64,000 bases of DNA from a bacterium BMS3Abin14 (GTDB lineage Bacteria > BMS3Abin14): positions 89,671-153,670 of the forward strand of contig BDTG01000010.1 in the NCBI GenBank assembly GCA_002897695.1. The letters are read 5' to 3'. The notes under the pieces were generated by a model. That model was given only the letters and a program-made list of their open reading frames with translations, ran no database searches and was not told where the DNA came from. The position numbers and the translations under genes are program-made. How positions within the stretch are numbered: the stretch's first letter is position 1; the number at the start of each line of letters is the position of its first letter. This document shows, in pieces, positions 1 to 64,000 of this stretch.

Positions 1-812
1 GAATAACGGGCAAACAAATGACCCATGACCAGCATGCCCTGAACGCCGTAAAGAGTCGCAAGCGGCAGCATGGCGTTCAGGCCCACATCCCTGATCGTTC
101 CCTTGCTGGCCAGCACCATGAGCGCGAGGCCGACAAAGACGCCTACAAACGGGAAAGGGAGCGCCCATGTGGAGAAGTAGTTGGGCGTGTCCCCGGCCGT
201 TCCCTCCGATACCTGGACCCATCTTCTGACTACCGACGAGTAGACGCTGATCAGAAGGATCAATGTAGACAGCCAGATCCCTACAAGCATGCGCTTCCAG
301 ATTTCCAGAATCCAGGCAATCCGTGCAGCATCCTCGGCGGAGATATCCGCGCTGCCTCCAGCGGGGAGAGATTTCATCATCAGACCCATCTGGTCCAGGG
401 ATTTTTTGTAGACCCCCGACATGCCATCTCCGGAAACGGCTCCGTAGATAACAAGCGCTGCCAGGGCTGATGCTGCTACCAGACCCACCGCCATTGCCAC
501 TGAAATGTATGGCTGCCTGTTGGAACCCGCGACCCAGTAGATACCCAGACACATGGGAATGGTCTCAACCAGGAAATATATCCCGGGCCCGGCGCCCTGG
601 ACGATCAAAACGACCGACGCGACGGCCGCGACGGCCGTTATTCCTTCCGGAATATTCCGCCGTTTCATTCCGTATGCGAGAGGCAAGGGCGTAAGGACCG
701 CAAGAGCGCCCCCCAGCGGCGGGCTGAATGCCTGGACCGAAAGGGGGATCAGGGCAAACCCCAGGAGGCGCAGCCACAGGGAGACAACCTCCTTGTGGGA
801 TGCAGCCGTCAC
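1..812 (-). CDS. DUF2232 (YybS-like) multi-pass membrane protein, 3' end cut by window edge
   Basis: The minus strand is open for 270 codons from a GTG at 812 to the left edge, so the C-terminus lies outside the window. The product is very hydrophobic, with several predicted membrane segments separated by short loops and one longer polar loop near residues 140-170. It fits the DUF2232/YybS family, which sits between rpsR and rplI in deltaproteobacteria and Firmicutes. Its function is unknown. The GTG lies seven bases after the rpsR stop, which suggests co-translation with rpsR. The family call rests on hydrophobicity and neighbourhood more than on a motif. Confidence 0.72.
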   Translation of the reverse strand, partial: MTAASHKEVVSLWLRLLGFALIPLSVQAFSPPLGGALAVLTPLPLAYGMKRRNIPEGITAVAAVASVVLIVQGAGPGIYFLVETIPMCLGIYWVAGSNRQPYISVAMAVGLVAASALAALVIYGAVSGDGMSGVYKKSLDQMGLMMKSLPAGGSADISAEDAARIAWILEIWKRMLVGIWLSTLILLISVYSSVVRRWVQVSEGTAGDTPNYFSTWALPFPFVGVFVGLALMVLASKGTIRDVGLNAMLPLATLYGVQGMLVMGHLFARY

Positions 813-819
813 GGTTTTC

Positions 820-1047
820 TCAGCGCTCAACCGTAAAGGGTAAAAAGGCGATGTTGCGGGCCTTTTTTATGGCGTGTGTGAGCATCCGCTGATGTTTCGC
901 ACAGTTGCCTGAAATCCTGCTGGGCAGAATTTTACCCCTATCGGTAATATATCTCTTAAGGGCGATGGCGTTCTTGTAATCAACGTGATTAATTTTGTCT
1001 ACGCAGAAGTGACAGACTTTTCGCCGTCTTATGAACTGTTTTTTCAT
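820..1047 (-). CDS. rpsR: 30S ribosomal protein bS18
   Basis: This 75-residue basic protein binds the platform of the 30S subunit as a heterodimer with bS6. The family core is visible: an N-terminal RRRK stretch, the [17 protein letters not shown] segment and a C-terminal arginine-rich helix. Cysteines in VCHFC and GNCAKHQ give the zinc-binding (C+) form. It follows ssb by 42 bases and precedes the DUF2232 gene by seven, forming rpsF-ssb-rpsR-DUF2232. Length is normal. Confidence 0.97.
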
Positions 1048-1089
1048 TTTATTTTTCCCTGTTGGTGATAAGTTTCCTTGGGACGTGCC

Positions 1090-1494
1090 TTAAAAGGGGA
1101 TGTCGTTATCGTCAAATTCAGGGGGCGAATCGTTGCCCCCCTTGCCCGACTGGGCTGTGTCGGATTTCCCGGACCCGAGGAACTGGACGTTGGAGGCAAC
1201 AACCTCGACTTTGCTCCGTTTCTGTCCGTCATCGGTTTCCCACCGTCGCTGCTGGAGACGTCCTTCGATCAACACCTGGCGTCCTTTCTCCAGGTATTCG
1301 CTGCAATTCTCCGCCTGTTTGCCGAACACGACGATATCGAAGAAGCTGACCTCTTCCTTGGTCTGGTCATCACCTTTCCAACGTCGGTTGACGGCAAGCG
1401 AAATATTGGATACCGCCGTGCCGTTTGGAGTGTATCGCAGTTCAGGATCACGCGTCAGGCGTCCCATGAGGATTACCCGGTTAAAATCTGCCAT
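1090..1494 (-). CDS. ssb: Single-stranded DNA-binding protein
   Basis: This 134-residue SSB coats single-stranded DNA during replication, repair and recombination. An OB-fold occupies residues 1-105, starting MADFNRVILMGRLTRDPELR. A short glycine-rich linker follows, then the acidic tip DDNDIPF, which recruits partner proteins. The ATG overlaps the end of rpsF by 14 bases, so translation is probably coupled. The rpsF-ssb-rpsR order is the same as in Firmicutes. Confidence 0.97.
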   Translation of the reverse strand: MADFNRVILMGRLTRDPELRYTPNGTAVSNISLAVNRRWKGDDQTKEEVSFFDIVVFGKQAENCSEYLEKGRQVLIEGRLQQRRWETDDGQKRSKVEVVASNVQFLGSGKSDTAQSGKGGNDSPPEFDDNDIPF

Positions 1495-1849
1495 TGTAAC
1501 CTTCCCTTATGGATAAGGTCGGGTCGTCCAGGAGGTGGGGCCTGATCTTCTCGGCCGCGTCCAGATCCTCAACCCGAACGGTCATGTAGCGGATATTTTG
1601 CTCGGAAATTCGCAGTTTTCTCTCAAACTCGGCAATGGTCTGGGGGGGTCCCGTGAACAGGAGACAGACGAAGTTGCCGTTGGCATGGCCCTGCACCTTG
1701 TAGGCGAGTTTACGGAGTCCCCAGATATCGGATTTGCGAACTTCACCACCCTGTTCGGTGATGACGCTTGAAAACTGTTCAGTGAGATCCTTCACCTCCT
1801 CCTCAGTGAGGTCGGGGTGGAGGATTATTACCGTCTCGTAGCCTTTCAC
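1481..1849 (-). CDS. rpsF: 30S ribosomal protein bS6
   Basis: bS6 pairs with bS18 on the 30S platform. The GTG at 1849 was chosen over a longer upstream frame because the family begins at this point (VKGYETVIILHPDL) and a GGAG lies eight bases upstream. The 122-residue product has the ferredoxin-like fold signature, including a WGLRKLAYKVQGHANG segment and a C-terminal acidic/basic tail. It is the first gene of its operon. A GC-rich leader hairpin lies directly upstream and is listed separately. Confidence 0.95.
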   Translation of the reverse strand: MKGYETVIILHPDLTEEEVKDLTEQFSSVITEQGGEVRKSDIWGLRKLAYKVQGHANGNFVCLLFTGPPQTIAEFERKLRISEQNIRYMTVRVEDLDAAEKIRPHLLDDPTLSIREGYNGRF

Positions 1850-1865
1850 GCAGATTTTCTCCTTT

Positions 1866-1940
1866 CGGGCTGCAGCCCCCACCCACCGGGGGGTTCCGGT
1901 AACGGGAGCAAGGAGTTGGAGTTCCCTCCTTTGGAGGGAC
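1866..1940 (-). promoter_or_regulatory. Structured rpsF leader, candidate bS6:bS18 autoregulatory element
   Basis: The leader holds two hairpins. One has CCCTCC/GGAGGG arms (1924-1938). The other, GC-rich, runs over about 1871-1903 and contains ACCGG pairing with CCGGT and a GGTGGG run. The rpsF mRNA of many bacteria carries a motif that mimics the 16S rRNA site and binds the bS6:bS18 dimer. The position here is right. I could not verify the exact consensus by covariance, so this is a candidate only. Confidence 0.35.
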
Positions 1941-1966
1941 AGACTGTGTATGTTCGGTAGTTTTCT

Positions 1967-1996
1967 AGCATAATTGAGGAGCCTAATCAAGGGCAA
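1967..1996 (-). promoter_or_regulatory. Possible sigma-70 promoter of the rpsF operon
   Basis: On the minus strand a TTGCCC (1991-1996) and a TATGCT (1967-1972) are separated by 18 bases, about 120 bases upstream of rpsF and just after the hppA terminator. The -35 match is weak and the -10 match moderate. The location, between a terminator and a ribosomal operon leader, supports it. Confidence 0.4.
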
Positions 1997-2005
1997 GCTG
2001 GGGTC

Positions 2006-2045
2006 TAAAAAACAGAATGCCAGCCCAATTAGGGGTCGGCATTCT
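2006..2045 (-). terminator. Rho-independent terminator after hppA
   Basis: The minus strand reads AGAATGCC, an inner pairing ACCC/GGGC(T), then GGCATTCT, followed by GTTTTTT. This is a strong intrinsic terminator 26 bases past the hppA stop. It closes the long minus-strand run that ends with pth-hppA and separates it from rpsF. Confidence 0.85.
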
Positions 2046-2071
2046 ACGCCAGAGAAAATGTGGCCCGAATC

Positions 2072-4081
2072 CTACTTAATGAGAGGTGTAACCGCGACAA
2101 AGAGCGGCGCGAGAACCAGGGAGACCACCGACATGAGCTTGATCAAGATGTTCATGGCGGGTCCGGAGGTGTCCTTGAAGGGGTCGCCCACGGTGTCCCC
2201 GACGACGGCGGCCTTGTGGGGTTCTGAACCCTTGCCCCCGAAGTGGCCCTCCTCGATGTATTTCTTCGCGTTATCCCATGCCCCGCCGCCGTTTGACATG
2301 AACAGGGCCAGGAAAACACCTGTGACGGTCGCCCCGGCAAGGGTCCCTCCCAGGGCCTCCTTGCCGAGTATAAGCCCGACGAGCAGGGGAGTGATGATGG
2401 CGATGATGCCGGGCAGGATCATCTCCTTGAGGGCGGCCCTGGTCGCGATGTCGACGCATCTCGCCGAATCAGGTTTGCCCGTTCCGTCCATGATCCCGGG
2501 TATCTCACGGAATTGGCGTCGGATCTCCTCGACCATCGTGAAAGCGGCCTTGCCCACAGAGGTCATGGTCAGCGCGGCGACCAGAAAAGGAACGATTCCC
2601 CCGAGGAACATGCCGGCGACCACCTTGGGGTCGAGGAGGTTGATGTTTTTCAGGCCCACCGCGGCAGCGTAGGCTGCAAACATGGCCAGGGCCGTCAGGG
2701 CCGCGGAACCGATGGCAAATCCCTTCCCGATGGCGGCCGTGGTGTTTCCCAGGGCATCGAGGCTGTCCGTGATCTTCCTTGTCTCCGGCCCCAGGCCGGC
2801 CATCTCCGAGATACCGCCTGCGTTGTCGGCGATGGGGCCGTAGGCGTCAACCGACATGGTGATGCCCACGGTGGCCAGCATCCCAACGGCTGCCACAGCG
2901 ATGCCGTACAGCGGCTCGGGAGCCGCCATTTTGGACGCCAGCAAGATGGTTACGGCGATGACCAGAATGGGGGCGGCCGTCGACTCGTAACCGACTGCCA
3001 GGCCGGTTATGATGTTTGTGGCCGGGCCGGTCTGGCTGGATTCCGCTATCTGGCGGATAGGCTTGGCCGAAGTGTAGTATTCTGTAATGAGACCAATGAG
3101 AATCCCCGCCAGGGTGCCGCAGAGGATAGCGTAAAAGATGCCGGAATTGACGCCGGTGGCCTGCACCAGAAAATAGGCCGAAACGAGCATCAGACCCGCC
3201 CCGATAAAGGTCGAGTATCTCAGCGCCGCCTGTGGGGACATCCTCTCCAGGACCTTGATGGAAAGAATTCCCACAACGGAACATGCAAGCCCTGCCATGG
3301 CGAGAAGGATGGGCAGTTCCATATAGCTCATTCGCATTGCAGGGGCGATGGAAACAGATGTCGCTCCGATGGCAATGGTCGCGATCATGGAACCGACGTA
3401 GGATTCAAATATATCGGCTCCCATTCCGGCGATGTCACCCACGTTGTCACCGACATTGTCGGCTATGACCCCCGGGTTCCTCGGGTCATCCTCGGGAATC
3501 CCGGCTTCGATCTTTCCGACGAGGTCGGCGCCGACATCGGCCGACTTGGTGAAGATGCCTCCACCGACACGGGCGAAGAGGGCAATGGACGATGCGCCCA
3601 TTGCGAATCCATTGATATACTTGGCAGTGATGGGATCACCGAAGAAGAAAAACGCAATCCCCAGCCCCAAAAGCCCGAGGCTGGCCACCGACACGCCCAT
3701 GACCGCCCCCCCTGCGAAGGAAACGCTAAGGGCCTTGGCCTGGCCGCTTTCAGTCGCCGCCTGGGAGGTCCTGACGTTTGCTTTCGTTGCCGCGTTCATC
3801 CCGAAGTAACCGGCCACCATGGAGCAGGAGGTGCCGCCCAGGAATGCCAGCGCGGTCTGCACTTCCAGCTTCCACCAGAGAAGCGCGAATACCACAATGA
3901 TGTAGGCAATCAGAATGGTGTACTGACGCCTCAGGTAGACCATCGCGCCGTCGTGAATCGCGTCGGCGATCTCCGCCATTAAATTGGTGCCTACGGGCTG
4001 TTTCTTGATAAAATTGTAGATCCCCATGGCAAACAGCAGGCCTGCAATGCCAAACAGGGGGGCAAGGGTAGTCAAACGCAT
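2072..4081 (-). CDS. hppA: Membrane-bound ion-translocating pyrophosphatase, K+-dependent type
   Basis: This 669-residue integral membrane protein hydrolyses pyrophosphate and pumps H+ and/or Na+ across the cytoplasmic membrane. The substrate-binding loops are present: [20 protein letters not shown] and DNVGDNVGD around residue 190, a [12 protein letters not shown] segment, and [14 protein letters not shown] near the C-terminus. The motif [10 protein letters not shown] carries Ala where K+-independent enzymes have Lys, so it should be K+-dependent. About 16 hydrophobic helices are expected. Whether it moves Na+ or H+ cannot be settled here. Its ATG overlaps the pth end by 10 bases, with a GGAGGAG ribosome site. 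Confidence 0.97.
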
Positions 4082-4656
4082 AGCTCCTCCTCCGAATCTG
4101 TTAAATTTATCGTGATAGTGTCCATCTCCCCCTCGGAGATGACCTTCCCAGCCAGGTCGGCGGCGGCCTCCAGCATTCTGCCCACAACAGGAGCTTCCTT
4201 CCGGGTGACTTCTGAAAGAACGTAATCAACGTCCTTCCCGATGTTGCCCGGTCTGCCGATTCCAAGCCTGATCCTTTTGAAGCCTTCGAACCCTAGGCAG
4301 CGGATGACGGAATCCACGCCCCTGTGCCCGCCGCTGCCCCCCTTTTTTTTGAAACGCAAGGTGCCCAGGGGGAGATCCATGTCATCGAAGATGACGACGA
4401 TTCGGCTCTCCTCAATCCCCTCTCTGCGAACAAGGGGGGCAAGAACCTCGCCGCTCCTGTTCATATATCCCTGGGGTTTTACCAGGAGGATGTCTTTTCC
4501 CCCATGCCGCCCCCGGCCCTGGTCGAGGAACCCGGAACACCGGGCGAAAGGAATTTTCCACCTTCGCGAAATGAGTTCTAATGCCTGAAAACCCAGGTTG
4601 TGTCGCGTTCCCTCATATTTGGGGCCGGGATTTCCCAGCCCAGCGATAAGCCACAT
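4072..4656 (-). CDS. pth: Peptidyl-tRNA hydrolase
   Basis: Pth releases tRNA from peptidyl-tRNA that drops off ribosomes. The 194-residue protein starts [20 protein letters not shown], with the catalytic His in RHNLGF. It also carries the family segments [24 protein letters not shown] and RIRLGIGRP. Length is normal. It lies downstream of rplY in the common prs-rplY-pth order and overlaps hppA by 10 bases. Confidence 0.96.
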
Positions 4657-4686
4657 GCAGATGGTCGGTCAAGAGGATATCGGCGC

Positions 4687-5352
4687 CTAATCCTCCTGGC
4701 CTTCCTCCTCTTCCTTGCCCTTGCTGATAACCTCGGGTTCGGTCGATTCCTCATCCTCGATGGCCTCTTCCTCCTCTTCCTCCTCGGCGGCGGCTCCTAC
4801 GATGGTGAGGATAGTGAAGTTGACGTCATGAAGTATGGTAACCCCCTCAGGCGCTTCCAGCGACTCCACATGGACGGAGTCGCCAATGTCCATGTCGCTG
4901 ATGTCGATGGTGATGGACTCAGGAATACTGTCGGGAAGGCAGGAGACCTCCAACTCCCTCCGGTTGAACGCCAGGTTGCCGCCCATCGTGATACCCTTGG
5001 ATTCACCTACGAGTATCACTGGAACCTTTACGGTGAGCGTTTCATCCAGGGCGATCTCCTGAAAATCGACGTGGTAAATATATTCTCTGAAGGGATGTCT
5101 CTGAATCTCCCTGATAAGGACATCTTTACCGCTCGTTTTTGTGTCCTTCCCGATCTGAAGCTTCAGAATGTTTGTAGTTGCCTTACCACCGGCAAGCAGG
5201 TGCGATAGTTCATCGGAATTCAGGACCAGAGATATGGTGACCTCACCCCGGCCGTAGAGAACGGCCGGGATTTTCCCGTCCCGGCGAAGCTTTCTGGCAA
5301 CGCCTTTTCCGGAATCCTCACGGAGTTCGGCAAAAAGTTTTAAAGCTTGCAT
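4687..5352 (-). CDS. rplY: 50S ribosomal protein bL25, long CTC-type with acidic tail
   Basis: bL25 binds 5S rRNA. The 221-residue form has the N-terminal L25 domain (MQALKLFAELREDSGKG, RKLRRDGKIPAVLYG), the C-terminal TL5/CTC beta domain (DISDMDIGDSVHVESLEAPEGV) and a strongly acidic tail of about 40 residues rich in Glu. General-stress CTC proteins have this architecture. It follows prs by 26 bases, with a GGAGG ribosome site. Confidence 0.95.
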   Translation of the reverse strand: MQALKLFAELREDSGKGVARKLRRDGKIPAVLYGRGEVTISLVLNSDELSHLLAGGKATTNILKLQIGKDTKTSGKDVLIREIQRHPFREYIYHVDFQEIALDETLTVKVPVILVGESKGITMGGNLAFNRRELEVSCLPDSIPESITIDISDMDIGDSVHVESLEAPEGVTILHDVNFTILTIVGAAAEEEEEEEAIEDEESTEPEVISKGKEEEEGQED

Positions 5353-5378
5353 GCTGGTAACTCCTCCTTTTAACCCCT

Positions 5379-6320
5379 TCAGACGAAGAGGGAACTGACC
5401 GATTCATGGTTGTGTGTCCTTCGGATCGCCTCACTCAGGATTCCGGCAACGTTCAACTGGACTATCTTGTCGCACTCCTTTGCTTCAGGCTGCAGCGGGA
5501 TCGTGTCCGTAACGATGATCCGTTCAGCGGGAGACTGAGCAAGCCTCTCAATGGCGGATCCGGAAAAGACCGGATGCGTGGCACACGCAAATATCCGGCG
5601 GGCCCCTGCCTCCAACAGGGATTCCATGCCCTGGACCAGTGTCCCGCCGGTGTCGACAATGTCGTCCACAATGACGACATCTTTCCCTTTCACATCACCG
5701 ACGATGTGCATTACCTGGCTGACATTGGGCCCGGTTCTTCTTTTGTCAATAATGGCCAGGCCGGCTTTCAGCCTTTTGGCGAAGGCACGCGCCCTTTCTA
5801 CCCCGCCCGCATCGGGTGAAATAACCACGATGTCCTCCAGGTGCAGTCTGTCCAGGTAGGAAAGGAGGACGGGGGCAGCGTAGAGGTTGTCGACGGGGAT
5901 ATCAAAAAAGCCCTGTATCTGACCGGCGTGCAGGTCCATGGTAAGAACCCGGTCAGATCCGGCTACGGTGATCAGGTTCGCCACCAGTTTAGCGGTTATG
6001 GGCGCTCTGGGGGCCACCTTCCGGTCCTGTCTCGCGTATCCGAAATAGGGGATAACCGCGGTTATCCTCCATGCGGACGCTCTTTTGAGCGCATCGATGA
6101 GGATCAACATTTCCATCAGTGTCCTGTTTCCGGGCCTTGATGTGGACTGAATGACGAACACGTCCGTTCCCCGAATATTTTCGGAGATCTCAACCATGAT
6201 TTCCCCGTCGGAAAAATCACGGACCACCGCATTGCCCAGAGGCTCGTTCAGATTGCTGCAGATGGACTGTGCGAGTTCAGGATTTGCGTTGCCTGTGAAC
6301 AGCTTTATTCTGTTTGTCAT
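5379..6320 (-). CDS. prs: Ribose-phosphate pyrophosphokinase
   Basis: Prs converts ribose 5-phosphate and ATP to PRPP for nucleotide, histidine and tryptophan synthesis. The 313-residue protein has the class I signatures: FSDGEIMVEI, the ATP/Mg loop DLHAGQIQGFFDIPVDNLYA, a flexible loop PYFGYARQDRK and the PRPP-binding VVIVDDIVDTGGT. Length is typical. The neighbours lolB-like-ispE upstream and rplY-pth downstream match the conserved proteobacterial order, with a tRNA-Gln between spoVG and prs. Confidence 0.97.
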   Translation of the reverse strand: MTNRIKLFTGNANPELAQSICSNLNEPLGNAVVRDFSDGEIMVEISENIRGTDVFVIQSTSRPGNRTLMEMLILIDALKRASAWRITAVIPYFGYARQDRKVAPRAPITAKLVANLITVAGSDRVLTMDLHAGQIQGFFDIPVDNLYAAPVLLSYLDRLHLEDIVVISPDAGGVERARAFAKRLKAGLAIIDKRRTGPNVSQVMHIVGDVKGKDVVIVDDIVDTGGTLVQGMESLLEAGARRIFACATHPVFSGSAIERLAQSPAERIIVTDTIPLQPEAKECDKIVQLNVAGILSEAIRRTHNHESVSSLFV

Positions 6321-6359
6321 GATAGTTCCGTGCCGTCAGTGCCGGCTATGTCGTTTGTC

Positions 6360-6434
6360 TGGCTGGGGCGGTAGGATTCGAACCTACAAATGCGGGAGCC
6401 AAAGTCCCGTGACTTACCATTTGTCGACGCCCCA
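6360..6434 (-). tRNA. tRNA-Gln (anticodon TTG)
   Basis: The minus strand folds into a 75-nt cloverleaf with the acceptor pair TGGGGCG/CGCCCCA, a seven-base anticodon loop CTTTGGC on a CGGGA/TCCCG stem, and a T-loop GGTTCGAATCC. Discriminator G and CCA are encoded. The anticodon TTG reads CAA/CAG. It lies between spoVG and prs on the same strand and may be processed from the same transcript. Confidence 0.95.
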
Positions 6435-6497
6435 GGAAGGGTTATTCTCCCCAGCGCCCCCGGCCCTCGAAGTGCTCCTTCCAAAAAAACGGGGCAG

Positions 6498-7013
6498 TTA
6501 TTCCTCGTAGCTGAACGCTTTCTCCGGGTCGTCCGTGGGTTCAATAGTCGGGTTGTCGGTCGGTAATTGTTCCGGTTCCGTATCCTCGACGGGTTCAGTG
6601 GCGCCTGCCTCCGCAGTCGAAGGGGTGGATTCCTCCAGCGTGTCCACGGATTCTTCCGCCGGGGATTCTTCCGCCGGATCTTCGGCCAGGTTCACATCCG
6701 GATTCCGGGCAGGCTCCGGTTCGGAATCCACATCGGGGCCGGCAGGTTCGGGGATAACGACTTCCGCCTCCTGTTCGTATACCCTGAGAACCGCCTCCTC
6801 AATCAACTTTCTGGTCTCACTGTTCAGGGGATGGGCTACGTCCCTGAAGGTGCCGTCCTTACGCTTCTTGCTGGGCATCGCGATAAAAAAACCTTTGTTC
6901 CCGCTGATGACCTTCAGGTCCCTGACGATGAAACAGTTATCGAAAGTGATCGTGGCATAGGCCTTCAGCTTTTCCTCCTCCACCGGGAATACCTTTACGT
7001 CCGTTATGTCCAT
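6498..7013 (-). CDS. spoVG: SpoVG-family RNA/DNA-binding protein with acidic C-terminal extension
   Basis: SpoVG proteins are small nucleic-acid-binding regulators, first known from Bacillus sporulation and common in non-spore-forming deltaproteobacteria. Residues 1-90 form the family domain (MDITDVKVFPVEEEKLKAYA, FFIAMPSKKRKDGTFRDVAHP, EAVLRVYEQE). The protein then continues for about 80 residues of Glu/Pro/Asp/Thr-rich low complexity, nearly doubling the usual length of about 95. The stop is clean and the frame unbroken, so the tail looks real. It lies between ispE and tRNA-Gln. Confidence 0.93.
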   Translation of the reverse strand: MDITDVKVFPVEEEKLKAYATITFDNCFIVRDLKVISGNKGFFIAMPSKKRKDGTFRDVAHPLNSETRKLIEEAVLRVYEQEAEVVIPEPAGPDVDSEPEPARNPDVNLAEDPAEESPAEESVDTLEESTPSTAEAGATEPVEDTEPEQLPTDNPTIEPTDDPEKAFSYEE

Positions 7014-7106
7014 CCCCGCACCATCCCTTCACTGTTGTCGTATTTTGAAACCCGGAGGTTTGACCCTGACAGGGCCGTAATAATGTCCATTCCGGATTAC
7101 CGGCGT

Positions 7107-7970
7107 CTACGAAAAAATGGCCCGGGCGACGATCGCATCGAACCTTTCCACCTCGATTATTTTCCGGGCGGCCTCCTGCGCGTCACCCATGTTTTCAAAA
7201 AGCCCGAAAACAGCGGAACCGCTCCCCGACATCAATGATGCCCTTGCCCCATGTCGGATCAGGACTTCCTTGCATCTCTTGACCTGAGGAAACCGCTCAA
7301 AAACACAGGTTTCCAGGTCGTTGACGAGGAAACCTCCCCACATACCCGGGGGCAACTCTTTTCCCGCAACTCTGGAAAGTGGAGAAATCCTATATTTCCC
7401 CGGGCTTTTTGTCAAACGGAAATTGGAATAAACCCACTGGGTGGAAACCGCCACGGCAGGGTAGGCGATAACAAAGGCAGCATTAATCCGGAGATCGGAT
7501 GGTTTGACAATCTCTCCCCGCCCACGGATGACCGCCGGTGATGGATGGAGAAAGAGGGGAACATCCGAACCCAGCTGCCCTGCAATGTCCAGGAGGATGT
7601 CCCTGTCGAGGGAAAGCTGCCACAGGTGGTCCAGGCCCAGGAGTACGGCGGCCGCATCGCTGCTGCCCCCCCCGAGCCCTGCCCCGTGGGGGATGCGCTT
7701 GTCCAGATGGATCCGGACTCCCCTGGCTGGAATGCCGGCCGACTTCCGGAGCAGCTCAGCAGCCCTTTGGACGATGTTTCCGGAATCCGTGGGCAGTGTT
7801 GGATCGCTGCACCGGAGCGTAATCTTTCCATCGGAGGAACTTTCAAGCATGATCCTGTCGTAGAAATCCACCTTCTGAACGAGGCTTTCAATACTGTGGT
7901 ATCCATCCGGGCGTTTGCCCAGAACCTGGAGAGTCAGGTTCAGTTTAGCGGGAGCCAGGAGCCTTATCAT
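7107..7970 (-). CDS. ispE: 4-diphosphocytidyl-2-C-methyl-D-erythritol kinase
   Basis: IspE phosphorylates CDP-methylerythritol in the MEP isoprenoid pathway. The 287-residue GHMP kinase shows LLAPAKLNLTLQVLGKRPDGYH at the N-terminus, the ATP loop PHGAGLGGGSSDAAAV around residue 100, and a C-terminal MSGSGSAVFGLF segment. It overlaps the preceding lolB-like gene by ATGA, so the two are coupled, as in lolB-ispE-prs clusters. Confidence 0.96.
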   Translation of the reverse strand: MIRLLAPAKLNLTLQVLGKRPDGYHSIESLVQKVDFYDRIMLESSSDGKITLRCSDPTLPTDSGNIVQRAAELLRKSAGIPARGVRIHLDKRIPHGAGLGGGSSDAAAVLLGLDHLWQLSLDRDILLDIAGQLGSDVPLFLHPSPAVIRGRGEIVKPSDLRINAAFVIAYPAVAVSTQWVYSNFRLTKSPGKYRISPLSRVAGKELPPGMWGGFLVNDLETCVFERFPQVKRCKEVLIRHGARASLMSGSGSAVFGLFENMGDAQEAARKIIEVERFDAIVARAIFS

Positions 7971-8746
7971 TGGTCGGTCTCGAGGTCGTGTACAGGTATA
8001 TTGGGGGGGATCGGGCGCAAAAAAGCCCCCGGGGGGGCGTTTTCCAAAATTCTGGAGTCCTCCAGCGTTGCTTTTAGCGTGGCAGTATCCGACCGGAATC
8101 GGAACCTGATGGGCAGGTACGGCGCTTCCCTGGAGTTTACGACCGTTATCGTCCCTCCCCTGACCCGGGCGGACAGTTCAATGGGATAGGGGACGGGGCC
8201 GGGTCCAAAAATGTACTGCCAGGACCCCCAATCCCGGACATCAAGATAAAGCTCGATCCCTCCAGAATCCAGCTCGTAGGCCATGGCCCCGGAGTAATCA
8301 AAGTCGGGCGGCAGCGATCCTGTCACCAGGAAGGGGATCCAGGCCGGGTCCAGCGGAAAGGGAAATGGAAGGTAGGGAGAAAGGGCCATCCCGTGGGCGG
8401 ATGTGCGGTAGGCGGCGCCGTCCCTGGGATAGTACGCCCAGACATCCTTCCCGTCACCCACCATGAGAAGAAGGGTGCTTCCCAGGATTCCCGGGATCTC
8501 CAGACGGAAGTGCTGGGGTTGGGAAACAAGAAGGTAGGCTTTCCCGGAAAAATGCCGGCCGTCTTCTGTGAAATTCATCCGCATGGTTGTCGAAAAAGCT
8601 CCGGCCATACGGGACCGGTCCCTCAGGATATCAAGGAACGGTTTGGGATCGACAGATCTGATCCGCCTAATCTCAACCGGGGCGCAGGAGGTCAGGAAAA
8701 CGGCAATGGCGCAAAGGGTGAAAAATGTGCGGAGGCGGGTTCTCAT
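7967..8746 (-). CDS. LolB-like outer membrane lipoprotein
   Basis: The 259-residue product begins with a lipoprotein signal (MRTRLRTFFTLCAIAVFLTSC, Cys at residue 21). The mature part looks like the LolA/LolB half-barrel: FSTTMRMNFTEDGRHFSGKAYLLVSQPQHFRLEI followed by GSTLLLMVGDGKDVWAYYP. Such proteins receive lipoproteins at the outer membrane. Sequence similarity is only moderate, but the position immediately before ispE and prs is where lolB sits in many proteobacteria. It overlaps both neighbours by ATGA. Confidence 0.7.
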   Translation of the reverse strand: MRTRLRTFFTLCAIAVFLTSCAPVEIRRIRSVDPKPFLDILRDRSRMAGAFSTTMRMNFTEDGRHFSGKAYLLVSQPQHFRLEIPGILGSTLLLMVGDGKDVWAYYPRDGAAYRTSAHGMALSPYLPFPFPLDPAWIPFLVTGSLPPDFDYSGAMAYELDSGGIELYLDVRDWGSWQYIFGPGPVPYPIELSARVRGGTITVVNSREAPYLPIRFRFRSDTATLKATLEDSRILENAPPGAFLRPIPPNIPVHDLETDQ

Positions 8747-10488
8747 TGTCCGGCAGGGGATTGACCCAGTTTACGGAGTTCTTTGCGTATACGATCATTG
8801 TCCGGGTCGGCTTTAAGTGTGCGTTGGTAATATTCCACAGCCTTGTCCATCTCTCCGATCTTTCGGTACGTGTCCCCGATATGTCCAAGGACCGTTGGAT
8901 CCTTTGACATCCCCCCCTCAGCCTTCAGAAGATACTTCAGCGCCTCTGTGTAGCGGCCCAACCGAAAGTAGACCCAGCCAAGGCTGTCCATTATATATGG
9001 GGCGCCCGGTTTGAGGTCCAATGCCCTTTTTACAAATTTGAGGGCTTCGTCGAGGTGGATTCCCTTCTCGGCCCACGAGTAGCCCAGGTAGTTCAAGGCA
9101 TCGTGGTGGGAGGGGTCCATTTTGATGATTTTCCGCATTATCTCCTCGGTTTTGGAGAAATCTCCTCTGCGGTCGTATACGATCCCAAGTTGGTAGAGGA
9201 GAGAGGAGTCCCCGGGTTTTTTCTTCACACCCTCCTCAAGTAGTGTAATAGCCTCATCATACCTCTTCATGTCCGCCAGAACCTGCCCCTTGAAGGCAAT
9301 GAGGGAGGTCCTGCCCGGTTCCAGCGAAATGGCCGTCTGAAGATGCTTCAGGGCCTCTGTCCGATTCCCCATGGTATCGTAGACGACAGCAATGTAGAAA
9401 TGAGGCTCGTAGCGTTTCGGCGCCAGCAGCGCGGCCTCACCGAACGTCTTTATGGCCTCGTTGTAACGATGAAGTTTCCTCTGAAGTGTCCCCACCTCCA
9501 TGGTAATCTCGTAATTTGAGGGAGCTAAAACCTTTGCCTTTTTCATAAAGAAAAGGGCCTCTTTAAAGTTTTTCTCCTGTGCGTTCACCAGCCCCATCAT
9601 CAGCAGGGCATTACTGTTGCCCGGTTCCCGGGAAAGAATGATCTTAAGCTCCTGTTTTGCCGTTTCGAATTTTTCCTCCTTCACCAGCAGGTGCACCAGC
9701 AGCTGTCTTACGCTGGTCTCTTCCCCGTTGGTCTTCAAGAATCCCCTGTAGAGTTTTTCGGCTTTGTCGGGACTGCCCTGCTTTTCATAGATCTTTGCGA
9801 GTTCGCTGATGGCCGACAGGAAGGAAGGATTCCGCTCAATGGCCTTCTTCAGGAACATCAGTGACTCACCGGACTTGCCCCGGCGGGCCTGGATCTGCGC
9901 CATGTAGTAATAGGCTATCGCCGAGTGATTTTCGTGTGCGGCAAGCTTCTTGAGCGTTCCCAGGGCCTTCTCCCAATCTCCGGTTTTTTCGTAGGTTTCG
10001 GCGAGCAGGATGTAGGGGGTTATGCTCTCCGGGTCAAGTTCGATGCTCCTCTTAAAGTGTTCTGTCGCTGCAGCCGGTTCGTCCTTTTCAGCAAGAGTTC
10101 TTCCGATGAAAGTATGGATCTCTGCTCTGTCCGGGTTGATTTTCATGACCTTCTGAGCGGTTTCCCATGCATCATCCTTTCTTCCTGCGTCCAGTTGGAG
10201 CTTGAGCAGTTCCATCAGGATGGTGTCAGACGCAGGGTCAAGTTTGGCGGCCCTTTCAAAATCCAGGATGGCTTCGTCACGCCTGCCGGCCCCGGATGCG
10301 ATTATCCCCATGATGAAATGGGTGTAGGCCTCCGACTGCCGGGTGGTCGTTCCCCTTTGCCCGGATCCCGGGTGTGCGGCCACGGAGGGGTGCCCCTCGG
10401 GGAGCGCCTCCGGCCCATTGACTGCCGGAATCGTTGCGCAGGCTGAAAGAAAAATTACTAAAAGGAAGGAAAGTGAGAGTGTTTTCAT
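8743..10488 (-). CDS. Tetratricopeptide-repeat lipoprotein
   Basis: The 581-residue protein has a lipoprotein signal with Cys at residue 17 (LSAC). Roughly fourteen TPR units run from residue 50 to the end, recognisable by repeated W/Y-x2-L-G and A-x4-P patterns such as AHYNLG-like and YKKAIELDPESITPYILLAETY-type helices. TPR superhelices scaffold protein complexes in the periplasm or outer membrane. The partner is unknown. It lies three bases after tsaD and overlaps the lolB-like gene, which suggests a role in envelope assembly. Confidence 0.85.
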   Translation of the reverse strand: MKTLSLSFLLVIFLSACATIPAVNGPEALPEGHPSVAAHPGSGQRGTTTRQSEAYTHFIMGIIASGAGRRDEAILDFERAAKLDPASDTILMELLKLQLDAGRKDDAWETAQKVMKINPDRAEIHTFIGRTLAEKDEPAAATEHFKRSIELDPESITPYILLAETYEKTGDWEKALGTLKKLAAHENHSAIAYYYMAQIQARRGKSGESLMFLKKAIERNPSFLSAISELAKIYEKQGSPDKAEKLYRGFLKTNGEETSVRQLLVHLLVKEEKFETAKQELKIILSREPGNSNALLMMGLVNAQEKNFKEALFFMKKAKVLAPSNYEITMEVGTLQRKLHRYNEAIKTFGEAALLAPKRYEPHFYIAVVYDTMGNRTEALKHLQTAISLEPGRTSLIAFKGQVLADMKRYDEAITLLEEGVKKKPGDSSLLYQLGIVYDRRGDFSKTEEIMRKIIKMDPSHHDALNYLGYSWAEKGIHLDEALKFVKRALDLKPGAPYIMDSLGWVYFRLGRYTEALKYLLKAEGGMSKDPTVLGHIGDTYRKIGEMDKAVEYYQRTLKADPDNDRIRKELRKLGQSPAGQ

Positions 10489-10491
10489 CTG

Positions 10492-11544
10492 CTATTGTTC
10501 CTTTCGAACGGGCCCGCGGATTCGAAGCGATTTGGTGGAATAGGCGTTCAGACTCAGAATGTCCGTTCCTGCACGGCCACGCATGCGGTATCCTATCGCA
10601 GCCACCATCGCGGCATTATCCGAACACAGTGATGGAGGTGGAAAGTGGGGCCTGAACCCGTCCATAACCCCTGCCTCCATCATGCGGATTCTCAACAGGC
10701 TGTTTCTGGCCACCCCCCCGGTCACGATCAGATGTTCTACCCCGCAGCTTTTAACGGCCTGTCTGCACTTTGCCACAAGGACGTCAATTACGGCAGCAAG
10801 ATATGAGGCTGCCAGATCAGCAACGTCCGGAGCCGGCCGGTCTCCTGCCCCGGTGTCGGTGCCCAGGTACCCATTCCTGAGCAGATAGGTATACAGGGCG
10901 GTTTTAAGACCGCTGAAAGAAAAGTTCAGGTTGTCTTTGCCCACGAGGGGGCGCGGCAGAGTCAGGGCTTCCGGATTTCCTTTCAGCGCGGCTATTTCCA
11001 CCGCTGGTCCCCCCGGATAACCCAGGCCGAGCAGTTTGGCGGCCTTGTCGAGGGCCTCACCGGCAGCGTCGTCAAGAGCTCTTCCCACGGATTTGATGGA
11101 ACCTGCGGATCCGATTTCAAATAACGTGGTATGGCCGCCCGAAGCCACAAGCGCCACCGACGGGGTCGGCGTTCCTCCCGCGAGATCCATGGTCATCAGG
11201 TGTGCCTGGATGTGATCCACAGCAACCAACGGCAGCCCAATGGAAAACGATAGCCCCTTCGCAAAGGAAAGCCCGACCAGAAGGGAGCCGAGCAGGCCGG
11301 GGCCAGCCGTTACGGCGACAAGATCCATCTCCGCGGGGTTTGTGCCCGCTTCATCAAAGGCTGCTGCTACTACACCGTCAATGCGTTCAAGATGGCAGCG
11401 TGAGGCCATCTCGGGGACGATTCCCTGGTATGGGGCATGAACCGAGTCCTGAGAGGAAACGATGGATGACAGGACTTCCCCGCCATCCCGCACGACGGCT
11501 GCGGCCGTATCGTCACAGGATGTCTCAATTCCCAGAATCAGCAC
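10492..11544 (-). CDS. tsaD: tRNA N6-adenosine threonylcarbamoyltransferase
   Basis: TsaD (YgjD/Kae1) transfers the threonylcarbamoyl group to A37 of ANN-decoding tRNAs. The 350-residue protein starts MLILGIETSCDDTAAAVV, has the metal-binding histidines in VDHIQAHL, and carries ASGGHTTLFE, LGLGYPGGPAVE and a C-terminal SLCSDNAAMVAAIG. All are diagnostic of the family. It overlaps the deacetylase gene by 20 bases. Confidence 0.97.
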   Translation of the reverse strand: MLILGIETSCDDTAAAVVRDGGEVLSSIVSSQDSVHAPYQGIVPEMASRCHLERIDGVVAAAFDEAGTNPAEMDLVAVTAGPGLLGSLLVGLSFAKGLSFSIGLPLVAVDHIQAHLMTMDLAGGTPTPSVALVASGGHTTLFEIGSAGSIKSVGRALDDAAGEALDKAAKLLGLGYPGGPAVEIAALKGNPEALTLPRPLVGKDNLNFSFSGLKTALYTYLLRNGYLGTDTGAGDRPAPDVADLAASYLAAVIDVLVAKCRQAVKSCGVEHLIVTGGVARNSLLRIRMMEAGVMDGFRPHFPPPSLCSDNAAMVAAIGYRMRGRAGTDILSLNAYSTKSLRIRGPVRKEQ

Positions 11545-12427
11545 GAGCCAGGACCTCCTCCACCGTACCCCACCGGATGCCCCGCCGCCGGGCCTCTTCA
11601 GCCAGCCTTCTCAAGGCATCCGCGGTTTCGGGATATGGATGCCCGATGCCGATGGCCCAACCCCTTTCCTCCGCCCTGTCCAGAAGTTTTCCGGCCTGAA
11701 TGTCAATGTCTTCGGGTGTCCGTTCGTTGTCCAGAAACACGTCCCTTTCACCTGTGGACATTTTCATGCCTTTGGCGAGCTTGTAGGCGACAGTGTCGGC
11801 GGAGGTCCTGCTGTCAATGAAAAACAGCCCTTTCTTCTTGATAACGTTGAGAACGGCCAGCATGGTGCGTTCGCCAGATGTGGCTTTTGACCCCATGTGG
11901 TTGTTTATTCCCGCCGCGAAAGGAAACTCCTCGAGGTCATTCGTGATGGTCCGCTCGATTTCATCGGGAAGAAAACTCACGAGGATTGCCCCTTTTCCGG
12001 GATCTACCGTCGGGTATCCGACGGGTTCCATGGGCAGATGAAGGAGGACCGTCTTTCCGGTCTCATGGGCCTCCCGGGCGAGTTCCCTCGAGTGCGGCCG
12101 CATGGGAAGAAATGCGAGTGCAACCGGTTGGTCGAGTTCCAGAAACGGGGCGGCCGCAGCGCGGTTGTGCCCCAGATCGTCGATAATGACGCAAAAAATA
12201 TTGATCTTTACCGGGGGCACAGGGATCGGCGCCGGTATAGGGGGCCGAGGGGGCGGCGGCGCTGTCGGCGGCCTGAAAAACAGGACCAGAAAAAGGAGTG
12301 CGGCCAGTAATCCACCGAGCAGTAAGGCCTTTTCACCGCCTTTTATCCAACGGGCTGCTGTCTTTTGTCTCTTTCTGCTTTTCCCTTTGTTTCGGCCTTG
12401 CTTGCCGGCGGATGATTTATTGCCCAG
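11525..12427 (-). CDS. Divergent polysaccharide deacetylase (YibQ/DUF610 type), probable CTG start
   Basis: The domain over the last 230 residues (CVIIDDLGHN, LPMEPVGYP, GINNHMGSKAT, FFIDSRTSA, IGIGHPYPET) matches the divergent polysaccharide deacetylases that act on envelope glycans. The first ATG/GTG in frame is at 12220, but the frame upstream clearly codes: a Lys/Arg-rich stretch, a membrane helix (LLLGGLLAALLFLVLFF) and a Pro-rich linker. No ATG, GTG or TTG exists there. A CTG at 12425-12427 has a GGAG seven bases upstream and overlaps the ctpA stop. I therefore place the start at CTG, giving 300 residues with an N-terminal anchor. Confidence 0.85.
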   Translation of the reverse strand: MGNKSSAGKQGRNKGKSRKRQKTAARWIKGGEKALLLGGLLAALLFLVLFFRPPTAPPPPRPPIPAPIPVPPVKINIFCVIIDDLGHNRAAAAPFLELDQPVALAFLPMRPHSRELAREAHETGKTVLLHLPMEPVGYPTVDPGKGAILVSFLPDEIERTITNDLEEFPFAAGINNHMGSKATSGERTMLAVLNVIKKKGLFFIDSRTSADTVAYKLAKGMKMSTGERDVFLDNERTPEDIDIQAGKLLDRAEERGWAIGIGHPYPETADALRRLAEEARRRGIRWGTVEEVLARADSGN

Positions 12428-13787
12428 TTGTTTTCTCCGATTTCCCCTGAGTCCCAGGCGGCTGGTTGTTCCTGAAAAAATCCAGCCCCTTCAGAAGGTC
12501 CACGGCTCTCATAAGCTGTTCATCGTCCTTGGGATTGTCCGGGACCAGGTCCATTTGAGGAGCGGCCCCTTTATCTTTTCCTTCCGCTGCTTTCTTTTTT
12601 CCCTTTAACTGCTCGTTGGCAAGGTGCCCGGCGAGGTCCTTTTCCCTTATGTGGCCTGTGGACTTTCCGGTATGGTTTTCAACGACGATGTCGGGTTCAA
12701 TGCCCGTATTTTGAATGGAACGTCCGCTGGGGGTGTAGTATTTGGCGGTTGTGACCCTCATTCCTGATCCGTCACTCAGTCGGTAGATGGTCTGCACCGA
12801 CCCTTTTCCGAAGGTTGTTGTTCCCATGATGATGGCTCTTTTATCGTCCTGCAGGGCGCCGGCGACGATCTCGGAGGCGCTTGCGGAACCGCCGTTTACC
12901 AGAACTACGATGGGATAATCCGGCTCCGTTCCCTTCTTCTGGGCATTATAGGAATAGTTCTGGTTCTTCAGCCGGCCCTTGGTGGAGACAATGGGTCCGG
13001 AGGTGATGAACCTGTTGGCTATGTCTATGGCGGACATCAGGAGGCCGCCGGGATTGTTTCTGAGGTCAATAATAAGCCCCTTGAAGGAATCCTTCTTGTC
13101 CTTCCGGACCTTCTTTAAGGCCTTGTCAAATTCTTCCATGGTCTTCTTCTGAAACTGGGTAATCCGGATGTACCCTATGTCATTACCGACTTCCTTTGTC
13201 TTGACGCTGATAAGAGGGATGACATCCCTGGTAATGGTAAAATTAATGGGCTTGTCCGCACCCTTGCGAACGATGGTGATGGTTACATCCGTTCCTTTGG
13301 GCCCCCGCATGAGTTTTACCGCTTCCATGAGGGACATGTCCTTTGTGGGTTTGTCCTTGATCTTGATAATCTTATCCCCTGCCAGGATGCCGGCTCTGAA
13401 GGCGGGAGTGTCGTCGATAGGGGCAATCACGGTAAGGATGTTTTCCCGAATTCCGATGGTAATGCCGACACCCTGAAACTCACCGGTAGTGTCGATCTGC
13501 ATCTCTTTGTACATGTCGGGATCCATGAATGAGCTGTGGGGATCAAGAGTACGCAGCATTCCCTTGATGGCTCCGCGCACCATCTCCCTGGTGTCGGGGA
13601 CATCCACATAGTTCCGCTGAACGATGGAAAGGGCCTGGGAGAAGACCTTGATCTGGTCGTAGGTTGACCCGCCTGTCCCGGCAAAGGCCTGGGCATCCGG
13701 AATGGGGTGGTAGTCGCCTGTCGATATGCCGAGCAGGAAAAGGAGAGCGATCAGAGTTCCAATCTTAACCCAGCGAAAACGCTTCAT
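12417..13787 (-). CDS. ctpA: C-terminal processing peptidase (S41 family)
   Basis: This periplasmic serine protease cleaves near protein C-termini. The 456-residue sequence has a signal/anchor (residues 5-22), a PDZ domain about 110-185 (GVGITIGIRENILTVIAPIDDTPAFRAGI) and the S41 catalytic core. The nucleophile Ser is in GGSASASEIVAGAL and the general base Lys in TTFGKGSVQTIY. A Lys-rich low-complexity tail follows. It lies between envC and the deacetylase; the same trio is common in proteobacteria, linking it to peptidoglycan control at division. Confidence 0.96.
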   Translation of the reverse strand: MKRFRWVKIGTLIALLFLLGISTGDYHPIPDAQAFAGTGGSTYDQIKVFSQALSIVQRNYVDVPDTREMVRGAIKGMLRTLDPHSSFMDPDMYKEMQIDTTGEFQGVGITIGIRENILTVIAPIDDTPAFRAGILAGDKIIKIKDKPTKDMSLMEAVKLMRGPKGTDVTITIVRKGADKPINFTITRDVIPLISVKTKEVGNDIGYIRITQFQKKTMEEFDKALKKVRKDKKDSFKGLIIDLRNNPGGLLMSAIDIANRFITSGPIVSTKGRLKNQNYSYNAQKKGTEPDYPIVVLVNGGSASASEIVAGALQDDKRAIIMGTTTFGKGSVQTIYRLSDGSGMRVTTAKYYTPSGRSIQNTGIEPDIVVENHTGKSTGHIREKDLAGHLANEQLKGKKKAAEGKDKGAAPQMDLVPDNPKDDEQLMRAVDLLKGLDFFRNNQPPGTQGKSEKTTGQ

Positions 13788-13803
13788 TGTTTCCTCCTGT
13801 TAT

Positions 13804-14982
13804 TCATCCACCGGAAAACCATGGTATGGGGTCCACCGGTTTCCCGTGGTGCCTGATCTCAAAATAAAGGGCGGGGCCTTCCAGAGAACCGCTCTCTCCG
13901 GCGAGGCCGATCACCTCATCTGTGTCAACCTCCTGGCCTATCTTCACGTCGATGGCCGAAAGGTGGCCATAGAGGGTGTAATAACCTCCCCCGTGATCCA
14001 GGATGACGATCCTGCCGTATCCCCGGAACCAGTCTGCAAACAGGGCCTTTCCTTTAAAGACGGCCCTGACGGGTGTTCCTTCCGCCGAGCGGATAGTGAT
14101 TCCTCTCGACAGGGTAAATGTGTTGAATCTGGCGTTCCTGTTCTTTCCAAAACCCACCACGATCTTGCCCGAGACGGGACGCTTTAACGCCCCCTTGAGC
14201 ATGGGGAAGGCCGATTCACCGGTTTCGGCCTGTTGACTAAGAGCCTTGATAAGCTGGATGAGCCGGTTGGAAGATGCCTCCAATTCATTGATAAGGTCGG
14301 AATACCTTTTTCTGTCATTTCTCGCGGAAGCCAGAAGAATATCCCGGGACCGTTTTTTTCGGGAAAGAACCGAAAGATCCAATTCCAGGTTCCGGCGAGT
14401 TTCGACCAGGCGTTTTTTCTTTTTGAGAAGCAGACTTTCCTCCTGCTTCTCCTGACGATAGAGATTGGCCGCGCGGTGAAAAAGCTCAGAATCGTAGGAC
14501 GAAACCTTTCTGAGGTAGTATAGCCTGCGTGTCAGATCGTTAATCCCGCCGGCGCCTAAAATCACCCCTAGATAGCTCACATTACCTGCTTTGTAAAGAG
14601 CGGTGGTTCTTGCCATGAGCCGACTTCTCGCCGATTCCCGTTTTTTTGCGATAGACTTCAGGTTTTTCTCCGCATGATCGATATCCGTACGCAATTCACC
14701 CTCATCCCGCCGCAGTATGCCTACCTTTTTTTTCTTGGCCCCGATGTCCCGGTCCAACGCTTCGAGTTCACCGAGAATTGTCCTCTCTCTGCCTTTGGAT
14801 TGCCGAACTTTTTTTATGGCGGTTTGTTTCTTCCTCTCAATCTCCTGAAGCTTCTCCCTGGTTTTCTCGATGGACCCTCCAGCGTCATTTCCGGCGGCGG
14901 CGGCAGGCATGATCCAGGTGAACAGGAGGAAGACGGACAGAGCGAAAATAGGGGTTAAAGAGGCGAAAGGCCGCCGAATCAC
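13804..14982 (-). CDS. envC: Murein hydrolase activator EnvC-like protein
   Basis: The 392-residue protein has a signal peptide, a long coiled coil (about residues 35-250) and a C-terminal LytM domain. It should sit in the periplasm, be gated by FtsEX and activate amidases at the septum. The LytM metal ligands look incomplete: the usual H-x-G-x-D is SRGITI here, and the usual LHFE is LYFE, although IRHHGKPVDP remains. EnvC proteins are degenerate in this way and activate rather than cut. The start overlaps the ftsX end. Confidence 0.93.
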   Translation of the reverse strand: MIRRPFASLTPIFALSVFLLFTWIMPAAAAGNDAGGSIEKTREKLQEIERKKQTAIKKVRQSKGRERTILGELEALDRDIGAKKKKVGILRRDEGELRTDIDHAEKNLKSIAKKRESARSRLMARTTALYKAGNVSYLGVILGAGGINDLTRRLYYLRKVSSYDSELFHRAANLYRQEKQEESLLLKKKKRLVETRRNLELDLSVLSRKKRSRDILLASARNDRKRYSDLINELEASSNRLIQLIKALSQQAETGESAFPMLKGALKRPVSGKIVVGFGKNRNARFNTFTLSRGITIRSAEGTPVRAVFKGKALFADWFRGYGRIVILDHGGGYYTLYGHLSAIDVKIGQEVDTDEVIGLAGESGSLEGPALYFEIRHHGKPVDPIPWFSGG

Positions 14983-15869
14983 CTGGAAAATCTCCCCACA
15001 GACGCCAGGCTCCCCACCCCACCTAACGTCATGCCTCCAACAATGATGGTAAGGACAGTGGCGGGAGTGAGGAAACGGAGAGAGGCGATTCCCAGAATCT
15101 GAAAAACCGTCGGGTCTATCCTGGTTACAAGAACCTGGAACAAAATCACCAGAAGCCCGATGGAAATTATCGACCCTGCGAGACCCTGCATCAGCCCCTC
15201 TATGAGGAACGGTGTGCGGATAAATCCCTCCGTGGCGCCGACGAGGCGCATTATTTCCAGCTCCTCTTTTCTGGCCAGAACGGTCAGCTTGATGGTGTTG
15301 GAGATGATAAAGATGGCCGCCAGGCAGAGGATGCCGCCCAGGACTGCGGCGATGAGGTTGACCACTTTCATGACTTTTTCAAGCCGCTGAAGCCAGTCCT
15401 TCCCATAAGCGATTTCCTCTACCAATGGATCATCGCCGATTCTGGAGAGGATGGAACGAATCCCTTCCACGTTCCGGTATTCGCTGCGCGGCGTCAGGCG
15501 CAGACTCGCCGGCAGCGGTTTTTCGTCCAGGCCATCCAGGAGATCCTTTTCCCCTCCGAGCATGGTTTTAAACTCCTCTAGCGCCTGTTCTTTGGTAACG
15601 TAGGTTACCGATTCCATCTCGGGAAATCCCGACACCCTGTCGATCAGGGCGTTCACATCCGAAGCGGTGAAACCGTCCCTCAGATAGATGGTTATCCGGA
15701 CATCCCCTTTCCACTGCTCCACAACGTCTTGAAGGTTGTGGGCCAGAAGGAGGTAGCTGCCCACCATCAGGAGGCTGATGGCGATTATACCGGTGGTTAT
15801 CATGCTGCTGACCCAGCTCTGCCTGAGGTTGGCCATGGCCCTGAAAAGGGAAGATACGAGTCGGTTCAG
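14979..15869 (-). CDS. ftsX: Cell division ABC permease FtsX, probable CTG start
   Basis: FtsX pairs with FtsE and transmits ATP hydrolysis to periplasmic EnvC. The protein has one N-terminal membrane helix, a periplasmic domain (about 55-175) and three C-terminal helices. An ATG at 15836 is possible, but the 11 codons before it read [10 protein letters not shown], like normal FtsX N-termini. They begin at CTG 15867-15869, six bases after GGAGG, overlapping the ftsE stop as CTGA. I therefore use CTG, giving 296 residues, a typical FtsX length. Confidence 0.93.
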   Translation of the reverse strand: MNRLVSSLFRAMANLRQSWVSSMITTGIIAISLLMVGSYLLLAHNLQDVVEQWKGDVRITIYLRDGFTASDVNALIDRVSGFPEMESVTYVTKEQALEEFKTMLGGEKDLLDGLDEKPLPASLRLTPRSEYRNVEGIRSILSRIGDDPLVEEIAYGKDWLQRLEKVMKVVNLIAAVLGGILCLAAIFIISNTIKLTVLARKEELEIMRLVGATEGFIRTPFLIEGLMQGLAGSIISIGLLVILFQVLVTRIDPTVFQILGIASLRFLTPATVLTIIVGGMTLGGVGSLASVGRFSR

Positions 15870-16531
15870 GGTATCCCTCCCCGCGCAACGCTTCCGTTTT
15901 CCAGGTGAATGACATCCCTGCTCATGTTATTGACCATGTCGATGTCGTGGGTTGCTACAATAACGGTGGTTCCCCGGGCATTTACGTCGGAAAAAATCTC
16001 CATGATATGCCGGGATGCCTCGTTATCAAGGCTTCCGGTTGGTTCATCGGCGATGAGGATAAGGGGCTCGTTGACCAGGGCTCGGGCAATGGCTACCCGC
16101 TGTTGTTCCCCTCCCGAAAGGGTCAACGGGTTTGCCCTCATCTTGTGGTGGACACCAAGGCGCTTGAGGATAAGCCATACCCGTCGGCTGGTCTCCCGCC
16201 TGGGGATACCGAGCACCTCCAGGGCCAGGGAGACGTTTTCAAAAACATTTCGGTTGGGCAGAAGTTTGAAGTCCTGAAACACCACCCCGATCTCCCTTCT
16301 CAGCGTCGGGATCTTCGAGTTGGGCAGGCGCGCGATATTGCGGCCGTGGACGAGTATCTGTCCTTTTGTCGGCCTTTCTTCGGCGAAGATAAGCTTCAGA
16401 AGGGTGCTTTTACCCGCCCCGCTTGGGCCGGTGATGAAAACAAAATCGCCCTTGGGAACGTGGATATTCATCTCGTACAGGGCGGGTACGTCTTTCTGAT
16501 AATATTTGCTGACGTGAAATAGCTGAATCAT
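15866..16531 (-). CDS. ftsE: Cell division ATP-binding protein FtsE
   Basis: FtsE is the ATPase of the FtsEX complex at the septum. The 221-residue protein has Walker [10 protein letters not shown], the signature [15 protein letters not shown], Walker [11 protein letters not shown] and the switch His in ATHDIDM. Length and start ([11 protein letters not shown]) are typical. Its stop overlaps the proposed CTG start of ftsX. Confidence 0.97.
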
Positions 16532-16547
16532 TCAGTCGCGGAGTCCA

Positions 16548-16994
16548 TTAGTCCTCGTCCATCTCGGATGCGAGATATTCAAGAATCACCTGATCCAGAT
16601 TTTTCTCCCTGAAAGGTTCAGGGGAATGCACCGGTCCCGGGGCGGCGTCAGGCGTTTTCATGACCGGTGTGGCGACCTGCGGGGGAGCCTCAGGGGTCGG
16701 AGCCGGAGACGGGGGAGCAGGTGTGGAAGGATCGGGGGGGGTCGAGTCGGGGATGGCCCCGGCTTTTACGGCCTGTATCATGGCACGATGCTGCTTCTCC
16801 AGCAGGGTACGCAACCGTGTCAGGAAACCTTCCGTGCCGATGATTTCGGCGTAGTTTGTCTTCTTGGAGGCGAGAATCCGCCCTCCCTGGTATATCAGGC
16901 TTACAATCACCGGGTGTTTGTCGCCGCCATCTTCCGTCTGGACGTGGTAGACCGTTCCGCCGTGTTTGATGTCGGTGTTATATCCTGTGATCAT
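16548..16994 (-). CDS. Conserved hypothetical protein upstream of ftsE
   Basis: This 148-residue protein has a compact N-terminal domain of about 75 residues (MITGYNTDIKHGGTVYHVQTEDGG, VSLIYQGGRILASKKTNYAEI). A Pro/Ala-rich linker (85-125) and a short acidic end follow (NLDQVILEYLASEMDED). No signal peptide or membrane helix is seen, so it should be cytoplasmic. I recall similar hypothetical proteins in deltaproteobacteria, but no function is known. The 17-base spacing to ftsE suggests it is the first gene of the ftsEX-envC-ctpA operon. Confidence 0.75.
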   Translation of the reverse strand: MITGYNTDIKHGGTVYHVQTEDGGDKHPVIVSLIYQGGRILASKKTNYAEIIGTEGFLTRLRTLLEKQHRAMIQAVKAGAIPDSTPPDPSTPAPPSPAPTPEAPPQVATPVMKTPDAAPGPVHSPEPFREKNLDQVILEYLASEMDED

Positions 16995-17109
16995 CTTGTA
17001 TCGTACCTGTCCTCAATATTGTGCCCCCTGTTTGCACCAGCGTTTTCTGGGGTTATCAACCGATGATTATATAACTCCTGCTCATTACTTCAAGACCCGA
17101 CCGGCATGT

Positions 17110-18015
17110 TCAACCGGAAGATCCGGTCAGGTTTTCCAGAAGGCATTGAGCGGCAGGGGGAAGGCTCCTTGATCGATGGGTTACAATGAAAAACCCGCGC
17201 TTCACCTCCAGCCATGGGACCTGCAGCTCCATGAGTTCTCCCGACTCCATCTCTTTTTCAACCGTCATGCCGGAAAGGAAGGCCGCCCCCATCCCTGTGA
17301 GGGACCCTTCGAGCACAGACCTGGTGCTGCCTAAGGTGGCGATCCAGGGAAGGCTTTCCGGCTTGATATTGGAATCCCTCAACGCCGCCTCCACCGCCAT
17401 CTGGGTCCCTGAGCCGGATTCCCTTCGAATGAGCGGGATGCGCTGAAGATCCTCTTTTTCCACCAGCGGCGGAATCGGCTCCTTTTTGATCAGATCGGGG
17501 GCGGCCACGAGGATGATCCTGTCCTCTCTGAAAAGGTCCGAATGAAGCGACGGGTGTGAGGCCTCGGTTCCAGCGAGGCCGAAGGCGGCGCTGCCGCTCT
17601 GGACCCGCTCCATTACGGCCTGCGAATCGCCGACGGCGAGCTTGACCCGGACCTCCGGAAAACGCCGGCTGAAAAAGGTAAGGAGGCGCGGGAGGAGATA
17701 CTCCCCGGGCACCGTGCTGGAGGCGATCGCCACCTCGCCCCTGATCTCTTCCATGAAGGTGCTGACGGCCTGACTCGCCTCTTGGCAAAGGCTCAGGATC
17801 CTGTCGGCGTAATCGACAAAAACAGCGCCCGCAGGTGTCAGTGTAACCGTTCTGCCGGTCCTGTCGAGCAGCCTGACCCCCAGATCCTTTTCAAGGTTCC
17901 GGATGTGCGTGCTTAAGGTCGGCTGGCTTATCTCCACCTCCCTGGATGCCTTTGAAAAACCGCCGTACTTCGCAACTGCGCTCAGGGCGCGTATCTGTCG
18001 AAGGTCAAAGGACAT
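17110..18015 (-). CDS. LysR-family regulator, selenium-metabolism-associated type
   Basis: The 301-residue protein has an N-terminal winged HTH (residues 1-60, LRQIRALSAVAKYGGFSKASREVEISQPTLS-like) and a C-terminal periplasmic-binding-like effector domain from about 90. The effector-domain features (VPGEYLLPRLL, RRESGSGTQMAVEAAL, GSTRSVLEGSLTGMGAAFLS) resemble the LysR subgroup annotated as selenium-metabolism-associated. The nearby tRNA-Sec shows that the organism uses selenocysteine. It lies 42 bases after metH on the same strand. The subgroup call is from memory of the family and less sure than LysR itself. Confidence 0.85.
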   Translation of the reverse strand: MSFDLRQIRALSAVAKYGGFSKASREVEISQPTLSTHIRNLEKDLGVRLLDRTGRTVTLTPAGAVFVDYADRILSLCQEASQAVSTFMEEIRGEVAIASSTVPGEYLLPRLLTFFSRRFPEVRVKLAVGDSQAVMERVQSGSAAFGLAGTEASHPSLHSDLFREDRIILVAAPDLIKKEPIPPLVEKEDLQRIPLIRRESGSGTQMAVEAALRDSNIKPESLPWIATLGSTRSVLEGSLTGMGAAFLSGMTVEKEMESGELMELQVPWLEVKRGFFIVTHRSRSLPPAAQCLLENLTGSSG

Positions 18016-18057
18016 ATCGAGAGCCCTCGCTCGGGCGGCGGGCTCTATTCGGGCCGG

Positions 18058-20481
18058 TCACCGTTTTTTCTCCTCATCGATAAGACGCCTGAAAATATCC
18101 ACCGCCGCCGTGGCATCCCCGGCGTAGCCGTCCGCCCCGATCTCCTCTGCGAAATCATCGGTCACGGCCGCGCCCCCGATCAGGACGGGAATTTCGATCC
18201 CCGCCGTTTTCAGATCATGAACGGCTTCCTTCATCTTGACCATAGTGGTTGTCATGAGGGCCGAGAGGCCGATGGCGTCGATCTTTTTCTCCCTGGCCGC
18301 CCGGACAATTTTTTCCGCTGGGACATTTTTCCCCAGATCGTACACCTCGTAGCCGTAGTTTTCCAGAAGGGTAATGACTATGTTCTTGCCTATGTCGTGG
18401 ATGTCGCCCTCCACCGTGGCCATGAGGATGTGCCCACGAGACGGCAGGCCCTCGCCCTTGAGCTTTTTTCTGATGGGCTCAAAGGCGGCTTTCATGGCCC
18501 TGGCCGACATGATGACCTGGGGCAGGAAATACTCGTTGGAGGCGAACCTGGAACCCACCTCGGACATGGCCGGGATGAGGATGCCCTCACCGATCTCCAT
18601 GGGGAGAGTTCCCCCATCCAGAAGTTCCGCAGACAGCTTGCGCGCCTGGTCGGGGTCCCCGTGAATAATGGACCTTGACAGCATCTCCTCGGGGGACGCG
18701 GCGCCATCATCATTCCGGACCGCGGCCGGTCCCCCGTCATCTCCCGAATAAAGCCGGATGTATGCCCTGGCCTGGGAGTCCTGGTTCAGGATGACCCTGG
18801 ATGCGCCCATGATCGCCATGGATGTACTGTGGAAAGGATTGATGATGGCGGCCGAAAGCCCTGCCGACGCGGCCATTGCGAGGAATGCAGCGTTGAGGTT
18901 TTCCCTTGCCGGCAGCCCGAAGGACACGTTGCTGATACCTAAAATGGTATTCAGGCCCAACTCCTCGCGGACCATTCTCAGTGCCTTGATGGTCTCGAAC
19001 ACCGATTCCTGTTCCGCCCCGGCCGAAAGTGTCAGACAATCTATTACGATATCGGCGGGGTTCATCCCCGCCCTGACCGCTTCACGGAGTATCCGTTTGG
19101 CTATGGCCGCGCGATCCGACGCCCTGGAAGGGATCCCGCTTTCGTCCAGCGTAAGGCCCAGTACCGCCGCTCCGTACCGCACCGCCAGAGGCAGGACCTT
19201 TTCAAGACTTTCCGAATCTCCCGTGACCGAATTGATCAGGACCTTGCCGTCGGCGGCCTTAAGCCCTTCCTCGATGACCTCGGGCCGCGGCGAATCCAGG
19301 CTCAGGGGGACGGGGGAGGACTGCTGAACCATGAGGACGGCCTCTCGCATGGCGGCGCCCTCATCTATTCCAGGAACCCCGACGTTGACATCCAGGATGT
19401 CGGCGCCGGCCTCGACCTGGGCACGCGCCTCGTCGCGGTAAAGATCCATCCTTCCGTCCTTCAGGGCCTGTGCGAGGGTCTTCCTGCCCGTGGGATTGAG
19501 CCGCTCCCCAATGGCCCGAATCGGGCTGTTGCCCCCGAGAAAGAGGACGGATTGACGACATGAAAGCCTGGTTGCTTTGGGGTCGGTCAGGGTCCTTGGG
19601 GCCCGAAGGCCTGACCGGTCCAGTTTCTCGCGTAACTTCGATATATGTGCCGGCGTGGTTCCGCAGCAACCCCCGATGACCCCCGTGCCGATAGCCAGCA
19701 ACTCCTCGACGGCGTCTGCCGTCTGGTCCGGTGTTCCCGGGAAAACCGTCTTCTCCTCCACCAGTTGGGGCATCCCGGCGTTGGGAATGGATGCCAGGGG
19801 CAGGTCTGTCGCCGAAGCCATGCGGCGAAGGATGTCAAGTATGCCCTCGGGGCCCAGGCCGCAGTTGGAGCCCACCGCGTCCACCCCGAGGGCATCGAGG
19901 GTGACCGCGGCTGCCTCGGGAGTCGTCCCCAGGAGGGTCTTCCCCACAGGTTCAAAAGTCATCATGGCGACGATGGGGATGTTGCAGAGGGAACGGACGG
20001 CGATGATGGCGGCCCGCAGTTCCTTGATATCGGAAAAGGTTTCAAGGAGGATCAGGTCGGCTCCGGCCTCGATGAGCGCATCGGCCTGTTGGCGAAAAAC
20101 ATCGAAGGCCTCAGAAAAATCCATGTCGCCCACCGGATTGAGAAACCTCCCCGTGGGGCCGATGCTCGCGCCCACCATGGCCCGCCCGTTCGCTGCATCC
20201 CGGGCGATCTTTACGGCCCTGGAGTTGACCTCCTCAGTCCGGTCTTCAAGCCCGAACGAGGAAAGCTTTACCCGGTTTCCGCCGAAGGTATTTGTTTCAA
20301 TAATGTCCGCGCCGGCCTCGATGTAGGCCAGGTGAACGGCGGAAATGGCCTGGGGGCTCCGGATGTTGAGAAGCTCGGGACACTGTCCCACCTGAAGGGC
20401 CGAGGACTGCAGCATCGTCCCCATGGCCCCGTCACAGAGCAGGGTCTTTTCCCTGAGCCTTTCACGGAATGGATATGCCAT
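18058..20481 (-). CDS. metH: Cobalamin-dependent methionine synthase, lacking reactivation domain
   Basis: The enzyme moves a methyl group from methyltetrahydrofolate through cobalamin to homocysteine. The 807-residue sequence shows the homocysteine domain (zinc Cys in GSNCGLGPEG and GGCCGTTP), the pterin-binding domain (AIGERLNPTGRK, ILDVNVGVPG, DSPRPEVIEEGL) and the B12 cap plus Rossmann domain (VEGDIHDIGKNIV, the DxHxxG motif). It ends there, so the AdoMet reactivation domain of E. coli MetH is absent, as in many anaerobes. The ATG at 20481 is preferred, with AGGTGG six bases upstream; another ATG lies nine codons earlier. Confidence 0.95.
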   Translation of the reverse strand: MAYPFRERLREKTLLCDGAMGTMLQSSALQVGQCPELLNIRSPQAISAVHLAYIEAGADIIETNTFGGNRVKLSSFGLEDRTEEVNSRAVKIARDAANGRAMVGASIGPTGRFLNPVGDMDFSEAFDVFRQQADALIEAGADLILLETFSDIKELRAAIIAVRSLCNIPIVAMMTFEPVGKTLLGTTPEAAAVTLDALGVDAVGSNCGLGPEGILDILRRMASATDLPLASIPNAGMPQLVEEKTVFPGTPDQTADAVEELLAIGTGVIGGCCGTTPAHISKLREKLDRSGLRAPRTLTDPKATRLSCRQSVLFLGGNSPIRAIGERLNPTGRKTLAQALKDGRMDLYRDEARAQVEAGADILDVNVGVPGIDEGAAMREAVLMVQQSSPVPLSLDSPRPEVIEEGLKAADGKVLINSVTGDSESLEKVLPLAVRYGAAVLGLTLDESGIPSRASDRAAIAKRILREAVRAGMNPADIVIDCLTLSAGAEQESVFETIKALRMVREELGLNTILGISNVSFGLPARENLNAAFLAMAASAGLSAAIINPFHSTSMAIMGASRVILNQDSQARAYIRLYSGDDGGPAAVRNDDGAASPEEMLSRSIIHGDPDQARKLSAELLDGGTLPMEIGEGILIPAMSEVGSRFASNEYFLPQVIMSARAMKAAFEPIRKKLKGEGLPSRGHILMATVEGDIHDIGKNIVITLLENYGYEVYDLGKNVPAEKIVRAAREKKIDAIGLSALMTTTMVKMKEAVHDLKTAGIEIPVLIGGAAVTDDFAEEIGADGYAGDATAAVDIFRRLIDEEKKR

Positions 20482-20664
20482 TGTAGACCACCTCGTAATA
20501 AATCCCATGGTTCGGGGGTTGATATTTCAATCTCCGCAAGGTCCGGCTGCTGAGCTATTGAATTTATTGATAGGTATAGCATATCTAATAAAGCGGTTCA
20601 TCCGGTAATGCGCACCTTAAACTGTATTATTTTCACCACATTGCAGCCGCTTAAGTTGGATAAA

Positions 20665-20692
20665 GTGTAAAATACATAACAAAGTATTACAC
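20665..20692. promoter_or_regulatory. Inverted repeat between metH and the SDR gene
   Basis: GTGTAAAATAC and GTATTACAC form an imperfect inverted repeat in the AT-rich divergent region 20482-20743. The size and placement fit a repressor operator for one or both genes. No cobalamin riboswitch was seen upstream of metH. The rest of the gap shows no further clear element. Confidence 0.35.
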
Positions 20693-20743
20693 TGGATTTT
20701 TACTCTACTGTGGCATTATGCTTAGAAGTACGGAAAGGAGATA

Positions 20744-21619
20744 ATGGTCATGGATAAATCTGTCCTCGTTGTAGGCGCGACCGGAATGCTTGGAATGCCG
20801 GTTGCGCGGCAATTACATAAAGACGGATATGCTGTTCGTGTTCTAACGCGAAATCCGGAGAATGCCAAAACGAAACTTGGAGATTCATTCGATTACTTTA
20901 GAGGTGATGTCGAGGATCCTTCTTCATTGGAAAACGCCATCGATGGATGCTTCGGGGTCCATATCAACTTGAAGGGCGGCCCTAAAGTCAAGGACTTCGA
21001 CCGAATCGAATATAAAGGTACAGCTAACATTGCCAAGGTATCTGCAATCAAGGGAGTGGAACGTATAACATATCTGTCCGGCGCGGCAACCTTTGAAGAG
21101 AATGCGTGGTTTTCTATGGTTAAAGCAAAGCTTCAAGCGGAAAAAGCCATCCGTGACAGCGGTGTCCCCTATACAATCTTTTGCGCAACACATATTATGG
21201 AATCTCTGCCTCTTGCCGTTAGAGGTAATCGTGCCATGATTATCGGAAAGCAACCACACCGTTTGCATTGGCTTGCTTCAAGTGATTACGCAAAGATGGT
21301 TTCCAGGGCATTTCAACTACCCGAAGCGGCGAACAGGAGACTCTTCGTTTATGGTCCCGAAGCATTGACAATGTCGGAGGCGCTTAACAGGTATTGCTCG
21401 ATTGTGCATCCCGACATAAAGGTTTCCTCTGTTCCGATTTGGTTGCTGTCATTGATCGGCAAATTATCTTTCAATCCGGAATTACAATTCATCGCCGGAT
21501 TGATGAGGTTTTTTGGAAAAGTGGGTGAAAGGGGGGATCCTTCGGAAGCGAATAACCTGCTTGGCACTCCCGCGACTACTTTGGAACAATGGTGTGAGAA
21601 ACAACGAAACCCCGCTTGA
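20744..21619 (+). CDS. NmrA-like atypical short-chain dehydrogenase (NAD(P)-binding)
   Basis: The 291-residue protein begins with a Rossmann motif, SVLVVGATGMLGMPVARQL, followed by RVLTRNP and DYFRGDVEDPSSL. These are typical of NmrA/atypical SDR proteins, which act as NAD(P)-dependent reductases or redox sensors. The substrate is unknown. AGGAG precedes two candidate ATGs (20744 and 20750). The gene is visibly more AT-rich than its neighbours and stands alone next to toxin-antitoxin genes and repeats, which suggests it was acquired. Confidence 0.85.
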   Translation: MVMDKSVLVVGATGMLGMPVARQLHKDGYAVRVLTRNPENAKTKLGDSFDYFRGDVEDPSSLENAIDGCFGVHINLKGGPKVKDFDRIEYKGTANIAKVSAIKGVERITYLSGAATFEENAWFSMVKAKLQAEKAIRDSGVPYTIFCATHIMESLPLAVRGNRAMIIGKQPHRLHWLASSDYAKMVSRAFQLPEAANRRLFVYGPEALTMSEALNRYCSIVHPDIKVSSVPIWLLSLIGKLSFNPELQFIAGLMRFFGKVGERGDPSEANNLLGTPATTLEQWCEKQRNPA

Positions 21620-21717
21620 TAAGTCGCCGTACCTGGCCGCAGTTCCGCTGCACTCCATGGCGGCAAAGGCTACCTCTCGGGGGCTCTGGCCCCACGCGTC
21701 TCCGGGATCGCCCCCTC

Positions 21718-21846
21718 TCAGACGGTTTGAACCTCGCCCTCGTCGTCCGGCAGGATTGCCGCTTGGTCACCGCTAAAAGGGAGTTTTACGATGCCGTCCG
21801 TGGGACGCCGTTCGCTAAACACCTGAAGTGGGTGGGGAGTGTCTGA
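21718..21846 (+). pseudogene. Remnant of a PIN-domain (VapC-like) toxin
   Basis: The last 40 codons before the TGA at 21844 read LALVVRQDCRLVTAKREFYDAV followed by RGTPFAKHLKWV. This matches the C-terminus of VapC-type PIN ribonucleases, where a LVTAD-like strand precedes FYxAL. Here the Asp after LVTA is replaced by Lys. No N-terminal PIN domain or antitoxin is seen upstream, so only the tail survives. Confidence 0.6.
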
Positions 21847-21854
21847 CGTATAAC

Positions 21855-21875
21855 GTCCAAGGTCCAACGTCCAAT
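21855..21875 (+). repeat. Heptamer array, GTCCAAN x3
   Basis: Three head-to-tail 7-mers, GTCCAAG, GTCCAAC and GTCCAAT, lie directly after the VapC remnant. They belong to the same family as the arrays near 24.65, 31.9, 52.9, 53.15 and 57.4 kb. Confidence 0.85.
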
Positions 21876-22156
21876 GCCTGTCACGTCGACTTGTCACGTC
21901 GAAGCTGAAAGCGAAGACGGAAGCTTTATCCGAAGGCGGCTGAAAGGAGAGGACTGCGGTGAGGGGGAAATCGTTTTTGGGCAGGCGCAATCCCGGAAGA
22001 TCAAAGGCAAACTTAACACAGAGCAGCCCATCGAAGGCTGCTCCACAGGGTGACACAGGGTTTCACAGAGGAAGGAGCATCCCCTCACCAATGCTGCTGC
22101 TTTAAGGGATGCGGTTCTTGGTGCCTCTTCATGGGCGGCACCAGAGGTTCCCCATG

Positions 22157-22432
22157 TTATCGATCCTCGTGCGTATGCCACAGACGCAGTACGTAGATAG
22201 TGGATTCCTGAATTTCGTAGCGCATCTCATAGTGACCGACGAGGATTCGGCGTACCTCGCGCGGGTCGAATTCTTCGAGCCTTTCGCCGATGCGCGGGTT
22301 CTCCAACAAGCCGGCCGGAGCAGCGGTGAGCATCTGAACAGTGTGCGCAACCGCTTCCCTGTGTACAGGTGCCAGAAACTCATACAGCCGTGCCATGTCG
22401 GATACCGCCTTGCCGGTCCACTTCAAGTCCAT
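22157..22432 (-). CDS. parE: ParE/RelE-superfamily toxin
   Basis: This 91-residue protein has the ParE fold: MDLKWTGKAVSDMARLYEFL, a central helix, EEFDPREVRRILVGHYEMRYEI and IYVLRLWHTHEDR at the end. ParE toxins target gyrase and RelE toxins cut mRNA on ribosomes. The closing RLWHTHEDR and the lack of a RelE catalytic set favour ParE. It overlaps the antitoxin gene upstream by a single ATG/TGA junction at 22432, so the two are coupled. Confidence 0.88.
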   Translation of the reverse strand: MDLKWTGKAVSDMARLYEFLAPVHREAVAHTVQMLTAAPAGLLENPRIGERLEEFDPREVRRILVGHYEMRYEIQESTIYVLRLWHTHEDR

Positions 22433-22701
22433 CAGCGCGGCGTCGGCAACGGGTCGTCGGTATCCAGGCTATCGGCCCACGCCCGCACAGCCTGGTGGTC
22501 GATGACGTGATCGGCATCCACATCAGCCAACGCTTCTCTCGTAAGACGGCCGCGTTCCTCTTCCTGGTCGATCCAGGCCGACAGCGCCTGCTTTATGATC
22601 CAGCCGCGTGAACGCTCAAGGCGAGCGGCTATCTGATCGACCTTCTCGGCCATCGGCAGTGGGACGTGTGCAGTAAACACCTTGGTTTTTGTCTGTGCCA
22701 T
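22432..22701 (-). CDS. Ribbon-helix-helix (CopG-type) antitoxin
   Basis: The 89-residue protein starts MAQTKTKVFTAHVPLPMAEKVDQIAARLERSRGWII, which is a ribbon-helix-helix DNA-binding fold. An acidic C-terminal part rich in Asp should wrap the toxin. It should neutralise the downstream ParE toxin and repress the operon. The overlap with parE and the toxin-antitoxin order are standard. Confidence 0.88.
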   Translation of the reverse strand: MAQTKTKVFTAHVPLPMAEKVDQIAARLERSRGWIIKQALSAWIDQEEERGRLTREALADVDADHVIDHQAVRAWADSLDTDDPLPTPR

Positions 22702-22902
22702 GACTGACCTCCCGTTCCCTCTGTGATGGAGTAAATTCGCAACTTAGTCTGTCCCGAAGGCGAGACTGAGCCGCCTCCCCGGTACCCTTGATTCTGATTG
22801 AATCATAATGATTAACAATGATTTTGTCAAACCCTGGGGGTCCTGGGGCAGGGAATTTGTCAATTTCCGACCTGATCATCTGGTTTTGCGTATAACTTTG
22901 AT

Positions 22903-23019
22903 ATGGTCGCAAAAAGTCCATTCGGGGCTTTTTGCTCAACGGGAAGCGAAAAATGTCATTTTCACTTTCCTTATGCGCCCTCTCCGGGAGCGTTGATGGA
23001 CTTTTTGCGAGTCCATCAA
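22903..23019. repeat. Dispersed palindromic element, copy 1
   Basis: Perfect 14-base inverted arms, TCGCAAAAAGTCCA (22907-22920) and TGGACTTTTTGCGA (22997-23010), flank about 76 bases. The right end continues as an inner palindrome TTGATGGAC...GTCCATCAA. The element overlaps the beginning of the winged-helix gene. Degenerate copies occur near 28.75 and 30.74 kb. Confidence 0.8.
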
Positions 23020-23975
23020 GCCTTAACGATGAAATTCCCGATCGCATTCTGGATCTCCATTGGAAACAATGGACAACGTTCGGTGTGTCCTCCCATTATG
23101 ACCAGTCCAGCGAGTATATACTGGATCTCGAGGCCCTTGTCGTTTCAACCCTGACCATCGGGCTCCGGGACAAACGGATGTTGGGAGTTGCCCTGGAGTG
23201 GACCCAGGTGAACAGGTCGTGGCTGAATCTCAACCGCGTCAAAAGGATCGGGAAGTATTTCACCTCGTGTGAAATACTTCAAAAGAGACCTTTGTTAAGC
23301 AGCTACGTAATGGAATCCCTGATAAATTTTCTGAAAAATGCCCGCACTTCATTGGCAGAAGGGGGAGATGGAATCAACGACACGGGTTACCCTCAACATG
23401 ATTATATTGAGTTGTTCCAGAACTATATGGGGCGGGGAGTCGTTGTGGAGCCGGATATTAAATCACCCTGCCTTCTACAGCTGTGTGTAAGGAACTTTTT
23501 TGGTGTGGACGCACGAGCTGAAATGTTTCTGTATTTTCTCGCCGGCAGGAGGGGCAACTCTAACTCGATCTCCGGTGAGATCTTTTTAGAGCAGAAGAAC
23601 CTTTACAGGATCCTCAACAACTGGGCCAATGCAGGAATTATCGAGGAGGATCTGGAGGTCAGCAGCCCGGATTATGGCCTCAAGAACAGGGAACAATGGA
23701 TACAAACATTCCAAATCAACGAGATACCGGCTTATGTGAACTGGCCACGCATCTATCAGTTTCTGGACCTTATAACCGTTCACTTGACAGATCCAGCTGT
23801 GCAGGACGATACTTATCTGGCGTCGTCCTTCTTCAGGGATATTCAACCTGAAGCCCGGTATGTAGCTAGCGTCACGAAAATAGACTTACCATCCCCGAAA
23901 TCTTTCCCGGGTAAAGAGTATTACGAACCCTTTGCGGGTAGTGTGTTGCAGATAGCGGAAAAGCTTATGCAGTAA
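22932..23975 (+). CDS. Winged-helix protein of unknown function
   Basis: The frame runs from TTG 22932; an ATG lies at 22953 (340 residues). I do not know its function. It resembles a family of about 350-residue proteins with an N-terminal DLHWKQW-like segment, an EALVVSTL helix region and a C-terminal winged helix. The winged helix here begins FGVDARAEMFLYFLAGRRGNSNSISGEIF and continues QKNLYRILNNWANAGIIEE. Similarity starts about residue 33; the first 30 codons come from the palindromic repeat, so the native N-terminus may have been replaced. A strong terminator lies 200 bases downstream. Confidence 0.75.
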   Translation: MLNGKRKMSFSLSLCALSGSVDGLFASPSSLNDEIPDRILDLHWKQWTTFGVSSHYDQSSEYILDLEALVVSTLTIGLRDKRMLGVALEWTQVNRSWLNLNRVKRIGKYFTSCEILQKRPLLSSYVMESLINFLKNARTSLAEGGDGINDTGYPQHDYIELFQNYMGRGVVVEPDIKSPCLLQLCVRNFFGVDARAEMFLYFLAGRRGNSNSISGEIFLEQKNLYRILNNWANAGIIEEDLEVSSPDYGLKNREQWIQTFQINEIPAYVNWPRIYQFLDLITVHLTDPAVQDDTYLASSFFRDIQPEARYVASVTKIDLPSPKSFPGKEYYEPFAGSVLQIAEKLMQ

Positions 23976-24174
23976 TTGCCGGCTCAGACCAGACCATTTT
24001 GAATAGTTCCTCTCGATCCAGAAGGGGTCTCCTGGGGCCGGACCTCATTTTCTCAGGTTTTGAAGTTGATTATCTGAAACCGGGGCCCCTGGCATCGTAC
24101 ATCGCATCCTCAGGTTTATTAGAAAGCCGCCGTACTTTTGCGGAAACCCGAACCACACCTTACGCTCAAATCAC

Positions 24175-24203
24175 AAAACCGCCCTGACCGGTGGGCGGTT
24201 TTA
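24175..24203 (+). terminator. Intrinsic terminator
   Basis: AAAACCGCCC pairs perfectly with GGGCGGTTTT around an eight-base loop. It is about 200 bases downstream of the winged-helix gene and likely ends its transcript. It is symmetrical, so it may work on both strands. Confidence 0.75.
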
Positions 24204-24651
24204 TCATGGACCACAGCCTCCATCCCTTCGGCACCATGGAATCAGCCTTTCACGGGAATACGGTCAGGTCACGGTGCTGAACCTGGATTAGTTCCCCTCC
24301 CAATCTCCGAACCCCATGATATTGGATCATCGCAACAACGAGTACCTGGTTTTGAACCCTTTTTCCTCACGCTCGCTCGTCACACAGCAAACGTGGCTCG
24401 CTAAAGGCGCAAAGAACGCAAAGAAACCCTCTACCGCGGATAAACGCAGATGGACGTTAACGCCCTTGGAGGACGTATATGGGAGTGGCTACCTTGGAAC
24501 CTGGAACTGTTTTTATCTCACCTTTCGTTGACACCGCTCCCCGCCGTGACGTACCATTATATATGAGTCCAGGGCCCAGTGAAGGACAAGACAGTGAAGG
24601 GCAAGGCAGAAGCGGAGACGCGGGGAAGTATCGAAGTGTCTGGAACTCAAG

Positions 24652-24679
24652 GTCCGACGTCCAATGTCCAACGGCCAAC
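24652..24679 (+). repeat. Heptamer array, GTCCAAN x4
   Basis: The units are GTCCGAC, GTCCAAT, GTCCAAC and GGCCAAC in tandem, 48 bases upstream of the aminotransferase start. Confidence 0.85.
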
Positions 24680-24726
24680 GTGGAGGGAACCTCAAACCTT
24701 CCCCAAGGGCCTGTCAGGGAGAAACA

Positions 24727-25881
24727 ATGTCCAGTGAACCGTCGAAACGGTCATTGAAGCTGCCGCCGTTTATCGTGATGGATGTCCTCGAACACGCCCA
24801 GGAGCTCGAGCGTGGCGGGCGTTCCATCGTCCATATGGAGGTGGGTGAACCGGATCTCGATACGCCGTCGTGCATCAGGGAAGCCGCGATTCGAGCCCTC
24901 AGGGACGGGGAGACGCACTATACCCACAGCCTCGGCCTGATCAAACTCAGGGAGGCCATCTGCGAGCACTACCATGGCAGGTATGGCGTTTCCGTCGGTC
25001 CGGACCAGGTTATCGTCACATCCGGCACATCTCCCGGCCTTTTTCTGGTATTCGCGGCGCTACTGGAACCGGGAGACGAGATTGTGATGACGGATCCGCA
25101 CTACGCCTGTTATCCAAACTTCGTGTCTTTCCTCGGCGGCAGCCCTGTCTTTACCACCGTGACGGCGCAGGGCGGCTACCAGCTGGACCTTGATGATCTG
25201 GGCAGAAAACTCGGCCCGGGGACACGGGCAATCCTTATCAATTCACCTGGAAATCCCACCGGGGCCGTCATGCCCCCGGAGACCCTTGCGAAGGTGGCTT
25301 CCCTTGGACCGATGGTGATCTCGGACGAGATCTACCACGGTCTGGTATATGGGGACAGGGAGCACTCCATTCTGGAGTATACATCGGAGGCCTTTGTCCT
25401 CAACGGTTTTTCCAAACTCTATGCCATGACGGGGTGGCGCTTGGGCTACGTCATCGTCCCCAAACGGTTCGTGCGGCCAATGCAGAAGATCCAGCAGAAT
25501 TTTTTTATCTCTGCGGGTTCCTTTGTCCAGTGGGCCGGTATCGCGGCCCTGAAGGAGGGTGGAGAGGACGCCCGACGGATGGTTGAAATATATGGAGAGC
25601 GGAGGAATCTGTTGTTGAAGGGGCTGAGGGAGATAGGCTTCCGGATCCCCGTGGACCCTGAGGGGGCTTTCTACGTCCTCGTGGATACTCGCCGCCTTGA
25701 TGACAACTCATACCGCCTGGCCTTCGACATACTTGACCAGGCCGGGGTGGCGGTAACGCCGGGTATCGATTTTGGCGCTGCGGCAGAGGGGCACCTCAGG
25801 TTTTCCTACACCAACAGTCTGGCAAATATCAGGGAGGGGCTGGACCGCCTGGGAAATTATGTGAGGGGGAAGAGGATATGA
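24727..25881 (+). CDS. PLP-dependent class I/II aminotransferase
   Basis: This 384-residue cytosolic aminotransferase of fold type I probably acts on an amino acid and a 2-oxo acid; the exact substrate is unclear. PLP contacts are visible: TSGTSPGLFLVF, the NSPGNPTG loop, SDEIYHGLVY, and the Schiff-base lysine in NGFSKLYAMTGWRLGY. A C-terminal Arg in LRFSYTNS binds carboxylate. The ATG at 24727 is chosen because GGGAG lies five bases upstream; an earlier in-frame ATG would read through the heptamer array. It overlaps the lipoprotein gene by ATGA. Confidence 0.93.
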   Translation: MSSEPSKRSLKLPPFIVMDVLEHAQELERGGRSIVHMEVGEPDLDTPSCIREAAIRALRDGETHYTHSLGLIKLREAICEHYHGRYGVSVGPDQVIVTSGTSPGLFLVFAALLEPGDEIVMTDPHYACYPNFVSFLGGSPVFTTVTAQGGYQLDLDDLGRKLGPGTRAILINSPGNPTGAVMPPETLAKVASLGPMVISDEIYHGLVYGDREHSILEYTSEAFVLNGFSKLYAMTGWRLGYVIVPKRFVRPMQKIQQNFFISAGSFVQWAGIAALKEGGEDARRMVEIYGERRNLLLKGLREIGFRIPVDPEGAFYVLVDTRRLDDNSYRLAFDILDQAGVAVTPGIDFGAAAEGHLRFSYTNSLANIREGLDRLGNYVRGKRI

Positions 25882-26501
25882 GAATTTTTTGTTGTGGAAA
25901 ACAGATTTCGTGTCGAGGCCTGGTCTGTCTGGTGGCCCTGTCCATGGTTTTTACCCTTTCGTGCGCATCGAAACCTGTTAAAGACTACCGTCTGGTCGCC
26001 CAGGGGAGCCTTTCGGCATCCCGGGTGGTGACCGTCAAGGGGGTGAAGGTCGCCGCTGTTTACCTTGACGAAAAACATCTGGCGGAAACGCTGCGGGAAA
26101 AGGGATTCGAGAGGTTATCCAGCACGCTGCAGGAATTGCCCCTGGATTATTTTCTGCTCACCATTACCAACGGAGCTTCGCTTCCAGTGGACTTCAACCC
26201 CCGTGAAGTCAATCTTATGGATGGCGGCTGGACAAACCTGTCTCCCGTTGATTTTTCTGATCTATATATGCTCCTCCCACCGGGATCGGGCCGAAAGACG
26301 GTTCTGCAGGACCTTCAGAAACTCACGTTGAACAGGGTGATGAGAATAAAACCGGGAGGGACGCTGGAGGGGATGTTCCTGTTCCAGAAACCGGAATCCA
26401 TGGGAAAAAATGTGGTCCTGGCGCTGGACGGATTCTACCTTGGCGGGGAACCGATGTCGGTGATGCTCACCTTCAACGCCATTTCCCGGGAAGGGGAGTA
26501 G
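25878..26501 (+). CDS. Hypothetical lipoprotein
   Basis: The 207-residue product has a long signal with a lipobox ending at Cys 34 (VFTLSC), so it should be anchored in a membrane facing the periplasm. The mature part is mostly beta-rich, with no motif that I recognise (KGVKVAAVYLDEKHLAETL, PVDFNPREVNLMDGG, FLFQKPESM). The LxITNxxxLPVxFNPREVxL pattern is faintly like LEA14/water-stress beta domains. Translation is coupled to the aminotransferase, but a shared role is not obvious. Confidence 0.75.
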   Translation: MRIFCCGKQISCRGLVCLVALSMVFTLSCASKPVKDYRLVAQGSLSASRVVTVKGVKVAAVYLDEKHLAETLREKGFERLSSTLQELPLDYFLLTITNGASLPVDFNPREVNLMDGGWTNLSPVDFSDLYMLLPPGSGRKTVLQDLQKLTLNRVMRIKPGGTLEGMFLFQKPESMGKNVVLALDGFYLGGEPMSVMLTFNAISREGE

Positions 26502-26509
26502 TTTGAAAT

Positions 26510-26779
26510 TCAGGAATTCTGAAGCAGGGAGAGGATCTTCAGCGCCCTTGGGTCCTTGATACAGTAGATGGAATGCCCCCCCTCCCGCCTGAGGGACAGG
26601 ATGCCGCGGGATCGCAGAATTCCCAGGTGTTGGGAAATGTTCGACTGTTTCAGATCCAACTTTTCCCCGATGTTGGTCACGCAGCGCCCTTCCTTCTGCA
26701 GCATCTCCAGAATGCTGATGCGGGTGGGGTGGGCGAGCGCCTTAAGGTACTCCGCCTGGGTTCCCCTGTCCTCCTCCAT
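26510..26779 (-). CDS. ArsR-family winged-helix transcriptional repressor
   Basis: The 89-residue protein is a minimal ArsR wHTH: EYLKALAHPTRISILEMLQKEG, then DLKQSNISQHLGILRSRGIL and a wing REGGHSIYCI. One Cys lies in the metal-site helix position (GRCVTNI) but the paired ELCVC Cys is missing, so classical arsenic sensing is doubtful. The AT-rich region just upstream holds an inverted repeat that may be its operator. Its stop faces the convergent lipoprotein gene nine bases away. Confidence 0.9.
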   Translation of the reverse strand: MEEDRGTQAEYLKALAHPTRISILEMLQKEGRCVTNIGEKLDLKQSNISQHLGILRSRGILSLRREGGHSIYCIKDPRALKILSLLQNS

Positions 26780-26813
26780 GCCGTTATCCTCCGCTGGTTC
26801 CTCAGTTCATTTG

Positions 26814-26849
26814 ATTATCGTGATATTGTAATTATTAGAATATGATAAT
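26814..26849 (-). promoter_or_regulatory. Candidate ArsR operator
   Basis: ATTATCGTGATATT and AATATGATAAT form an imperfect inverted repeat about 35 bases upstream of the arsR start in a notably AT-rich tract. ArsR-family repressors usually bind such 12-2-12-like AT-rich dyads and autoregulate. Confidence 0.45.
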
Positions 26850-26861
26850 GTATCTGTCAAC

Positions 26862-26893
26862 AAAAAAACCACACTTGAAGCGTGGTTTTTTTT
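26862..26893 (-). terminator. Terminator after tatA, probably bidirectional
   Basis: AAAACCAC and GTGGTTTT arms with one mismatch inside are flanked by A and T runs on both sides. It lies 21 bases past the tatA stop and separates that transcript from the arsR promoter region. Confidence 0.75.
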
Positions 26894-26913
26894 ATCCTTA
26901 ATAAGGGACGAAA

Positions 26914-27120
26914 TCAGGATTTGCCGTCCTCTTTTTCGCCCTCGTCGATCTCCTTCTTCTCCGGTGTCACATCGATCTCATCCTCTCCGGATGTTGCTTT
27001 TTTGAAGTTTTTGATGCCCTTTCCGAGGCCGGCCCCTATCTCGGGAAGCTTTCCCGCCCCGAAGATAACGAGGACGATAACGAGGATGATAATCAGTTCC
27101 GAAACACCAAATCCAAACAT
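26914..27120 (-). CDS. tatA: Sec-independent translocase subunit TatA/TatE
   Basis: The 68-residue protein begins [42 protein letters not shown]. It shows a short membrane helix, the FGAGKLPE hinge and an amphipathic helix, followed by an acidic tail ([20 protein letters not shown]). TatA forms the pore that exports folded proteins with twin-arginine signals. No tatB or tatC is adjacent, so it is an orphan tatA. Confidence 0.95.
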
Positions 27121-27195
27121 CTTTTTCCCCCTTCGCTTCTTGCTGACCTGGGGGCATGCCGGAACTTCCCGACAGCCTTTCAGGTGGAGTCAATC

Positions 27196-27609
27196 CTACG
27201 AAGATGTTGCTATGCCCTGAATCACCCCCGGCAGTTCATCGGGCGGAGTAGACTTGGGAATGTGCACCACCTCCGAAAATCCGGTGTGGGCACGGCTCCT
27301 CCGGGCCGTTTCGTCACCTTCCTTGATGGTGGAACTGTAGATGACGAGCAGACATTCCTTACTGTTGGAAAGGTCCTTCACGGACATGAGAAAACGTGTT
27401 CCTCCTGCCTGGGGCATGATCCTGTCCAGGATGACCACGTCCGGTGAAACCTCCCTGTATATTTCGAAACCTTCATTGCCATCAGGCGCCGTAAAGGTTT
27501 TGTAACCATCTTTCTGAAACGCGTCGCTGAGCGTAGTCCTGTAAAACTCATCGTCGTCGACGATGAGAATAACGGGTTTGCCGCCGGGATGCAACCGGGA
27601 AGGGGACAT
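27196..27609 (-). CDS. Receiver-only response regulator
   Basis: The 137-residue protein is a single CheY-like domain. The acidic pair is in LIVDDDEFYR, the phospho-acceptor Asp in DVVILDRIMPQ, the Thr/Ser switch in LLVIYSSTI and the conserved Lys in VHIPKSTPPDEL. No output domain is present, so it must act by protein contact. No histidine kinase is nearby. It lies 15 bases downstream of the L3 gene on the same strand, an unusual partner. Confidence 0.92.
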   Translation of the reverse strand: MSPSRLHPGGKPVILIVDDDEFYRTTLSDAFQKDGYKTFTAPDGNEGFEIYREVSPDVVILDRIMPQAGGTRFLMSVKDLSNSKECLLVIYSSTIKEGDETARRSRAHTGFSEVVHIPKSTPPDELPGVIQGIATSS

Positions 27610-27623
27610 AACGCGCAGAGGGG

Positions 27624-28304
27624 CTATTCTTCCCCTGGATCCTCATTTTCGGATGCCTTACGTGGAACCATGGGTTTCTTCATGGCATTTTTGATAACCA
27701 GCAGACCGTTTTTTCCTCCCGGAACCGGACCTCTGATGGCGATGAGGTTCTGATCTTCCCGGACGTCCGCCACCTGGAGGTTCTGAACCGTCACGGCATG
27801 GTTGCCCATCTGGCCGGCCATCTTGGTGCCCTTGAAGACTTTGGCCGGATACGCTGCGGCGCCGATCGACCCACCGCCGCGCTTGCTCTCATGGGTACCG
27901 TGGGATGCCTTGAATCCCTTGAACCCGTGCCGTTTCATGACCCCGGCAAAGCCCTTTCCCTTGGATGTGCCCGTGACGTCGACGAAATCACCAATCTGGA
28001 ATGTGCCGGCGGAAATAACCTGCCCGAGTTCATAGGATTCCGGATCGGGAACTCTGGTTTCCCTGAGATATCTTTTCGGAGTAGTTCCGGATTTGGAGAA
28101 ATGCCCGAGAGCAGGTTTGTTGGTCCGCTTTTCTTTCCTGTCGTCAAAACCGATCTGGATGGCGTTATAGCCTTCCTTCGCATCGGTCTTGACCTGGGTT
28201 ACGGTGCAGGGTCCTGCCTGAATGAGGGTTACCGGAATGACGTTTCCCACATGATCGAAGATCTGGGTCATGCCCAGTTTCTTCCCGAGAATTACGGTGG
28301 TCAT
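27624..28304 (-). CDS. rplC: 50S ribosomal protein uL3, stand-alone locus
   Basis: uL3 binds near the peptidyl transferase centre and is needed early in 50S assembly. Family features: LGKKLGMTQIFD at the N-terminus, the DVTGTSKGKGFAGVMKRHGFKG segment, SHGTHESKRGGGSIG and KMAGQMGNHAVTVQNL. The C-terminus has a short acidic extension (KASENEDPGEE). The ATG at 28304 is chosen because GGAGG lies eight bases upstream, overlapping an earlier ATG. None of the usual S10-operon neighbours (rpsJ, rplD, rplW) is here. Confidence 0.95.
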   Translation of the reverse strand: MTTVILGKKLGMTQIFDHVGNVIPVTLIQAGPCTVTQVKTDAKEGYNAIQIGFDDRKEKRTNKPALGHFSKSGTTPKRYLRETRVPDPESYELGQVISAGTFQIGDFVDVTGTSKGKGFAGVMKRHGFKGFKASHGTHESKRGGGSIGAAAYPAKVFKGTKMAGQMGNHAVTVQNLQVADVREDQNLIAIRGPVPGGKNGLLVIKNAMKKPMVPRKASENEDPGEE

Positions 28305-28479
28305 CTTATGTGCCTCCATTGACTATCTTATCCGCACTCGACCGCGGCGGATGTTTTAGCGGGAGGGGTGTCTTGTTACATGAAAAAGGGACCTGCGTCA
28401 AGCCTGCCGAAAACCCTCGGACTTCCCTGCAGAAGTGTTGATGGCCCCTTAAAAAATCATGGAATGGGCAAGAGCTTTG

Positions 28480-28577
28480 TGGCGGAAGTGCATGGGAATC
28501 GAACCCACCGTCCCGGGTGTTAACCGGGACCACTGGATTTGAAGTCCAGGAGAGCCACCAGTGCCCTAGGCACTTCC
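28480..28577 (-). tRNA. selC: tRNA-Sec (anticodon TCA)
   Basis: The 98-nt minus-strand gene has an eight-pair acceptor (GGAAGTGC/GCACTTCC), a long extra arm (GGTCCCGGTTAACACCCGGGAC) and the anticodon loop CTTCAAA on a GGA/TCC stem. A T-arm GTGGGTTCGATTCCCAT, a discriminator G and an encoded CCA complete it. The long acceptor, the long variable arm and the UCA anticodon together identify selenocysteine tRNA. It reads UGA at SECIS elements and is charged by SerRS and SelA. Confidence 0.95.
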
Positions 28578-28583
28578 AAGGAA

Positions 28584-28612
28584 AGAGTATCCGCCGTCCG
28601 GAGTTGTGTCAA
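28584..28612 (-). promoter_or_regulatory. Sigma-70 promoter of tRNA-Sec
   Basis: A perfect TTGACA (28607-28612) and TACTCT (28584-28589) are spaced by 17 bases. The -10 box ends six bases before the tRNA 5' end, so transcription should begin at or within a few bases of the mature terminus. Confidence 0.7.
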
Positions 28613-28929
28613 GGGGCGCATGGGAGAACAGACGCGGGGAGACGGGGGCACCGGAAGGCGAATTCGGAAGCTCTTCGAGCTATGGTGGACAGGCAGCGCA
28701 GCCCCTGATATGGTCGCAAAAAGTTCATTCGTGGCTTTTTATTCCACCATCTCCCCCAGGCGCGTTGATAGAATTATTGCGAGTCCCTCAACTTTGGTAT
28801 AGTTTTAACCTAAGGGCGTTATAAAGAATTACTCGCCTGGAAACCCTGATCAAGGGGATGAAAAAAGGTACCTCCGGGTATGAAAAGCAATGAAAATCCA
28901 GGAGATATGTTGAATGGGAGGAGACCGTC
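28613..28929. other. Non-coding gap upstream of the UbiB-like gene
   Basis: The gap holds a degenerate copy of the dispersed palindromic element (28711-28791) and two very short open frames (about 28858-28915) that lack supporting features. No clear promoter for the UbiB-like gene was found. Confidence 0.5.
28711..28791. repeat. Dispersed palindromic element, copy 2 (degenerate)
   Basis: The left arm TCGCAAAAAGTTCA (28714-28727) differs by one base from copy 1, and the right end TTGATAGAATTATTGCGAGTCC has several changes, so the arms no longer pair perfectly. Spacing is shorter than in copy 1. Confidence 0.7.
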
Positions 28930-30621
28930 TTGATCCGTAAAATCGGCATTATCGGGCGCACGTATCGTCATATGCAGCGGTATCGACAGATTCTGACAGT
29001 ACTGTTTAAATATGGATTCGGCGATCTGGTGGACAGCCTCAACGTGGAACAGTACCTGGAGATCGGTCTTCAGATGGTCTCCCGCAAGAGGCGGAAGAAA
29101 ACTGAGAAACTGACCAAGGCCGCCCGTTTGAGAATCGCACTGGAGGAACTTGGCCCAACCTTTATCAAGTTGGGTCAGATCCTCTCTACCCGCCCGGACT
29201 TTCTCCCCGTGGAATTCATAAAGGAGCTGGAGAAATTGCAGGATGATGTTCCTCCTTTTCCCGGCGTCCAGGCCAAAACCATCATTGAATCAGAACTTGG
29301 GCGCCCTATCGAGGATGTGTTTGAGCATTTCGAGGAAAGTCCCATAGCATCAGCCTCCTTGGGGCAAGTGCACCGGGCGCGACTTGCTGACGGAGAAATA
29401 GCGGCGGTCAAGGTCCAGCGGCCCGACATCAGGAAAACCATAGAAGTGGATCTTGAAATCTTATTGCATATGGCCACCCTGATGGAAAAACACCTTGAGG
29501 GCTGGGAGATCCACAAACCCACCCGGATTGTTGCGGAATTCTCCAGCTCTCTTGAAAAAGAGTTGGATTACAATATCGAGGCCTCCCACATGGAAATGTT
29601 CGCAAGGAACTTCCCGGATGATCCTACAGTCTACGTTCCAAAGGTTTTTCACGAGGCGACTACAAAACGGATTCTTTGCATGGAGTATATAGAGGGGATC
29701 AAGCCCTCGGATATCCAGGGGTTGGAAGAGTCCGGACTTGACAGAAAGGCAATCGCTTCCAGGGGCGGTGATCTGATAATGAAACAAATATTCGTGCACG
29801 GTTTTTTCCATGCGGACCCACATCCGGGCAACCTCCGGATCCTTCCCGATAATGTCATCTGCTATCTGGATTTTGGCATGATGGGCCGCATTGACCGGCA
29901 GGCTCGTGAGAATTTTGCCGAGTTAGCCATTGGTGTCATAAAGCGGGATGAGGTCAAAGCCTCGGAGGCCCTGCTCAAACTCACGCATTTCCCGGAGAAG
30001 CCCGATATAAGGCTGTTGCAAAGAGATGTTGCCGAATTTATGGAACAGCATTTTTACGGGCCGCTGAAGGATCTGGACCTTGGAACATTGCTGCACCAGC
30101 TTCTTAATATAGTTTCCAGACACCATTTGGGCCTTTATCCGGAACTGTACCTGATGCTCAAGGCCATGAGCACGGTGGAGGGGCTTGGCCGCTTACTTGA
30201 CCCTGATTTCGATATTACCGGGCAAGCCGCACCTTTTATTCGGCGCATCCGGATGGAGCGCATCAACCCCCGGCGTATATTCGACGAGGTGACGAATTCC
30301 GGAGCTGAAATCCTCCGTCTCCTGAAGGAGATTCCGGGCGAACTAAGCGAAATCCTTCATCTTGCCGGAGAAGGTAAAATCAAGATGGAATTCGAGCATA
30401 CCGGGTTGGAACCGCTGCTCTCCTCGCACGAAAAAAACAGCAACCAGCTTGCCTTTGCCATAGTCCTTGCATCTCTCGTGATCGGATCGAGCCTTATCGT
30501 GCTTTCCGATGTTCCGCCCAAATGGCATGAGATACCTGTCATCGGTCTGGCGGGTTTTCTGGTGGCGGGAATGATGGGATTCTGGTTGCTGGTGTCCATC
30601 CTGAAACGGGGCAAAATGTAA
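28930..30621 (+). CDS. ubiB: ABC1/UbiB-family atypical kinase
   Basis: The 563-residue protein is an ABC1 (AarF/UbiB) atypical kinase, whose members support quinone synthesis or membrane lipid homeostasis. The KxGQ region is PTFIKLGQILSTRPDFLP, the Ala-rich loop ASASLGQVHRARL, the ATP Lys is in AAVKVQRPD, the catalytic loop is HADPHPGNLRIL and the metal motif is LDFGMMG. Two membrane helices close the protein (after residue 500). The TTG at 28930 fits the family N-terminus and has GGGAGG upstream. No ubi or men genes are adjacent, so the pathway is unknown. Confidence 0.93.
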   Translation: MIRKIGIIGRTYRHMQRYRQILTVLFKYGFGDLVDSLNVEQYLEIGLQMVSRKRRKKTEKLTKAARLRIALEELGPTFIKLGQILSTRPDFLPVEFIKELEKLQDDVPPFPGVQAKTIIESELGRPIEDVFEHFEESPIASASLGQVHRARLADGEIAAVKVQRPDIRKTIEVDLEILLHMATLMEKHLEGWEIHKPTRIVAEFSSSLEKELDYNIEASHMEMFARNFPDDPTVYVPKVFHEATTKRILCMEYIEGIKPSDIQGLEESGLDRKAIASRGGDLIMKQIFVHGFFHADPHPGNLRILPDNVICYLDFGMMGRIDRQARENFAELAIGVIKRDEVKASEALLKLTHFPEKPDIRLLQRDVAEFMEQHFYGPLKDLDLGTLLHQLLNIVSRHHLGLYPELYLMLKAMSTVEGLGRLLDPDFDITGQAAPFIRRIRMERINPRRIFDEVTNSGAEILRLLKEIPGELSEILHLAGEGKIKMEFEHTGLEPLLSSHEKNSNQLAFAIVLASLVIGSSLIVLSDVPPKWHEIPVIGLAGFLVAGMMGFWLLVSILKRGKM

Positions 30622-30718
30622 TAACATCTGCCTCCGCGGAGGCGGGATTCCGGCACAAATTTTCAGGTTTCTAACCTTCTGATGATATTACAGAGATAGT
30701 TGGGTGTCCTGTCGAGGA

Positions 30719-30756
30719 GCGAAAAGTCCCGGCTGGACTTTTCGCGACCATGTCAA
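30719..30756. repeat. Dispersed palindromic element, copy 3 (short form)
   Basis: GCGAAAAGTCC and GGACTTTTCGC form an inverted repeat around a short loop, followed by GACCATGTCAA. On the minus strand this reads as the ATGGTCGC-AAAAGTCCA arm of copies 1 and 2. It lies just past the Doc stop and may serve as its terminator. Confidence 0.65.
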
Positions 30757-31184
30757 GAGTCGTATGGAGTAAAAGCCGTCAATCCATTCCTGATGAATTT
30801 TTTAATTTCCTTTATAACGCTCTCCCTGTATTTCGGATTGCTCTTTGCGACTTCAATGGATGTCTGATAGAAAGATTCACTTGGAACATTTAACCATTTA
30901 TTGTTCATCGCGAGAAATACTACGAGAGTTGTCAGAGCAATTCTTTTATTACCATTAAGAAATGGTTGGTTTTTTATCATAAGGTAGAAAAGCATCGCAG
31001 CCTTATCAATAAGAGTCGGGTAAAGGTCTTTGCCGCCGAAAGTTTGTAATACGGTTGCCAGACAACTTTCCAGTTTACCCGGGTAACGGGTCTCAAAGTC
31101 CGGTATCGGCTCATCCCACTCAAGATGTTTTCGAGCGAGAGTGTGAGCGATATGCTCGACCTCGCTTATCTTTATTGACCTCAT
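30753..31184 (-). CDS. doc: Doc/Fic-family toxin, Fic His replaced by Gln
   Basis: The 143-residue protein is a Doc (death-on-curing) Fic fold. The central motif reads KNQPFLNGNKRIA where active family members have K-N-H-P-F-x-D/N-G-N-K-R: the catalytic His is Gln here while the anion-binding GNKR part is intact. Doc phosphorylates EF-Tu and other Fic proteins transfer AMP. Loss of His should impair this, unless the subgroup uses another residue. Its start overlaps the antitoxin end by four bases, the standard coupled order. Confidence 0.87.
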   Translation of the reverse strand: MRSIKISEVEHIAHTLARKHLEWDEPIPDFETRYPGKLESCLATVLQTFGGKDLYPTLIDKAAMLFYLMIKNQPFLNGNKRIALTTLVVFLAMNNKWLNVPSESFYQTSIEVAKSNPKYRESVIKEIKKFIRNGLTAFTPYDS

Positions 31185-31432
31185 TCTTTTCCAAGCCGCT
31201 TAAGAACATCTCCGTATTCCCGGACAGTTCTATTGACGGCTTTGTCTATTTTTGCCCTGGCTGCAGGAGTGATGTCCTGGTAAATATCTCCCAGATCCCG
31301 GCGGTCAATTACATAGTTGCGGCCAACCTTGGCCGCAACTATGTCTCCTTTTTTTATTTTCTTGAAAACGGCAACCCTGCTTATACCCATAATTCTGGCG
31401 GCCTCTGAAGTACCAATAAGGTTTTTCACCAT
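31181..31432 (-). CDS. HTH antitoxin (excisionase-like DNA-binding domain) of the Doc pair
   Basis: The 83-residue protein begins with a MerR/excisionase-type HTH (IGTSEAARIMGISRVAVFKKIKKGDIVAAKVGRNYVIDRRDL). A helical tail follows (PAARAKIDKAVNRTVREYGDVLKRLGKE) that should block the toxin. The AGGAG eight bases upstream supports the ATG. The palindrome array 60-165 bases upstream is a likely binding site for it. The next gene is doc. Confidence 0.88.
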   Translation of the reverse strand: MVKNLIGTSEAARIMGISRVAVFKKIKKGDIVAAKVGRNYVIDRRDLGDIYQDITPAARAKIDKAVNRTVREYGDVLKRLGKE

Positions 31433-31494
31433 CGCGTCAACTCCTTGACCACAGGGACTGTAAAGCTTCCATAAACCATAACCAATTGATTCCA

Positions 31495-31598
31495 GATTAA
31501 CATAGGTTAACCACTCAGCGGATTGTTAACAAATGCTAACTAACCCAAGTTTGATTAACCTATGTTAACCATCTGCCGTAACGTTAACATATGTTAAC
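31495..31598 (-). promoter_or_regulatory. Array of four palindromes at 29-bp spacing
   Basis: Four copies of a dyad, best form GTTAACATATGTTAAC (31583-31598, perfect), lie with centres at 31503.5, 31532.5, 31561.5 and 31590.5, i.e. exactly 29 bp apart. The others read TTAACATAGGTTAA (31497-31510), GTTAACAAATGCTAAC (31525-31540) and TTAACCTATGTTAA (31555-31568). Spacers of 13-15 bases differ from each other. The array lies upstream of the antitoxin-doc operon and is most simply an operator cluster. Confidence 0.8.
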
Positions 31599-31631
31599 TA
31601 CACTGTAAACACCTTTCGTGCTCACTGTTGT

Positions 31632-31852
31632 CTGAAACAGCTGATTTCAGGTTCAGAAAATCGATTGCTACCGTTTAGAGATACAAAAGCAACTTTTTTA
31701 GTAGATTCAGTTGATGATTTCAGGGAATTCCTTCAGAAACAAGGTGCATCCATATTGGAAGAACCAAAATCTGTTCCAACCGGTAAAATATGAGAGTAAA
31801 GCATATAGATGGTTTGGTCGTTGAATATGTCGAACATTCACCCTCCCCTTAG
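31632..31852 (+). pseudogene. Remnant of a VOC/glyoxalase-like protein, frameshifted
   Basis: One frame reads FRDTKATFLVDSVDDFREFL then QKQGASILEEPKSVPTGK and stops at 31791. The next frame, from 31790, continues MRVKHIDGLVVEYVEHS to a TAG at 31850. Together they match the C-terminal half of vicinal-oxygen-chelate proteins (…VPTG-x-N-M-x-V-K-H-P-D-G-x-V-x-E-Y-V-E). A one-base change breaks the frame and the N-terminal half is missing. Confidence 0.65.
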
Positions 31853-31936
31853 TCCCCTCCCCTCAAGGGCGGGGGAAAAAGGATCCCTCGATGCTCCTCG
31901 CAAGGACATTCTTTTGCTCCATGTCCGCTTTTCCAC

Positions 31937-31983
31937 GTTGGACATTGGACGTTGGACCCGTCTTATTCCTCTGGACTCTGGAC
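31937..31983 (-). repeat. Two heptamer arrays, NTTGGAC x3 and TCTGGAC x2
   Basis: GTTGGAC, ATTGGAC and GTTGGAC (31937-31957), then TCTGGAC twice (31970-31983). These are the reverse-strand forms of the GTCCAAN and GTCCAGA units found elsewhere. They lie between the VOC remnant and the uvrA stop. Confidence 0.85.
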
Positions 31984-31995
31984 TTCCGGCCGATC

Positions 31996-34821
31996 TTAAG
32001 GGCCGGCCAGGACTTTCCCCAGGAACCGTCCGGTATAGGATTCCCGGCACCGGGCCACTTCCTCGGGGGTTCCGAATGCCACCACGGCCCCGCCGCGGTC
32101 ACCGCCCTCCGGGCCGAGGTCAATAACGTAATCGGCGGATTTGATCATCTCCAGGTTGTGTTCGATGACGATCACCGTGTTTCCCTTTTCCACGAGATTG
32201 TTGATCACCGCGAGGAGCTTGACCATGTCGTCGAAGTGAAGGCCCGTGGTCGGCTCGTCCAGGATGTAGAGCGTGTTTCCGGTGTCCCTTTTGGATAGTT
32301 CCTTCGAGAGCTTTACGCGCTGCGCCTCGCCCCCGGAGAGGGTTGTGGCGGGCTGTCCAAGCTGGATGTAACCCATCCCCACTGCCTGCAGGGTTTTAAG
32401 CTTCCGGGCGATGGCCGGGACATTTGCGAACAGCTCGGCGGCCTGGTTGACCGTCTTCGACAGGACCTGGGAGATATTTACGCCTCTGTAGGTCACCTCC
32501 AGGGTTTCCCTGTTGAACCGTTTTCCTCCGCAAACCTCGCAGGTCACCTGTATGTCGGGGAGAAAGTGCATCTCGATCTTCTTCACGCCATCGCCCTGAC
32601 AGGCCTCGCAGCGTCCGCCCTTGACGTTGAAGCTGAACCTTCCGGGCTTATAACCTCTTATCCTTGATTCGGGGACCTGGGCGAACAGTTCCCTGATGGG
32701 CGTGAATGCGCCCGTGTAGGTCGCGGGGTTTGACCTTGGGGTCCTGCCGATGGGCGACTGGTCGATGTCGATCACCCGGTCGATGAACTCGGCCCCCAGG
32801 ATCTTGACGTGCTTTCCCGGTCTGGGAGCTGAAACCGAGCGGCTTCTCGCCAGTGCGCGGTAGAGGGTGTCGTTGACCAGGGATGATTTTCCCGAACCGG
32901 ATACACCCGTGACGCAGGTAAAAAGGCCGATGGGGAAGTTGACGTCGATATTCCGGAGGTTGTTATGCGCGGCGCCCGTGACCTTCAGGTTTCCCCTCGC
33001 ACCGGTTTGCCGCCTTGTCTTTGGGACAGCGATGGAAAGCCGGCCCGACAGGTACTTCCCCGTCAGGGAACGGTCGGAGGCCATAATGGTTTCAGGGGTC
33101 CCCGAGGATACAACCTCCCCTCCCAGCCTGCCTGCCCCGGGCCCCATGTCCACGACGAAATCGGCCGCCCGGATCGTCTCCTCATCGTGTTCGACAACGA
33201 TCACGGTGTTCCCCATGTCCCTCATTTGCATGAGGCTTTTTAACAGGCGAGTGTTGTCCCGCGGGTGAAGCCCTATGCTCGGTTCATCCAGGATGTAGAG
33301 GACTCCCACGAGGCTCGAACCTATCTGGGTCGCCAGGCGGATCCGCTGCCCTTCACCTCCGGAGAGGGTTCCCGACGCCCTGTTTAAGGTGAGGTAATCC
33401 AGGCCCACGGCCACCAGAAAATCGAGCCGTTCCCGGATCTCCTTGAGTATCCTCCGTGCGATCTCGTAATCCCTTTCCTCCAGGGAGACCTCCTCGAAGA
33501 AGGAGGCGGCCTGAAGCACCGACAGGCTGGTTAATTCATGGATATTGCGTTCCCCTACCTTTATATGCAGGCTTTCAGGCCTGAGCCGCGCCCCCCCGCA
33601 GGCGCTGCATGGATTGTAGCCCATGAACGTCTCGATCTCGTCCCTGGCCGCGTCCGAACTCGTATCCAGGTACCTTCTCCTGAGATTGGGGATGATCCCC
33701 TCGAACGGTTTTTTCGTCCGCCAGAGCTGCCTCCCGTCCTCATATTGGAAGGTGATCTTCTCCGAATCCGATCCGTAAAGGATGACATGCCTGACCAGAT
33801 CCGGAAGTTCCGCAAAGGGCGCGTCCAGATCGAACTTGAAGTGGGATGCCAGCGATTCGAGGGACTGGTAGTAGAACATGCTGCTGCGCTTCCGCCATGG
33901 GGCGATGGCCCCGTTTCGGATTGAAAGGGACGGGTCGGGGATGACCAGGTCAGGGTCGATGGAACTTGTGGTGCCCAGCCCGGTGCACTGCGGACAGGCG
34001 CCGGTGGGATTGTTGAAGGAGAAGAACCGCGGGGATATCTCCGGATAGCTTATTCCGCAGGTGGTGCAGGCCAGGTTCTCGGAGAATACCTGTTCCCGGT
34101 CCCCGGGGAGAATAACGTAAAGAAGCCCGTCACCCATCTTCAGCGCCAGTTCAATGGAATCCGCCAGCCTGTTACGAATCCCCGTTTTCATCACGATGCG
34201 GTCGATGACCAGGTCGATGTCGTGCTTCCGCTTCCGGTCGAGGGTGATCTCCTCGTCCAGGCTCCTGATCAGACCGTCGATTCTGACCCTCAGGAAGCCC
34301 TGCCGGACAAGGTGTTCCAGTTCACGACGATACTCCCCCTTCCGTCCACGCACGATAGGAGCCAGGATGGTCAGCCTGTCACCTTCGGGGGCCGCCATGA
34401 TTGAATCTATGATCTGCTGTGAGGTCTGAGCCTCGATCCGTTTCCCGCACTTGTAGCAGTAGGGGATTCCAATGCGGGCGAAGAGAAGGCGGAAATAGTC
34501 GTAGATCTCCGTCACGGTGCCCACGGTGGATCTGGGGTTTTTGCTTACCGTTTTCTGCTCGATGGAGATGGCGGGGGAGAGACCCTCGATGTAGTCGATG
34601 TCGGGCTTGTCCATCTGGTCCAGAAACTGCCTGGCGTAGGCAGAGAGGGATTCGACATACCGCCGCTGCCCTTCGGCGTAGAGTGTGTCGAAAGCCAGAG
34701 ACGATTTCCCCGATCCGGACACCCCGGTAATCACCACGAGGGAATCCCTCGGTATCTCGATATTGACGTCCTTCAGGTTATGTTCCCGGGCGCCCTTGAT
34801 GACGATGCGATCTATGGCCAT
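31996..34821 (-). CDS. uvrA: Excinuclease ABC subunit A
   Basis: UvrA finds bulky DNA lesions for nucleotide excision repair. The 941-residue protein has two ABC ATPase halves: Walker [11 protein letters not shown] twice, signature [16 protein letters not shown] and [16 protein letters not shown], Walker [12 protein letters not shown] and [11 protein letters not shown]. Zinc-binding Cys pairs are present ([17 protein letters not shown] with CEVCGGKRF). Length is standard. It stands alone; a non-coding gap with repeats lies upstream. Confidence 0.98.
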
Positions 34822-35126
34822 GATGAATCGAACCTCTCAATCTCTACTCCCCTCACTGAACCCGGTTGTGTTATTATGCCGGTCGGCGAGTTCCCAACCA
34901 CCTAATTTAACACAGGGTGAAACCCGAAGGGAAAAGAAAAACCCAGAGGAAAGATCTCAAGCATTTAGGCATCAAGGCACTGGGTTTCTCGCAGAGTACG
35001 CGGAGAAAGGATTTGGGTAAAGAAAGATTAAACCCTGGTTTTGGTTTTTTCTGTGAGCTTTGCGTGCTTGAGCGAGCCTAAGCGCGCGGGCGAGAGGAAA
35101 GAGGAGGTTTTTCAGGATGGAACGGC
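34822..35126. other. Non-coding gap with degenerate dispersed repeats
   Basis: The gap between the divergent uvrA and oppD genes contains a CACAGGGTGAAACCC-like stretch (about 34911), a CGCAGAGTACGCGGAGAAA stretch (about 34990-35008) and TTTGCGTGCTTGAGCGAGC (about 35060-35078). All resemble common dispersed intergenic repeats. No gene is supported. Confidence 0.55.
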
Positions 35127-36116
35127 ATGGCCGAAAACCTTCTTGACGTAATAGATCTGGTCACGAGGTTTCCCACCGAAAGGGGAGAACTCCGTGCGGT
35201 GGACGGGGTCTCATTCTCCCTCAGACGCGGTGAGATCCTCAGCCTGGTGGGCGAGTCCGGCTGCGGGAAGAGCATGACCGCACTGAGCATCATGCGGCTG
35301 GTCCCTCCCCCGGGGGAGATCGTATCGGGTCAGGTCCTCTTTGAGGGCCGGGACCTGATGTCCATGGATGGCGAGCGGATAAGGGAGCTTCGGGGAGACC
35401 GCATTTCCATGGTCTTTCAGGAACCCATGAGCGCGCTTAACCCCGTTTTCACCGTGGGGGACCAGGTCGCCGAGGTCCTGAGGATTCACAGGAAAATGGA
35501 CGCGAAGAACGCCATGGAGGCAGCGTTGGGAATCCTGAAACGTGTCGGCCTGCCCGATCCCGAAAGCAGGATTACGGAGTACCCGCACCAGATGTCAGGG
35601 GGGATGCAGCAGAGGATTCTCATTGCCATGGCCGTTGCCTGTGAACCCGCTGTTCTCATTGCGGACGAACCCACGACGGCCCTTGATGTCACCGTCCAGG
35701 CCCAGATCCTTCGTCTCATGGAGGAGATAATCAGGCTTGGAGAGGGGGGCGCGGCGCTGCTCATTACCCACGACCTCGGGGTCGTTGCCGAAGTGGCCGA
35801 CAGGGTGTGCGTCATGTACGCCGGGGCGATCCTTGAAAAGAGCCCTGTCCGGGAGCTTTTCGCTGACCCATGGCATCCGTACACCATGGGTCTTATCAGG
35901 TCCCTTCCAACCCTGAAGAGGCGTGAGTTTCATGCCATTCCCGGGGCGGTCCCCGACCTCGCCAGGCTGCCGGGGGCCTGCAGATTTCATCCCAGATGTC
36001 CCCGGGCTCAGGGAATTTGCGGGGAAAAGGAACCGGCTCTTCTAACAACCGGTGAAAGATCAGTCCGGTGTCACTTTCCCGGGGCGGAGAACGCGGGCCT
36101 CAGGAGGTCGATCTGA
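35127..36116 (+). CDS. oppD: Oligopeptide/dipeptide ABC transporter ATP-binding protein (OppD/DppD type)
   Basis: The 329-residue ATPase has Walker A GESGCGKSM, signature MSGGMQQRILIAMAV, Walker B LIADEPTTALD and the C-terminal oligopeptide-transporter extension with a Cys cluster (ACRFHPRCPRAQGICGEKEP) that can bind Fe-S. It powers peptide or nickel uptake with an OppF partner. No permease or binding-protein genes are in the window, so the substrate is unknown. Its stop overlaps the proposed oppF start. Confidence 0.94.
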   Translation: MAENLLDVIDLVTRFPTERGELRAVDGVSFSLRRGEILSLVGESGCGKSMTALSIMRLVPPPGEIVSGQVLFEGRDLMSMDGERIRELRGDRISMVFQEPMSALNPVFTVGDQVAEVLRIHRKMDAKNAMEAALGILKRVGLPDPESRITEYPHQMSGGMQQRILIAMAVACEPAVLIADEPTTALDVTVQAQILRLMEEIIRLGEGGAALLITHDLGVVAEVADRVCVMYAGAILEKSPVRELFADPWHPYTMGLIRSLPTLKRREFHAIPGAVPDLARLPGACRFHPRCPRAQGICGEKEPALLTTGERSVRCHFPGAENAGLRRSI

Positions 36117-37075
36117 GCCCCCCACTGCTTCAGATACGGGACCTGACCAGAATCTTCCCCGTCAAGGGGGGCGTCCTCGGCAAGGTCACAGGCGGCATAA
36201 GGGCCGTGGACCACGTCTCCTTTGATATCGGCAGGGGAGAGGTCTTCGGGCTCGTGGGCGAATCGGGGTGCGGCAAAACCACGCTGGGAAGGATGCTGCT
36301 CCGGCTCATTGAACCCACGGAAGGCGCCGTCTTTTTCGACGAAATAGAGATAACGCTGCTTGACCGGCGCCGTCTGCGCCCGCTTCGGCACCGCATGCAG
36401 ATAGTTTTTCAGGACCCTTTCGGTTCGCTCAATCCCCGAAAGACGGTGGAATCCATCATTGGAGAACCACTGAGGCTGGCGGGAAAATCCACATCTCAAA
36501 CGGCGTCCGAGGTTGAGCAGATGCTGCATACCGTTGGGCTGCCGGAGGGGAGTTCGTGGAAATATCCCCACGAGTTTTCCGGTGGCCAGAGACAGAGGAT
36601 CGGCATAGCCAGGGCACTCATCCTCCGTCCCGACTTCCTCCTGGCCGACGAACCTGTCTCTGCTCTGGACGTTTCCATCCAGGCCCAGATCCTGAGCCTT
36701 CTGGTGGATCTGAAGGACCGTTTTTCATTAACCATGCTCTTCATCTCCCACGACCTGCGGGTTGTCCGGAGCCTGTGCGACCGTGTGGCGGTGATGTACC
36801 TTGGGCGTATCGTGGAAATCGGCCCCGTCGAGGATATTTATTCTCGCCCTGTCCACCCATATTCCGAGGCCCTGATTCGGGCTATCCCCGAGCCCGATCC
36901 CGAGAAACGCGGACATGACGCCGCCCCGGCGGGTGAGGTGCCCAGCCCGGCAAATCCTCCTTCCGGCTGCCATTTTCATCCACGCTGTCCCCTCAGGATC
37001 GAACGTTGTGCCTTCGAGGCGCCGGACCTGACATCAAGGGGCAACGACCGTTTCGCTGCCTGCCACGTGCGATAG
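36113..37075 (+). CDS. oppF: Oligopeptide/dipeptide ABC transporter ATP-binding protein (OppF/DppF type), probable CTG start
   Basis: The 320-residue ATPase has Walker A GESGCGKTTLGR, signature FSGGQRQRIGIARAL, Walker B LLADEPVSALD and the C-terminal Cys-containing extension (CHFHPRCPLRIERC). The start is placed at CTG 36113-36115, five bases after GGAGG and overlapping the oppD stop as CTGA. The protein then begins SPPLLQIRDLTRIFPVKGG, exactly where OppF proteins begin. A GTG at 36068 would add 15 unconserved residues. Confidence 0.93.
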   Translation: MSPPLLQIRDLTRIFPVKGGVLGKVTGGIRAVDHVSFDIGRGEVFGLVGESGCGKTTLGRMLLRLIEPTEGAVFFDEIEITLLDRRRLRPLRHRMQIVFQDPFGSLNPRKTVESIIGEPLRLAGKSTSQTASEVEQMLHTVGLPEGSSWKYPHEFSGGQRQRIGIARALILRPDFLLADEPVSALDVSIQAQILSLLVDLKDRFSLTMLFISHDLRVVRSLCDRVAVMYLGRIVEIGPVEDIYSRPVHPYSEALIRAIPEPDPEKRGHDAAPAGEVPSPANPPSGCHFHPRCPLRIERCAFEAPDLTSRGNDRFAACHVR

Positions 37076-37086
37076 GTCCGGGAAGA

Positions 37087-38211
37087 ATGATATTCACTCC
37101 CCAACCGGAGGAAGGCGCTGCTGTATACATCCACATCCCGTTCTGCACCACCCTGTGCCCCTACTGCCATTTTTTCCGGGTCCCCCCCGGCCCCGGAGAT
37201 GTGGAAACTTATCTTGAGGCCGTCCTGAAGGAGGCCGCATCTTTGAGGGATATGGTTCCGGGACACGTGAGGACCGTCTACGTTGGCGGAGGCACTCCCT
37301 CACTGCTGCCGGCATCTTTTTATGCTCGGCTGTTTGAGGCGATGGACGGCGTGCTTCCCTTAGACCGTGTTGCGGAGATGAGTCTGGAGGTCGACGCCGG
37401 GGTCGATGACGAGAAACTGGCGCAACTGGCCGAGGCGGGATTCGACAGGGTGAGCATTGGGGTCAAGTCCTTTCAGGAACACAGCATCGGGGTGTTGGGA
37501 GCAGGCCGGTGGGACGGAGACCGGGGCATGGTGGTATCAAGGGCCAGGGCCGCCGGGTTTTCATCAGTGGGGATCGACCTGATCTACGGGTTCGAGGGGC
37601 AGGGGATGGATGCCTTCAGGGCCGACCTGAGGACGGCGCTGGCGGTCGGGCCGGATCATATCTCCCTTTACGCTCTGGAACAAAACGGCGACATGGGGCC
37701 CAGAGAGGCTGACGGGGACCTCGCGGCGGCCATGTTCCGGATGGCACGGAGGATGCTGTTGGCCGGGGGATATGGACAGTACGAGATCTGCAACTTTGCC
37801 CGTCCCGGCCATGAGTGCCTGCACAACATGAACTACTGGTGCGACGGGGATTATTTCGGGCTGGGACCGTCAGCCCACAGTTCGCTGACTGTGGGGGGGA
37901 CGCGTGAGCGGTTTTCCAACGGGCCGGATCTGGCAGGTTATCTCGCCAACCCGGAGGGACTGCGGGAGAACCTTTCCAGTGATGCGGAGGAGAACAGAGC
38001 GCGGGAGGCCCTTATCCTCAGGTTGAGATTGACGCAAGGAGTTAAGGTGGAAGAGTTCACGATGCGTTACGGCATTGACCCTCTGAAAATACTCGGTGCG
38101 GATATTGATGAATTCATCCAGATAGGACTCATGCGCGCGGCTCCGGGAAGAATTCGCCTTACGACGCGGGGAATGCTGCTGTCAAACGAGATATTCGCGA
38201 GGATAATATGA
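37087..38211 (+). CDS. hemW: HemW-type radical SAM protein (coproporphyrinogen oxidase-like heme chaperone)
   Basis: The 374-residue protein has the radical SAM cluster motif CTTLCPYCHFF preceded by YIHIPF, then GGGTPSLL and the HemW features GIDLIYGFEGQ and QYEICNFARPGHECLHNMNYW. HemW inserts heme into respiratory proteins rather than decarboxylating coproporphyrinogen; true HemN has CNFC. The ATG at 37087 is 11 bases after the oppF stop. In many bacteria hemW lies just before hrcA-grpE-dnaK-dnaJ, and grpE follows here. Confidence 0.93.
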   Translation: MIFTPQPEEGAAVYIHIPFCTTLCPYCHFFRVPPGPGDVETYLEAVLKEAASLRDMVPGHVRTVYVGGGTPSLLPASFYARLFEAMDGVLPLDRVAEMSLEVDAGVDDEKLAQLAEAGFDRVSIGVKSFQEHSIGVLGAGRWDGDRGMVVSRARAAGFSSVGIDLIYGFEGQGMDAFRADLRTALAVGPDHISLYALEQNGDMGPREADGDLAAAMFRMARRMLLAGGYGQYEICNFARPGHECLHNMNYWCDGDYFGLGPSAHSSLTVGGTRERFSNGPDLAGYLANPEGLRENLSSDAEENRAREALILRLRLTQGVKVEEFTMRYGIDPLKILGADIDEFIQIGLMRAAPGRIRLTTRGMLLSNEIFARII

Positions 38212-38343
38212 AGTATTGCCCCTTGCCACCTGAAAAACGCTGGTTATGTTAGGCACTATTCCAGGGTATTGTGAAGCGCCGGATTTTGGCCGGTTGACAA
38301 GGGCCGGAAGAAGGCGCGTCCAGATTTTTCAGGAGGAACCGTT

Positions 38344-38964
38344 TTGAAACACCCAGATAATGATCCGCATGATACAGCTGTCGGAAAACCGGCGCCCGGT
38401 AAAAATCGGGAAGATAAAAATCCAGGGGCAACGGATGAAGAGGGGGAGACACCACTGGTGACTGTTCCGCTTTCCGAGTACGAGGAACTTGTGGGGAAAG
38501 CAGCGGAGTCTGCGGAGTATAAGGATCTTTACCTGAGGGCTGCCGCTGATCTTGATAATTACCGCAAGAGGACGGCCCGGGAGCGCGAAGATCTGGTCTG
38601 CTTTGCCAATGAGCGCCTGGTCCATGATCTCCTGCCCATTCTTGACAATCTGGACAGAGCCCTGGAAGCAGAGGAGCCTACCCCCGCCACCATGAGTATC
38701 CTGGAGGGTGTGCGCATGGTCACCGATCAGCTTAAAGGCGTCTTGGAGAAGTGCGGACTTGAATCGCTGTCCCCCGTCGGAGAACCGTTTGACCCCAACA
38801 TTCATGAGGCTATCGGAGTACTTCCTTCACAGCACCACGAGGAGGGCACGGTGATCAACGAGCTCCAGAGGGGATACGCATTCAGGGGCAAAGTTGTTCG
38901 GCCATCCATGGTCCACGTGTCCGGTGGAAAATCTGCGGACCCCGAAAAGGGTGAAGAGAAATAG
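38344..38964 (+). CDS. grpE: Nucleotide exchange factor GrpE
   Basis: GrpE releases ADP from DnaK. The 206-residue protein has an acidic, disordered start (about 40 residues), a long helix (YLRAAADLDNYRKRTARERED), and the C-terminal beta part with NPNIHEAIGV-like DPNIHEAIGVLPS and VHGKVVRPSMV-like GKVVRPSMVHVSGG. The TTG start has AGGAGG seven bases upstream. It precedes dnaJ by three bases, with no dnaK between them. Confidence 0.95.
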   Translation: MKHPDNDPHDTAVGKPAPGKNREDKNPGATDEEGETPLVTVPLSEYEELVGKAAESAEYKDLYLRAAADLDNYRKRTAREREDLVCFANERLVHDLLPILDNLDRALEAEEPTPATMSILEGVRMVTDQLKGVLEKCGLESLSPVGEPFDPNIHEAIGVLPSQHHEEGTVINELQRGYAFRGKVVRPSMVHVSGGKSADPEKGEEK

Positions 38965-38967
38965 GCT

Positions 38968-40083
38968 ATGGAAAAAAGGGACTACTATGAAACTCTGGAA
39001 ATCTCCCGGGATGCAGACGGCGAGGAAATAAAGAAAGCATACCGGCGGCTTGCCATCGAGTATCATCCAGACCGAAACCCCGGCGACAAACAGGCAGAGG
39101 AAAAATTCAAGGAACTCAGCGAAGCCTACGCGATCCTTTCCGACGGTGAGAAACGGGGAATGTACGACCAGTTCGGACATGCCGGTCTTTCAGGAAATGG
39201 AGGATTTCCCGGAGGATTCGATTTCGGGGGGTCCTTTACCGATCTCTTTTCGGACCTTTTTCAGGATTTTTTTGGCGGGGGACGATCCGGGCGCAGGTCC
39301 ACCGGAATCCGCGGACAGGATCTCAGATACCGTCTCCACATTACCTTCGAGGAAGCCGTGTTCGGAGCCGAGAAGGAGATCCGATATCCCAACATGGAAC
39401 AGTGCGATCAATGCCTGGGGGACGGGGCAGAGCCGGGACACAGCCGGGTTGAATGCAAGGTCTGCTCCGGCCGGGGTGAAGTCCGCTACCAGCAGGCCTT
39501 TTTTACCATGGCCAGGCCATGCCCCAACTGCAACGGACAGGGCAGCGTTATAGAACATCCCTGCAAGCGGTGTAACGGCAAGGGGCGTATCCGCGGCCAG
39601 AAGGTTCTGACCGTCCGGATACCCCACGGGGTAGATAACGGAACACGGCTCAGACTTCAGAGTGAGGGGGATAGCGGGCTTTCCGGCGGCGGCCCGGGGG
39701 ATCTGTTTGTTCTCCTGGAAGTCGAGTCCCACCCTCTCTTCGTGCGTGAGGAAAACAACATCATGTGTGATGTTCCCCTGAGGGTTGAGACCGCCGTGCT
39801 GGGCGGAAAAATCCAGATCCCCACCCTGGATGGCCCCATGGATCTGAAAATTCCTGCCGGCACACAACCCGGCCAGATCTTTCACCTCAAGGGTAAAGGG
39901 GTACCCAGCCTGCATGGCTCCGGGCGGGGGGATCAGTACGTGAGAATTATGGTGGAAATCCCCAGAAAGCTGAACCGGAAGCAGAAAAAACTTTTCGAGG
40001 AGTTCGAGGTGCAGGGGAGTACATCGTTCTATAAGGCTGTCCGAGACTTTTCAAGGAAGATGGAAGAATCCGCAAAGAAATAG
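38968..40083 (+). CDS. dnaJ: Chaperone DnaJ
   Basis: DnaJ delivers substrates to DnaK and stimulates its ATPase. The 371-residue type I protein has the J-domain (residues 4-70) with HPD in IEYHPDRNPGD, a Gly/Phe-rich region, four zinc-finger motifs CDQCLGDG, CKVCSGRG, CPNCNGQG and CKRCNGKG, and the C-terminal substrate domains. It is normal in length and follows grpE directly. Confidence 0.97.
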   Translation: MEKRDYYETLEISRDADGEEIKKAYRRLAIEYHPDRNPGDKQAEEKFKELSEAYAILSDGEKRGMYDQFGHAGLSGNGGFPGGFDFGGSFTDLFSDLFQDFFGGGRSGRRSTGIRGQDLRYRLHITFEEAVFGAEKEIRYPNMEQCDQCLGDGAEPGHSRVECKVCSGRGEVRYQQAFFTMARPCPNCNGQGSVIEHPCKRCNGKGRIRGQKVLTVRIPHGVDNGTRLRLQSEGDSGLSGGGPGDLFVLLEVESHPLFVREENNIMCDVPLRVETAVLGGKIQIPTLDGPMDLKIPAGTQPGQIFHLKGKGVPSLHGSGRGDQYVRIMVEIPRKLNRKQKKLFEEFEVQGSTSFYKAVRDFSRKMEESAKK

Positions 40084-40119
40084 CGACGCTCTTTTTCTCA
40101 GGACACTGGACTGTTGCAT

Positions 40120-41640
40120 CTACCCGTAAGCTCTGGTCAGGACGGGACGGTACTGGATGGCTTCGGCCAGGTGCTCCGGTCCGGGAACCTCTCTTCCCTC
40201 CAGATCGGCCAGGGTCCTGGCAATCCTCAATGTCCGATGGTACCCACGTGCGGTTAGTCCAAGCCTCCTGACGGCTTCTTTAAGCAGCGCTTCCCCTTCA
40301 CGGCCGATGGGGCAGATTTTTTCGAGATCACCGTGCGACAATCTGCTGTTGAGGGTGGGGAAACCATCTCCTGCCCTTTCGGCCTGGACGGCGCGGGCGG
40401 CTTTCACCCTCTTGGCGACAACCCCGGAATCCTCCCCGGGCCGGTGGGATGAGATCCTCTCCGGCGGGACACCCTGAACATCCACGACCAGGTCGATGCG
40501 GTCCATCAAAGGGCCGGAGATCCGCCTTCGATATCTGCTCACCGCTGACGGAGAACAGATGCAGGGCCGTGTCTCATGGCCGAGAAAACCGCATGGACAG
40601 GGGTTTGTCGCCCCAACCAGGATAAACCGGGAGGGGTAGCTTGCGGATCGGGCGGCCCTTGTAATTGTGATTCTGCCGTCCTCGAGAGGTTGCCGCAGTG
40701 TTTCCAGGGAGGAGCGTCTAAACTCCGACATCTCGTCTAAAAAAAGGACCCCGTGGTGTGCCAGGGTTATCTCCCCGGGCCGGGGGAATGATCCACCGCC
40801 GGCAAGCCCAACGTGGGAGACGGTGTGATGAGGTGAACGAAATGGGGGGCTGGTGATGACGCCGTCTCCCGGCGAAAGCAGGCCCGCGATGCTGTGAATA
40901 GCGGTTACCTCCACGATCTGTTCCGAGGTGAGGGGAGGGAGTATTCCGGGAAGCCTTCGGGCCAGCATCGTCTTTCCGGACCCTGGAAATCCAACCATAA
41001 GCAGGTTGTGGCCTCCGGCGGCGGCGATCTCCAGGACCCTTCTCGGTACCTCCTGGCCCTTGACCTCCGACAGGTCCGGTATCCTGTCCGGATTCCGGAC
41101 GGCGGCCGGCGTCGCCGGATCGAGAGTCCTATTGCCCCTCAAAAATTCGGTCACCTCCGAGAGCCTGTCAACCGGAAAAGCGCGGCATCCCTTCACCAGA
41201 GCGGCCTCCCCGGCCATCTCTTTTGGCAGGATCATTCCCTCAATTCCTGTTTTCCTGGCGAGAAGAGCCGCGGGGAAAGCAGGCTCCCATCCGACGACCT
41301 CGCCGGTGAGGGAGAGCTCTCCCATAACAAGGTAACCGTCCAGAGCGCTTGGGGAAAATGCCCGGAGAGCCGCGAGGATTCCCAGCGCGATGGGCAGGTC
41401 GTATCGGCTTCCCTCCTTTTTCAGGTCGGCCGGGGCCAGGTTGACGGTGACCCTTGAGGGAGGGAGTTCGTAGCCGGAGTTTCTCAGGGCCGCCAGTACC
41501 CTCTCCCTGCTCTCCCGTATGGCCATGTCGCCCATCCCCACGATCGTCAGGCCCGGCATCCCGTTGGAAAGGTCCAGCTCCACGTGGACCGGGACGGCCT
41601 CCAGACCGGAAATAGAACATGAAAGTATTCGCGAGACCAT
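40120..41640 (-). CDS. comM: ComM/YifB-family AAA+ ATPase (Mg chelatase-like)
   Basis: The 506-residue protein has an N-terminal Lon-like fold (SRILSCSISGLEAVPVHVELDLSNGMPG), the MCM/Mg-chelatase-like AAA+ core with Walker A GFPGSGKTMLARRL and Walker B HGVLFLDEMSEF, and a Cys motif GATNPCPCGFLGHETRPCIC. ComM is a hexameric helicase that helps integrate transformed DNA by branch migration. It lies directly downstream of yraN. Confidence 0.95.
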   Translation of the reverse strand: MVSRILSCSISGLEAVPVHVELDLSNGMPGLTIVGMGDMAIRESRERVLAALRNSGYELPPSRVTVNLAPADLKKEGSRYDLPIALGILAALRAFSPSALDGYLVMGELSLTGEVVGWEPAFPAALLARKTGIEGMILPKEMAGEAALVKGCRAFPVDRLSEVTEFLRGNRTLDPATPAAVRNPDRIPDLSEVKGQEVPRRVLEIAAAGGHNLLMVGFPGSGKTMLARRLPGILPPLTSEQIVEVTAIHSIAGLLSPGDGVITSPPFRSPHHTVSHVGLAGGGSFPRPGEITLAHHGVLFLDEMSEFRRSSLETLRQPLEDGRITITRAARSASYPSRFILVGATNPCPCGFLGHETRPCICSPSAVSRYRRRISGPLMDRIDLVVDVQGVPPERISSHRPGEDSGVVAKRVKAARAVQAERAGDGFPTLNSRLSHGDLEKICPIGREGEALLKEAVRRLGLTARGYHRTLRIARTLADLEGREVPGPEHLAEAIQYRPVLTRAYG

Positions 41641-41643
41641 GGC

Positions 41644-42108
41644 TTATTCCTTCCTTTTCCGTTTCGGGTATATGCGTTTTCTCAGGGACCTGGCCCAACT
41701 GATGCGGCCCTGGATGACGGTGTCGTCGGTAAGGTGGAAGGCGTCCTGAAGATGATTGATTTTCGCCCGCCCCTTCGAGGAAACGGACAGGGTCAGGACA
41801 TCGAAACGGCACGGGATATCACCTGCCCGGTGGGCCAGGAGATAGCAACGGGCTGCGTTGATCGTTCTGGCGACCTTCCGGCCGTCAACGGCATTGATGG
41901 GGTCCATCAGATAAGGTTCACGCCTGGTCTTGACCTCCACGAATATAGTAACGCCGGCCTTTTTTGCGATGATGTCGATCTCGCCGAGTTTGCAGCGGAA
42001 GTTCCTTTCGAGTATTCTGTAGCCACGCAGACGCAGGTAGCGGACTGCCAGATCTTCCCCTTTTCGTCCGGTGGCAAGGTGCGGCGCGCTGTCTTTGGAA
42101 TGGGTCAT
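41644..42108 (-). CDS. yraN: YraN-family (UPF0102) endonuclease-like protein
   Basis: The 154-residue protein shows the UPF0102 nuclease-like core: GRKGEDLAVRYLRLRGYRILERNFRCKLGEIDIIAK, then VFVEVKTRREPYLMDPINAVDGRKVARTI. The latter carries the E-x-K residues of the PD-(D/E)XK fold. The ATG at 42108 is where the family begins; a longer frame upstream runs through repeat DNA. A C-terminal basic tail (RKRIYPKRKRKE) is extra. It precedes comM by three bases. Confidence 0.92.
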   Translation of the reverse strand: MTHSKDSAPHLATGRKGEDLAVRYLRLRGYRILERNFRCKLGEIDIIAKKAGVTIFVEVKTRREPYLMDPINAVDGRKVARTINAARCYLLAHRAGDIPCRFDVLTLSVSSKGRAKINHLQDAFHLTDDTVIQGRISWARSLRKRIYPKRKRKE

Positions 42109-42141
42109 GCCGAAGTGGGTGCAAGATAGCAGCCAAAGTCT

Positions 42142-42164
42142 GTCACGTCGCAGTCCGACGTGAC
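42142..42164. repeat. Perfect inverted repeat GTCACGTCG/CGACGTGAC
   Basis: Nine-base arms flank CAGTC, 34 bases upstream of yraN. The GTCACGTCG word also occurs twice near 21.88-21.9 kb, and a GTCACGCCG variant begins the element at 52.985 kb. Confidence 0.6.
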
Positions 42165-42324
42165 GTGTAAGGAGAAAAACCTGGGGGTCGTAGCTTGTAT
42201 TTTCACATTTGCCTATCAAGTCTCTGATAATCCTTGAGATGGAAACCGGGTACATTTTAGGACCAACCGTGGGGCCAGATCCTGCCTTCTTACTTTTTCT
42301 TACAATCTTCGCTGAAGCTACGGC

Positions 42325-42655
42325 GTGACAAGGGTGGGATCCTTGAGGGTAATGACGGATGCATCAGGAACTATCGTCAAACGGGACGATTATGACAGCT
42401 TTGGAAATATCCTGTTTGATACGAATCCCTCATTTTCTGTTCCGTTTGGCTTCGCCGGAGGCTTGCACGACAAAGATACCGGCCTGGTGCGCTTCGGTGC
42501 CAGGGATTACGATCCGGCAACGGGGAAGTGGACCGCGAAGGATCCTATAGATTTCGGGGGAGGGGATTTGAACCTCCTGTCGTACACGGGTCAGGATCCG
42601 GTGAATGGGGTTGATCCGGAGGGGAAGCTAGCTTTTGGTGCATTATATGGCGTAT
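42325..42655 (+). pseudogene. Rhs repeat-associated core, C-terminal fragment
   Basis: About 110 codons match the end of the Rhs core: VGSLRVMTDASGTIVKRDDY, DSFGNIL, VPFGFAGGLHDKDTGLVRFGARDYDPATGKWTAKDPI and NLLSYTGQDPVNGVDPEGK. The thousands of bases that should precede it are missing: a stop lies four codons upstream. The toxin tip that should follow is replaced by an IS256 fragment. It is a decayed remnant of a large YD-repeat toxin gene. Confidence 0.8.
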
Positions 42656-42665
42656 TTGTGGGAGG

Positions 42666-42965
42666 GTTGCCGCGAAGCTGGAAGAGATGAAATTGCCCAA
42701 GGCTGCCAGGATGGTTCGTGAGGACATTGATGAGACCCTGACTTACTATAACTTTCCTTCGGAACATTGGCGCAGGATTCGGACCAACAATCCACTGGAA
42801 AGGATCATGCGGGAAATCAGGAGACGTACCCGTGTTGTCGGTGCTTTCCCGGACGGCAACTCGGCCCTGATGCTGGTGGCGGCACGGCTCAGGCACATTG
42901 CCGGAACTCGGCGGGGAATGAAACGATATCTTAGAATGGAGAGGCTATTTGAGGCCGAGATGACG
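42666..42965 (+). pseudogene. IS256 (mutator) family transposase, C-terminal fragment
   Basis: The frame reads AAKLEEMKLPKAARMVREDI, ETLTYYNFPSEHWRRIRTNNPLER, EIRRRTRVVGAFPDGNSALMLV and ARLRHIAGTRRGMKRYL. These are hallmark C-terminal blocks of IS256 transposases, including the RTNNPLER segment with the catalytic Glu. The N-terminal two-thirds with the DD residues is absent, and the frame runs on past the usual end to 43205. The junction with the Rhs fragment lies at about 42656-42665. Confidence 0.85.
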
Positions 42966-43282
42966 CCGGCATCACCGTGTATTCCTCCTGCTTCTTCCGT
43001 GATCCTCATCTTATGTCTGGACTCCATTTATCTGTCCCTCCTCGCCCTCTATTCTACACTAAACTCAAGGGGGGAAATTGTCTCACTTACATTGGCACAG
43101 AGGGGGATCCTGAGCTGTCTAGACATTTCTGCTCCTCCTTTTCTTGTGGTAAAAGGTGGAGCGAGAATGGAGCCAACTCGGTTGGATGAAATCTCAAAAG
43201 TGTGAAAGGAGAGAAATGCCCCCAGAGATCTGGGAGGCGAAGCCGAAAGTTTTGGCGAAGGTGGACGAGATATGGAATTTTT
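42966..43282. other. Gap after the IS256 remnant
   Basis: The gap contains only the read-through extension of the IS256 fragment and AT-richer sequence up to the glpD stop. No terminal inverted repeat, gene or terminator was recognised. Confidence 0.45.
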
Positions 43283-44896
43283 TCAGATCGAGGTGTCCAG
43301 CCGTTCGGTGACCATCAGCTCTTCTTCGCGGCGCCTCGCCGCGTCCCACCCCAGTTCCTCCGCCATGAGATCCAGCACACGGGGCGCAGCAGCTCGGGCC
43401 GCGGCCGTGTCCAGCAGGGCCAGGGAGGTCCGGCGCGCAAGTACGTCCATGACGTGGTGGGCGAACTCGTGTCGTGCGGCGTAGATGACCTCGGCTTCCA
43501 GATAGGGGTGCCCCTGGGCCAGAGGAAGGCTGAACCCCTCTCCGGCGATCCGGGCAACCTCAACTGCCCTGCTGCCGTACGATCTGTTGAGATGGCCGGC
43601 CGAGTGTGGGCTGAATCCGAATTCCGCTGCCAGATTGCCTCCCCCGTCCGGGTCGAAATCCTCCCCTCCTGCGATTGTGATCCGGTCGGTCCAGCAGGCC
43701 TTCGTCGTTTGCAGATCCAATCGTTGTACCGCATAGTTGACCGCGTCGCCGGCCATCTTCCGGTAGGTGGTCCACTTGCCCCCCGACACCGAGATCAGCC
43801 CTGACGGGCTCTCCCTTATTACATGATCCCTGGACAGCTTGGCCGTGTCCACGGCTTTGGGGTCGAGAACGAGGGGGCGGATCCCCGCCCACACGGCCTT
43901 GACGTCACTCTCCGAGGCCTGAATGTTGAAGTAACGCCTGATATACTGCAGAAGATATCTGATGTTCTCCCGGGTAGGACGGGGATGCTCTGACACCTCC
44001 GCCGGATCGTCCGTGGTGCCCACCAGCGCGTGATCTTTCCAGGGAAGCACGAACAGGACCCTTCCGTCGTCGGTCCTGGGGATAAGCAAACCGGTGTCAA
44101 GGGGGGCAAAGCGTTTGTCGAGCAGGAGGTGGATCCCCTCGCTGGGTTTGATAATGGGGGGCGCGGCCGGGTCGTCCATCAGGCGGACCCGGTCGGAAAA
44201 AGGGCCGGTGGCATTGATAACCCCCCTGGCGGAAATGGGCCAGGCATCACCGTTGATGGAATCCTTCACCATGATGCCGGAGATCCGTCCGTTTTCCCTG
44301 AGGAACCCGGTTGCCTCAACATGGTTGGCCACCGTGGCCCCGAACGTAACCGCAGTCAAGATAATGGAAACGGCCATCCGGGCATCGTTGAACTGGCCGT
44401 CGTAGTATAGGACCCCGGCCTTGAGCCCTTGCGCCTTGAGCATGGGATAGCGCCGCAGGGTTTCCCTGCGCCCCAGCAGACGGCTGCTCCCGATCCCTAA
44501 CGGACCTGCCAGAAGGTCGTACAGTTTCAGCCCTGCCAGGATGTACGGTATTTCCCACCATCTGTAGAGGGGAGTCAGCAATGGGAGGCGGGAGCTAAGG
44601 TGCGGAGCGATCCGGAGGAGGATTCCCCGTTCCCTCAGAGCGTCCTTCACCAGATGATATTGTACCCGGTCCAGGTGTTTGACCGCGGATTCCAGGTAGC
44701 GAACCCCACCGTGAAGCAGCTTCGTGCTTCGGCCGCTGGTGCCCTCCGCGAAGTCGTTCTTCTCCACCAGTGCGACGCTAAGCCCCCTGCTGGCAGCGTC
44801 CAGAGCGGTGCCGCAGCCGGTCGCGCCTCCCCCGATGACGATGAGGTCGAAGATATCCCCGGCCTTGAGCTTTGCAATATGATCCCGCCGCTTCAT
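43283..44896 (-). CDS. glpD: FAD-dependent glycerol-3-phosphate dehydrogenase
   Basis: GlpD oxidises sn-glycerol 3-phosphate to dihydroxyacetone phosphate at the membrane and passes electrons to quinones. The 537-residue protein has the FAD dinucleotide fold DLIVIGGGATGCGTALDAASRG, then SGRSTKLLHGGVRYLE, GVINATGPFSD, VSGGKWTTYRKMA and the C-terminal cap domain. The ATG at 44896 overlaps the rnhB stop as ATGA. An in-frame ATG 17 codons earlier lies inside rnhB and is unlikely. Its place after rnhB, where yraN usually sits, is unusual. Confidence 0.95.
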   Translation of the reverse strand: MKRRDHIAKLKAGDIFDLIVIGGGATGCGTALDAASRGLSVALVEKNDFAEGTSGRSTKLLHGGVRYLESAVKHLDRVQYHLVKDALRERGILLRIAPHLSSRLPLLTPLYRWWEIPYILAGLKLYDLLAGPLGIGSSRLLGRRETLRRYPMLKAQGLKAGVLYYDGQFNDARMAVSIILTAVTFGATVANHVEATGFLRENGRISGIMVKDSINGDAWPISARGVINATGPFSDRVRLMDDPAAPPIIKPSEGIHLLLDKRFAPLDTGLLIPRTDDGRVLFVLPWKDHALVGTTDDPAEVSEHPRPTRENIRYLLQYIRRYFNIQASESDVKAVWAGIRPLVLDPKAVDTAKLSRDHVIRESPSGLISVSGGKWTTYRKMAGDAVNYAVQRLDLQTTKACWTDRITIAGGEDFDPDGGGNLAAEFGFSPHSAGHLNRSYGSRAVEVARIAGEGFSLPLAQGHPYLEAEVIYAARHEFAHHVMDVLARRTSLALLDTAAARAAAPRVLDLMAEELGWDAARRREEELMVTERLDTSI

Positions 44897-45486
44897 GAGA
44901 CAAGAAATTCCTTGACCCCCCGGTAGGTCTTCCTGTGTATCGGGCACGGGCCGTGTTCGGCGATGGCGAGGCGGTGGAACCTGGTGGGGTAGCCCTTGTG
45001 CCGGTCGAAGCCGTACTGGGGGTAGATGCGGTGATAGGCTTCCATGACCCGGTCCCTGTCGACCTTGGCCAGGATGGATGCGGCTCCAACGGATTGGGAC
45101 AGGAGGTCGCCGCTCTTAACGCACCGCACGGGCCAGATGGTTGTGGGGGGGAATCTGCCGTCTACGATGACAAGGTCCAGCGGGATCTTCAGGTTTTTCA
45201 GGGCCTCAGCCATGGCGGCCAGGGATGCCTGAAGGATGTTGAGACGATCGACGCCGTTGTTGTCAACGCTGGACACGTGCCAGGCAATCGCCTGGCGTTT
45301 GATCTCGCTGTAAAGGGTGGTTCGTTTCTTCGGGGAAAATTTTTTGGAATCCAGCCGGCGGGGAAGGTCTGCGTCCAGGGGCAGGACAACCGCCGCTGCG
45401 AAAACGGGTCCGGCAAGCGGTCCTCGGCCGGCCTCGTCCACCCCTGCGATGATTGAATAACCCTCCTTCCGGAGGGCTTTGTCCAT
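44893..45486 (-). CDS. rnhB: Ribonuclease HII
   Basis: RNase HII removes ribonucleotides and RNA primers from DNA. The 197-residue protein has the catalytic Asp/Glu in AGVDEAGRGPLAGPVFAAAV, the second Asp in VIVDGRFPP, and SQSVGAASILAKVDRDR with the fourth carboxylate region. Its ATG overlaps the rplS stop as TGATG. The order rimM-trmD-rplS-rnhB is conserved. Confidence 0.97.
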   Translation of the reverse strand: MDKALRKEGYSIIAGVDEAGRGPLAGPVFAAAVVLPLDADLPRRLDSKKFSPKKRTTLYSEIKRQAIAWHVSSVDNNGVDRLNILQASLAAMAEALKNLKIPLDLVIVDGRFPPTTIWPVRCVKSGDLLSQSVGAASILAKVDRDRVMEAYHRIYPQYGFDRHKGYPTRFHRLAIAEHGPCPIHRKTYRGVKEFLVS

Positions 45487-45833
45487 CAGTACTGCCCCTT
45501 CTCCCTGATCCTTGCCTTGCGGCCCCGAAGCGCCCTCAGGTAGTACAGCTTGCTCCGGCGAATGCGCCCGAGGCGCGTCACCTCGATCTTCTCGATCTTG
45601 GGAGTATGCAGCGGGAAAATCCTCTCGACGCCAACGCCGCCGGTAACTTTTCGCACCGTGATGCTGGAGCGCAGGGCAGCTCGTTTTCGAGCGATAACAA
45701 CCCCTTCAAAGATCTGGATCCTCTCCTTCTCGCCCTCGATGATCCGGTAGTAAACCTTGACCGTGGCTCCGATGGGGGTGTCAGGGATGTCCCTCTTCAT
45801 GTGTTCCTTTTCGTACATCTCCACGACGTTCAT
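45486..45833 (-). CDS. rplS: 50S ribosomal protein bL19
   Basis: bL19 lies at the subunit interface. The 115-residue protein shows DIPDTPIGATVKVYYRIIEGEKERIQIFEGVVIARK, RSSITVRKVTGGVGVERIFPLHTPKIEKIEV and RLGRIRRSKLYYLR, all family hallmarks. The 89-base gap to trmD holds a CCGCC/GGCGG hairpin that may belong to an rplS leader, but I could not establish this. Confidence 0.97.
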   Translation of the reverse strand: MNVVEMYEKEHMKRDIPDTPIGATVKVYYRIIEGEKERIQIFEGVVIARKRAALRSSITVRKVTGGVGVERIFPLHTPKIEKIEVTRLGRIRRSKLYYLRALRGRKARIREKGQY

Positions 45834-45922
45834 GGTATCTCCTTGGTCTATTTATGATATGGAACCCCGCCGTTTGAAGGCGGACTGTGCATTATATAAA
45901 AAATATCCCGAATGACAAGATG

Positions 45923-46645
45923 TTATTTCTTTAATTTCTCCAGGAGATGACGATCCTTTTCATCCAGTGCCGCCGAATCCAGCAGGTCGGGTCGTTTTTG
46001 CAGTGTTCTTTCCAGAGACTGTCTCCTCCGCCATTTGTCGATGCGCCCGTGATCTCCTGAAAGGAGTATTTCGGGGACCTTCAATCCCCGATACTCTGCC
46101 GGGCGGGTGTATTGAGGATACTCCAGGAGGCCGTCCGCGAAGGACTCGTCTACCGGTGATGCATCATCTCCCAGGACCCCCGGTATGAGTCTGGATACTG
46201 CGTCAATGACAACGAGAGAGGCAAATTCACCTCCGGTCAGCACAAAATCTCCCACCGAAACCTCCCGAACAGGCAGTTTCTCCATAACACGTTCGTCGAC
46301 ACCTTCGTATCTTCCGCAGATCAGCACCAAATCATTCCGGCTGGAAAAATCCCTGGCCATCTCATGGTTGAAAGTCCGGCCCTGGGGTGTCAGAAGGATG
46401 AGGGGGGTCTCCGGCGGTACTCGCAGGGATTCCGCAGCCTCAATGATCGGCTCCGGTTTCATTACCATCCCGGGCCCGCCGCCGTAGGGGTAGTCGTCGA
46501 CCATGCGATGTTTGTCCCGCGCAAATCCCCGAATGTCCACCAGGTCCAGGCCGATGAGACCTTTCTCCAAAGCTTTGCCCAGAATGCTCTCACCCAGGGC
46601 GCCCCTGATCATTCCGGGGAATATGGTCAGAACATGAAAGTTCAT
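45923..46645 (-). CDS. trmD: tRNA (guanine-N1)-methyltransferase
   Basis: TrmD methylates G37 of tRNAs with AdoMet through a SPOUT knot. The 240-residue protein starts MNFHVLTIFPGMIRGALGESI. It has DDYPYGGGPGMVMKPEPI, the knot GDFVLTGGEFASLVVIDAVSRLIPGVLG and a C-terminal domain with RPAEYRGLKVPEILLSGDH. The ATG at 46645 overlaps the rimM stop by one base; a longer frame inside rimM is rejected. Confidence 0.97.
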   Translation of the reverse strand: MNFHVLTIFPGMIRGALGESILGKALEKGLIGLDLVDIRGFARDKHRMVDDYPYGGGPGMVMKPEPIIEAAESLRVPPETPLILLTPQGRTFNHEMARDFSSRNDLVLICGRYEGVDERVMEKLPVREVSVGDFVLTGGEFASLVVIDAVSRLIPGVLGDDASPVDESFADGLLEYPQYTRPAEYRGLKVPEILLSGDHGRIDKWRRRQSLERTLQKRPDLLDSAALDEKDRHLLEKLKK

Positions 46646-47178
46646 TACCTGTTTATTTCCAGAAGGCCGGGGATGTTCTTGAGGATCAGCAGCCGCTGTT
46701 TCAGATCGACATCCATGACCGACTCGGGAGAGAAAGGGACAAGGATCTCCTCCTCCCCGGCGCCACGGACAACGAGAACGGGTGTGCCCCCCGTTTCCAT
46801 GATCCATTCTGTTCTTCCCACGCTGTTGTCCAGATGGTCGCGGACCTCAAGGCCGATGAGATCGTGGAGGAAAAACTCCCCCTCCGCCAGGGGGATCAGG
46901 TCCTCCCGGGGAAGACAGATGTGCCGGTTCCTCAGGGATTGAGCCCCGGGGATGTCATCCACGCCTTCGAGTTTCATGAGAAAGACATCCTGGTGCTTCC
47001 TCACGGTCTCGACGCTGCGGGGTAGCGCCTCCACCGTATCGTCGGAATCGGAGCAAAGATATATTTTCTTTGCCCCGGTCAGGGTTTCCGGATGGTCGGT
47101 GCAAAGACGCAGGCGAAATTCCCCCTTGCGTCCGTGCGGCCGGATGATCTGTGCTATTGGAAAAAATTTCCGGGACAT
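46645..47178 (-). CDS. rimM: 16S rRNA processing protein RimM
   Basis: RimM assists maturation of the 30S head near uS19. The 177-residue protein has the N-terminal beta-barrel with IAQIIRPHGRKGEFRLRLCTDHPET and the C-terminal PRC barrel with DLIGLEVRDHLDNSVGRTEWIMETGGTPVLVV and LVPFSPESVMDVDLKQRLLIL. It lies between rpsP and trmD. The KH-domain gene (khpA) often found between rpsP and rimM is absent. Confidence 0.95.
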   Translation of the reverse strand: MSRKFFPIAQIIRPHGRKGEFRLRLCTDHPETLTGAKKIYLCSDSDDTVEALPRSVETVRKHQDVFLMKLEGVDDIPGAQSLRNRHICLPREDLIPLAEGEFFLHDLIGLEVRDHLDNSVGRTEWIMETGGTPVLVVRGAGEEEILVPFSPESVMDVDLKQRLLILKNIPGLLEINR

Positions 47179-47234
47179 GGAATGCTCAAGCTGGAGACCC
47201 GGCCAAAAAAGAGGAGGGACAGGCCGCAGGGGCC

Positions 47235-47516
47235 TCAGTTCCCCGGAGAGGCCTTCTTTTCCTCGTCGAATCTCTTCAGGATGCCGGTTTTGGACATAAG
47301 GCTCCGAACGGTATCCGAAGGCTTCGCTCCGTTCCTCAGCCAGTGGAGAGCCTTATCCTCCTTGAGACTGATCTCAGCAGGATCCTTCTTGGGATCATAG
47401 GTGCCGATGATCTCGATAAAACGGCCATCCCTCGGGGAACGTGAATCCGTGACTACAACCCTGTAAAAGGGTTGTTTTTTCTTGCCCATCCTTCTTAACC
47501 TGATGCTGACGCTCAA
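47235..47516 (-). CDS. rpsP: 30S ribosomal protein bS16
   Basis: bS16 is an early 30S assembly protein. The 93-residue sequence has the family start [41 protein letters not shown] and [18 protein letters not shown]. It is 99 bases downstream of ffh and 56 upstream of rimM. Confidence 0.98.
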
Positions 47517-47615
47517 TTCCTACCTCCCGGTAAACCAATTCGGCTAGATATGTTAGGGTGACAGAGTAGGGTCTCTGCCCTTAGCCCCTCTTTATAAACT
47601 TTCTCCGTCATTACG

Positions 47616-48947
47616 TCAAGGCGGAAAAGACATTTTTCCCTTTATTCTCCGTCCTTTCCCCATCATCTTCATCATTTTTTTCGCCTCACCAAAACGTTTC
47701 AGCAGACGGTTCACTTCCACAATCGTTGTTCCTGATCCAGCTGATATCCTTTTTTTTCGGCTGGCTTTGATTATCCTGGGATTTCGTCTTTCCCGCAAGG
47801 TCATGCTATCTATGATGGCGCTGATCCTGACCAGTTCCTTTTCATCCATTTCACCCGTAAATGATTTTTTCATTTTTCCCGGCATGGGCAGCATTGAAAG
47901 GAGGTCCTGGATCGAACCCATGCTGCGGATATGGCGGAGTTGGTCCCTGAAATCCTCCAGATCAAATTCACCCCTGATCTGTTTCTCGGCATTTTTTTGT
48001 GCTTCTTTTTCCTCCATTGCCTTTCCGGCGCGATCGATAAGGGTGAGCATATCCCCCATACCGAGAATGCGGGAGGACATCCGGTCCGGATTGAAGGGTT
48101 CCAGGGCCTCTATGGCCTCTCCCATGCCGGCGAACTTGATCGGAACACCTGTGACCTGACGCATGGAAAGGGCCGCTCCGCCCCTGGCGTCACCGTCCAG
48201 CTTTGTTAAAATTATGCCGGTCAGTCCGAGGCGGGTGTTGAACGCTTCAGCGACGTGGACGGCGTCCTGGCCGGTCATGGAGTCGGCAACCAGAAGCGTC
48301 TCGTGCGGGTGGATAACGCCGGCGAGCGCCGCGGCCTCCGCCATCAAACCCTCGTCCATATGGAGTCTGCCCGCTGTGTCGATGATCAGAGTGTCCGCTC
48401 CTGCTCTGCCGGCCAGAACGGCGGCCTTTCTGTAGATCGCAACCGGTGATGATTCACCGGGCCCGGGAGAAAAAGCGGGAATACCTGCCCGCTCGGCCGT
48501 ATCCAGAAGCTGCTTGACAGCCGCGGGACGGCTTAAATCGGCTGGGATAAGGTATGGCCTGTGCCCCTCGTTCTTCAGAAAAAGGCCGAGTTTGGCGGCA
48601 GTGGTGGTCTTTCCTGCTCCCTGGAGGCCCACGAGCATTATGCGCAAAGGCGGGACGGCGGCCTTCTCCAGGGTAGCCCTTCCCCCTCCCAGGATGGCGG
48701 TCATCTCGGAGTTGACGATCTTGATGACCTGCTGTGCGGGGGTGAGGCTCTCCAGAACGTCGGCCCCCATGGAACGTTGGCGGACCTGGGACACGAAAAC
48801 CTTGACGACTTTGAAGTTGACATCAGCCTCCAGGAGGGCTAATTTTACCTCCCTGAGGGTGGTGTCGAGATCTTTTTCGGTAAGCCGCCCTTTGTTTTTT
48901 AGATTTTTGAAGATGTTTTCGAATTTGTCGGTGAGATTCTGAAACAT
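47616..48947 (-). CDS. ffh: Signal recognition particle protein Ffh
   Basis: Ffh binds signal sequences and 4.5S RNA and targets nascent membrane proteins through FtsY. The 443-residue protein has the N domain, the G domain (GLQGAGKTTTAAKLG, DTAGRLHMDEGLM, TKLDGDARGGAAL, GMGDM) and a Met-rich M domain with GSGTTIVEVNRLLKRF. The start at 48947 (MFQNLTDKFENIF) is the family start; ATGs three and nine bases earlier are alternatives. The frame extends far upstream but that part is not Ffh. Confidence 0.97.
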   Translation of the reverse strand: MFQNLTDKFENIFKNLKNKGRLTEKDLDTTLREVKLALLEADVNFKVVKVFVSQVRQRSMGADVLESLTPAQQVIKIVNSEMTAILGGGRATLEKAAVPPLRIMLVGLQGAGKTTTAAKLGLFLKNEGHRPYLIPADLSRPAAVKQLLDTAERAGIPAFSPGPGESSPVAIYRKAAVLAGRAGADTLIIDTAGRLHMDEGLMAEAAALAGVIHPHETLLVADSMTGQDAVHVAEAFNTRLGLTGIILTKLDGDARGGAALSMRQVTGVPIKFAGMGEAIEALEPFNPDRMSSRILGMGDMLTLIDRAGKAMEEKEAQKNAEKQIRGEFDLEDFRDQLRHIRSMGSIQDLLSMLPMPGKMKKSFTGEMDEKELVRISAIIDSMTLRERRNPRIIKASRKKRISAGSGTTIVEVNRLLKRFGEAKKMMKMMGKGRRIKGKMSFPP

Positions 48948-49137
48948 CATGGCCATATCACGAGGTTCCCCCGGCACTTGCAATGAGTTGTGATATTCAA
49001 GGTCCGCGTTGGCATCGCCCATAGCCGCCGATACCGGGTTGTCAAAGTGCCTTGAATATGGGAGAGTGCGGTGTTTGTCAAGATTAAAGGTACTCCCTGT
49101 CCGATTCGGAAAGGGACCCTGAGATGAGGTTGATCCA

Positions 49138-49716
49138 GTGAAAACACTTTTTCTGATTATCATCGGGACGGTCTTCGTCAACAACTTCGTCCTGGCTCGG
49201 TTCCTGGGCCTTTGCCCGTTCATGGGCGTTTCCAAAAGGATCGAAACCGCCACCGGTATGGGTATGGCGGTGGTCTTTGTCATGACCGTGGCATCGTCCG
49301 TGACATGGAACATCCAGGAGTACCTGCTTGTCCCCTTCCAGCTTGTATATCTTCAGACCATAATGTTTATCCTTGTCATCGCCGCCCTGGTGCAGTTTGT
49401 GGAAATGTTCATCCGTAAAGTGAGCCCGGCGCTCTACGAATCCCTTGGGATATTCCTGCCCCTGATCACTACCAACTGCGCCGTTCTTGGCGTGGCGCTG
49501 CTTACTGTCCAGAAGAACCTCGGTTTCTTCTCGACCATTACCTTCGCATTCGGTTCCTCACTCGGATTTACCTTGGCCCTCGTTCTCATGGCCGGCATCA
49601 GGGAACGGATGGAACTGGCCGACATCCCCGGACCGTTCAAGGGGACGGCGTCAGCCTTCATCACCGCCGGTATCCTGTCACTTGCCTTCATGGGTTTCTC
49701 CGGGATGGTAAAGTAA
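49138..49716 (+). CDS. rnfA: Rnf complex membrane subunit RnfA
   Basis: RnfA is an integral membrane subunit of the Na+/H+-pumping ferredoxin:NAD+ oxidoreductase. The 192-residue protein has six hydrophobic helices, with the family segments [22 protein letters not shown] and [14 protein letters not shown]. The latter (TTNCA) is conserved around the intramembrane Fe-S cluster. It starts at GTG and precedes rnfB by seven bases. RsxA of proteobacterial Rsx is equivalent. Confidence 0.95.
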
Positions 49717-49723
49717 CTTCGAT

Positions 49724-50713
49724 ATGCTGGCGGCCGTTATCAGTCTTACAGGATTAGGTTTTATTGCGGCTTTCGGTCTTGGGGTTGCCTCCAGGAAATT
49801 CTACGTCGAGGTGGACCCCAGGCTCGTCGAGGTGGAGGAATCCCTCCCCGGGCTCAACTGCGGGGCGTGCGGATATCCCGGATGTTCCGGATTTGCCGCA
49901 GGTGTCCTGACCGGTGATGCCGAGGTGACGGGATGCGGTCCCGGCGGTGAGGCCGTGGCGGTAAAGCTTGCGGAAATCCTGGGCGTCGAAGTCGGAGGGA
50001 TTGACCGCAAAGTGGCCGTTCTCAAGTGCGGGGGCGGATCCGGCAAGGCGGTAGTTGAGGCACTGTACGATGGAATACAGGACTGCCGTTCCGCGGTCCT
50101 GGTGGGCGGCGGCGGGAAGCTTTGCCGGTATTCGTGTGTCGGTTTTGCGACCTGCGAGAAGGTCTGTCCGTTCGACGCCATCACCATGAGCGATGATGAT
50201 CTGCCGATCATAGATTCTGAGCTTTGTACCGCCTGCAACAAGTGTGTTGTCGCCTGCCCTCGTGATGTGCTCATCCTTGAGTCCCAGAAGCATCAGGTCA
50301 TCGTCCGGTGCTATTCCGAAGACCCCGGGCCAAGGGTGAAGAAGGTCTGCAGCGTTGGGTGCACCGGTTGTGGAATCTGCGAGAAGGTATGTGCCGTGGA
50401 AGCCGTGCGCGTCGATATGAACCTTGCCTTCATATATCCGGGCACCTGCGTGGACTGCGGGATCTGTGCAGCCCGTTGTCCCACGGGAGCAATTACGGAT
50501 GGCCTGCTGCCCCGCACGACCGTCGTGATCTCGGAGGGTTGTAACGGCTGCACCATATGCGCTAAAGTCTGCCCCTTCGATGCGATCAGCGGCCAGGCCA
50601 AACATCTGCATGTTGTGGATCCCGACCTTTGCACAGCCTGTGGCCTTTGCGTGCCGCGCTGTCCTGTTAATGTCATAAGCCATTCGGGGCCTGAAGCCAC
50701 AGCCGGCGCCTAG
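49724..50713 (+). CDS. rnfB: Rnf complex iron-sulfur subunit RnfB, extended form
   Basis: RnfB receives electrons from ferredoxin. The 329-residue protein has an N-terminal membrane helix, a PF04060-type Fe-S domain (LPGLNCGACGYPGCSGFA) and then a chain of ferredoxin cluster motifs: CRYSCVGFATCEKVCP, CTACNKCVVACP, CTGCGICEKVC, CVDCGICAARCP, CNGCTICAKVCP and CTACGLCVPRCP. This is many more than the two of enteric RsxB, as in anaerobes. The other subunits (C, D, G, E) are not in the window. Confidence 0.95.
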   Translation: MLAAVISLTGLGFIAAFGLGVASRKFYVEVDPRLVEVEESLPGLNCGACGYPGCSGFAAGVLTGDAEVTGCGPGGEAVAVKLAEILGVEVGGIDRKVAVLKCGGGSGKAVVEALYDGIQDCRSAVLVGGGGKLCRYSCVGFATCEKVCPFDAITMSDDDLPIIDSELCTACNKCVVACPRDVLILESQKHQVIVRCYSEDPGPRVKKVCSVGCTGCGICEKVCAVEAVRVDMNLAFIYPGTCVDCGICAARCPTGAITDGLLPRTTVVISEGCNGCTICAKVCPFDAISGQAKHLHVVDPDLCTACGLCVPRCPVNVISHSGPEATAGA

Positions 50714-50781
50714 GAGCGCCCGCCGCTGAAGGTATTTGTCCTTCCGAAGCGGATTGATCGCGGAAACCCCTTGAGGTTATC

Positions 50782-51603
50782 ATGATGGACGCGGTTCTTT
50801 TCGGTGTAGCTCTATTTTTCCTGTTTATCGCATTTCTGCATTACCTCCTCTTCCTCGTTTATCAGAATCCGGTTGTTCCCAGAGTTGCGAGGTACTCCCT
50901 CTACCTGACGCTTGCCGCGCAGACAGGGATTTTTATTGACCGTTTCGCCAGGGGAGGAGTGCCCCTGGGAACCAACATGTACGAATCGCTCATGTTCTTT
51001 TCATGGTGCATAATCATAGTGTATCTGCTCATTACCACCCGATACAATGTTCCGGTAGCGGGGGCGTTTGTCATCCCCATCTCTTTCATGCTCATGGCCG
51101 CGGCCGCCTTTCTCCCCGACAAGGGTATTACCGAACTTTCTCCCGCCCTCAAGAGTTACTGGCTCCCCATCCATGTCAGCTTTTCTTTTATGGGAGATGC
51201 CCTCTTCGCAATGGCGTTTGGCTCGGGCATCATGTACCTTATCCAGGAGAGGCAGCTTAAAAGAAAACGACCCGGCGCTTTTTATTACCGCCTTCCCAGC
51301 CTGGAAGTACTGGATGCCATCAACTACAGGGCGTTGACCATCGGGTTTCCGCTCCTTACCATGGGAATAATAACCGGTTCCATCTGGGCTCAATACGCCT
51401 GGGGTGCCTATTGGAGCTGGGACCCGAAGGAGACGTGGTCCCTTGTTACATGGTTTATCTTCGCCGCCCTTCTTCACACCCGCCTGACCATAGGGTGGCG
51501 GGGGCGTAAGGCGGCAATACTCGTCATTATCGGGTTTCTGGCTGTGCTTTTCACCTTCCTTGGAGTCAACCTGCTCTTGAGCGGGCTTCACTCCTACAAC
51601 TGA
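50782..51603 (+). CDS. Cytochrome c assembly (CcsA/CcsB, HemX-like) membrane protein
   Basis: The 273-residue protein has eight hydrophobic segments and the tryptophan-rich heme-handling motif WGAYWSWDPKETWSL, with conserved His residues flanking it. Such proteins move heme for cytochrome c ligation (CcsA) or, as HemX, sit before hemA and affect glutamyl-tRNA reductase. The place immediately before hemA favours the HemX-like role, though the sequence motif is that of CcsA. The hemA start follows nine bases later. Confidence 0.9.
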   Translation: MMDAVLFGVALFFLFIAFLHYLLFLVYQNPVVPRVARYSLYLTLAAQTGIFIDRFARGGVPLGTNMYESLMFFSWCIIIVYLLITTRYNVPVAGAFVIPISFMLMAAAAFLPDKGITELSPALKSYWLPIHVSFSFMGDALFAMAFGSGIMYLIQERQLKRKRPGAFYYRLPSLEVLDAINYRALTIGFPLLTMGIITGSIWAQYAWGAYWSWDPKETWSLVTWFIFAALLHTRLTIGWRGRKAAILVIIGFLAVLFTFLGVNLLLSGLHSYN

Positions 51604-51612
51604 TCTGCTGCC

Positions 51613-52884
51613 ATGGACATCCTGATCGTAGGCCTGAGTCACAAGACGGCCCCAGTTGAAGTAAGGGAAAAAGTCTCCTTCTCGGGCGATAGCCTGACGG
51701 AGGGATTAAAGGCCCTTACCAACTGTCCCCATGTCTCAGAGGTGCTCATCGTCTCGACCTGCAACCGTGTTGAGATATACAGCTGTGTCATGAAAAGCTG
51801 CATTGACGGAGCCCGTGAAGAGATCGCCGATTTTCTCTCCAAATTTCATGACGTCCCACGGGACCAGCTCGATCCACACCTTTACATGAAGTCCGGGGAA
51901 GAGGCGGTAAAACACATTTTCAGGGTTTCTTCCAGCCTGGATTCCATGATGGTTGGCGAGCCGCAGATCCTTGGGCAGGTCAAGGATGCCTATAACTGTG
52001 CAACCCATGTACATGTGACAGGGAACATCCTCAATCGGCTTTTGCACAAGGCTTTCTCTGTGGCAAAGAGGGTCAGGACGGAAACGCGGATCGCCACGAG
52101 CGCTGTGTCCATTTCCTTCGCGGCGGTGGAGCTGGCCAGGAAAATATTCGGTGATCTTGCAGGGAAAACGATCATGCTCATAGGGGCGGGAGAGATGGCC
52201 GAGTTGGCGGCCAGGCACCTTATGGCCAACGGTGTAGAACACATCCTGGTTGTCAACAGGACACTTAAGAAAGCGGAGGCCCTTGCCGAGGAGTTCAGAG
52301 GATCTGCGGTTTCCCTGGAGGAGATGGAAAACCACCTTGACATGGCGGACATCGTCATCAGCTCCACCGGCGCTCCAACCACCCTTATCGACAAAAAAAT
52401 GGTCCAGGGGGTTATCAGAAGAAGAAAACACCGCCCAATGTTTTTTATTGATATCGCGGTGCCGAGAGACATCGATCCAGCGGTAAACCAGGTTGAAAAC
52501 GTGTATGCCTACGATATAGATGACCTGGAAGAGGTCGTTAAGGCGAATATTAAAACGAGGGGGAAGGAGGCGGCACGTGCGGAGGAGATTGTTATCCAGG
52601 AGGTGAAACAGTTCCATGACTGGATGCTGTCGCGTGATGTTTTCCCTACCATAGTCACCCTGAGAGCGTGGGCTGAGGATGTACGGAGGTCAGAGCTCGA
52701 AAAAACGATGAAAAAGATGGAGGATCTTTCCGCTGCGGACAGAAAAAGGATTGAGGCGATGACTGAGGCCATCCTCAACAAGATCCTGCACCGGCCCATC
52801 GTCAGTATCAAGCATGCATCCCATTCCCCCGACGGAGGAAAGTTTCTGGAAGCTGCCAGGGAGATGTTTGGCCTGAAGGAGTGA
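51613..52884 (+). CDS. hemA: Glutamyl-tRNA reductase
   Basis: HemA reduces glutamyl-tRNA to glutamate-1-semialdehyde, the first step of C5 tetrapyrrole synthesis. The 423-residue protein has the catalytic Cys in IVSTCNRVEIYS, GEPQILGQVKDAY, the NADPH fold MLIGAGEMAELAARHL and a C-terminal dimerisation helix. It is followed by hemC, hemD and hemB, though a 320-base repeat-filled gap separates it from hemC. Confidence 0.97.
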   Translation: MDILIVGLSHKTAPVEVREKVSFSGDSLTEGLKALTNCPHVSEVLIVSTCNRVEIYSCVMKSCIDGAREEIADFLSKFHDVPRDQLDPHLYMKSGEEAVKHIFRVSSSLDSMMVGEPQILGQVKDAYNCATHVHVTGNILNRLLHKAFSVAKRVRTETRIATSAVSISFAAVELARKIFGDLAGKTIMLIGAGEMAELAARHLMANGVEHILVVNRTLKKAEALAEEFRGSAVSLEEMENHLDMADIVISSTGAPTTLIDKKMVQGVIRRRKHRPMFFIDIAVPRDIDPAVNQVENVYAYDIDDLEEVVKANIKTRGKEAARAEEIVIQEVKQFHDWMLSRDVFPTIVTLRAWAEDVRRSELEKTMKKMEDLSAADRKRIEAMTEAILNKILHRPIVSIKHASHSPDGGKFLEAAREMFGLKE

Positions 52885-52905
52885 TTGGGGAGTGTGGCAA
52901 ATACA

Positions 52906-52926
52906 GTCCAGGGTCCAGAGTCCAGA
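52906..52926 (+). repeat. Heptamer array, GTCCAGN x3
   Basis: GTCCAGG, GTCCAGA, GTCCAGA in tandem, 22 bases past the hemA stop. The opposite-strand form TCTGGAC recurs 220 bases later, so the two arrays face each other. Confidence 0.85.
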
Positions 52927-52984
52927 GGAGGAAAGCAGACGCGGAGAGTCTATTCCTTTCATTGCGGACCGATGACTGGGTGAC

Positions 52985-53069
52985 TGTCACGCCGAAGTCT
53001 GAAAGACATAGCGGAAGCAATCCCGCGTGCCGAGACTGTTTTGGCACAGACAGCGGCCTCGCAGTGACA
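52985..53069. repeat. Degenerate CGTCATTGCGAG-type dispersed repeat
   Basis: The element begins TGTCACGCCGAAG, has a centre with GCGGAAGCAATCCCG, and ends CCTCGCAGTGACA, so its ends are inverted (TGTCAC...GTGACA). This resembles a widespread intergenic repeat in deltaproteobacteria and other phyla, of the type TGTCATTGCGAG...GAAGCAATCTC...CTCGCAATGACA, here decayed. Confidence 0.6.
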
Positions 53070-53143
53070 AACGAGCCTCCCGGTGTCGGAGACAGGGGGT
53101 GGAATTTGAAGGAAATATCGAAGTATCGAAGTTCCAATTTTAC

Positions 53144-53171
53144 ACTGGACTCTGGACTCTGGACTCTGGAC
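53144..53171 (-). repeat. Heptamer array, NCTGGAC x4
   Basis: ACTGGAC followed by three perfect TCTGGAC units, 33 bases upstream of the hemC start. Confidence 0.9.
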
Positions 53172-53204
53172 TTTTAATTACTGGGAATTTTTCGGAGGGA
53201 ATTA

Positions 53205-54140
53205 GTGGATAATAAACTCAGGATCGGCACAAGAGGCAGCCAGTTGGCCCTGTGGCAGGCTAACTGGATCAAGGAAAACCTTGTCAGGACCCATCCGGAC
53301 CTGGATGTGGAAATTGTCAGGATCAAGACCACGGGCGACAAAATTCTGGATGTGCCCCTGGCCCTGGTCGGCGGCAAGGGACTTTTCGTGAAAGAGATTG
53401 AAACTGCCCTTCTGGACGGTCTCATCGATCTGGCGGTTCACAGCATGAAGGACGTGCCTACCGAGTTTCCCGACGGCCTTGGGATCGTGGCAACCTCCAG
53501 GAGAGAGGACCCGCGGGACGCTCTCCTGTCCCGGAACAATGTCAGCCTTGAAGACCTTCCCCGTGGGGCGACGATCGGGACCTCCAGCCTGCGCAGGCAA
53601 GCCCAGTTTCTCCAATTGCGGAATGATCTCAAAATTGAACCCCTCAGAGGAAACATCAATACCCGGCTCAGGAAACTCAAGGAAGGGCAGTACGATGCCA
53701 TCATACTGGCCTACGCCGGAGTCAAAAGGCTGGGTTGGGAGGATGAGGTTACACAGATACTTGAACCGGACATTATTCTTCCGGCCATCGGCCAGGGCGC
53801 CTTGGGGATCGAGGCCAGGCTGGACGATGCCGGGACTCTCGGTCGCATCATCTTCCTGAACGACCCCGAGACCTCCGCCCGCGTTTCTGCCGAGAGGGCT
53901 TTCCTCAAGCGTCTGGAGGGAGGATGCCAGGTACCCATCGCGGCCTACGCTACCCTTGACGACGACCGGATCACGCTGAAGGGCCTGGTCGCCCGGGTGG
54001 ATGGGAAGAAGACCGTTGTCAGGGATGCGACGGGTCATTTGTCCGAGGCGCTCTCCCTGGGCACTCGACTTGCCGAGGAGATTCTCGACCATGGCGGCAG
54101 GGAGATCCTTGAGGAAGTTTACGCCAGAGAACTATCCTGA
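53205..54140 (+). CDS. hemC: Porphobilinogen deaminase (hydroxymethylbilane synthase)
   Basis: HemC joins four porphobilinogens into hydroxymethylbilane. The 311-residue protein has RIGTRGSQLALWQA, AVHSMKDVPTEFPDGL, GTSSLRRQAQFL and the dipyrromethane cofactor Cys in LEGGCQVPIAAYA. The GTG start has GGAGGGA just upstream. The downstream hemD starts ten bases after its stop. Confidence 0.97.
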   Translation: MDNKLRIGTRGSQLALWQANWIKENLVRTHPDLDVEIVRIKTTGDKILDVPLALVGGKGLFVKEIETALLDGLIDLAVHSMKDVPTEFPDGLGIVATSRREDPRDALLSRNNVSLEDLPRGATIGTSSLRRQAQFLQLRNDLKIEPLRGNINTRLRKLKEGQYDAIILAYAGVKRLGWEDEVTQILEPDIILPAIGQGALGIEARLDDAGTLGRIIFLNDPETSARVSAERAFLKRLEGGCQVPIAAYATLDDDRITLKGLVARVDGKKTVVRDATGHLSEALSLGTRLAEEILDHGGREILEEVYARELS

Positions 54141-54150
54141 GGCCCCTGAA

Positions 54151-54942
54151 ATGAGTGCTATTAGCAAGGGGATGCTGAAGGGGGTCGGCGTTCTGGTCAC
54201 CAGGTCGAAAGATCAGGCAGAAGAGATGGTTGAAAAAATGGAGGACATGGGTGCGATAGTCTACCACATACCAGCCATCACCATTCTGCCCGTTCCCGTA
54301 CCGACAGGGCTTCGTGAGGCCATAAGCCGCATCCTGACCTATGACGCCGTCATCTTTACCTCCACCAATGGGGTGGAGATTTTTTACGATCACCTCACGG
54401 ACGCCGGAATCTCACCTTACGACATCCCCGGCGCCGTTTGCGTGGGTCCCAAAACTGCCGCAGCGTGGGAAGAAGTCGGTGGTCGAACGGAAAAAATTCC
54501 CGAACGCTTCTCTGGTTCGGAGATTGCCGACCTGTTGGGACCCGACCTGACGGGGAAGTCCTACCTGATCCTCAGACCGGAGGTAGTCAGATCAGAGCTG
54601 GGCGCCATGCTTGTCGAGGCGGGGGCCGTAATTGATGAGGTCGTCCTGTACCGTACAGTGAGTAACCGGGACGGTGGCCCGCGATTGCGTGCACTGGTTG
54701 ATCGGCATGCCGTTGGAGTGATGACCTTCACCAGCCCATCGTCGGTCCATGGGATCGTGAGTCTCCTGCACGGGATAAAATCCATCCGGGCCATTTTGTG
54801 CCTCTGCATCGGTCCAACGACCGCCGCCGCGGCCAGGGCGGCCGGATTTGTGAATGTCCATTATCCGGACGATTACACGGTGGAAGGAATGCTTGAGATG
54901 CTCCCCTGTGTTTATAGCGAGGGGACGAAAGGGGGAAGTTGA
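54151..54942 (+). CDS. hemD: Uroporphyrinogen-III synthase
   Basis: HemD closes hydroxymethylbilane to uroporphyrinogen III. The 263-residue protein has the two-domain fold of this poorly conserved family: GVLVTRSKDQAEEMVEKMEDMGA, DAVIFTSTNGVEIF, VGPKTAAAWEEVG, TFTSPSSVHGIV and CIGPTTAAAARAAG. The ATG at 54151 lies after the hemC stop; an earlier in-frame start lies inside hemC. It is not fused to cobA, unlike many deltaproteobacterial HemD proteins. Confidence 0.94.
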   Translation: MSAISKGMLKGVGVLVTRSKDQAEEMVEKMEDMGAIVYHIPAITILPVPVPTGLREAISRILTYDAVIFTSTNGVEIFYDHLTDAGISPYDIPGAVCVGPKTAAAWEEVGGRTEKIPERFSGSEIADLLGPDLTGKSYLILRPEVVRSELGAMLVEAGAVIDEVVLYRTVSNRDGGPRLRALVDRHAVGVMTFTSPSSVHGIVSLLHGIKSIRAILCLCIGPTTAAAARAAGFVNVHYPDDYTVEGMLEMLPCVYSEGTKGGS

Positions 54943-54945
54943 GAC

Positions 54946-55917
54946 ATGCAGTATCCCATATACAGACCCCGAAGAATGAGGCGGACGGAGACCCTGCGGC
55001 GAATGATGAGGGAAACACGTCTCTCTGTCGACAACCTGATCAACCCGTTGTTTGTGGTGCGGGGCAAGGGTGTTCGCAAGGAGATCACCACAATGCCGGG
55101 CGTCTGCCAGTTTTCGGTGGACGAGGTTGTAAAGGAATGCCGTGAGATTTTCTCCCTGGGAATCCCATCGGTGATCCTTTTCGGAATCCCCGATACGAAG
55201 GATGATCAGGCGAGCGAGGCCTACGATTCCCACGGTGTGGTCCAGGAGGCGGTGACCGCAATCAAAAACGCGGTCCCGGATCTCGTCATCATTACCGATG
55301 TATGCCTTTGCGAATATACCAGCCACGGCCACTGTGGAATTGTCGAGAATGGTCAGATTCTCAACGACCCGACCCTGGAATTGCTGGCCATGACCGCTGT
55401 TTCCCATGCCAGGGCCGGCGCCGATGTTGTGGGGCCATCGGATATGATGGACGGGAGAGTCGCGGCCATCAGGGATGCCCTGGATGATGAGGGGTTTTCC
55501 GATACCATCATCATGTCCTACGCGGTAAAATACGCGTCCAGCTTCTACGGGCCCTTCAGGGAAGCAGCGGAATCAGCGCCGCAGTTCGGCGACAGAAGGG
55601 CCTACCAGATGGATCCTCCCAATGCCCAGGAGGCGCTGCGGGAGGCGGGGCTCGATATCGAGGAGGGCGCCGATATAATCATGGTTAAGCCGGCCCTGCC
55701 CTATCTTGACATAATTTCCAACGTCCGGGAGAGGTTCGACATGCCGCTGGCCGCCTACAACGTAAGCGGGGAATATTCCATGGTCAAGGCTGGAGCCAGG
55801 CTCGGATGGATCGACGGGGAGAAAGTAATGATGGAGTCTCTCATATCCATAAAGAGGGCAGGTGCAAGCATGATCCTGACCTATTTTGCCAAAGAGGCCG
55901 CCAGACTGCTGGTATAG
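54946..55917 (+). CDS. hemB: Delta-aminolevulinic acid dehydratase (porphobilinogen synthase)
   Basis: HemB condenses two 5-aminolevulinates to porphobilinogen. The 323-residue protein has a zinc-type Cys cluster ([15 protein letters not shown]), [14 protein letters not shown], and the two catalytic lysines in SYAVKYAS and [10 protein letters not shown]. It follows hemD by three bases. A 15-bp duplication spans its stop codon and is reported separately. Confidence 0.97.
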
Positions 55918-55947
55918 AAACTGCTGGTATAGAACAGGGGTTTATAC

Positions 55948-56376
55948 ATGGTCAGGATTCTGGGAATTGACTGGGGTGAGAGGCGTGTCGGGGTTGCCCT
56001 GAGCGATGAGAGCCGTACTATTGCTTCGCCCCACTCCGTCATTGTCCGGTCCCCTTCCATAAATAAGGACCTGGGCAGGATACTCAAGCTGGTGGGTGAA
56101 CATGATGTTGCATGCGTGGTCGTCGGGAATCCAATAACTATGGATGGAACTCAGGGCCCCGCCGCCGACAAGGTTGAGAAGATCGTCGGTAAACTCCGGA
56201 ACCTGCTGGATGTTCCGGTAGTAACGTGGGACGAGAGGTTAAGTACCGCAGAGGCACAGAAGGTGCTTATAGACGGGGATGTGTCCAGGCGGAAGAGAAA
56301 AAAAATAGTGGACAGGGTTGCCGCGGCCCTGATCCTGCAGACTTATCTTGACAGTGGTTCGTGGAGAGAAAATTGA
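55948..56376 (+). CDS. ruvX: RuvX/YqgF pre-16S rRNA nuclease
   Basis: YqgF proteins have an RNase H-like fold and process the 16S rRNA 5' end. The 142-residue protein shows ILGIDWGERRVGVALSDE with the first Asp, VVVGNPITMDGTQGPAA, and the terminal WDERLSTAEAQ with DRVAAALILQTYL. All are typical. It overlaps mltG, the usual neighbour. Confidence 0.95.
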   Translation: MVRILGIDWGERRVGVALSDESRTIASPHSVIVRSPSINKDLGRILKLVGEHDVACVVVGNPITMDGTQGPAADKVEKIVGKLRNLLDVPVVTWDERLSTAEAQKVLIDGDVSRRKRKKIVDRVAAALILQTYLDSGSWREN

Positions 56377-57395
56377 GGATTGGCCGAAGACGGCAAAAGA
56401 GGGTTTTTATCCCTGTTCTGTTGGTCATCGGGGTTCTGGTTGTGGTCCTGATGTCCGTTCGTCTGTTTCTGGCCTGGAATACCCCGGCTGAGGACCCGGG
56501 CAGGGATGTGTCAATCGAGATTCCGAGCGGAACGACCTTGATGCTGGCCGCTGAAAAACTGCATGATGAGGGGGTTATCCGTTCCATCAGGTCGTTTGTG
56601 CTGCTGGGAAAGATCAAGGGCCTAACCGGCAAGGTGCAGGCCGGCGAACTCAAGTTTCGGACGGACATGACCCCGGCAGAGGTGCTGAATGTCCTTTCCC
56701 AGGGAAAAGCTATCGCCTATTCTGTCACCATTCCCGAGGGATTCACGGTTCGGCAGATAGCCAGGCTGTTGGATTCAAAGGGCCTTGGGGATGAACAGCG
56801 TTTCCTCTCCCTCGCGGAAGATCCGGTATTTTCGAGATCGTTGGGCGTTCCTGCCGACAGGCTGGAAGGGTTCCTGTTCCCCGACACCTATTTCTGGCCG
56901 AAAGGGATGCCTGAGGAGGACCTTCTTGCCAGGATGGTATCACGATACCGGAAGGTGTTCGACGATGGGATGAAAAAACGGGCGGCCGAAATGGGTATGA
57001 CAGAATTGGAGACCGTTACCCTGGCATCCATTGTGGAAAGGGAGACCGGTGTGGCTAGTGAAAGGCCCCTGGTCTCGGCTGTTTTTCATAACCGCCTTAA
57101 AAAAGGATATCGTCTCCAGACCGATCCTACGGTGATCTACGGGCTTGGCGCGAGATTTGATGGGAACCTGACAAGGAAAGAGTTGAGGAAGGATACTCCC
57201 TACAACACCTATACCCGAAAAGGGCTGCCTCCCGGGCCCATCGCCAATCCAGGCGAGGCGGCCCTGAAAGCTGCCCTCTATCCGGCGGATGTGCCATATC
57301 TGTATTTCGTCGCCAGGGGCGACGGGACCCACGTTTTCAGCAGAACCCTGGTGGAGCACAACAGGGCTGTCAGGAAGTATCAGATCAAGAACTGA
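56373..57395 (+). CDS. mltG: Endolytic murein transglycosylase MltG
   Basis: MltG cuts nascent glycan strands and sets their length. The protein (about 340 residues) has a short basic start, one membrane helix, a LysM-like region and the YceG catalytic core with LASIVERETGVASERPLVSAVFHNRLKKGYRLQTDPTVIYGLG. The catalytic Glu is in ERET and the closing YNTYTRKGLPPGPIANPG is intact. I prefer TTG 56373, which overlaps the ruvX stop; a GTG at 56361 is also possible. Confidence 0.94.
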   Translation: MRIGRRRQKRVFIPVLLVIGVLVVVLMSVRLFLAWNTPAEDPGRDVSIEIPSGTTLMLAAEKLHDEGVIRSIRSFVLLGKIKGLTGKVQAGELKFRTDMTPAEVLNVLSQGKAIAYSVTIPEGFTVRQIARLLDSKGLGDEQRFLSLAEDPVFSRSLGVPADRLEGFLFPDTYFWPKGMPEEDLLARMVSRYRKVFDDGMKKRAAEMGMTELETVTLASIVERETGVASERPLVSAVFHNRLKKGYRLQTDPTVIYGLGARFDGNLTRKELRKDTPYNTYTRKGLPPGPIANPGEAALKAALYPADVPYLYFVARGDGTHVFSRTLVEHNRAVRKYQIKN

Positions 57396-57500
57396 AAAGT
57401 TTGGGAGTTTGATGGTTTGAGGTTCAAACTACAAACGTCAAACTACAAACGTCAAACTAGCGACGTCCCGGGTCCCCGGTGTCAGAAACAGGGGACGGGA
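57396..57500. repeat. Heptamer arrays GTTTGAN and NTCAAAC, facing each other
   Basis: GTTTGAT and GGTTTGA (about 57405-57418) are followed by TTCAAAC, TACAAAC, GTCAAAC, TACAAAC and GTCAAAC (57424-57458). The last four form two 14-base repeats. This is a variant of the GTCCAAN family with A for the second C. A GTCCCGGGTCCCCGGTGTCAG stretch follows and resembles one in the hemA-hemC gap. Confidence 0.75.
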
Positions 57501-57521
57501 GGGACGTAGAGGAAGGAACTG

Positions 57522-58922
57522 ATGACTCCGGATCCGGCTCTGCTCGAGAAAATATTGAAGGTTCTCCTTTCATCGGGTGGGGAACTTGCGGATATCTTCT
57601 TTGAGGACACGGTCTCAAGGGTGTTGGAGGCAGAGGGCGAGGGGATGGAACGGGTTTCCTCGGGACGGGAGAGGGGAGCCGGGCTTCGGGTGGTTCGTAA
57701 TGGAGTGACCAGATTTGCCGCTACCGTGGATCTATCGCCTGAAACTCTCCTGGAACTGGCCCGGTATCTGGCCGCCGGGCCTGATCCGGGGGATGCGGTT
57801 TCGGTCCCCGATCTGGTGAAGCAGCCCTCCGGCCGCCTTGCCATGCTGGAAGACCCCTCTCTCCTCCTCCTGAAAACGAAAGGGAGAATGGTTCTCACGG
57901 CCCTCCACACGGCCCGGAAGTTCGACAGGCGCATTGTTCAGGCCAGGTCGATCTATCGCGAGACCGTCAGCCGTATTGTTGTTGCCAACTCCCTTGGCAT
58001 CCTCGCTGAGGATACCCGCGCCCATGGGATATTCATGGTTCAGGTTGTGGCTTCGGACGGTGAGCATCTCCAGGTGGGGTACGAGCCGCGGGGAGGAATT
58101 GGCGGGTTCGAGGTGTTCCGGGGACTGGATCCTGAGGAGATCTCGCTTGTGGCTGCCGGCAGGGCGATCTCCAGCCTCGATGCGCCCGAGGCCCCGTCGG
58201 GCAGAATGACGGTCGTCCTTTCCTCCGAGGCGGGCGGGACAATGGTTCACGAAGCTGTTGGGCACGGGCTGGAGGCGGATCTGAGCGACCAGGGGCTGTC
58301 CGTATATTCCGACATGCTCGGTGAGCAGGTTGCCGGCCCCCTCATCACGGTGGTGGACGATCCTACCATCCCGGGGCGGCGTGGTTCCTACAACATTGAC
58401 GATGAGGGGTTGCCTGGGGAACGGAAAGTGCTGGTAGAGAACGGAGTACTGAAAACCTATATGAATGACCTGTCCACCGCCCGGCGCGCAGGGGTTCCTC
58501 CCACCGGCAATGGACGGCGTGAGTCCTACCGTCATTGGCCCATCCCGAGGATGTCAAATACGATTATCCTTCCGGGGAAGGACGAGCCCGATGCGATTGT
58601 CCGGTCGGTCGATAGAGGGCTGTTCGTAAAAAAAATGGGCGGGGGCCAGGTAAACACCGTGACGGGTGATTTTGTCTTCGAGGTGAGTGAGGGATATCTC
58701 ATCGAGGGTGGCATGGTAGCTGAACCCGTGCGCGGCGCCACTCTTGCGGGAAACGGGCCTGAGGTGCTAAAGAGTGTGGACATGGTTGGGAGCGATCTGG
58801 GATTCGGGCTTGGGACCTGCGGAAAGGAAGGGCAGGGGGTGCCGGTGGGCGATGCGCAGCCCACCCTTAGAATTCCGGACATCGTTGTGGGTGGAAGAGA
58901 TTCGGGAGGTACTTCCGGTTGA
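57522..58922 (+). CDS. tldD: TldD-family metalloprotease
   Basis: TldD and TldE form a periplasmic-like barrel protease active on unfolded peptides. The 466-residue protein has the zinc-binding HEAVGHGLEAD (HExxxH), the upstream catalytic regions, and SGNGRRES-like GNGRRESYRHWPIPRMSN, typical of TldD. The inactive partner TldE (PmbA) is not adjacent. The stop overlaps the TTG of the HD-GYP gene. Confidence 0.93.
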   Translation: MTPDPALLEKILKVLLSSGGELADIFFEDTVSRVLEAEGEGMERVSSGRERGAGLRVVRNGVTRFAATVDLSPETLLELARYLAAGPDPGDAVSVPDLVKQPSGRLAMLEDPSLLLLKTKGRMVLTALHTARKFDRRIVQARSIYRETVSRIVVANSLGILAEDTRAHGIFMVQVVASDGEHLQVGYEPRGGIGGFEVFRGLDPEEISLVAAGRAISSLDAPEAPSGRMTVVLSSEAGGTMVHEAVGHGLEADLSDQGLSVYSDMLGEQVAGPLITVVDDPTIPGRRGSYNIDDEGLPGERKVLVENGVLKTYMNDLSTARRAGVPPTGNGRRESYRHWPIPRMSNTIILPGKDEPDAIVRSVDRGLFVKKMGGGQVNTVTGDFVFEVSEGYLIEGGMVAEPVRGATLAGNGPEVLKSVDMVGSDLGFGLGTCGKEGQGVPVGDAQPTLRIPDIVVGGRDSGGTSG

Positions 58923-60646
58923 AGATCCCCAGATTCATTGCAAACCTGTTTGGCCGTCCCTCGGCCCAGGAAAAACCGGAAGGGGAAGCTCCGCCGAGAC
59001 GCAGCCGAATCCTGTACCAGTTTCTTCTGGTGACGCTGGCCGTTTCGGTTATTCCCCTCCTGGCATCATCCTATAAACTGATGAAAATCAACAGGACGTT
59101 CCTTGAGGATGAGCTCCTGGCCCTTCACTCTCAGGTGGCCCACTCAACGGCGGGGGAGATCTCGACGGCCATGTCCACCATCCTGGGGGACATGGAACTG
59201 GTAGCCAAGGGCCAGGGTGGAGACAGCCCCCTCAACCGGAACGACAGGGAACGCGCCATGATCTTCTATCTCGATCAGTTCCCGGAGATCATCCGCCTTA
59301 CCCAGTATTCGTCCGGCGGCAAGGAACTGGCCCGGGTTTTTCGGGTCGGGCGTTCCAAGGTGCCCCCCATTGACCAGAAGTTAATAAAGAAAGCGGTGGA
59401 GGAATCCACCGCCGGAAAGACCTTTATCAGTGATCCGGTGATGCTGCCTAAACAGCATGTCCCGATCATCGTCGTGGGGTACCCCATATACGGACGGGAT
59501 GGCTCGATCCGATCCATGCTTCTCGGCGAGGTTACCCTGCAGAGGGTGCAGGAGATCGTTGAGAGGATCAATATCCGCCGTCAGGGCAACGCCTACGTGG
59601 TGGACCGGAGGGGCATCCTCATTGCCCATCGGTCCCTCGACAGGGTGGCCAAAGCTGAGGACATGAGTTCTGTTGAAATTGTGGGAAAATTCCTGCTTGC
59701 AGGTGTCAGTGCGGGAACTATCCCGTTCAGGAACAAAATGGGCGAAGACATGGTTGGGTCCTACGCCAACGTAAAGGGGCTGGGTTGGGGGGTGGTCGTC
59801 CAGGAACCTCGCCGGGATGCCTACATCACCCTGCGGCAAATGACAATTCAGACCCTGATCTGGGCAATCGTCGCCATCTTTGCAGCGATGATAGCCAGTA
59901 CCCTGCTCGCTATCCGTCTGGCCAGGCCCATCGGAGTCCTCGCCGCGGGGGCCATGTCCCTGGCCAGGGGAAACTTTCATGAGCGTGTAAAGGTTTCGTC
60001 GAAGAACGAACTGGGTCAGTTGGCCCAGTCCTTTAACTACATGGCATCCCAGGTGGAGCTCCATGACAAGAATCTCAGAGAGCTTTTCATCAGCACCACC
60101 AAGGCGCTCGCGGCTGCCATCGACGCCAAGGATCCATACACAAGGGGACATTCCCAGCGGGTCGCTCAGATCAGCCTTGAACTCGCCAAGGAGATGGGGC
60201 TGTCCCCATCCGAGCAGCAGAAGGTCAACATCGCCGCACTGCTGCACGACGTCGGAAAGATCGGCATTGAGGATGTGATCCTGAAAAAACCCACCAAACT
60301 GACAGAGGAGGAGTACGGAATAATCCAGCAGCATCCCCGCTGGGGAGCCATGATCATGGGGCATATCCGACAGCTGAAGGATATTATACCCGGCATCAAG
60401 TATCATCACGAGCGCCTGGACGGCACCGGTTATCCGGAGAAGCTGAGCGGGACGCAGATACCTCTCCTCGCCAGGATTATCGCCGTGGCCGATACTTTCG
60501 ATGCCATGACCAGCGATCGTCTGTATCAGAAGGCCATGGACACACAGTTTGTTGCCGACAAACTGGTTGAATGGCAAGGCACCCGCTATGACCCGGCGGT
60601 AGTAGCCGCGATGATCAGGGTCTATCCAAGGATTATCAACACCTGA
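58919..60646 (+). CDS. Membrane HD-GYP protein with Cache-like sensor and HAMP domain
   Basis: The 575-residue protein has an N-terminal membrane helix, a periplasmic double-Cache-like sensor (about 50-300), a second helix (about 310-335), a HAMP domain and an HD-GYP domain (about 395-560). The latter shows HSQRVAQIS, HDVGKIGI, HHERLDGTGYPEKLSG and DTFDAMTSDR. HD-GYP enzymes hydrolyse cyclic di-GMP or related dinucleotides, so it should lower the second messenger in response to an outside signal. The TTG start overlaps the tldD stop. The FecR-domain gene overlaps its end. Confidence 0.93.
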   Translation: MKIPRFIANLFGRPSAQEKPEGEAPPRRSRILYQFLLVTLAVSVIPLLASSYKLMKINRTFLEDELLALHSQVAHSTAGEISTAMSTILGDMELVAKGQGGDSPLNRNDRERAMIFYLDQFPEIIRLTQYSSGGKELARVFRVGRSKVPPIDQKLIKKAVEESTAGKTFISDPVMLPKQHVPIIVVGYPIYGRDGSIRSMLLGEVTLQRVQEIVERINIRRQGNAYVVDRRGILIAHRSLDRVAKAEDMSSVEIVGKFLLAGVSAGTIPFRNKMGEDMVGSYANVKGLGWGVVVQEPRRDAYITLRQMTIQTLIWAIVAIFAAMIASTLLAIRLARPIGVLAAGAMSLARGNFHERVKVSSKNELGQLAQSFNYMASQVELHDKNLRELFISTTKALAAAIDAKDPYTRGHSQRVAQISLELAKEMGLSPSEQQKVNIAALLHDVGKIGIEDVILKKPTKLTEEEYGIIQQHPRWGAMIMGHIRQLKDIIPGIKYHHERLDGTGYPEKLSGTQIPLLARIIAVADTFDAMTSDRLYQKAMDTQFVADKLVEWQGTRYDPAVVAAMIRVYPRIINT

Positions 60647-62088
60647 TGTCCGCAAGATCGGCCCGGAAAAAACAGGGGCGCCTGAAGTGGCGCACCATCA
60701 TCATCCCTTTCAGCACTCTCCAGTTCTGGGTGAGTTTCCTGCTTGTCCTTCTGGCGGTAGGAGCCCTGGCGGCCTTCATCTACCTCCAGTTCCTGAGCCC
60801 CAGGGCACATGCCGGACAATTGATATCCAAAGCCGGCAAACAGTTCGATCAGGCCATCGTTCTGGGCATCAAGGATCTGGCCTTCGATGAATTCCAGACG
60901 GCGCAGGAGACCCTTTTCCAGGCGAGAAAGGCATACGACAAGGGTAAAAATACCGAGTCTCAGGTTTTCGCCGAGCAGACATTGGCCACCCTGGACAAAG
61001 CGATTCAGCGGCTTCGTTCCGATGATTTTTACAAGAGGGAGCGGTTTGCATCCATGAGCCACTTGCGGGGCACTGTGGAGGTGAACCTGGCAGGCTCTCT
61101 CCAATGGACCCCGGCCAAGCGAGGGATGAAGCTCAAGAGAGGGGACAAGGTCCGGACCCGCACAGGTTCAATGTGCGTTGTCCAGTTCGACGACGGCAGT
61201 CAACTCACCATTAAATCCAACTCCCTGGTCCATATCGACGAACTCAGCGAGGATATAAGAACCAGAACGAAGAGTTCCGCAATAAAATTGCTCGTAAGCG
61301 ATGTGGAGGCGAGCATTCTCCGGCCAACCGCAAGGGGGTCCAGATTCACCATTGAAACCCCCGGGTCGGTCGCCCAGGTGCGGAAGGCCCGAATGAGCGT
61401 TCGGGTCAACGGGGACAACGAGACGGAATATAAGCTTATTTCGGGTGATGTCAGCGTCAGGGCGGGGAACCGGGATGTGCGCCTGGGCCGGAACGAGGTA
61501 ATTCGCCTTGCAGAGGGAGGCAAGGTCATATCCAGGGGAAAACTCCTTGGTGTGCCGGTACCCCGGGCGCCGGGCAACCTCGACTGGAAGGTCTCAAAAG
61601 CCCCTTCCATCTCGGTGAGATTTTCCTGGAATGATATCCCGGGCGCCAGGTCCTATCGGCTGGTTGTCGGCACTGATCGATATTTTTCCAATATTGTCAG
61701 TGACAGGACCGGGGTAAAAGGAACAAGCGCCTTTGTAAAAAATCTGAAACCAGGCCTTTATTACTGGAGGGTGAGCAGTATCGACAGGAGAGGAAGAGAG
61801 AGCCTCTTTTCATCATTCCTTGTGTTCCGAATCGTTCAGGATCAAACCCCCCCCTACTTTTCCATGGGCGATCCCATAGTCTTCAGTGATCCATCGGAAG
61901 ATAGAATTTACGTGTCGGGGGCGGTTGAGCCGGGAAGCAAACTGGTCCTTAACGGAAAAACCGTCACTTTGCCGCCCGACGGGGTTTTCAGATCTTTCCT
62001 CACCATGAGGAAGGGGCTTAAAGCCATCAGCATCAGGGCGACGGACCCTGCAGGGAATGTCCTGTCCCAGCAGAGAGTTGTCCGATGA
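60646..62088 (+). CDS. FecR-domain membrane protein with beta-sandwich tail
   Basis: The 480-residue protein has a basic N-terminus, one membrane helix (about 30-50), a helical stretch (55-125), a FecR-type domain (about 140-240) and a C-terminal region of Ig/fibronectin-like repeats. The FecR domain shows RGMKLKRGDKVRTRTGSMCVVQFDDGSQLTIKSNS and FTIETPGSVAQVRKA. FecR domains relay cell-surface signals or bind glycan. It overlaps both neighbours (TGATG before, ATGA after), so the three genes are co-translated. Confidence 0.88.
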   Translation: MSARSARKKQGRLKWRTIIIPFSTLQFWVSFLLVLLAVGALAAFIYLQFLSPRAHAGQLISKAGKQFDQAIVLGIKDLAFDEFQTAQETLFQARKAYDKGKNTESQVFAEQTLATLDKAIQRLRSDDFYKRERFASMSHLRGTVEVNLAGSLQWTPAKRGMKLKRGDKVRTRTGSMCVVQFDDGSQLTIKSNSLVHIDELSEDIRTRTKSSAIKLLVSDVEASILRPTARGSRFTIETPGSVAQVRKARMSVRVNGDNETEYKLISGDVSVRAGNRDVRLGRNEVIRLAEGGKVISRGKLLGVPVPRAPGNLDWKVSKAPSISVRFSWNDIPGARSYRLVVGTDRYFSNIVSDRTGVKGTSAFVKNLKPGLYYWRVSSIDRRGRESLFSSFLVFRIVQDQTPPYFSMGDPIVFSDPSEDRIYVSGAVEPGSKLVLNGKTVTLPPDGVFRSFLTMRKGLKAISIRATDPAGNVLSQQRVVR

Positions 62089-63044
62089 AGCATCGGCAGG
62101 CGCTCTGTCTCCTTCTCGTTGTGCTGATACCGGTGGTTGTCTCCTGCTCCGGTTCGGGTTCAAAGTTCGCCCTCGCCCAGAAGATAAACGGGGTCGGGAT
62201 AGCCCTGTATTCCCAGGGAAAGGTTGTTCAGGCACTCGAAAAGTTCCAGAAGGCGTCGGAATATGCGCCGAAATTTGCTTTTGTTAAAAACAATTCGGGG
62301 GTGTGTAACTATCATCTGGGGCAGATTGACCTGGCTGTCCTGGAGTTCAGAAGGGCCATCGAACTGGAGCCCGACATCCCGGAGATCCACGGTAATCTCG
62401 GCGTAGCCCTCATGCTTTTAGACAGGTATGAGGAGGCTGAAAAAGAGCTTACGAGGGCTATCGCCCTGGATAAGGAGTACGTCCTCGCCTATAGCAATCT
62501 CGGTGTCCTGGAGTACCGCACGGGCCGGGTCAATGAGGCCATAGACACCTATCGGAAAGGCCTGAGGATCAATCCATCCCTGGACCGGCTCCATCATAAT
62601 CTGGGCGAAGCGCTGATGTCCCAGGGCCGTTACCGTGAGGCTGTCAAGCAATACAATTCCTCTCTCAATTTGAATCCGGACAATGCGAAGACCTTTAACA
62701 ACCTCGCCTGGGCGTACGCAAAACGCGGAATCAACATGGATGATGCCCTTGCTCTTGTCAACGCCGCCATTGAGAAGGAGCCGGAGAATGGCTTTTTCTA
62801 CGATACGCTGGGCTGGGTATACTTCAAACAGGGGATGTTCGAGGAGGCCTATCAGTCAATGGTCAAAGCCATAAAATACCAGCCCGGCATCCCCGAAATT
62901 CACTACCATATGGGTGAGGTCCTGCGTTGGAGGGGCCGATACAAGGAGGCCACGGAGGAGTACGGAAGGGTTATCGGCCTTGAACCCTACGGGGAATGGG
63001 CGAACCTCGCCCAGAAAGGGATATGGGCCATCAAGGGGCTTTAA
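62085..63044 (+). CDS. Tetratricopeptide-repeat lipoprotein
   Basis: The 319-residue protein has a lipoprotein signal with Cys at 21 (VVVSC) and seven or more TPR units from residue 35 to the end (for example YAPKFAFVKNNSGVCNYHLG, AIELEPDIPEIHGNLGVAL and AYSNLGVLEYRTGR). It should lie in the periplasm, tethered to a membrane. Coupled to the FecR-domain and HD-GYP genes, it may scaffold or sense for them. Confidence 0.88.
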   Translation: MKHRQALCLLLVVLIPVVVSCSGSGSKFALAQKINGVGIALYSQGKVVQALEKFQKASEYAPKFAFVKNNSGVCNYHLGQIDLAVLEFRRAIELEPDIPEIHGNLGVALMLLDRYEEAEKELTRAIALDKEYVLAYSNLGVLEYRTGRVNEAIDTYRKGLRINPSLDRLHHNLGEALMSQGRYREAVKQYNSSLNLNPDNAKTFNNLAWAYAKRGINMDDALALVNAAIEKEPENGFFYDTLGWVYFKQGMFEEAYQSMVKAIKYQPGIPEIHYHMGEVLRWRGRYKEATEEYGRVIGLEPYGEWANLAQKGIWAIKGL

Positions 63045-63425
63045 GAGCGCGGGGCGGGTTATTTCACCACAGAGCCACAGTAGCGCAAAGAAGATCGTAT
63101 CCCCTCTGGAGAAGTCATGTGAGGGGTTGAGGAAAACTCGATTTTCTGAGCCTCACCGGTGTGATTATCAGCCTGGAGCACGTAAAAAATGTGCTTCATC
63201 CTGAGGCTGTGAATGATCCCCGAATCATCCGGTTTAAGGACGCTGAGGATCAGCAGGCCGGTTTCCGGTTGAGTCAATAAAGAAGGCCGGTACCTGTTGC
63301 CGGGTCGAATAGGAACGTGAAAAAGGCGGCGCCGGGCAGGAAGGCGGAGGGATGTTTGCAGGATTAAGTCCTTGCGGCCTGTTGCCCAAACATGAGCGAA
63401 TCCAGCTTTCGTAACACCCGGATAT
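63045..63425. other. Non-coding gap before the transposase
   Basis: The gap begins with a short TTTCACCACAGAGCCACAG stretch (about 63060-63078), of the dispersed CACAGAG type. A 72-codon frame on the minus strand (63059-63277) has no recognisable family. I see no terminator or terminal inverted repeat for the transposon. Confidence 0.45.
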
Positions 63426-64000
63426 TTATTCCTGGACAGTGATCGGGTAAACCGGTTTTATCCCGATAAAACGAGCTAAAAAGGAAAGGGCTCTTACCCT
63501 TTCCTCCAGAATCGGCCCCAGCTTCCCGGCCGCGGCCGGCTTTAGCTTGCCGTGAGTCACCAGCAGCCGGATGTTCTGAACTGCCGCGATGAGATAGTCC
63601 TGAATCCGGATCCGCTCCTGGCCACGCCAACGGGCTTTTTTAAAGCCATACCTACACGCCTCGGCAAAGGACCGTTCCATAAAGTGCTGACGGATACCGA
63701 TATCCCGGTAAGCAATGCGCGTCCGAGTTGTAGCATACAGCCTGTCCAACCTGTCCTGCTCAAAATAGCGCCGTACGGTACGGCCACCGGTCTTGGATCG
63801 GGTGCATTGAGAACGAAGATCGCACGCTCGACAAACCTCTTTCCTGGCTGCGTACTCGCACAACTGGCGATACTCCCACCGATGACGCAGAGTCAGGACC
63901 TGTCCGGCAGGGCAGACCATCGTGTCCTCAGCAGGATCGTAGGTAAATGCCGATGGAGGGAAGATTCCTTTCCGGCTACCTTTGTCTTTGTTGGTATCTG
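63426..64000 (-). mobile_element. DDE transposase (IS1182-like), 5' end beyond window
   Basis: On the minus strand an open frame enters at the right edge and runs to the stop near 63426. It holds the C-terminal part of a DDE transposase: FTYDPAEDTMVCPAGQVL, a Cys cluster CRACDLRSQC, QDRLDRLYATTRTRIAYRDI, and RYGFKKARWRGQERIRIQDYLIAAVQNIRLL. The Cys-rich part followed by the final Glu region and QNIRLL fit IS1182-type elements. The catalytic core upstream is outside, so completeness is unknown. Confidence 0.8.

Follow-up and report, generated by a model that had tools for sequence, protein, structure and literature searches.

Four palindromes at 29-bp steps upstream of an HTH_17–Doc gene pair: a probable autoregulatory operator with a conserved spacing lattice

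An array of four 16-bp dyads precedes an antitoxin–doc gene pair in a 64-kb stretch of bacterial DNA (the window), and it is most likely a switch by which this toxin–antitoxin pair regulates itself. We are confident, short of certainty, that the array constitutes an autoregulatory operator and that its operon belongs to an HTH_17–Doc family of toxin–antitoxin systems which has been little described; neighboring sites of the array would be occupied cooperatively. The reading is built on sequence comparison, namely conservation of the dyads, conservation of the step between them and covariation of the dyads with the recognition helix of the antitoxin; binding, dimeric state, repression, cooperativity and the role of Doc are what we infer. 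Judged in this way, the architecture appears to be of a known kind, an autoregulated toxin–antitoxin operator, which is real and conserved and has an unusual fixed lattice.

Dyad array and adjacent genes

The dyads are of the RTTAACNNATGTTAAC type and are centered at 31503.5, 31532.5, 31561.5 and 31590.5. Dyad 1 (ATTAACATAGGTTAAC, 31496..31511) lies nearest to the antitoxin gene and is followed at spacings of 29/29/29 bp by dyad 2 (GTTAACAAATGCTAAC, 31525..31540), dyad 3 (ATTAACCTATGTTAAC, 31554..31569) and dyad 4 (GTTAACATATGTTAAC, 31583..31598), which is a perfect palindrome and lies farthest from the gene. The 13-bp spacers have pairwise only 4–5 of 13 bases in common, and 63 bp separate the array from the antitoxin start at 31432, upstream of a minus-strand operon. 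The palindromes, their exact steps, the unrelated spacers and the distance to the antitoxin, all listed in a preliminary description of this DNA, were thus reproduced from the sequence. Matches to RTTAACNNATGTTAAY with at most one mismatch were found at only one other place in the 2.28-Mb genome, and among 12 genomes of the phylum dyads paired at a 29-bp offset (≤3 mismatches) occurred only here and in the same-genus relative G001. Because of this rarity of the dyad in the genome and of the paired pattern in the phylum, the array is not a product of chance.

The antitoxin gene (31181..31432, minus strand) encodes 83 amino acids comprising a MerR-like/excisionase-type winged helix-turn-helix (HTH, residues ~5–47) and a C-terminal helix (56–82). 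The protein matched HTH_17 (PF12728) in Pfam with 31 bits (cut-off 27) and TIGR01764 in NCBIfam with 29.6 bits (cut-off 28.8), and the structure model (pLDDT 81.5) likewise showed a winged HTH without coiled coil and a long C-terminal helix, which places it in the HTH_17/excisionase-type (MerR-like) class. No match to Phd was obtained in Pfam or NCBIfam, where HTH_17 and excise were the best families; the Phd antitoxin family was ruled out by these profiles together with the winged-HTH model, which does not have the Phd/YefM fold. The structural neighbors of the model in the PDB (Foldseek) were BldC, RacA, Xis and RdfS; their E-values were weak (at least 0.05), and therefore we assign the modeled antitoxin to a fold class only.

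The second gene (30753..31184, minus strand) encodes a Doc/Fic-family protein of 143 amino acids and its start overlaps the antitoxin stop by 4 nt. It scored 46 bits against PF02661 and 47 bits against TIGR01550 (DOC_P1; cut-off 38.65), and this order, in which the gene of a small DNA-binding antitoxin is immediately followed by one for a Doc/Fic protein, is the layout of type II toxin–antitoxin systems of the Doc class. The Fic motif of active Doc proteins, HxFx(D/N)GNKR with a catalytic His, reads KNQPFLNGNKR in the window protein, with Gln at the position of His. Because of this replacement toxicity of the window Doc is doubtful and the protein may be inactive; by its profile we class it as a Doc-family protein and not as an active toxin.

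In G001, the antitoxin of which is 92% identical to that of the window, four dyads at 29, 29 and 29 bp again precede the antitoxin–doc pair, so that all four dyads of the window are kept. The dyads of the two genomes are identical at 57 of 64 positions and the 13-bp spacers at 20 of 39 without any change in length, which points to selection on the sites and on their spacing. As judged by reading the neighboring sequences, the pair is flanked in the window by an ABC1-kinase-like gene and uvrA and in G001 by a calcium-binding-repeat-like and an M28-peptidase-like reading frame; therefore, the array travels with the module. G001 also contains an isolated 25-aa remnant of an antitoxin N-terminus (L004:1501-1575, G001:C15), a decayed second copy.

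Occurrence in relatives

Relatives were collected by protein, the DNA playing no part in the search. The first set, obtained with three antitoxins as query, consisted of 55 loci fetched from bacterial genomes, mostly of Patescibacteria but also of Elusimicrobia, Omnitrophota, a deltaproteobacterium and others, and the second set of 53 fresh loci; about 100 relatives were compared in total. When the 150 bp next to the antitoxin start were scored, 43 of 56 loci in the first set had a best dyad of ≥11.5 as compared to about 0.05% of 1937 random pieces, and a dyad was present at 46 of 53 loci in the second set. Homologous antitoxin–doc loci hence carry the dyads, as the preliminary description had proposed to check, and the palindrome follows the HTH antitoxin–Doc module across phyla. 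No plasmid matches were found at 1e-5, and viral contigs gave distant HTH matches only.

Four full dyads were seen in the window and in G001, so this part of the preliminary description describes a lineage-specific form; the usual form is one full dyad with inner half-sites. A single full dyad only was present at 34 of 53 loci in the first and 33 of 53 in the second set. Three or more full dyads at 28/29 bp occurred elsewhere at L017 (three sites), L118 and L149, together with several pairs at 28/29 bp. The Fic-motif His was present in G001 and in 86 relatives checked (41 in the first and 45 in the second set). Doc is degraded at L017, L027, L047 and L149 and absent at L023, L024 and L059, and antitoxin and operator remain at most of these loci, which would be expected where autoregulation is maintained longer than the toxin.

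Spacing of half-sites

Distances between GTTAAC half-sites were counted at 54 loci of the first set, the window genus being left aside. The most frequent distances were 10 bp (35 loci), 19 bp (19), 29 bp (16), 18 bp (13) and 28 bp (10), with a further peak at 47/48 bp, as compared to a maximum of two to three loci after shuffling. Predictions for the spacing were fixed before the second search and then tried on the 53 new loci, which gave 10 bp (37 loci), 19 bp (29), 29 bp (28), 48 bp (16) and 28 bp (15), with shuffle maxima of 1–3. Distances of 23–26 bp did not occur at these 53 loci, and the range from 23 to 27 bp was almost empty over both sets. It is this second set that gives the main sequence support for a conserved lattice.

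Many operators combine one full dyad with GTTAAC half-sites at the positions where the inner halves of 28/29-bp lattice neighbors would fall. Among flanking sites at 28/29 bp, inner halves outnumbered outer halves by about 16:3 upstream and 22:5 downstream. The four full dyads are the long end of a conserved 28/29-bp lattice design. Steps of 28 and 29 bp are mixed inside single operators, which implies some tolerance of the step, and one clade of 10 loci as well as L028 has a step of 31–33 bp. Thus, the period of 29 bp, initially described as rigid, is conserved across phyla as 28/29 bp but is not strictly fixed. The operators of another group consist of one palindrome, which is often extended, and lack flanking sites. 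On the antitoxin tree the three operator classes cluster (5 changes as compared to 20.9 on average after shuffling); the alignment has too few columns for most forks, and this clustering alone is clear. At 10.5 bp per turn, steps of 29, 28 and 32 bp correspond to 2.76, 2.67 and 3.05 turns, respectively.

The length of the linker in the antitoxin was considered as a determinant of the spacing, since first-set linkers of 34–35 aa went with 31–33 bp, L031 being an exception; this rule was dropped when the new loci L142 and L143 with 35-aa linkers showed 27–28 bp.

Predicted promoter

The distal dyad 4 coincides with a putative promoter on the minus strand, TTTACA-N17-TAACGT, the elements of which are assigned by consensus match only. 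The predicted -35 element TTTACA (31604..31609), the same in G001, lies 5 bp from dyad 4; the predicted -10 element TAACGT (31581..31586; TAACCT in G001) follows after a 17-bp spacer and overlaps one half of the dyad, which would cover both spacer and -10. Transcription in the window is predicted to start near 31574 on the minus strand; with the promoter at this position, the other three dyads would be part of a ~140-nt leader in the window and in G001. TTGACA stands at a fixed distance of 5 bp before the dyad at 24 of 43 first-set loci, and at most loci of this set the right half of the dyad provides a -10-like TAAC[CT]T at 17 bp. The same register was found at just 7 of 46 second-set loci; therefore, TTGACA at -11 was rejected as a universal register for Omnitrophota, where the promoter position appears to differ.

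Recognition helix and palindrome sequence

Most members have R[IV]A at residues 19–21 of the recognition helix. In the first set, this helix occurred with and without a GTTAAC dyad at a ratio of 32:8, the eight being loci at which the canonical helix occurs but a full canonical dyad is lacking, as compared to 3:10 for other helices (p=3.6e-4). At the 53 new loci the ratios were 31:1 and 5:16 (p = 2e-8). The canonical helix was defined on the first set and the pooled test was framed after a one-residue rule had failed on the second set, so that this comparison is not fully blind, and the Fisher tests ignore shared ancestry.

Deviating helices usually go with deviating palindromes: E21, H21 or T21 with (A/G/T)GTAAC..GTTAC(T/C/A), including AGTAAC..GTTACT for E21, E20 with GTTATC..GATAAC (L019, L093), and H, S or T19 with GTTAAT. 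The altered palindromes stay symmetric, both halves changing together. In the sister pair L046/L048 (support 100/88), His19 occurs with GTTAAT and Arg19 with GTTAAC; this pair and the recurrence in several branches argue for repeated changes of helix and site. Because the palindrome covaries with the recognition helix, the antitoxin is likely, even very likely, the ligand of the dyads, which supports the candidate named in the preliminary description.

A strict code pairing A21 with T2 held in the first set (38:0 / 0:6) and was rejected on the second (28:2 / 6:2, p=0.19). The failure resulted partly from T21 pairing with changes at base 1, and the general association of helix and site is kept. 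R19 went with C6 at 36:3 / 0:5 in the first set; usable loci of the second set all had Arg19.

Proposed mechanism

The winged HTH of the antitoxin would bind each 16-bp palindrome as a dimer contacting GTTAAC half-sites 10 bp apart; palindromes with co-changing halves point to such symmetric dimers. In the window, occupancy of the distal dyad on the putative promoter would block RNA polymerase, and the leader downstream of it would contain the next three dyads, again 29 bp apart. Neighboring sites would be filled cooperatively, with antitoxins touching each other directly or being joined by a Doc bridge as in P1 Phd-Doc. Cooperativity is suggested by the relatives, in which the half of a flanking site that is kept is the inner one, facing the central dyad; a dimer on the central site may thus help to place its neighbors, directly or via Doc. 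In the window genus this half-full-half operator would have been extended to four full sites, probably for tighter or steeper autorepression.

Whether Doc takes part is nearly balanced, with a bridged chain somewhat less probable than not. In such a chain Doc would link the C-terminal helices of antitoxins on adjacent sites and the step would derive from the antitoxin2–Doc geometry. In conditional cooperativity, a toxin is a co-repressor when its ratio to the antitoxin is low and a de-repressor when it is high. Bridging of this kind is known for P1 Phd-Doc (PMC4803016), the antitoxin model has the C-terminal helix required, and Doc, with its canonical motif at the 86 loci named above, nearly always follows the antitoxin. 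However, the lattice is kept at L023 and L059, where no Doc was recognized, so that bridging is unneeded for its maintenance or the loss of Doc is recent. Moreover, Phd-Doc of E. faecalis has one palindrome and its complex does not bind DNA (PMC13034048); bridging is thus not universal among Doc systems.

The four sites span 116 bp or about 11 helical turns, each rotated by roughly a quarter turn from the last. That antitoxin dimers, with or without Doc, cover the 29-bp lattice as an uninterrupted superhelix, a spiral assembly as suggested in the preliminary description, the steps of 28/29 and 31–33 bp being two or more alternative phasings of a ruler-like operator, is a speculative extension which we regard as unlikely.

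In a rival reading of low probability, each dyad may bind one dimer that has no contact with its neighbors, the repeats titrating the antitoxin or raising local occupancy and the 29-bp step being a duplication scar or set by avoidance of overlap alone. The many loci with one full dyad and the group with a single palindrome and no flanking sites would fit independent sites. Yet the spacers are unrelated in sequence and still exactly 13 bp long, 28/29 bp recurs across phyla while 23–27 bp is almost empty, and lone dimers would hardly account for conserved half-sites beside a full dyad. Finally, another regulator such as the second HTH_17 protein near G000:C5:5842 is a very improbable ligand: the cluster upstream of its HTH_17-type reading frame does hold the single further copy of the 16-mer GTTAACAAATGCTAAC in this genome, but over about 100 loci the palindrome varies with the recognition helix of the antitoxin itself and goes where the module goes, orphan antitoxins (L003/L024) included.

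Comparison with known systems

The cooperative operator proposed here resembles that of P1 Phd-Doc in the order of antitoxin and Doc-family genes and in a palindromic operator with adjacent sites; in that system, two antitoxin dimers bound to neighboring palindromes can be connected through Doc (PMC4803016, PMC13034048). It differs in the MerR-like/excisionase winged HTH instead of Phd, in the 28/29-bp lattice with up to four full dyads and in the lack of the Fic-motif His in the window Doc. The E. coli YefM-YoeB operator (L and S) likewise has palindromes of a common core at a fixed spacing, one of them overlapping the -10, and respacing breaks cooperative binding (PMC4803016); unlike the window, it has two sites with a center distance of 12 bp, an antitoxin of the YefM/Phd fold and a RelE-type toxin.

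Like the BldC family, the modeled antitoxin has a winged HTH lacking the coiled coil of MerR (probability 1.00, but E-value ~0.05). Multisite binding of variable length would be a second feature in common (PMC5859096). BldC binds head-to-tail on direct repeats, whereas the window sites are palindromes on a 29-bp lattice, implying symmetric dimers; judged by sequence, a BldC-type head-to-tail binder was rejected as these palindromes change in both halves together in relatives. In truncated MerR-PIN systems a small MerR-like HTH without dimerization helix serves as antitoxin according to the part of Makarova 2009 consulted (PMC2701414), but there the partner is a PIN nuclease and an extra N-terminal domain is present. 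The same part names AbrB, Xre, YhfG and PHD, not HTH_17, as partners of Fic/Doc. Neither an HTH_17 antitoxin paired with Doc nor this 28/29-bp lattice was found described in the open-license papers searched.

The operator family is widespread, occurring in the phylum of the window, Patescibacteria, Elusimicrobia, Omnitrophota and others. Its sites vary naturally in sequence, number and spacing alongside the antitoxin, and this diversity offers ready material to study what sets the number and spacing of repressor dimers and in what way DNA is read by a recognition helix of the MerR-like type.

Further observations

A cluster GTTAACAAATGCTAACAATTGTTAGCATTTGTTAGCATTTGTTAGCAT, an approximately 10-bp repeat of a related half-site, is located at L074:1541-1593 (G000:C5 near 5842) upstream of another HTH_17/excisionase-like reading frame on the minus strand, with a tyrosine-recombinase-like reading frame about 750 bp off. 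At L011:3240-3932 the Doc frame passes from HPFIN into GIY-YIG-like sequence (YYVYALKCADNSIYIGYTNNLTRRIKEHK), a fusion or an insertion in the Fic motif. In two Elusimicrobia (L017, L023), the module with degraded or lost Doc is immediately followed by a sulfate adenylyltransferase gene resembling cysD. Tandem multi-HTH_17 proteins related to the window antitoxin were observed at L060:2634-3344 and in genomes G591 and G607, and single genomes of some Omnitrophota contained numerous matches to proteins of this type.
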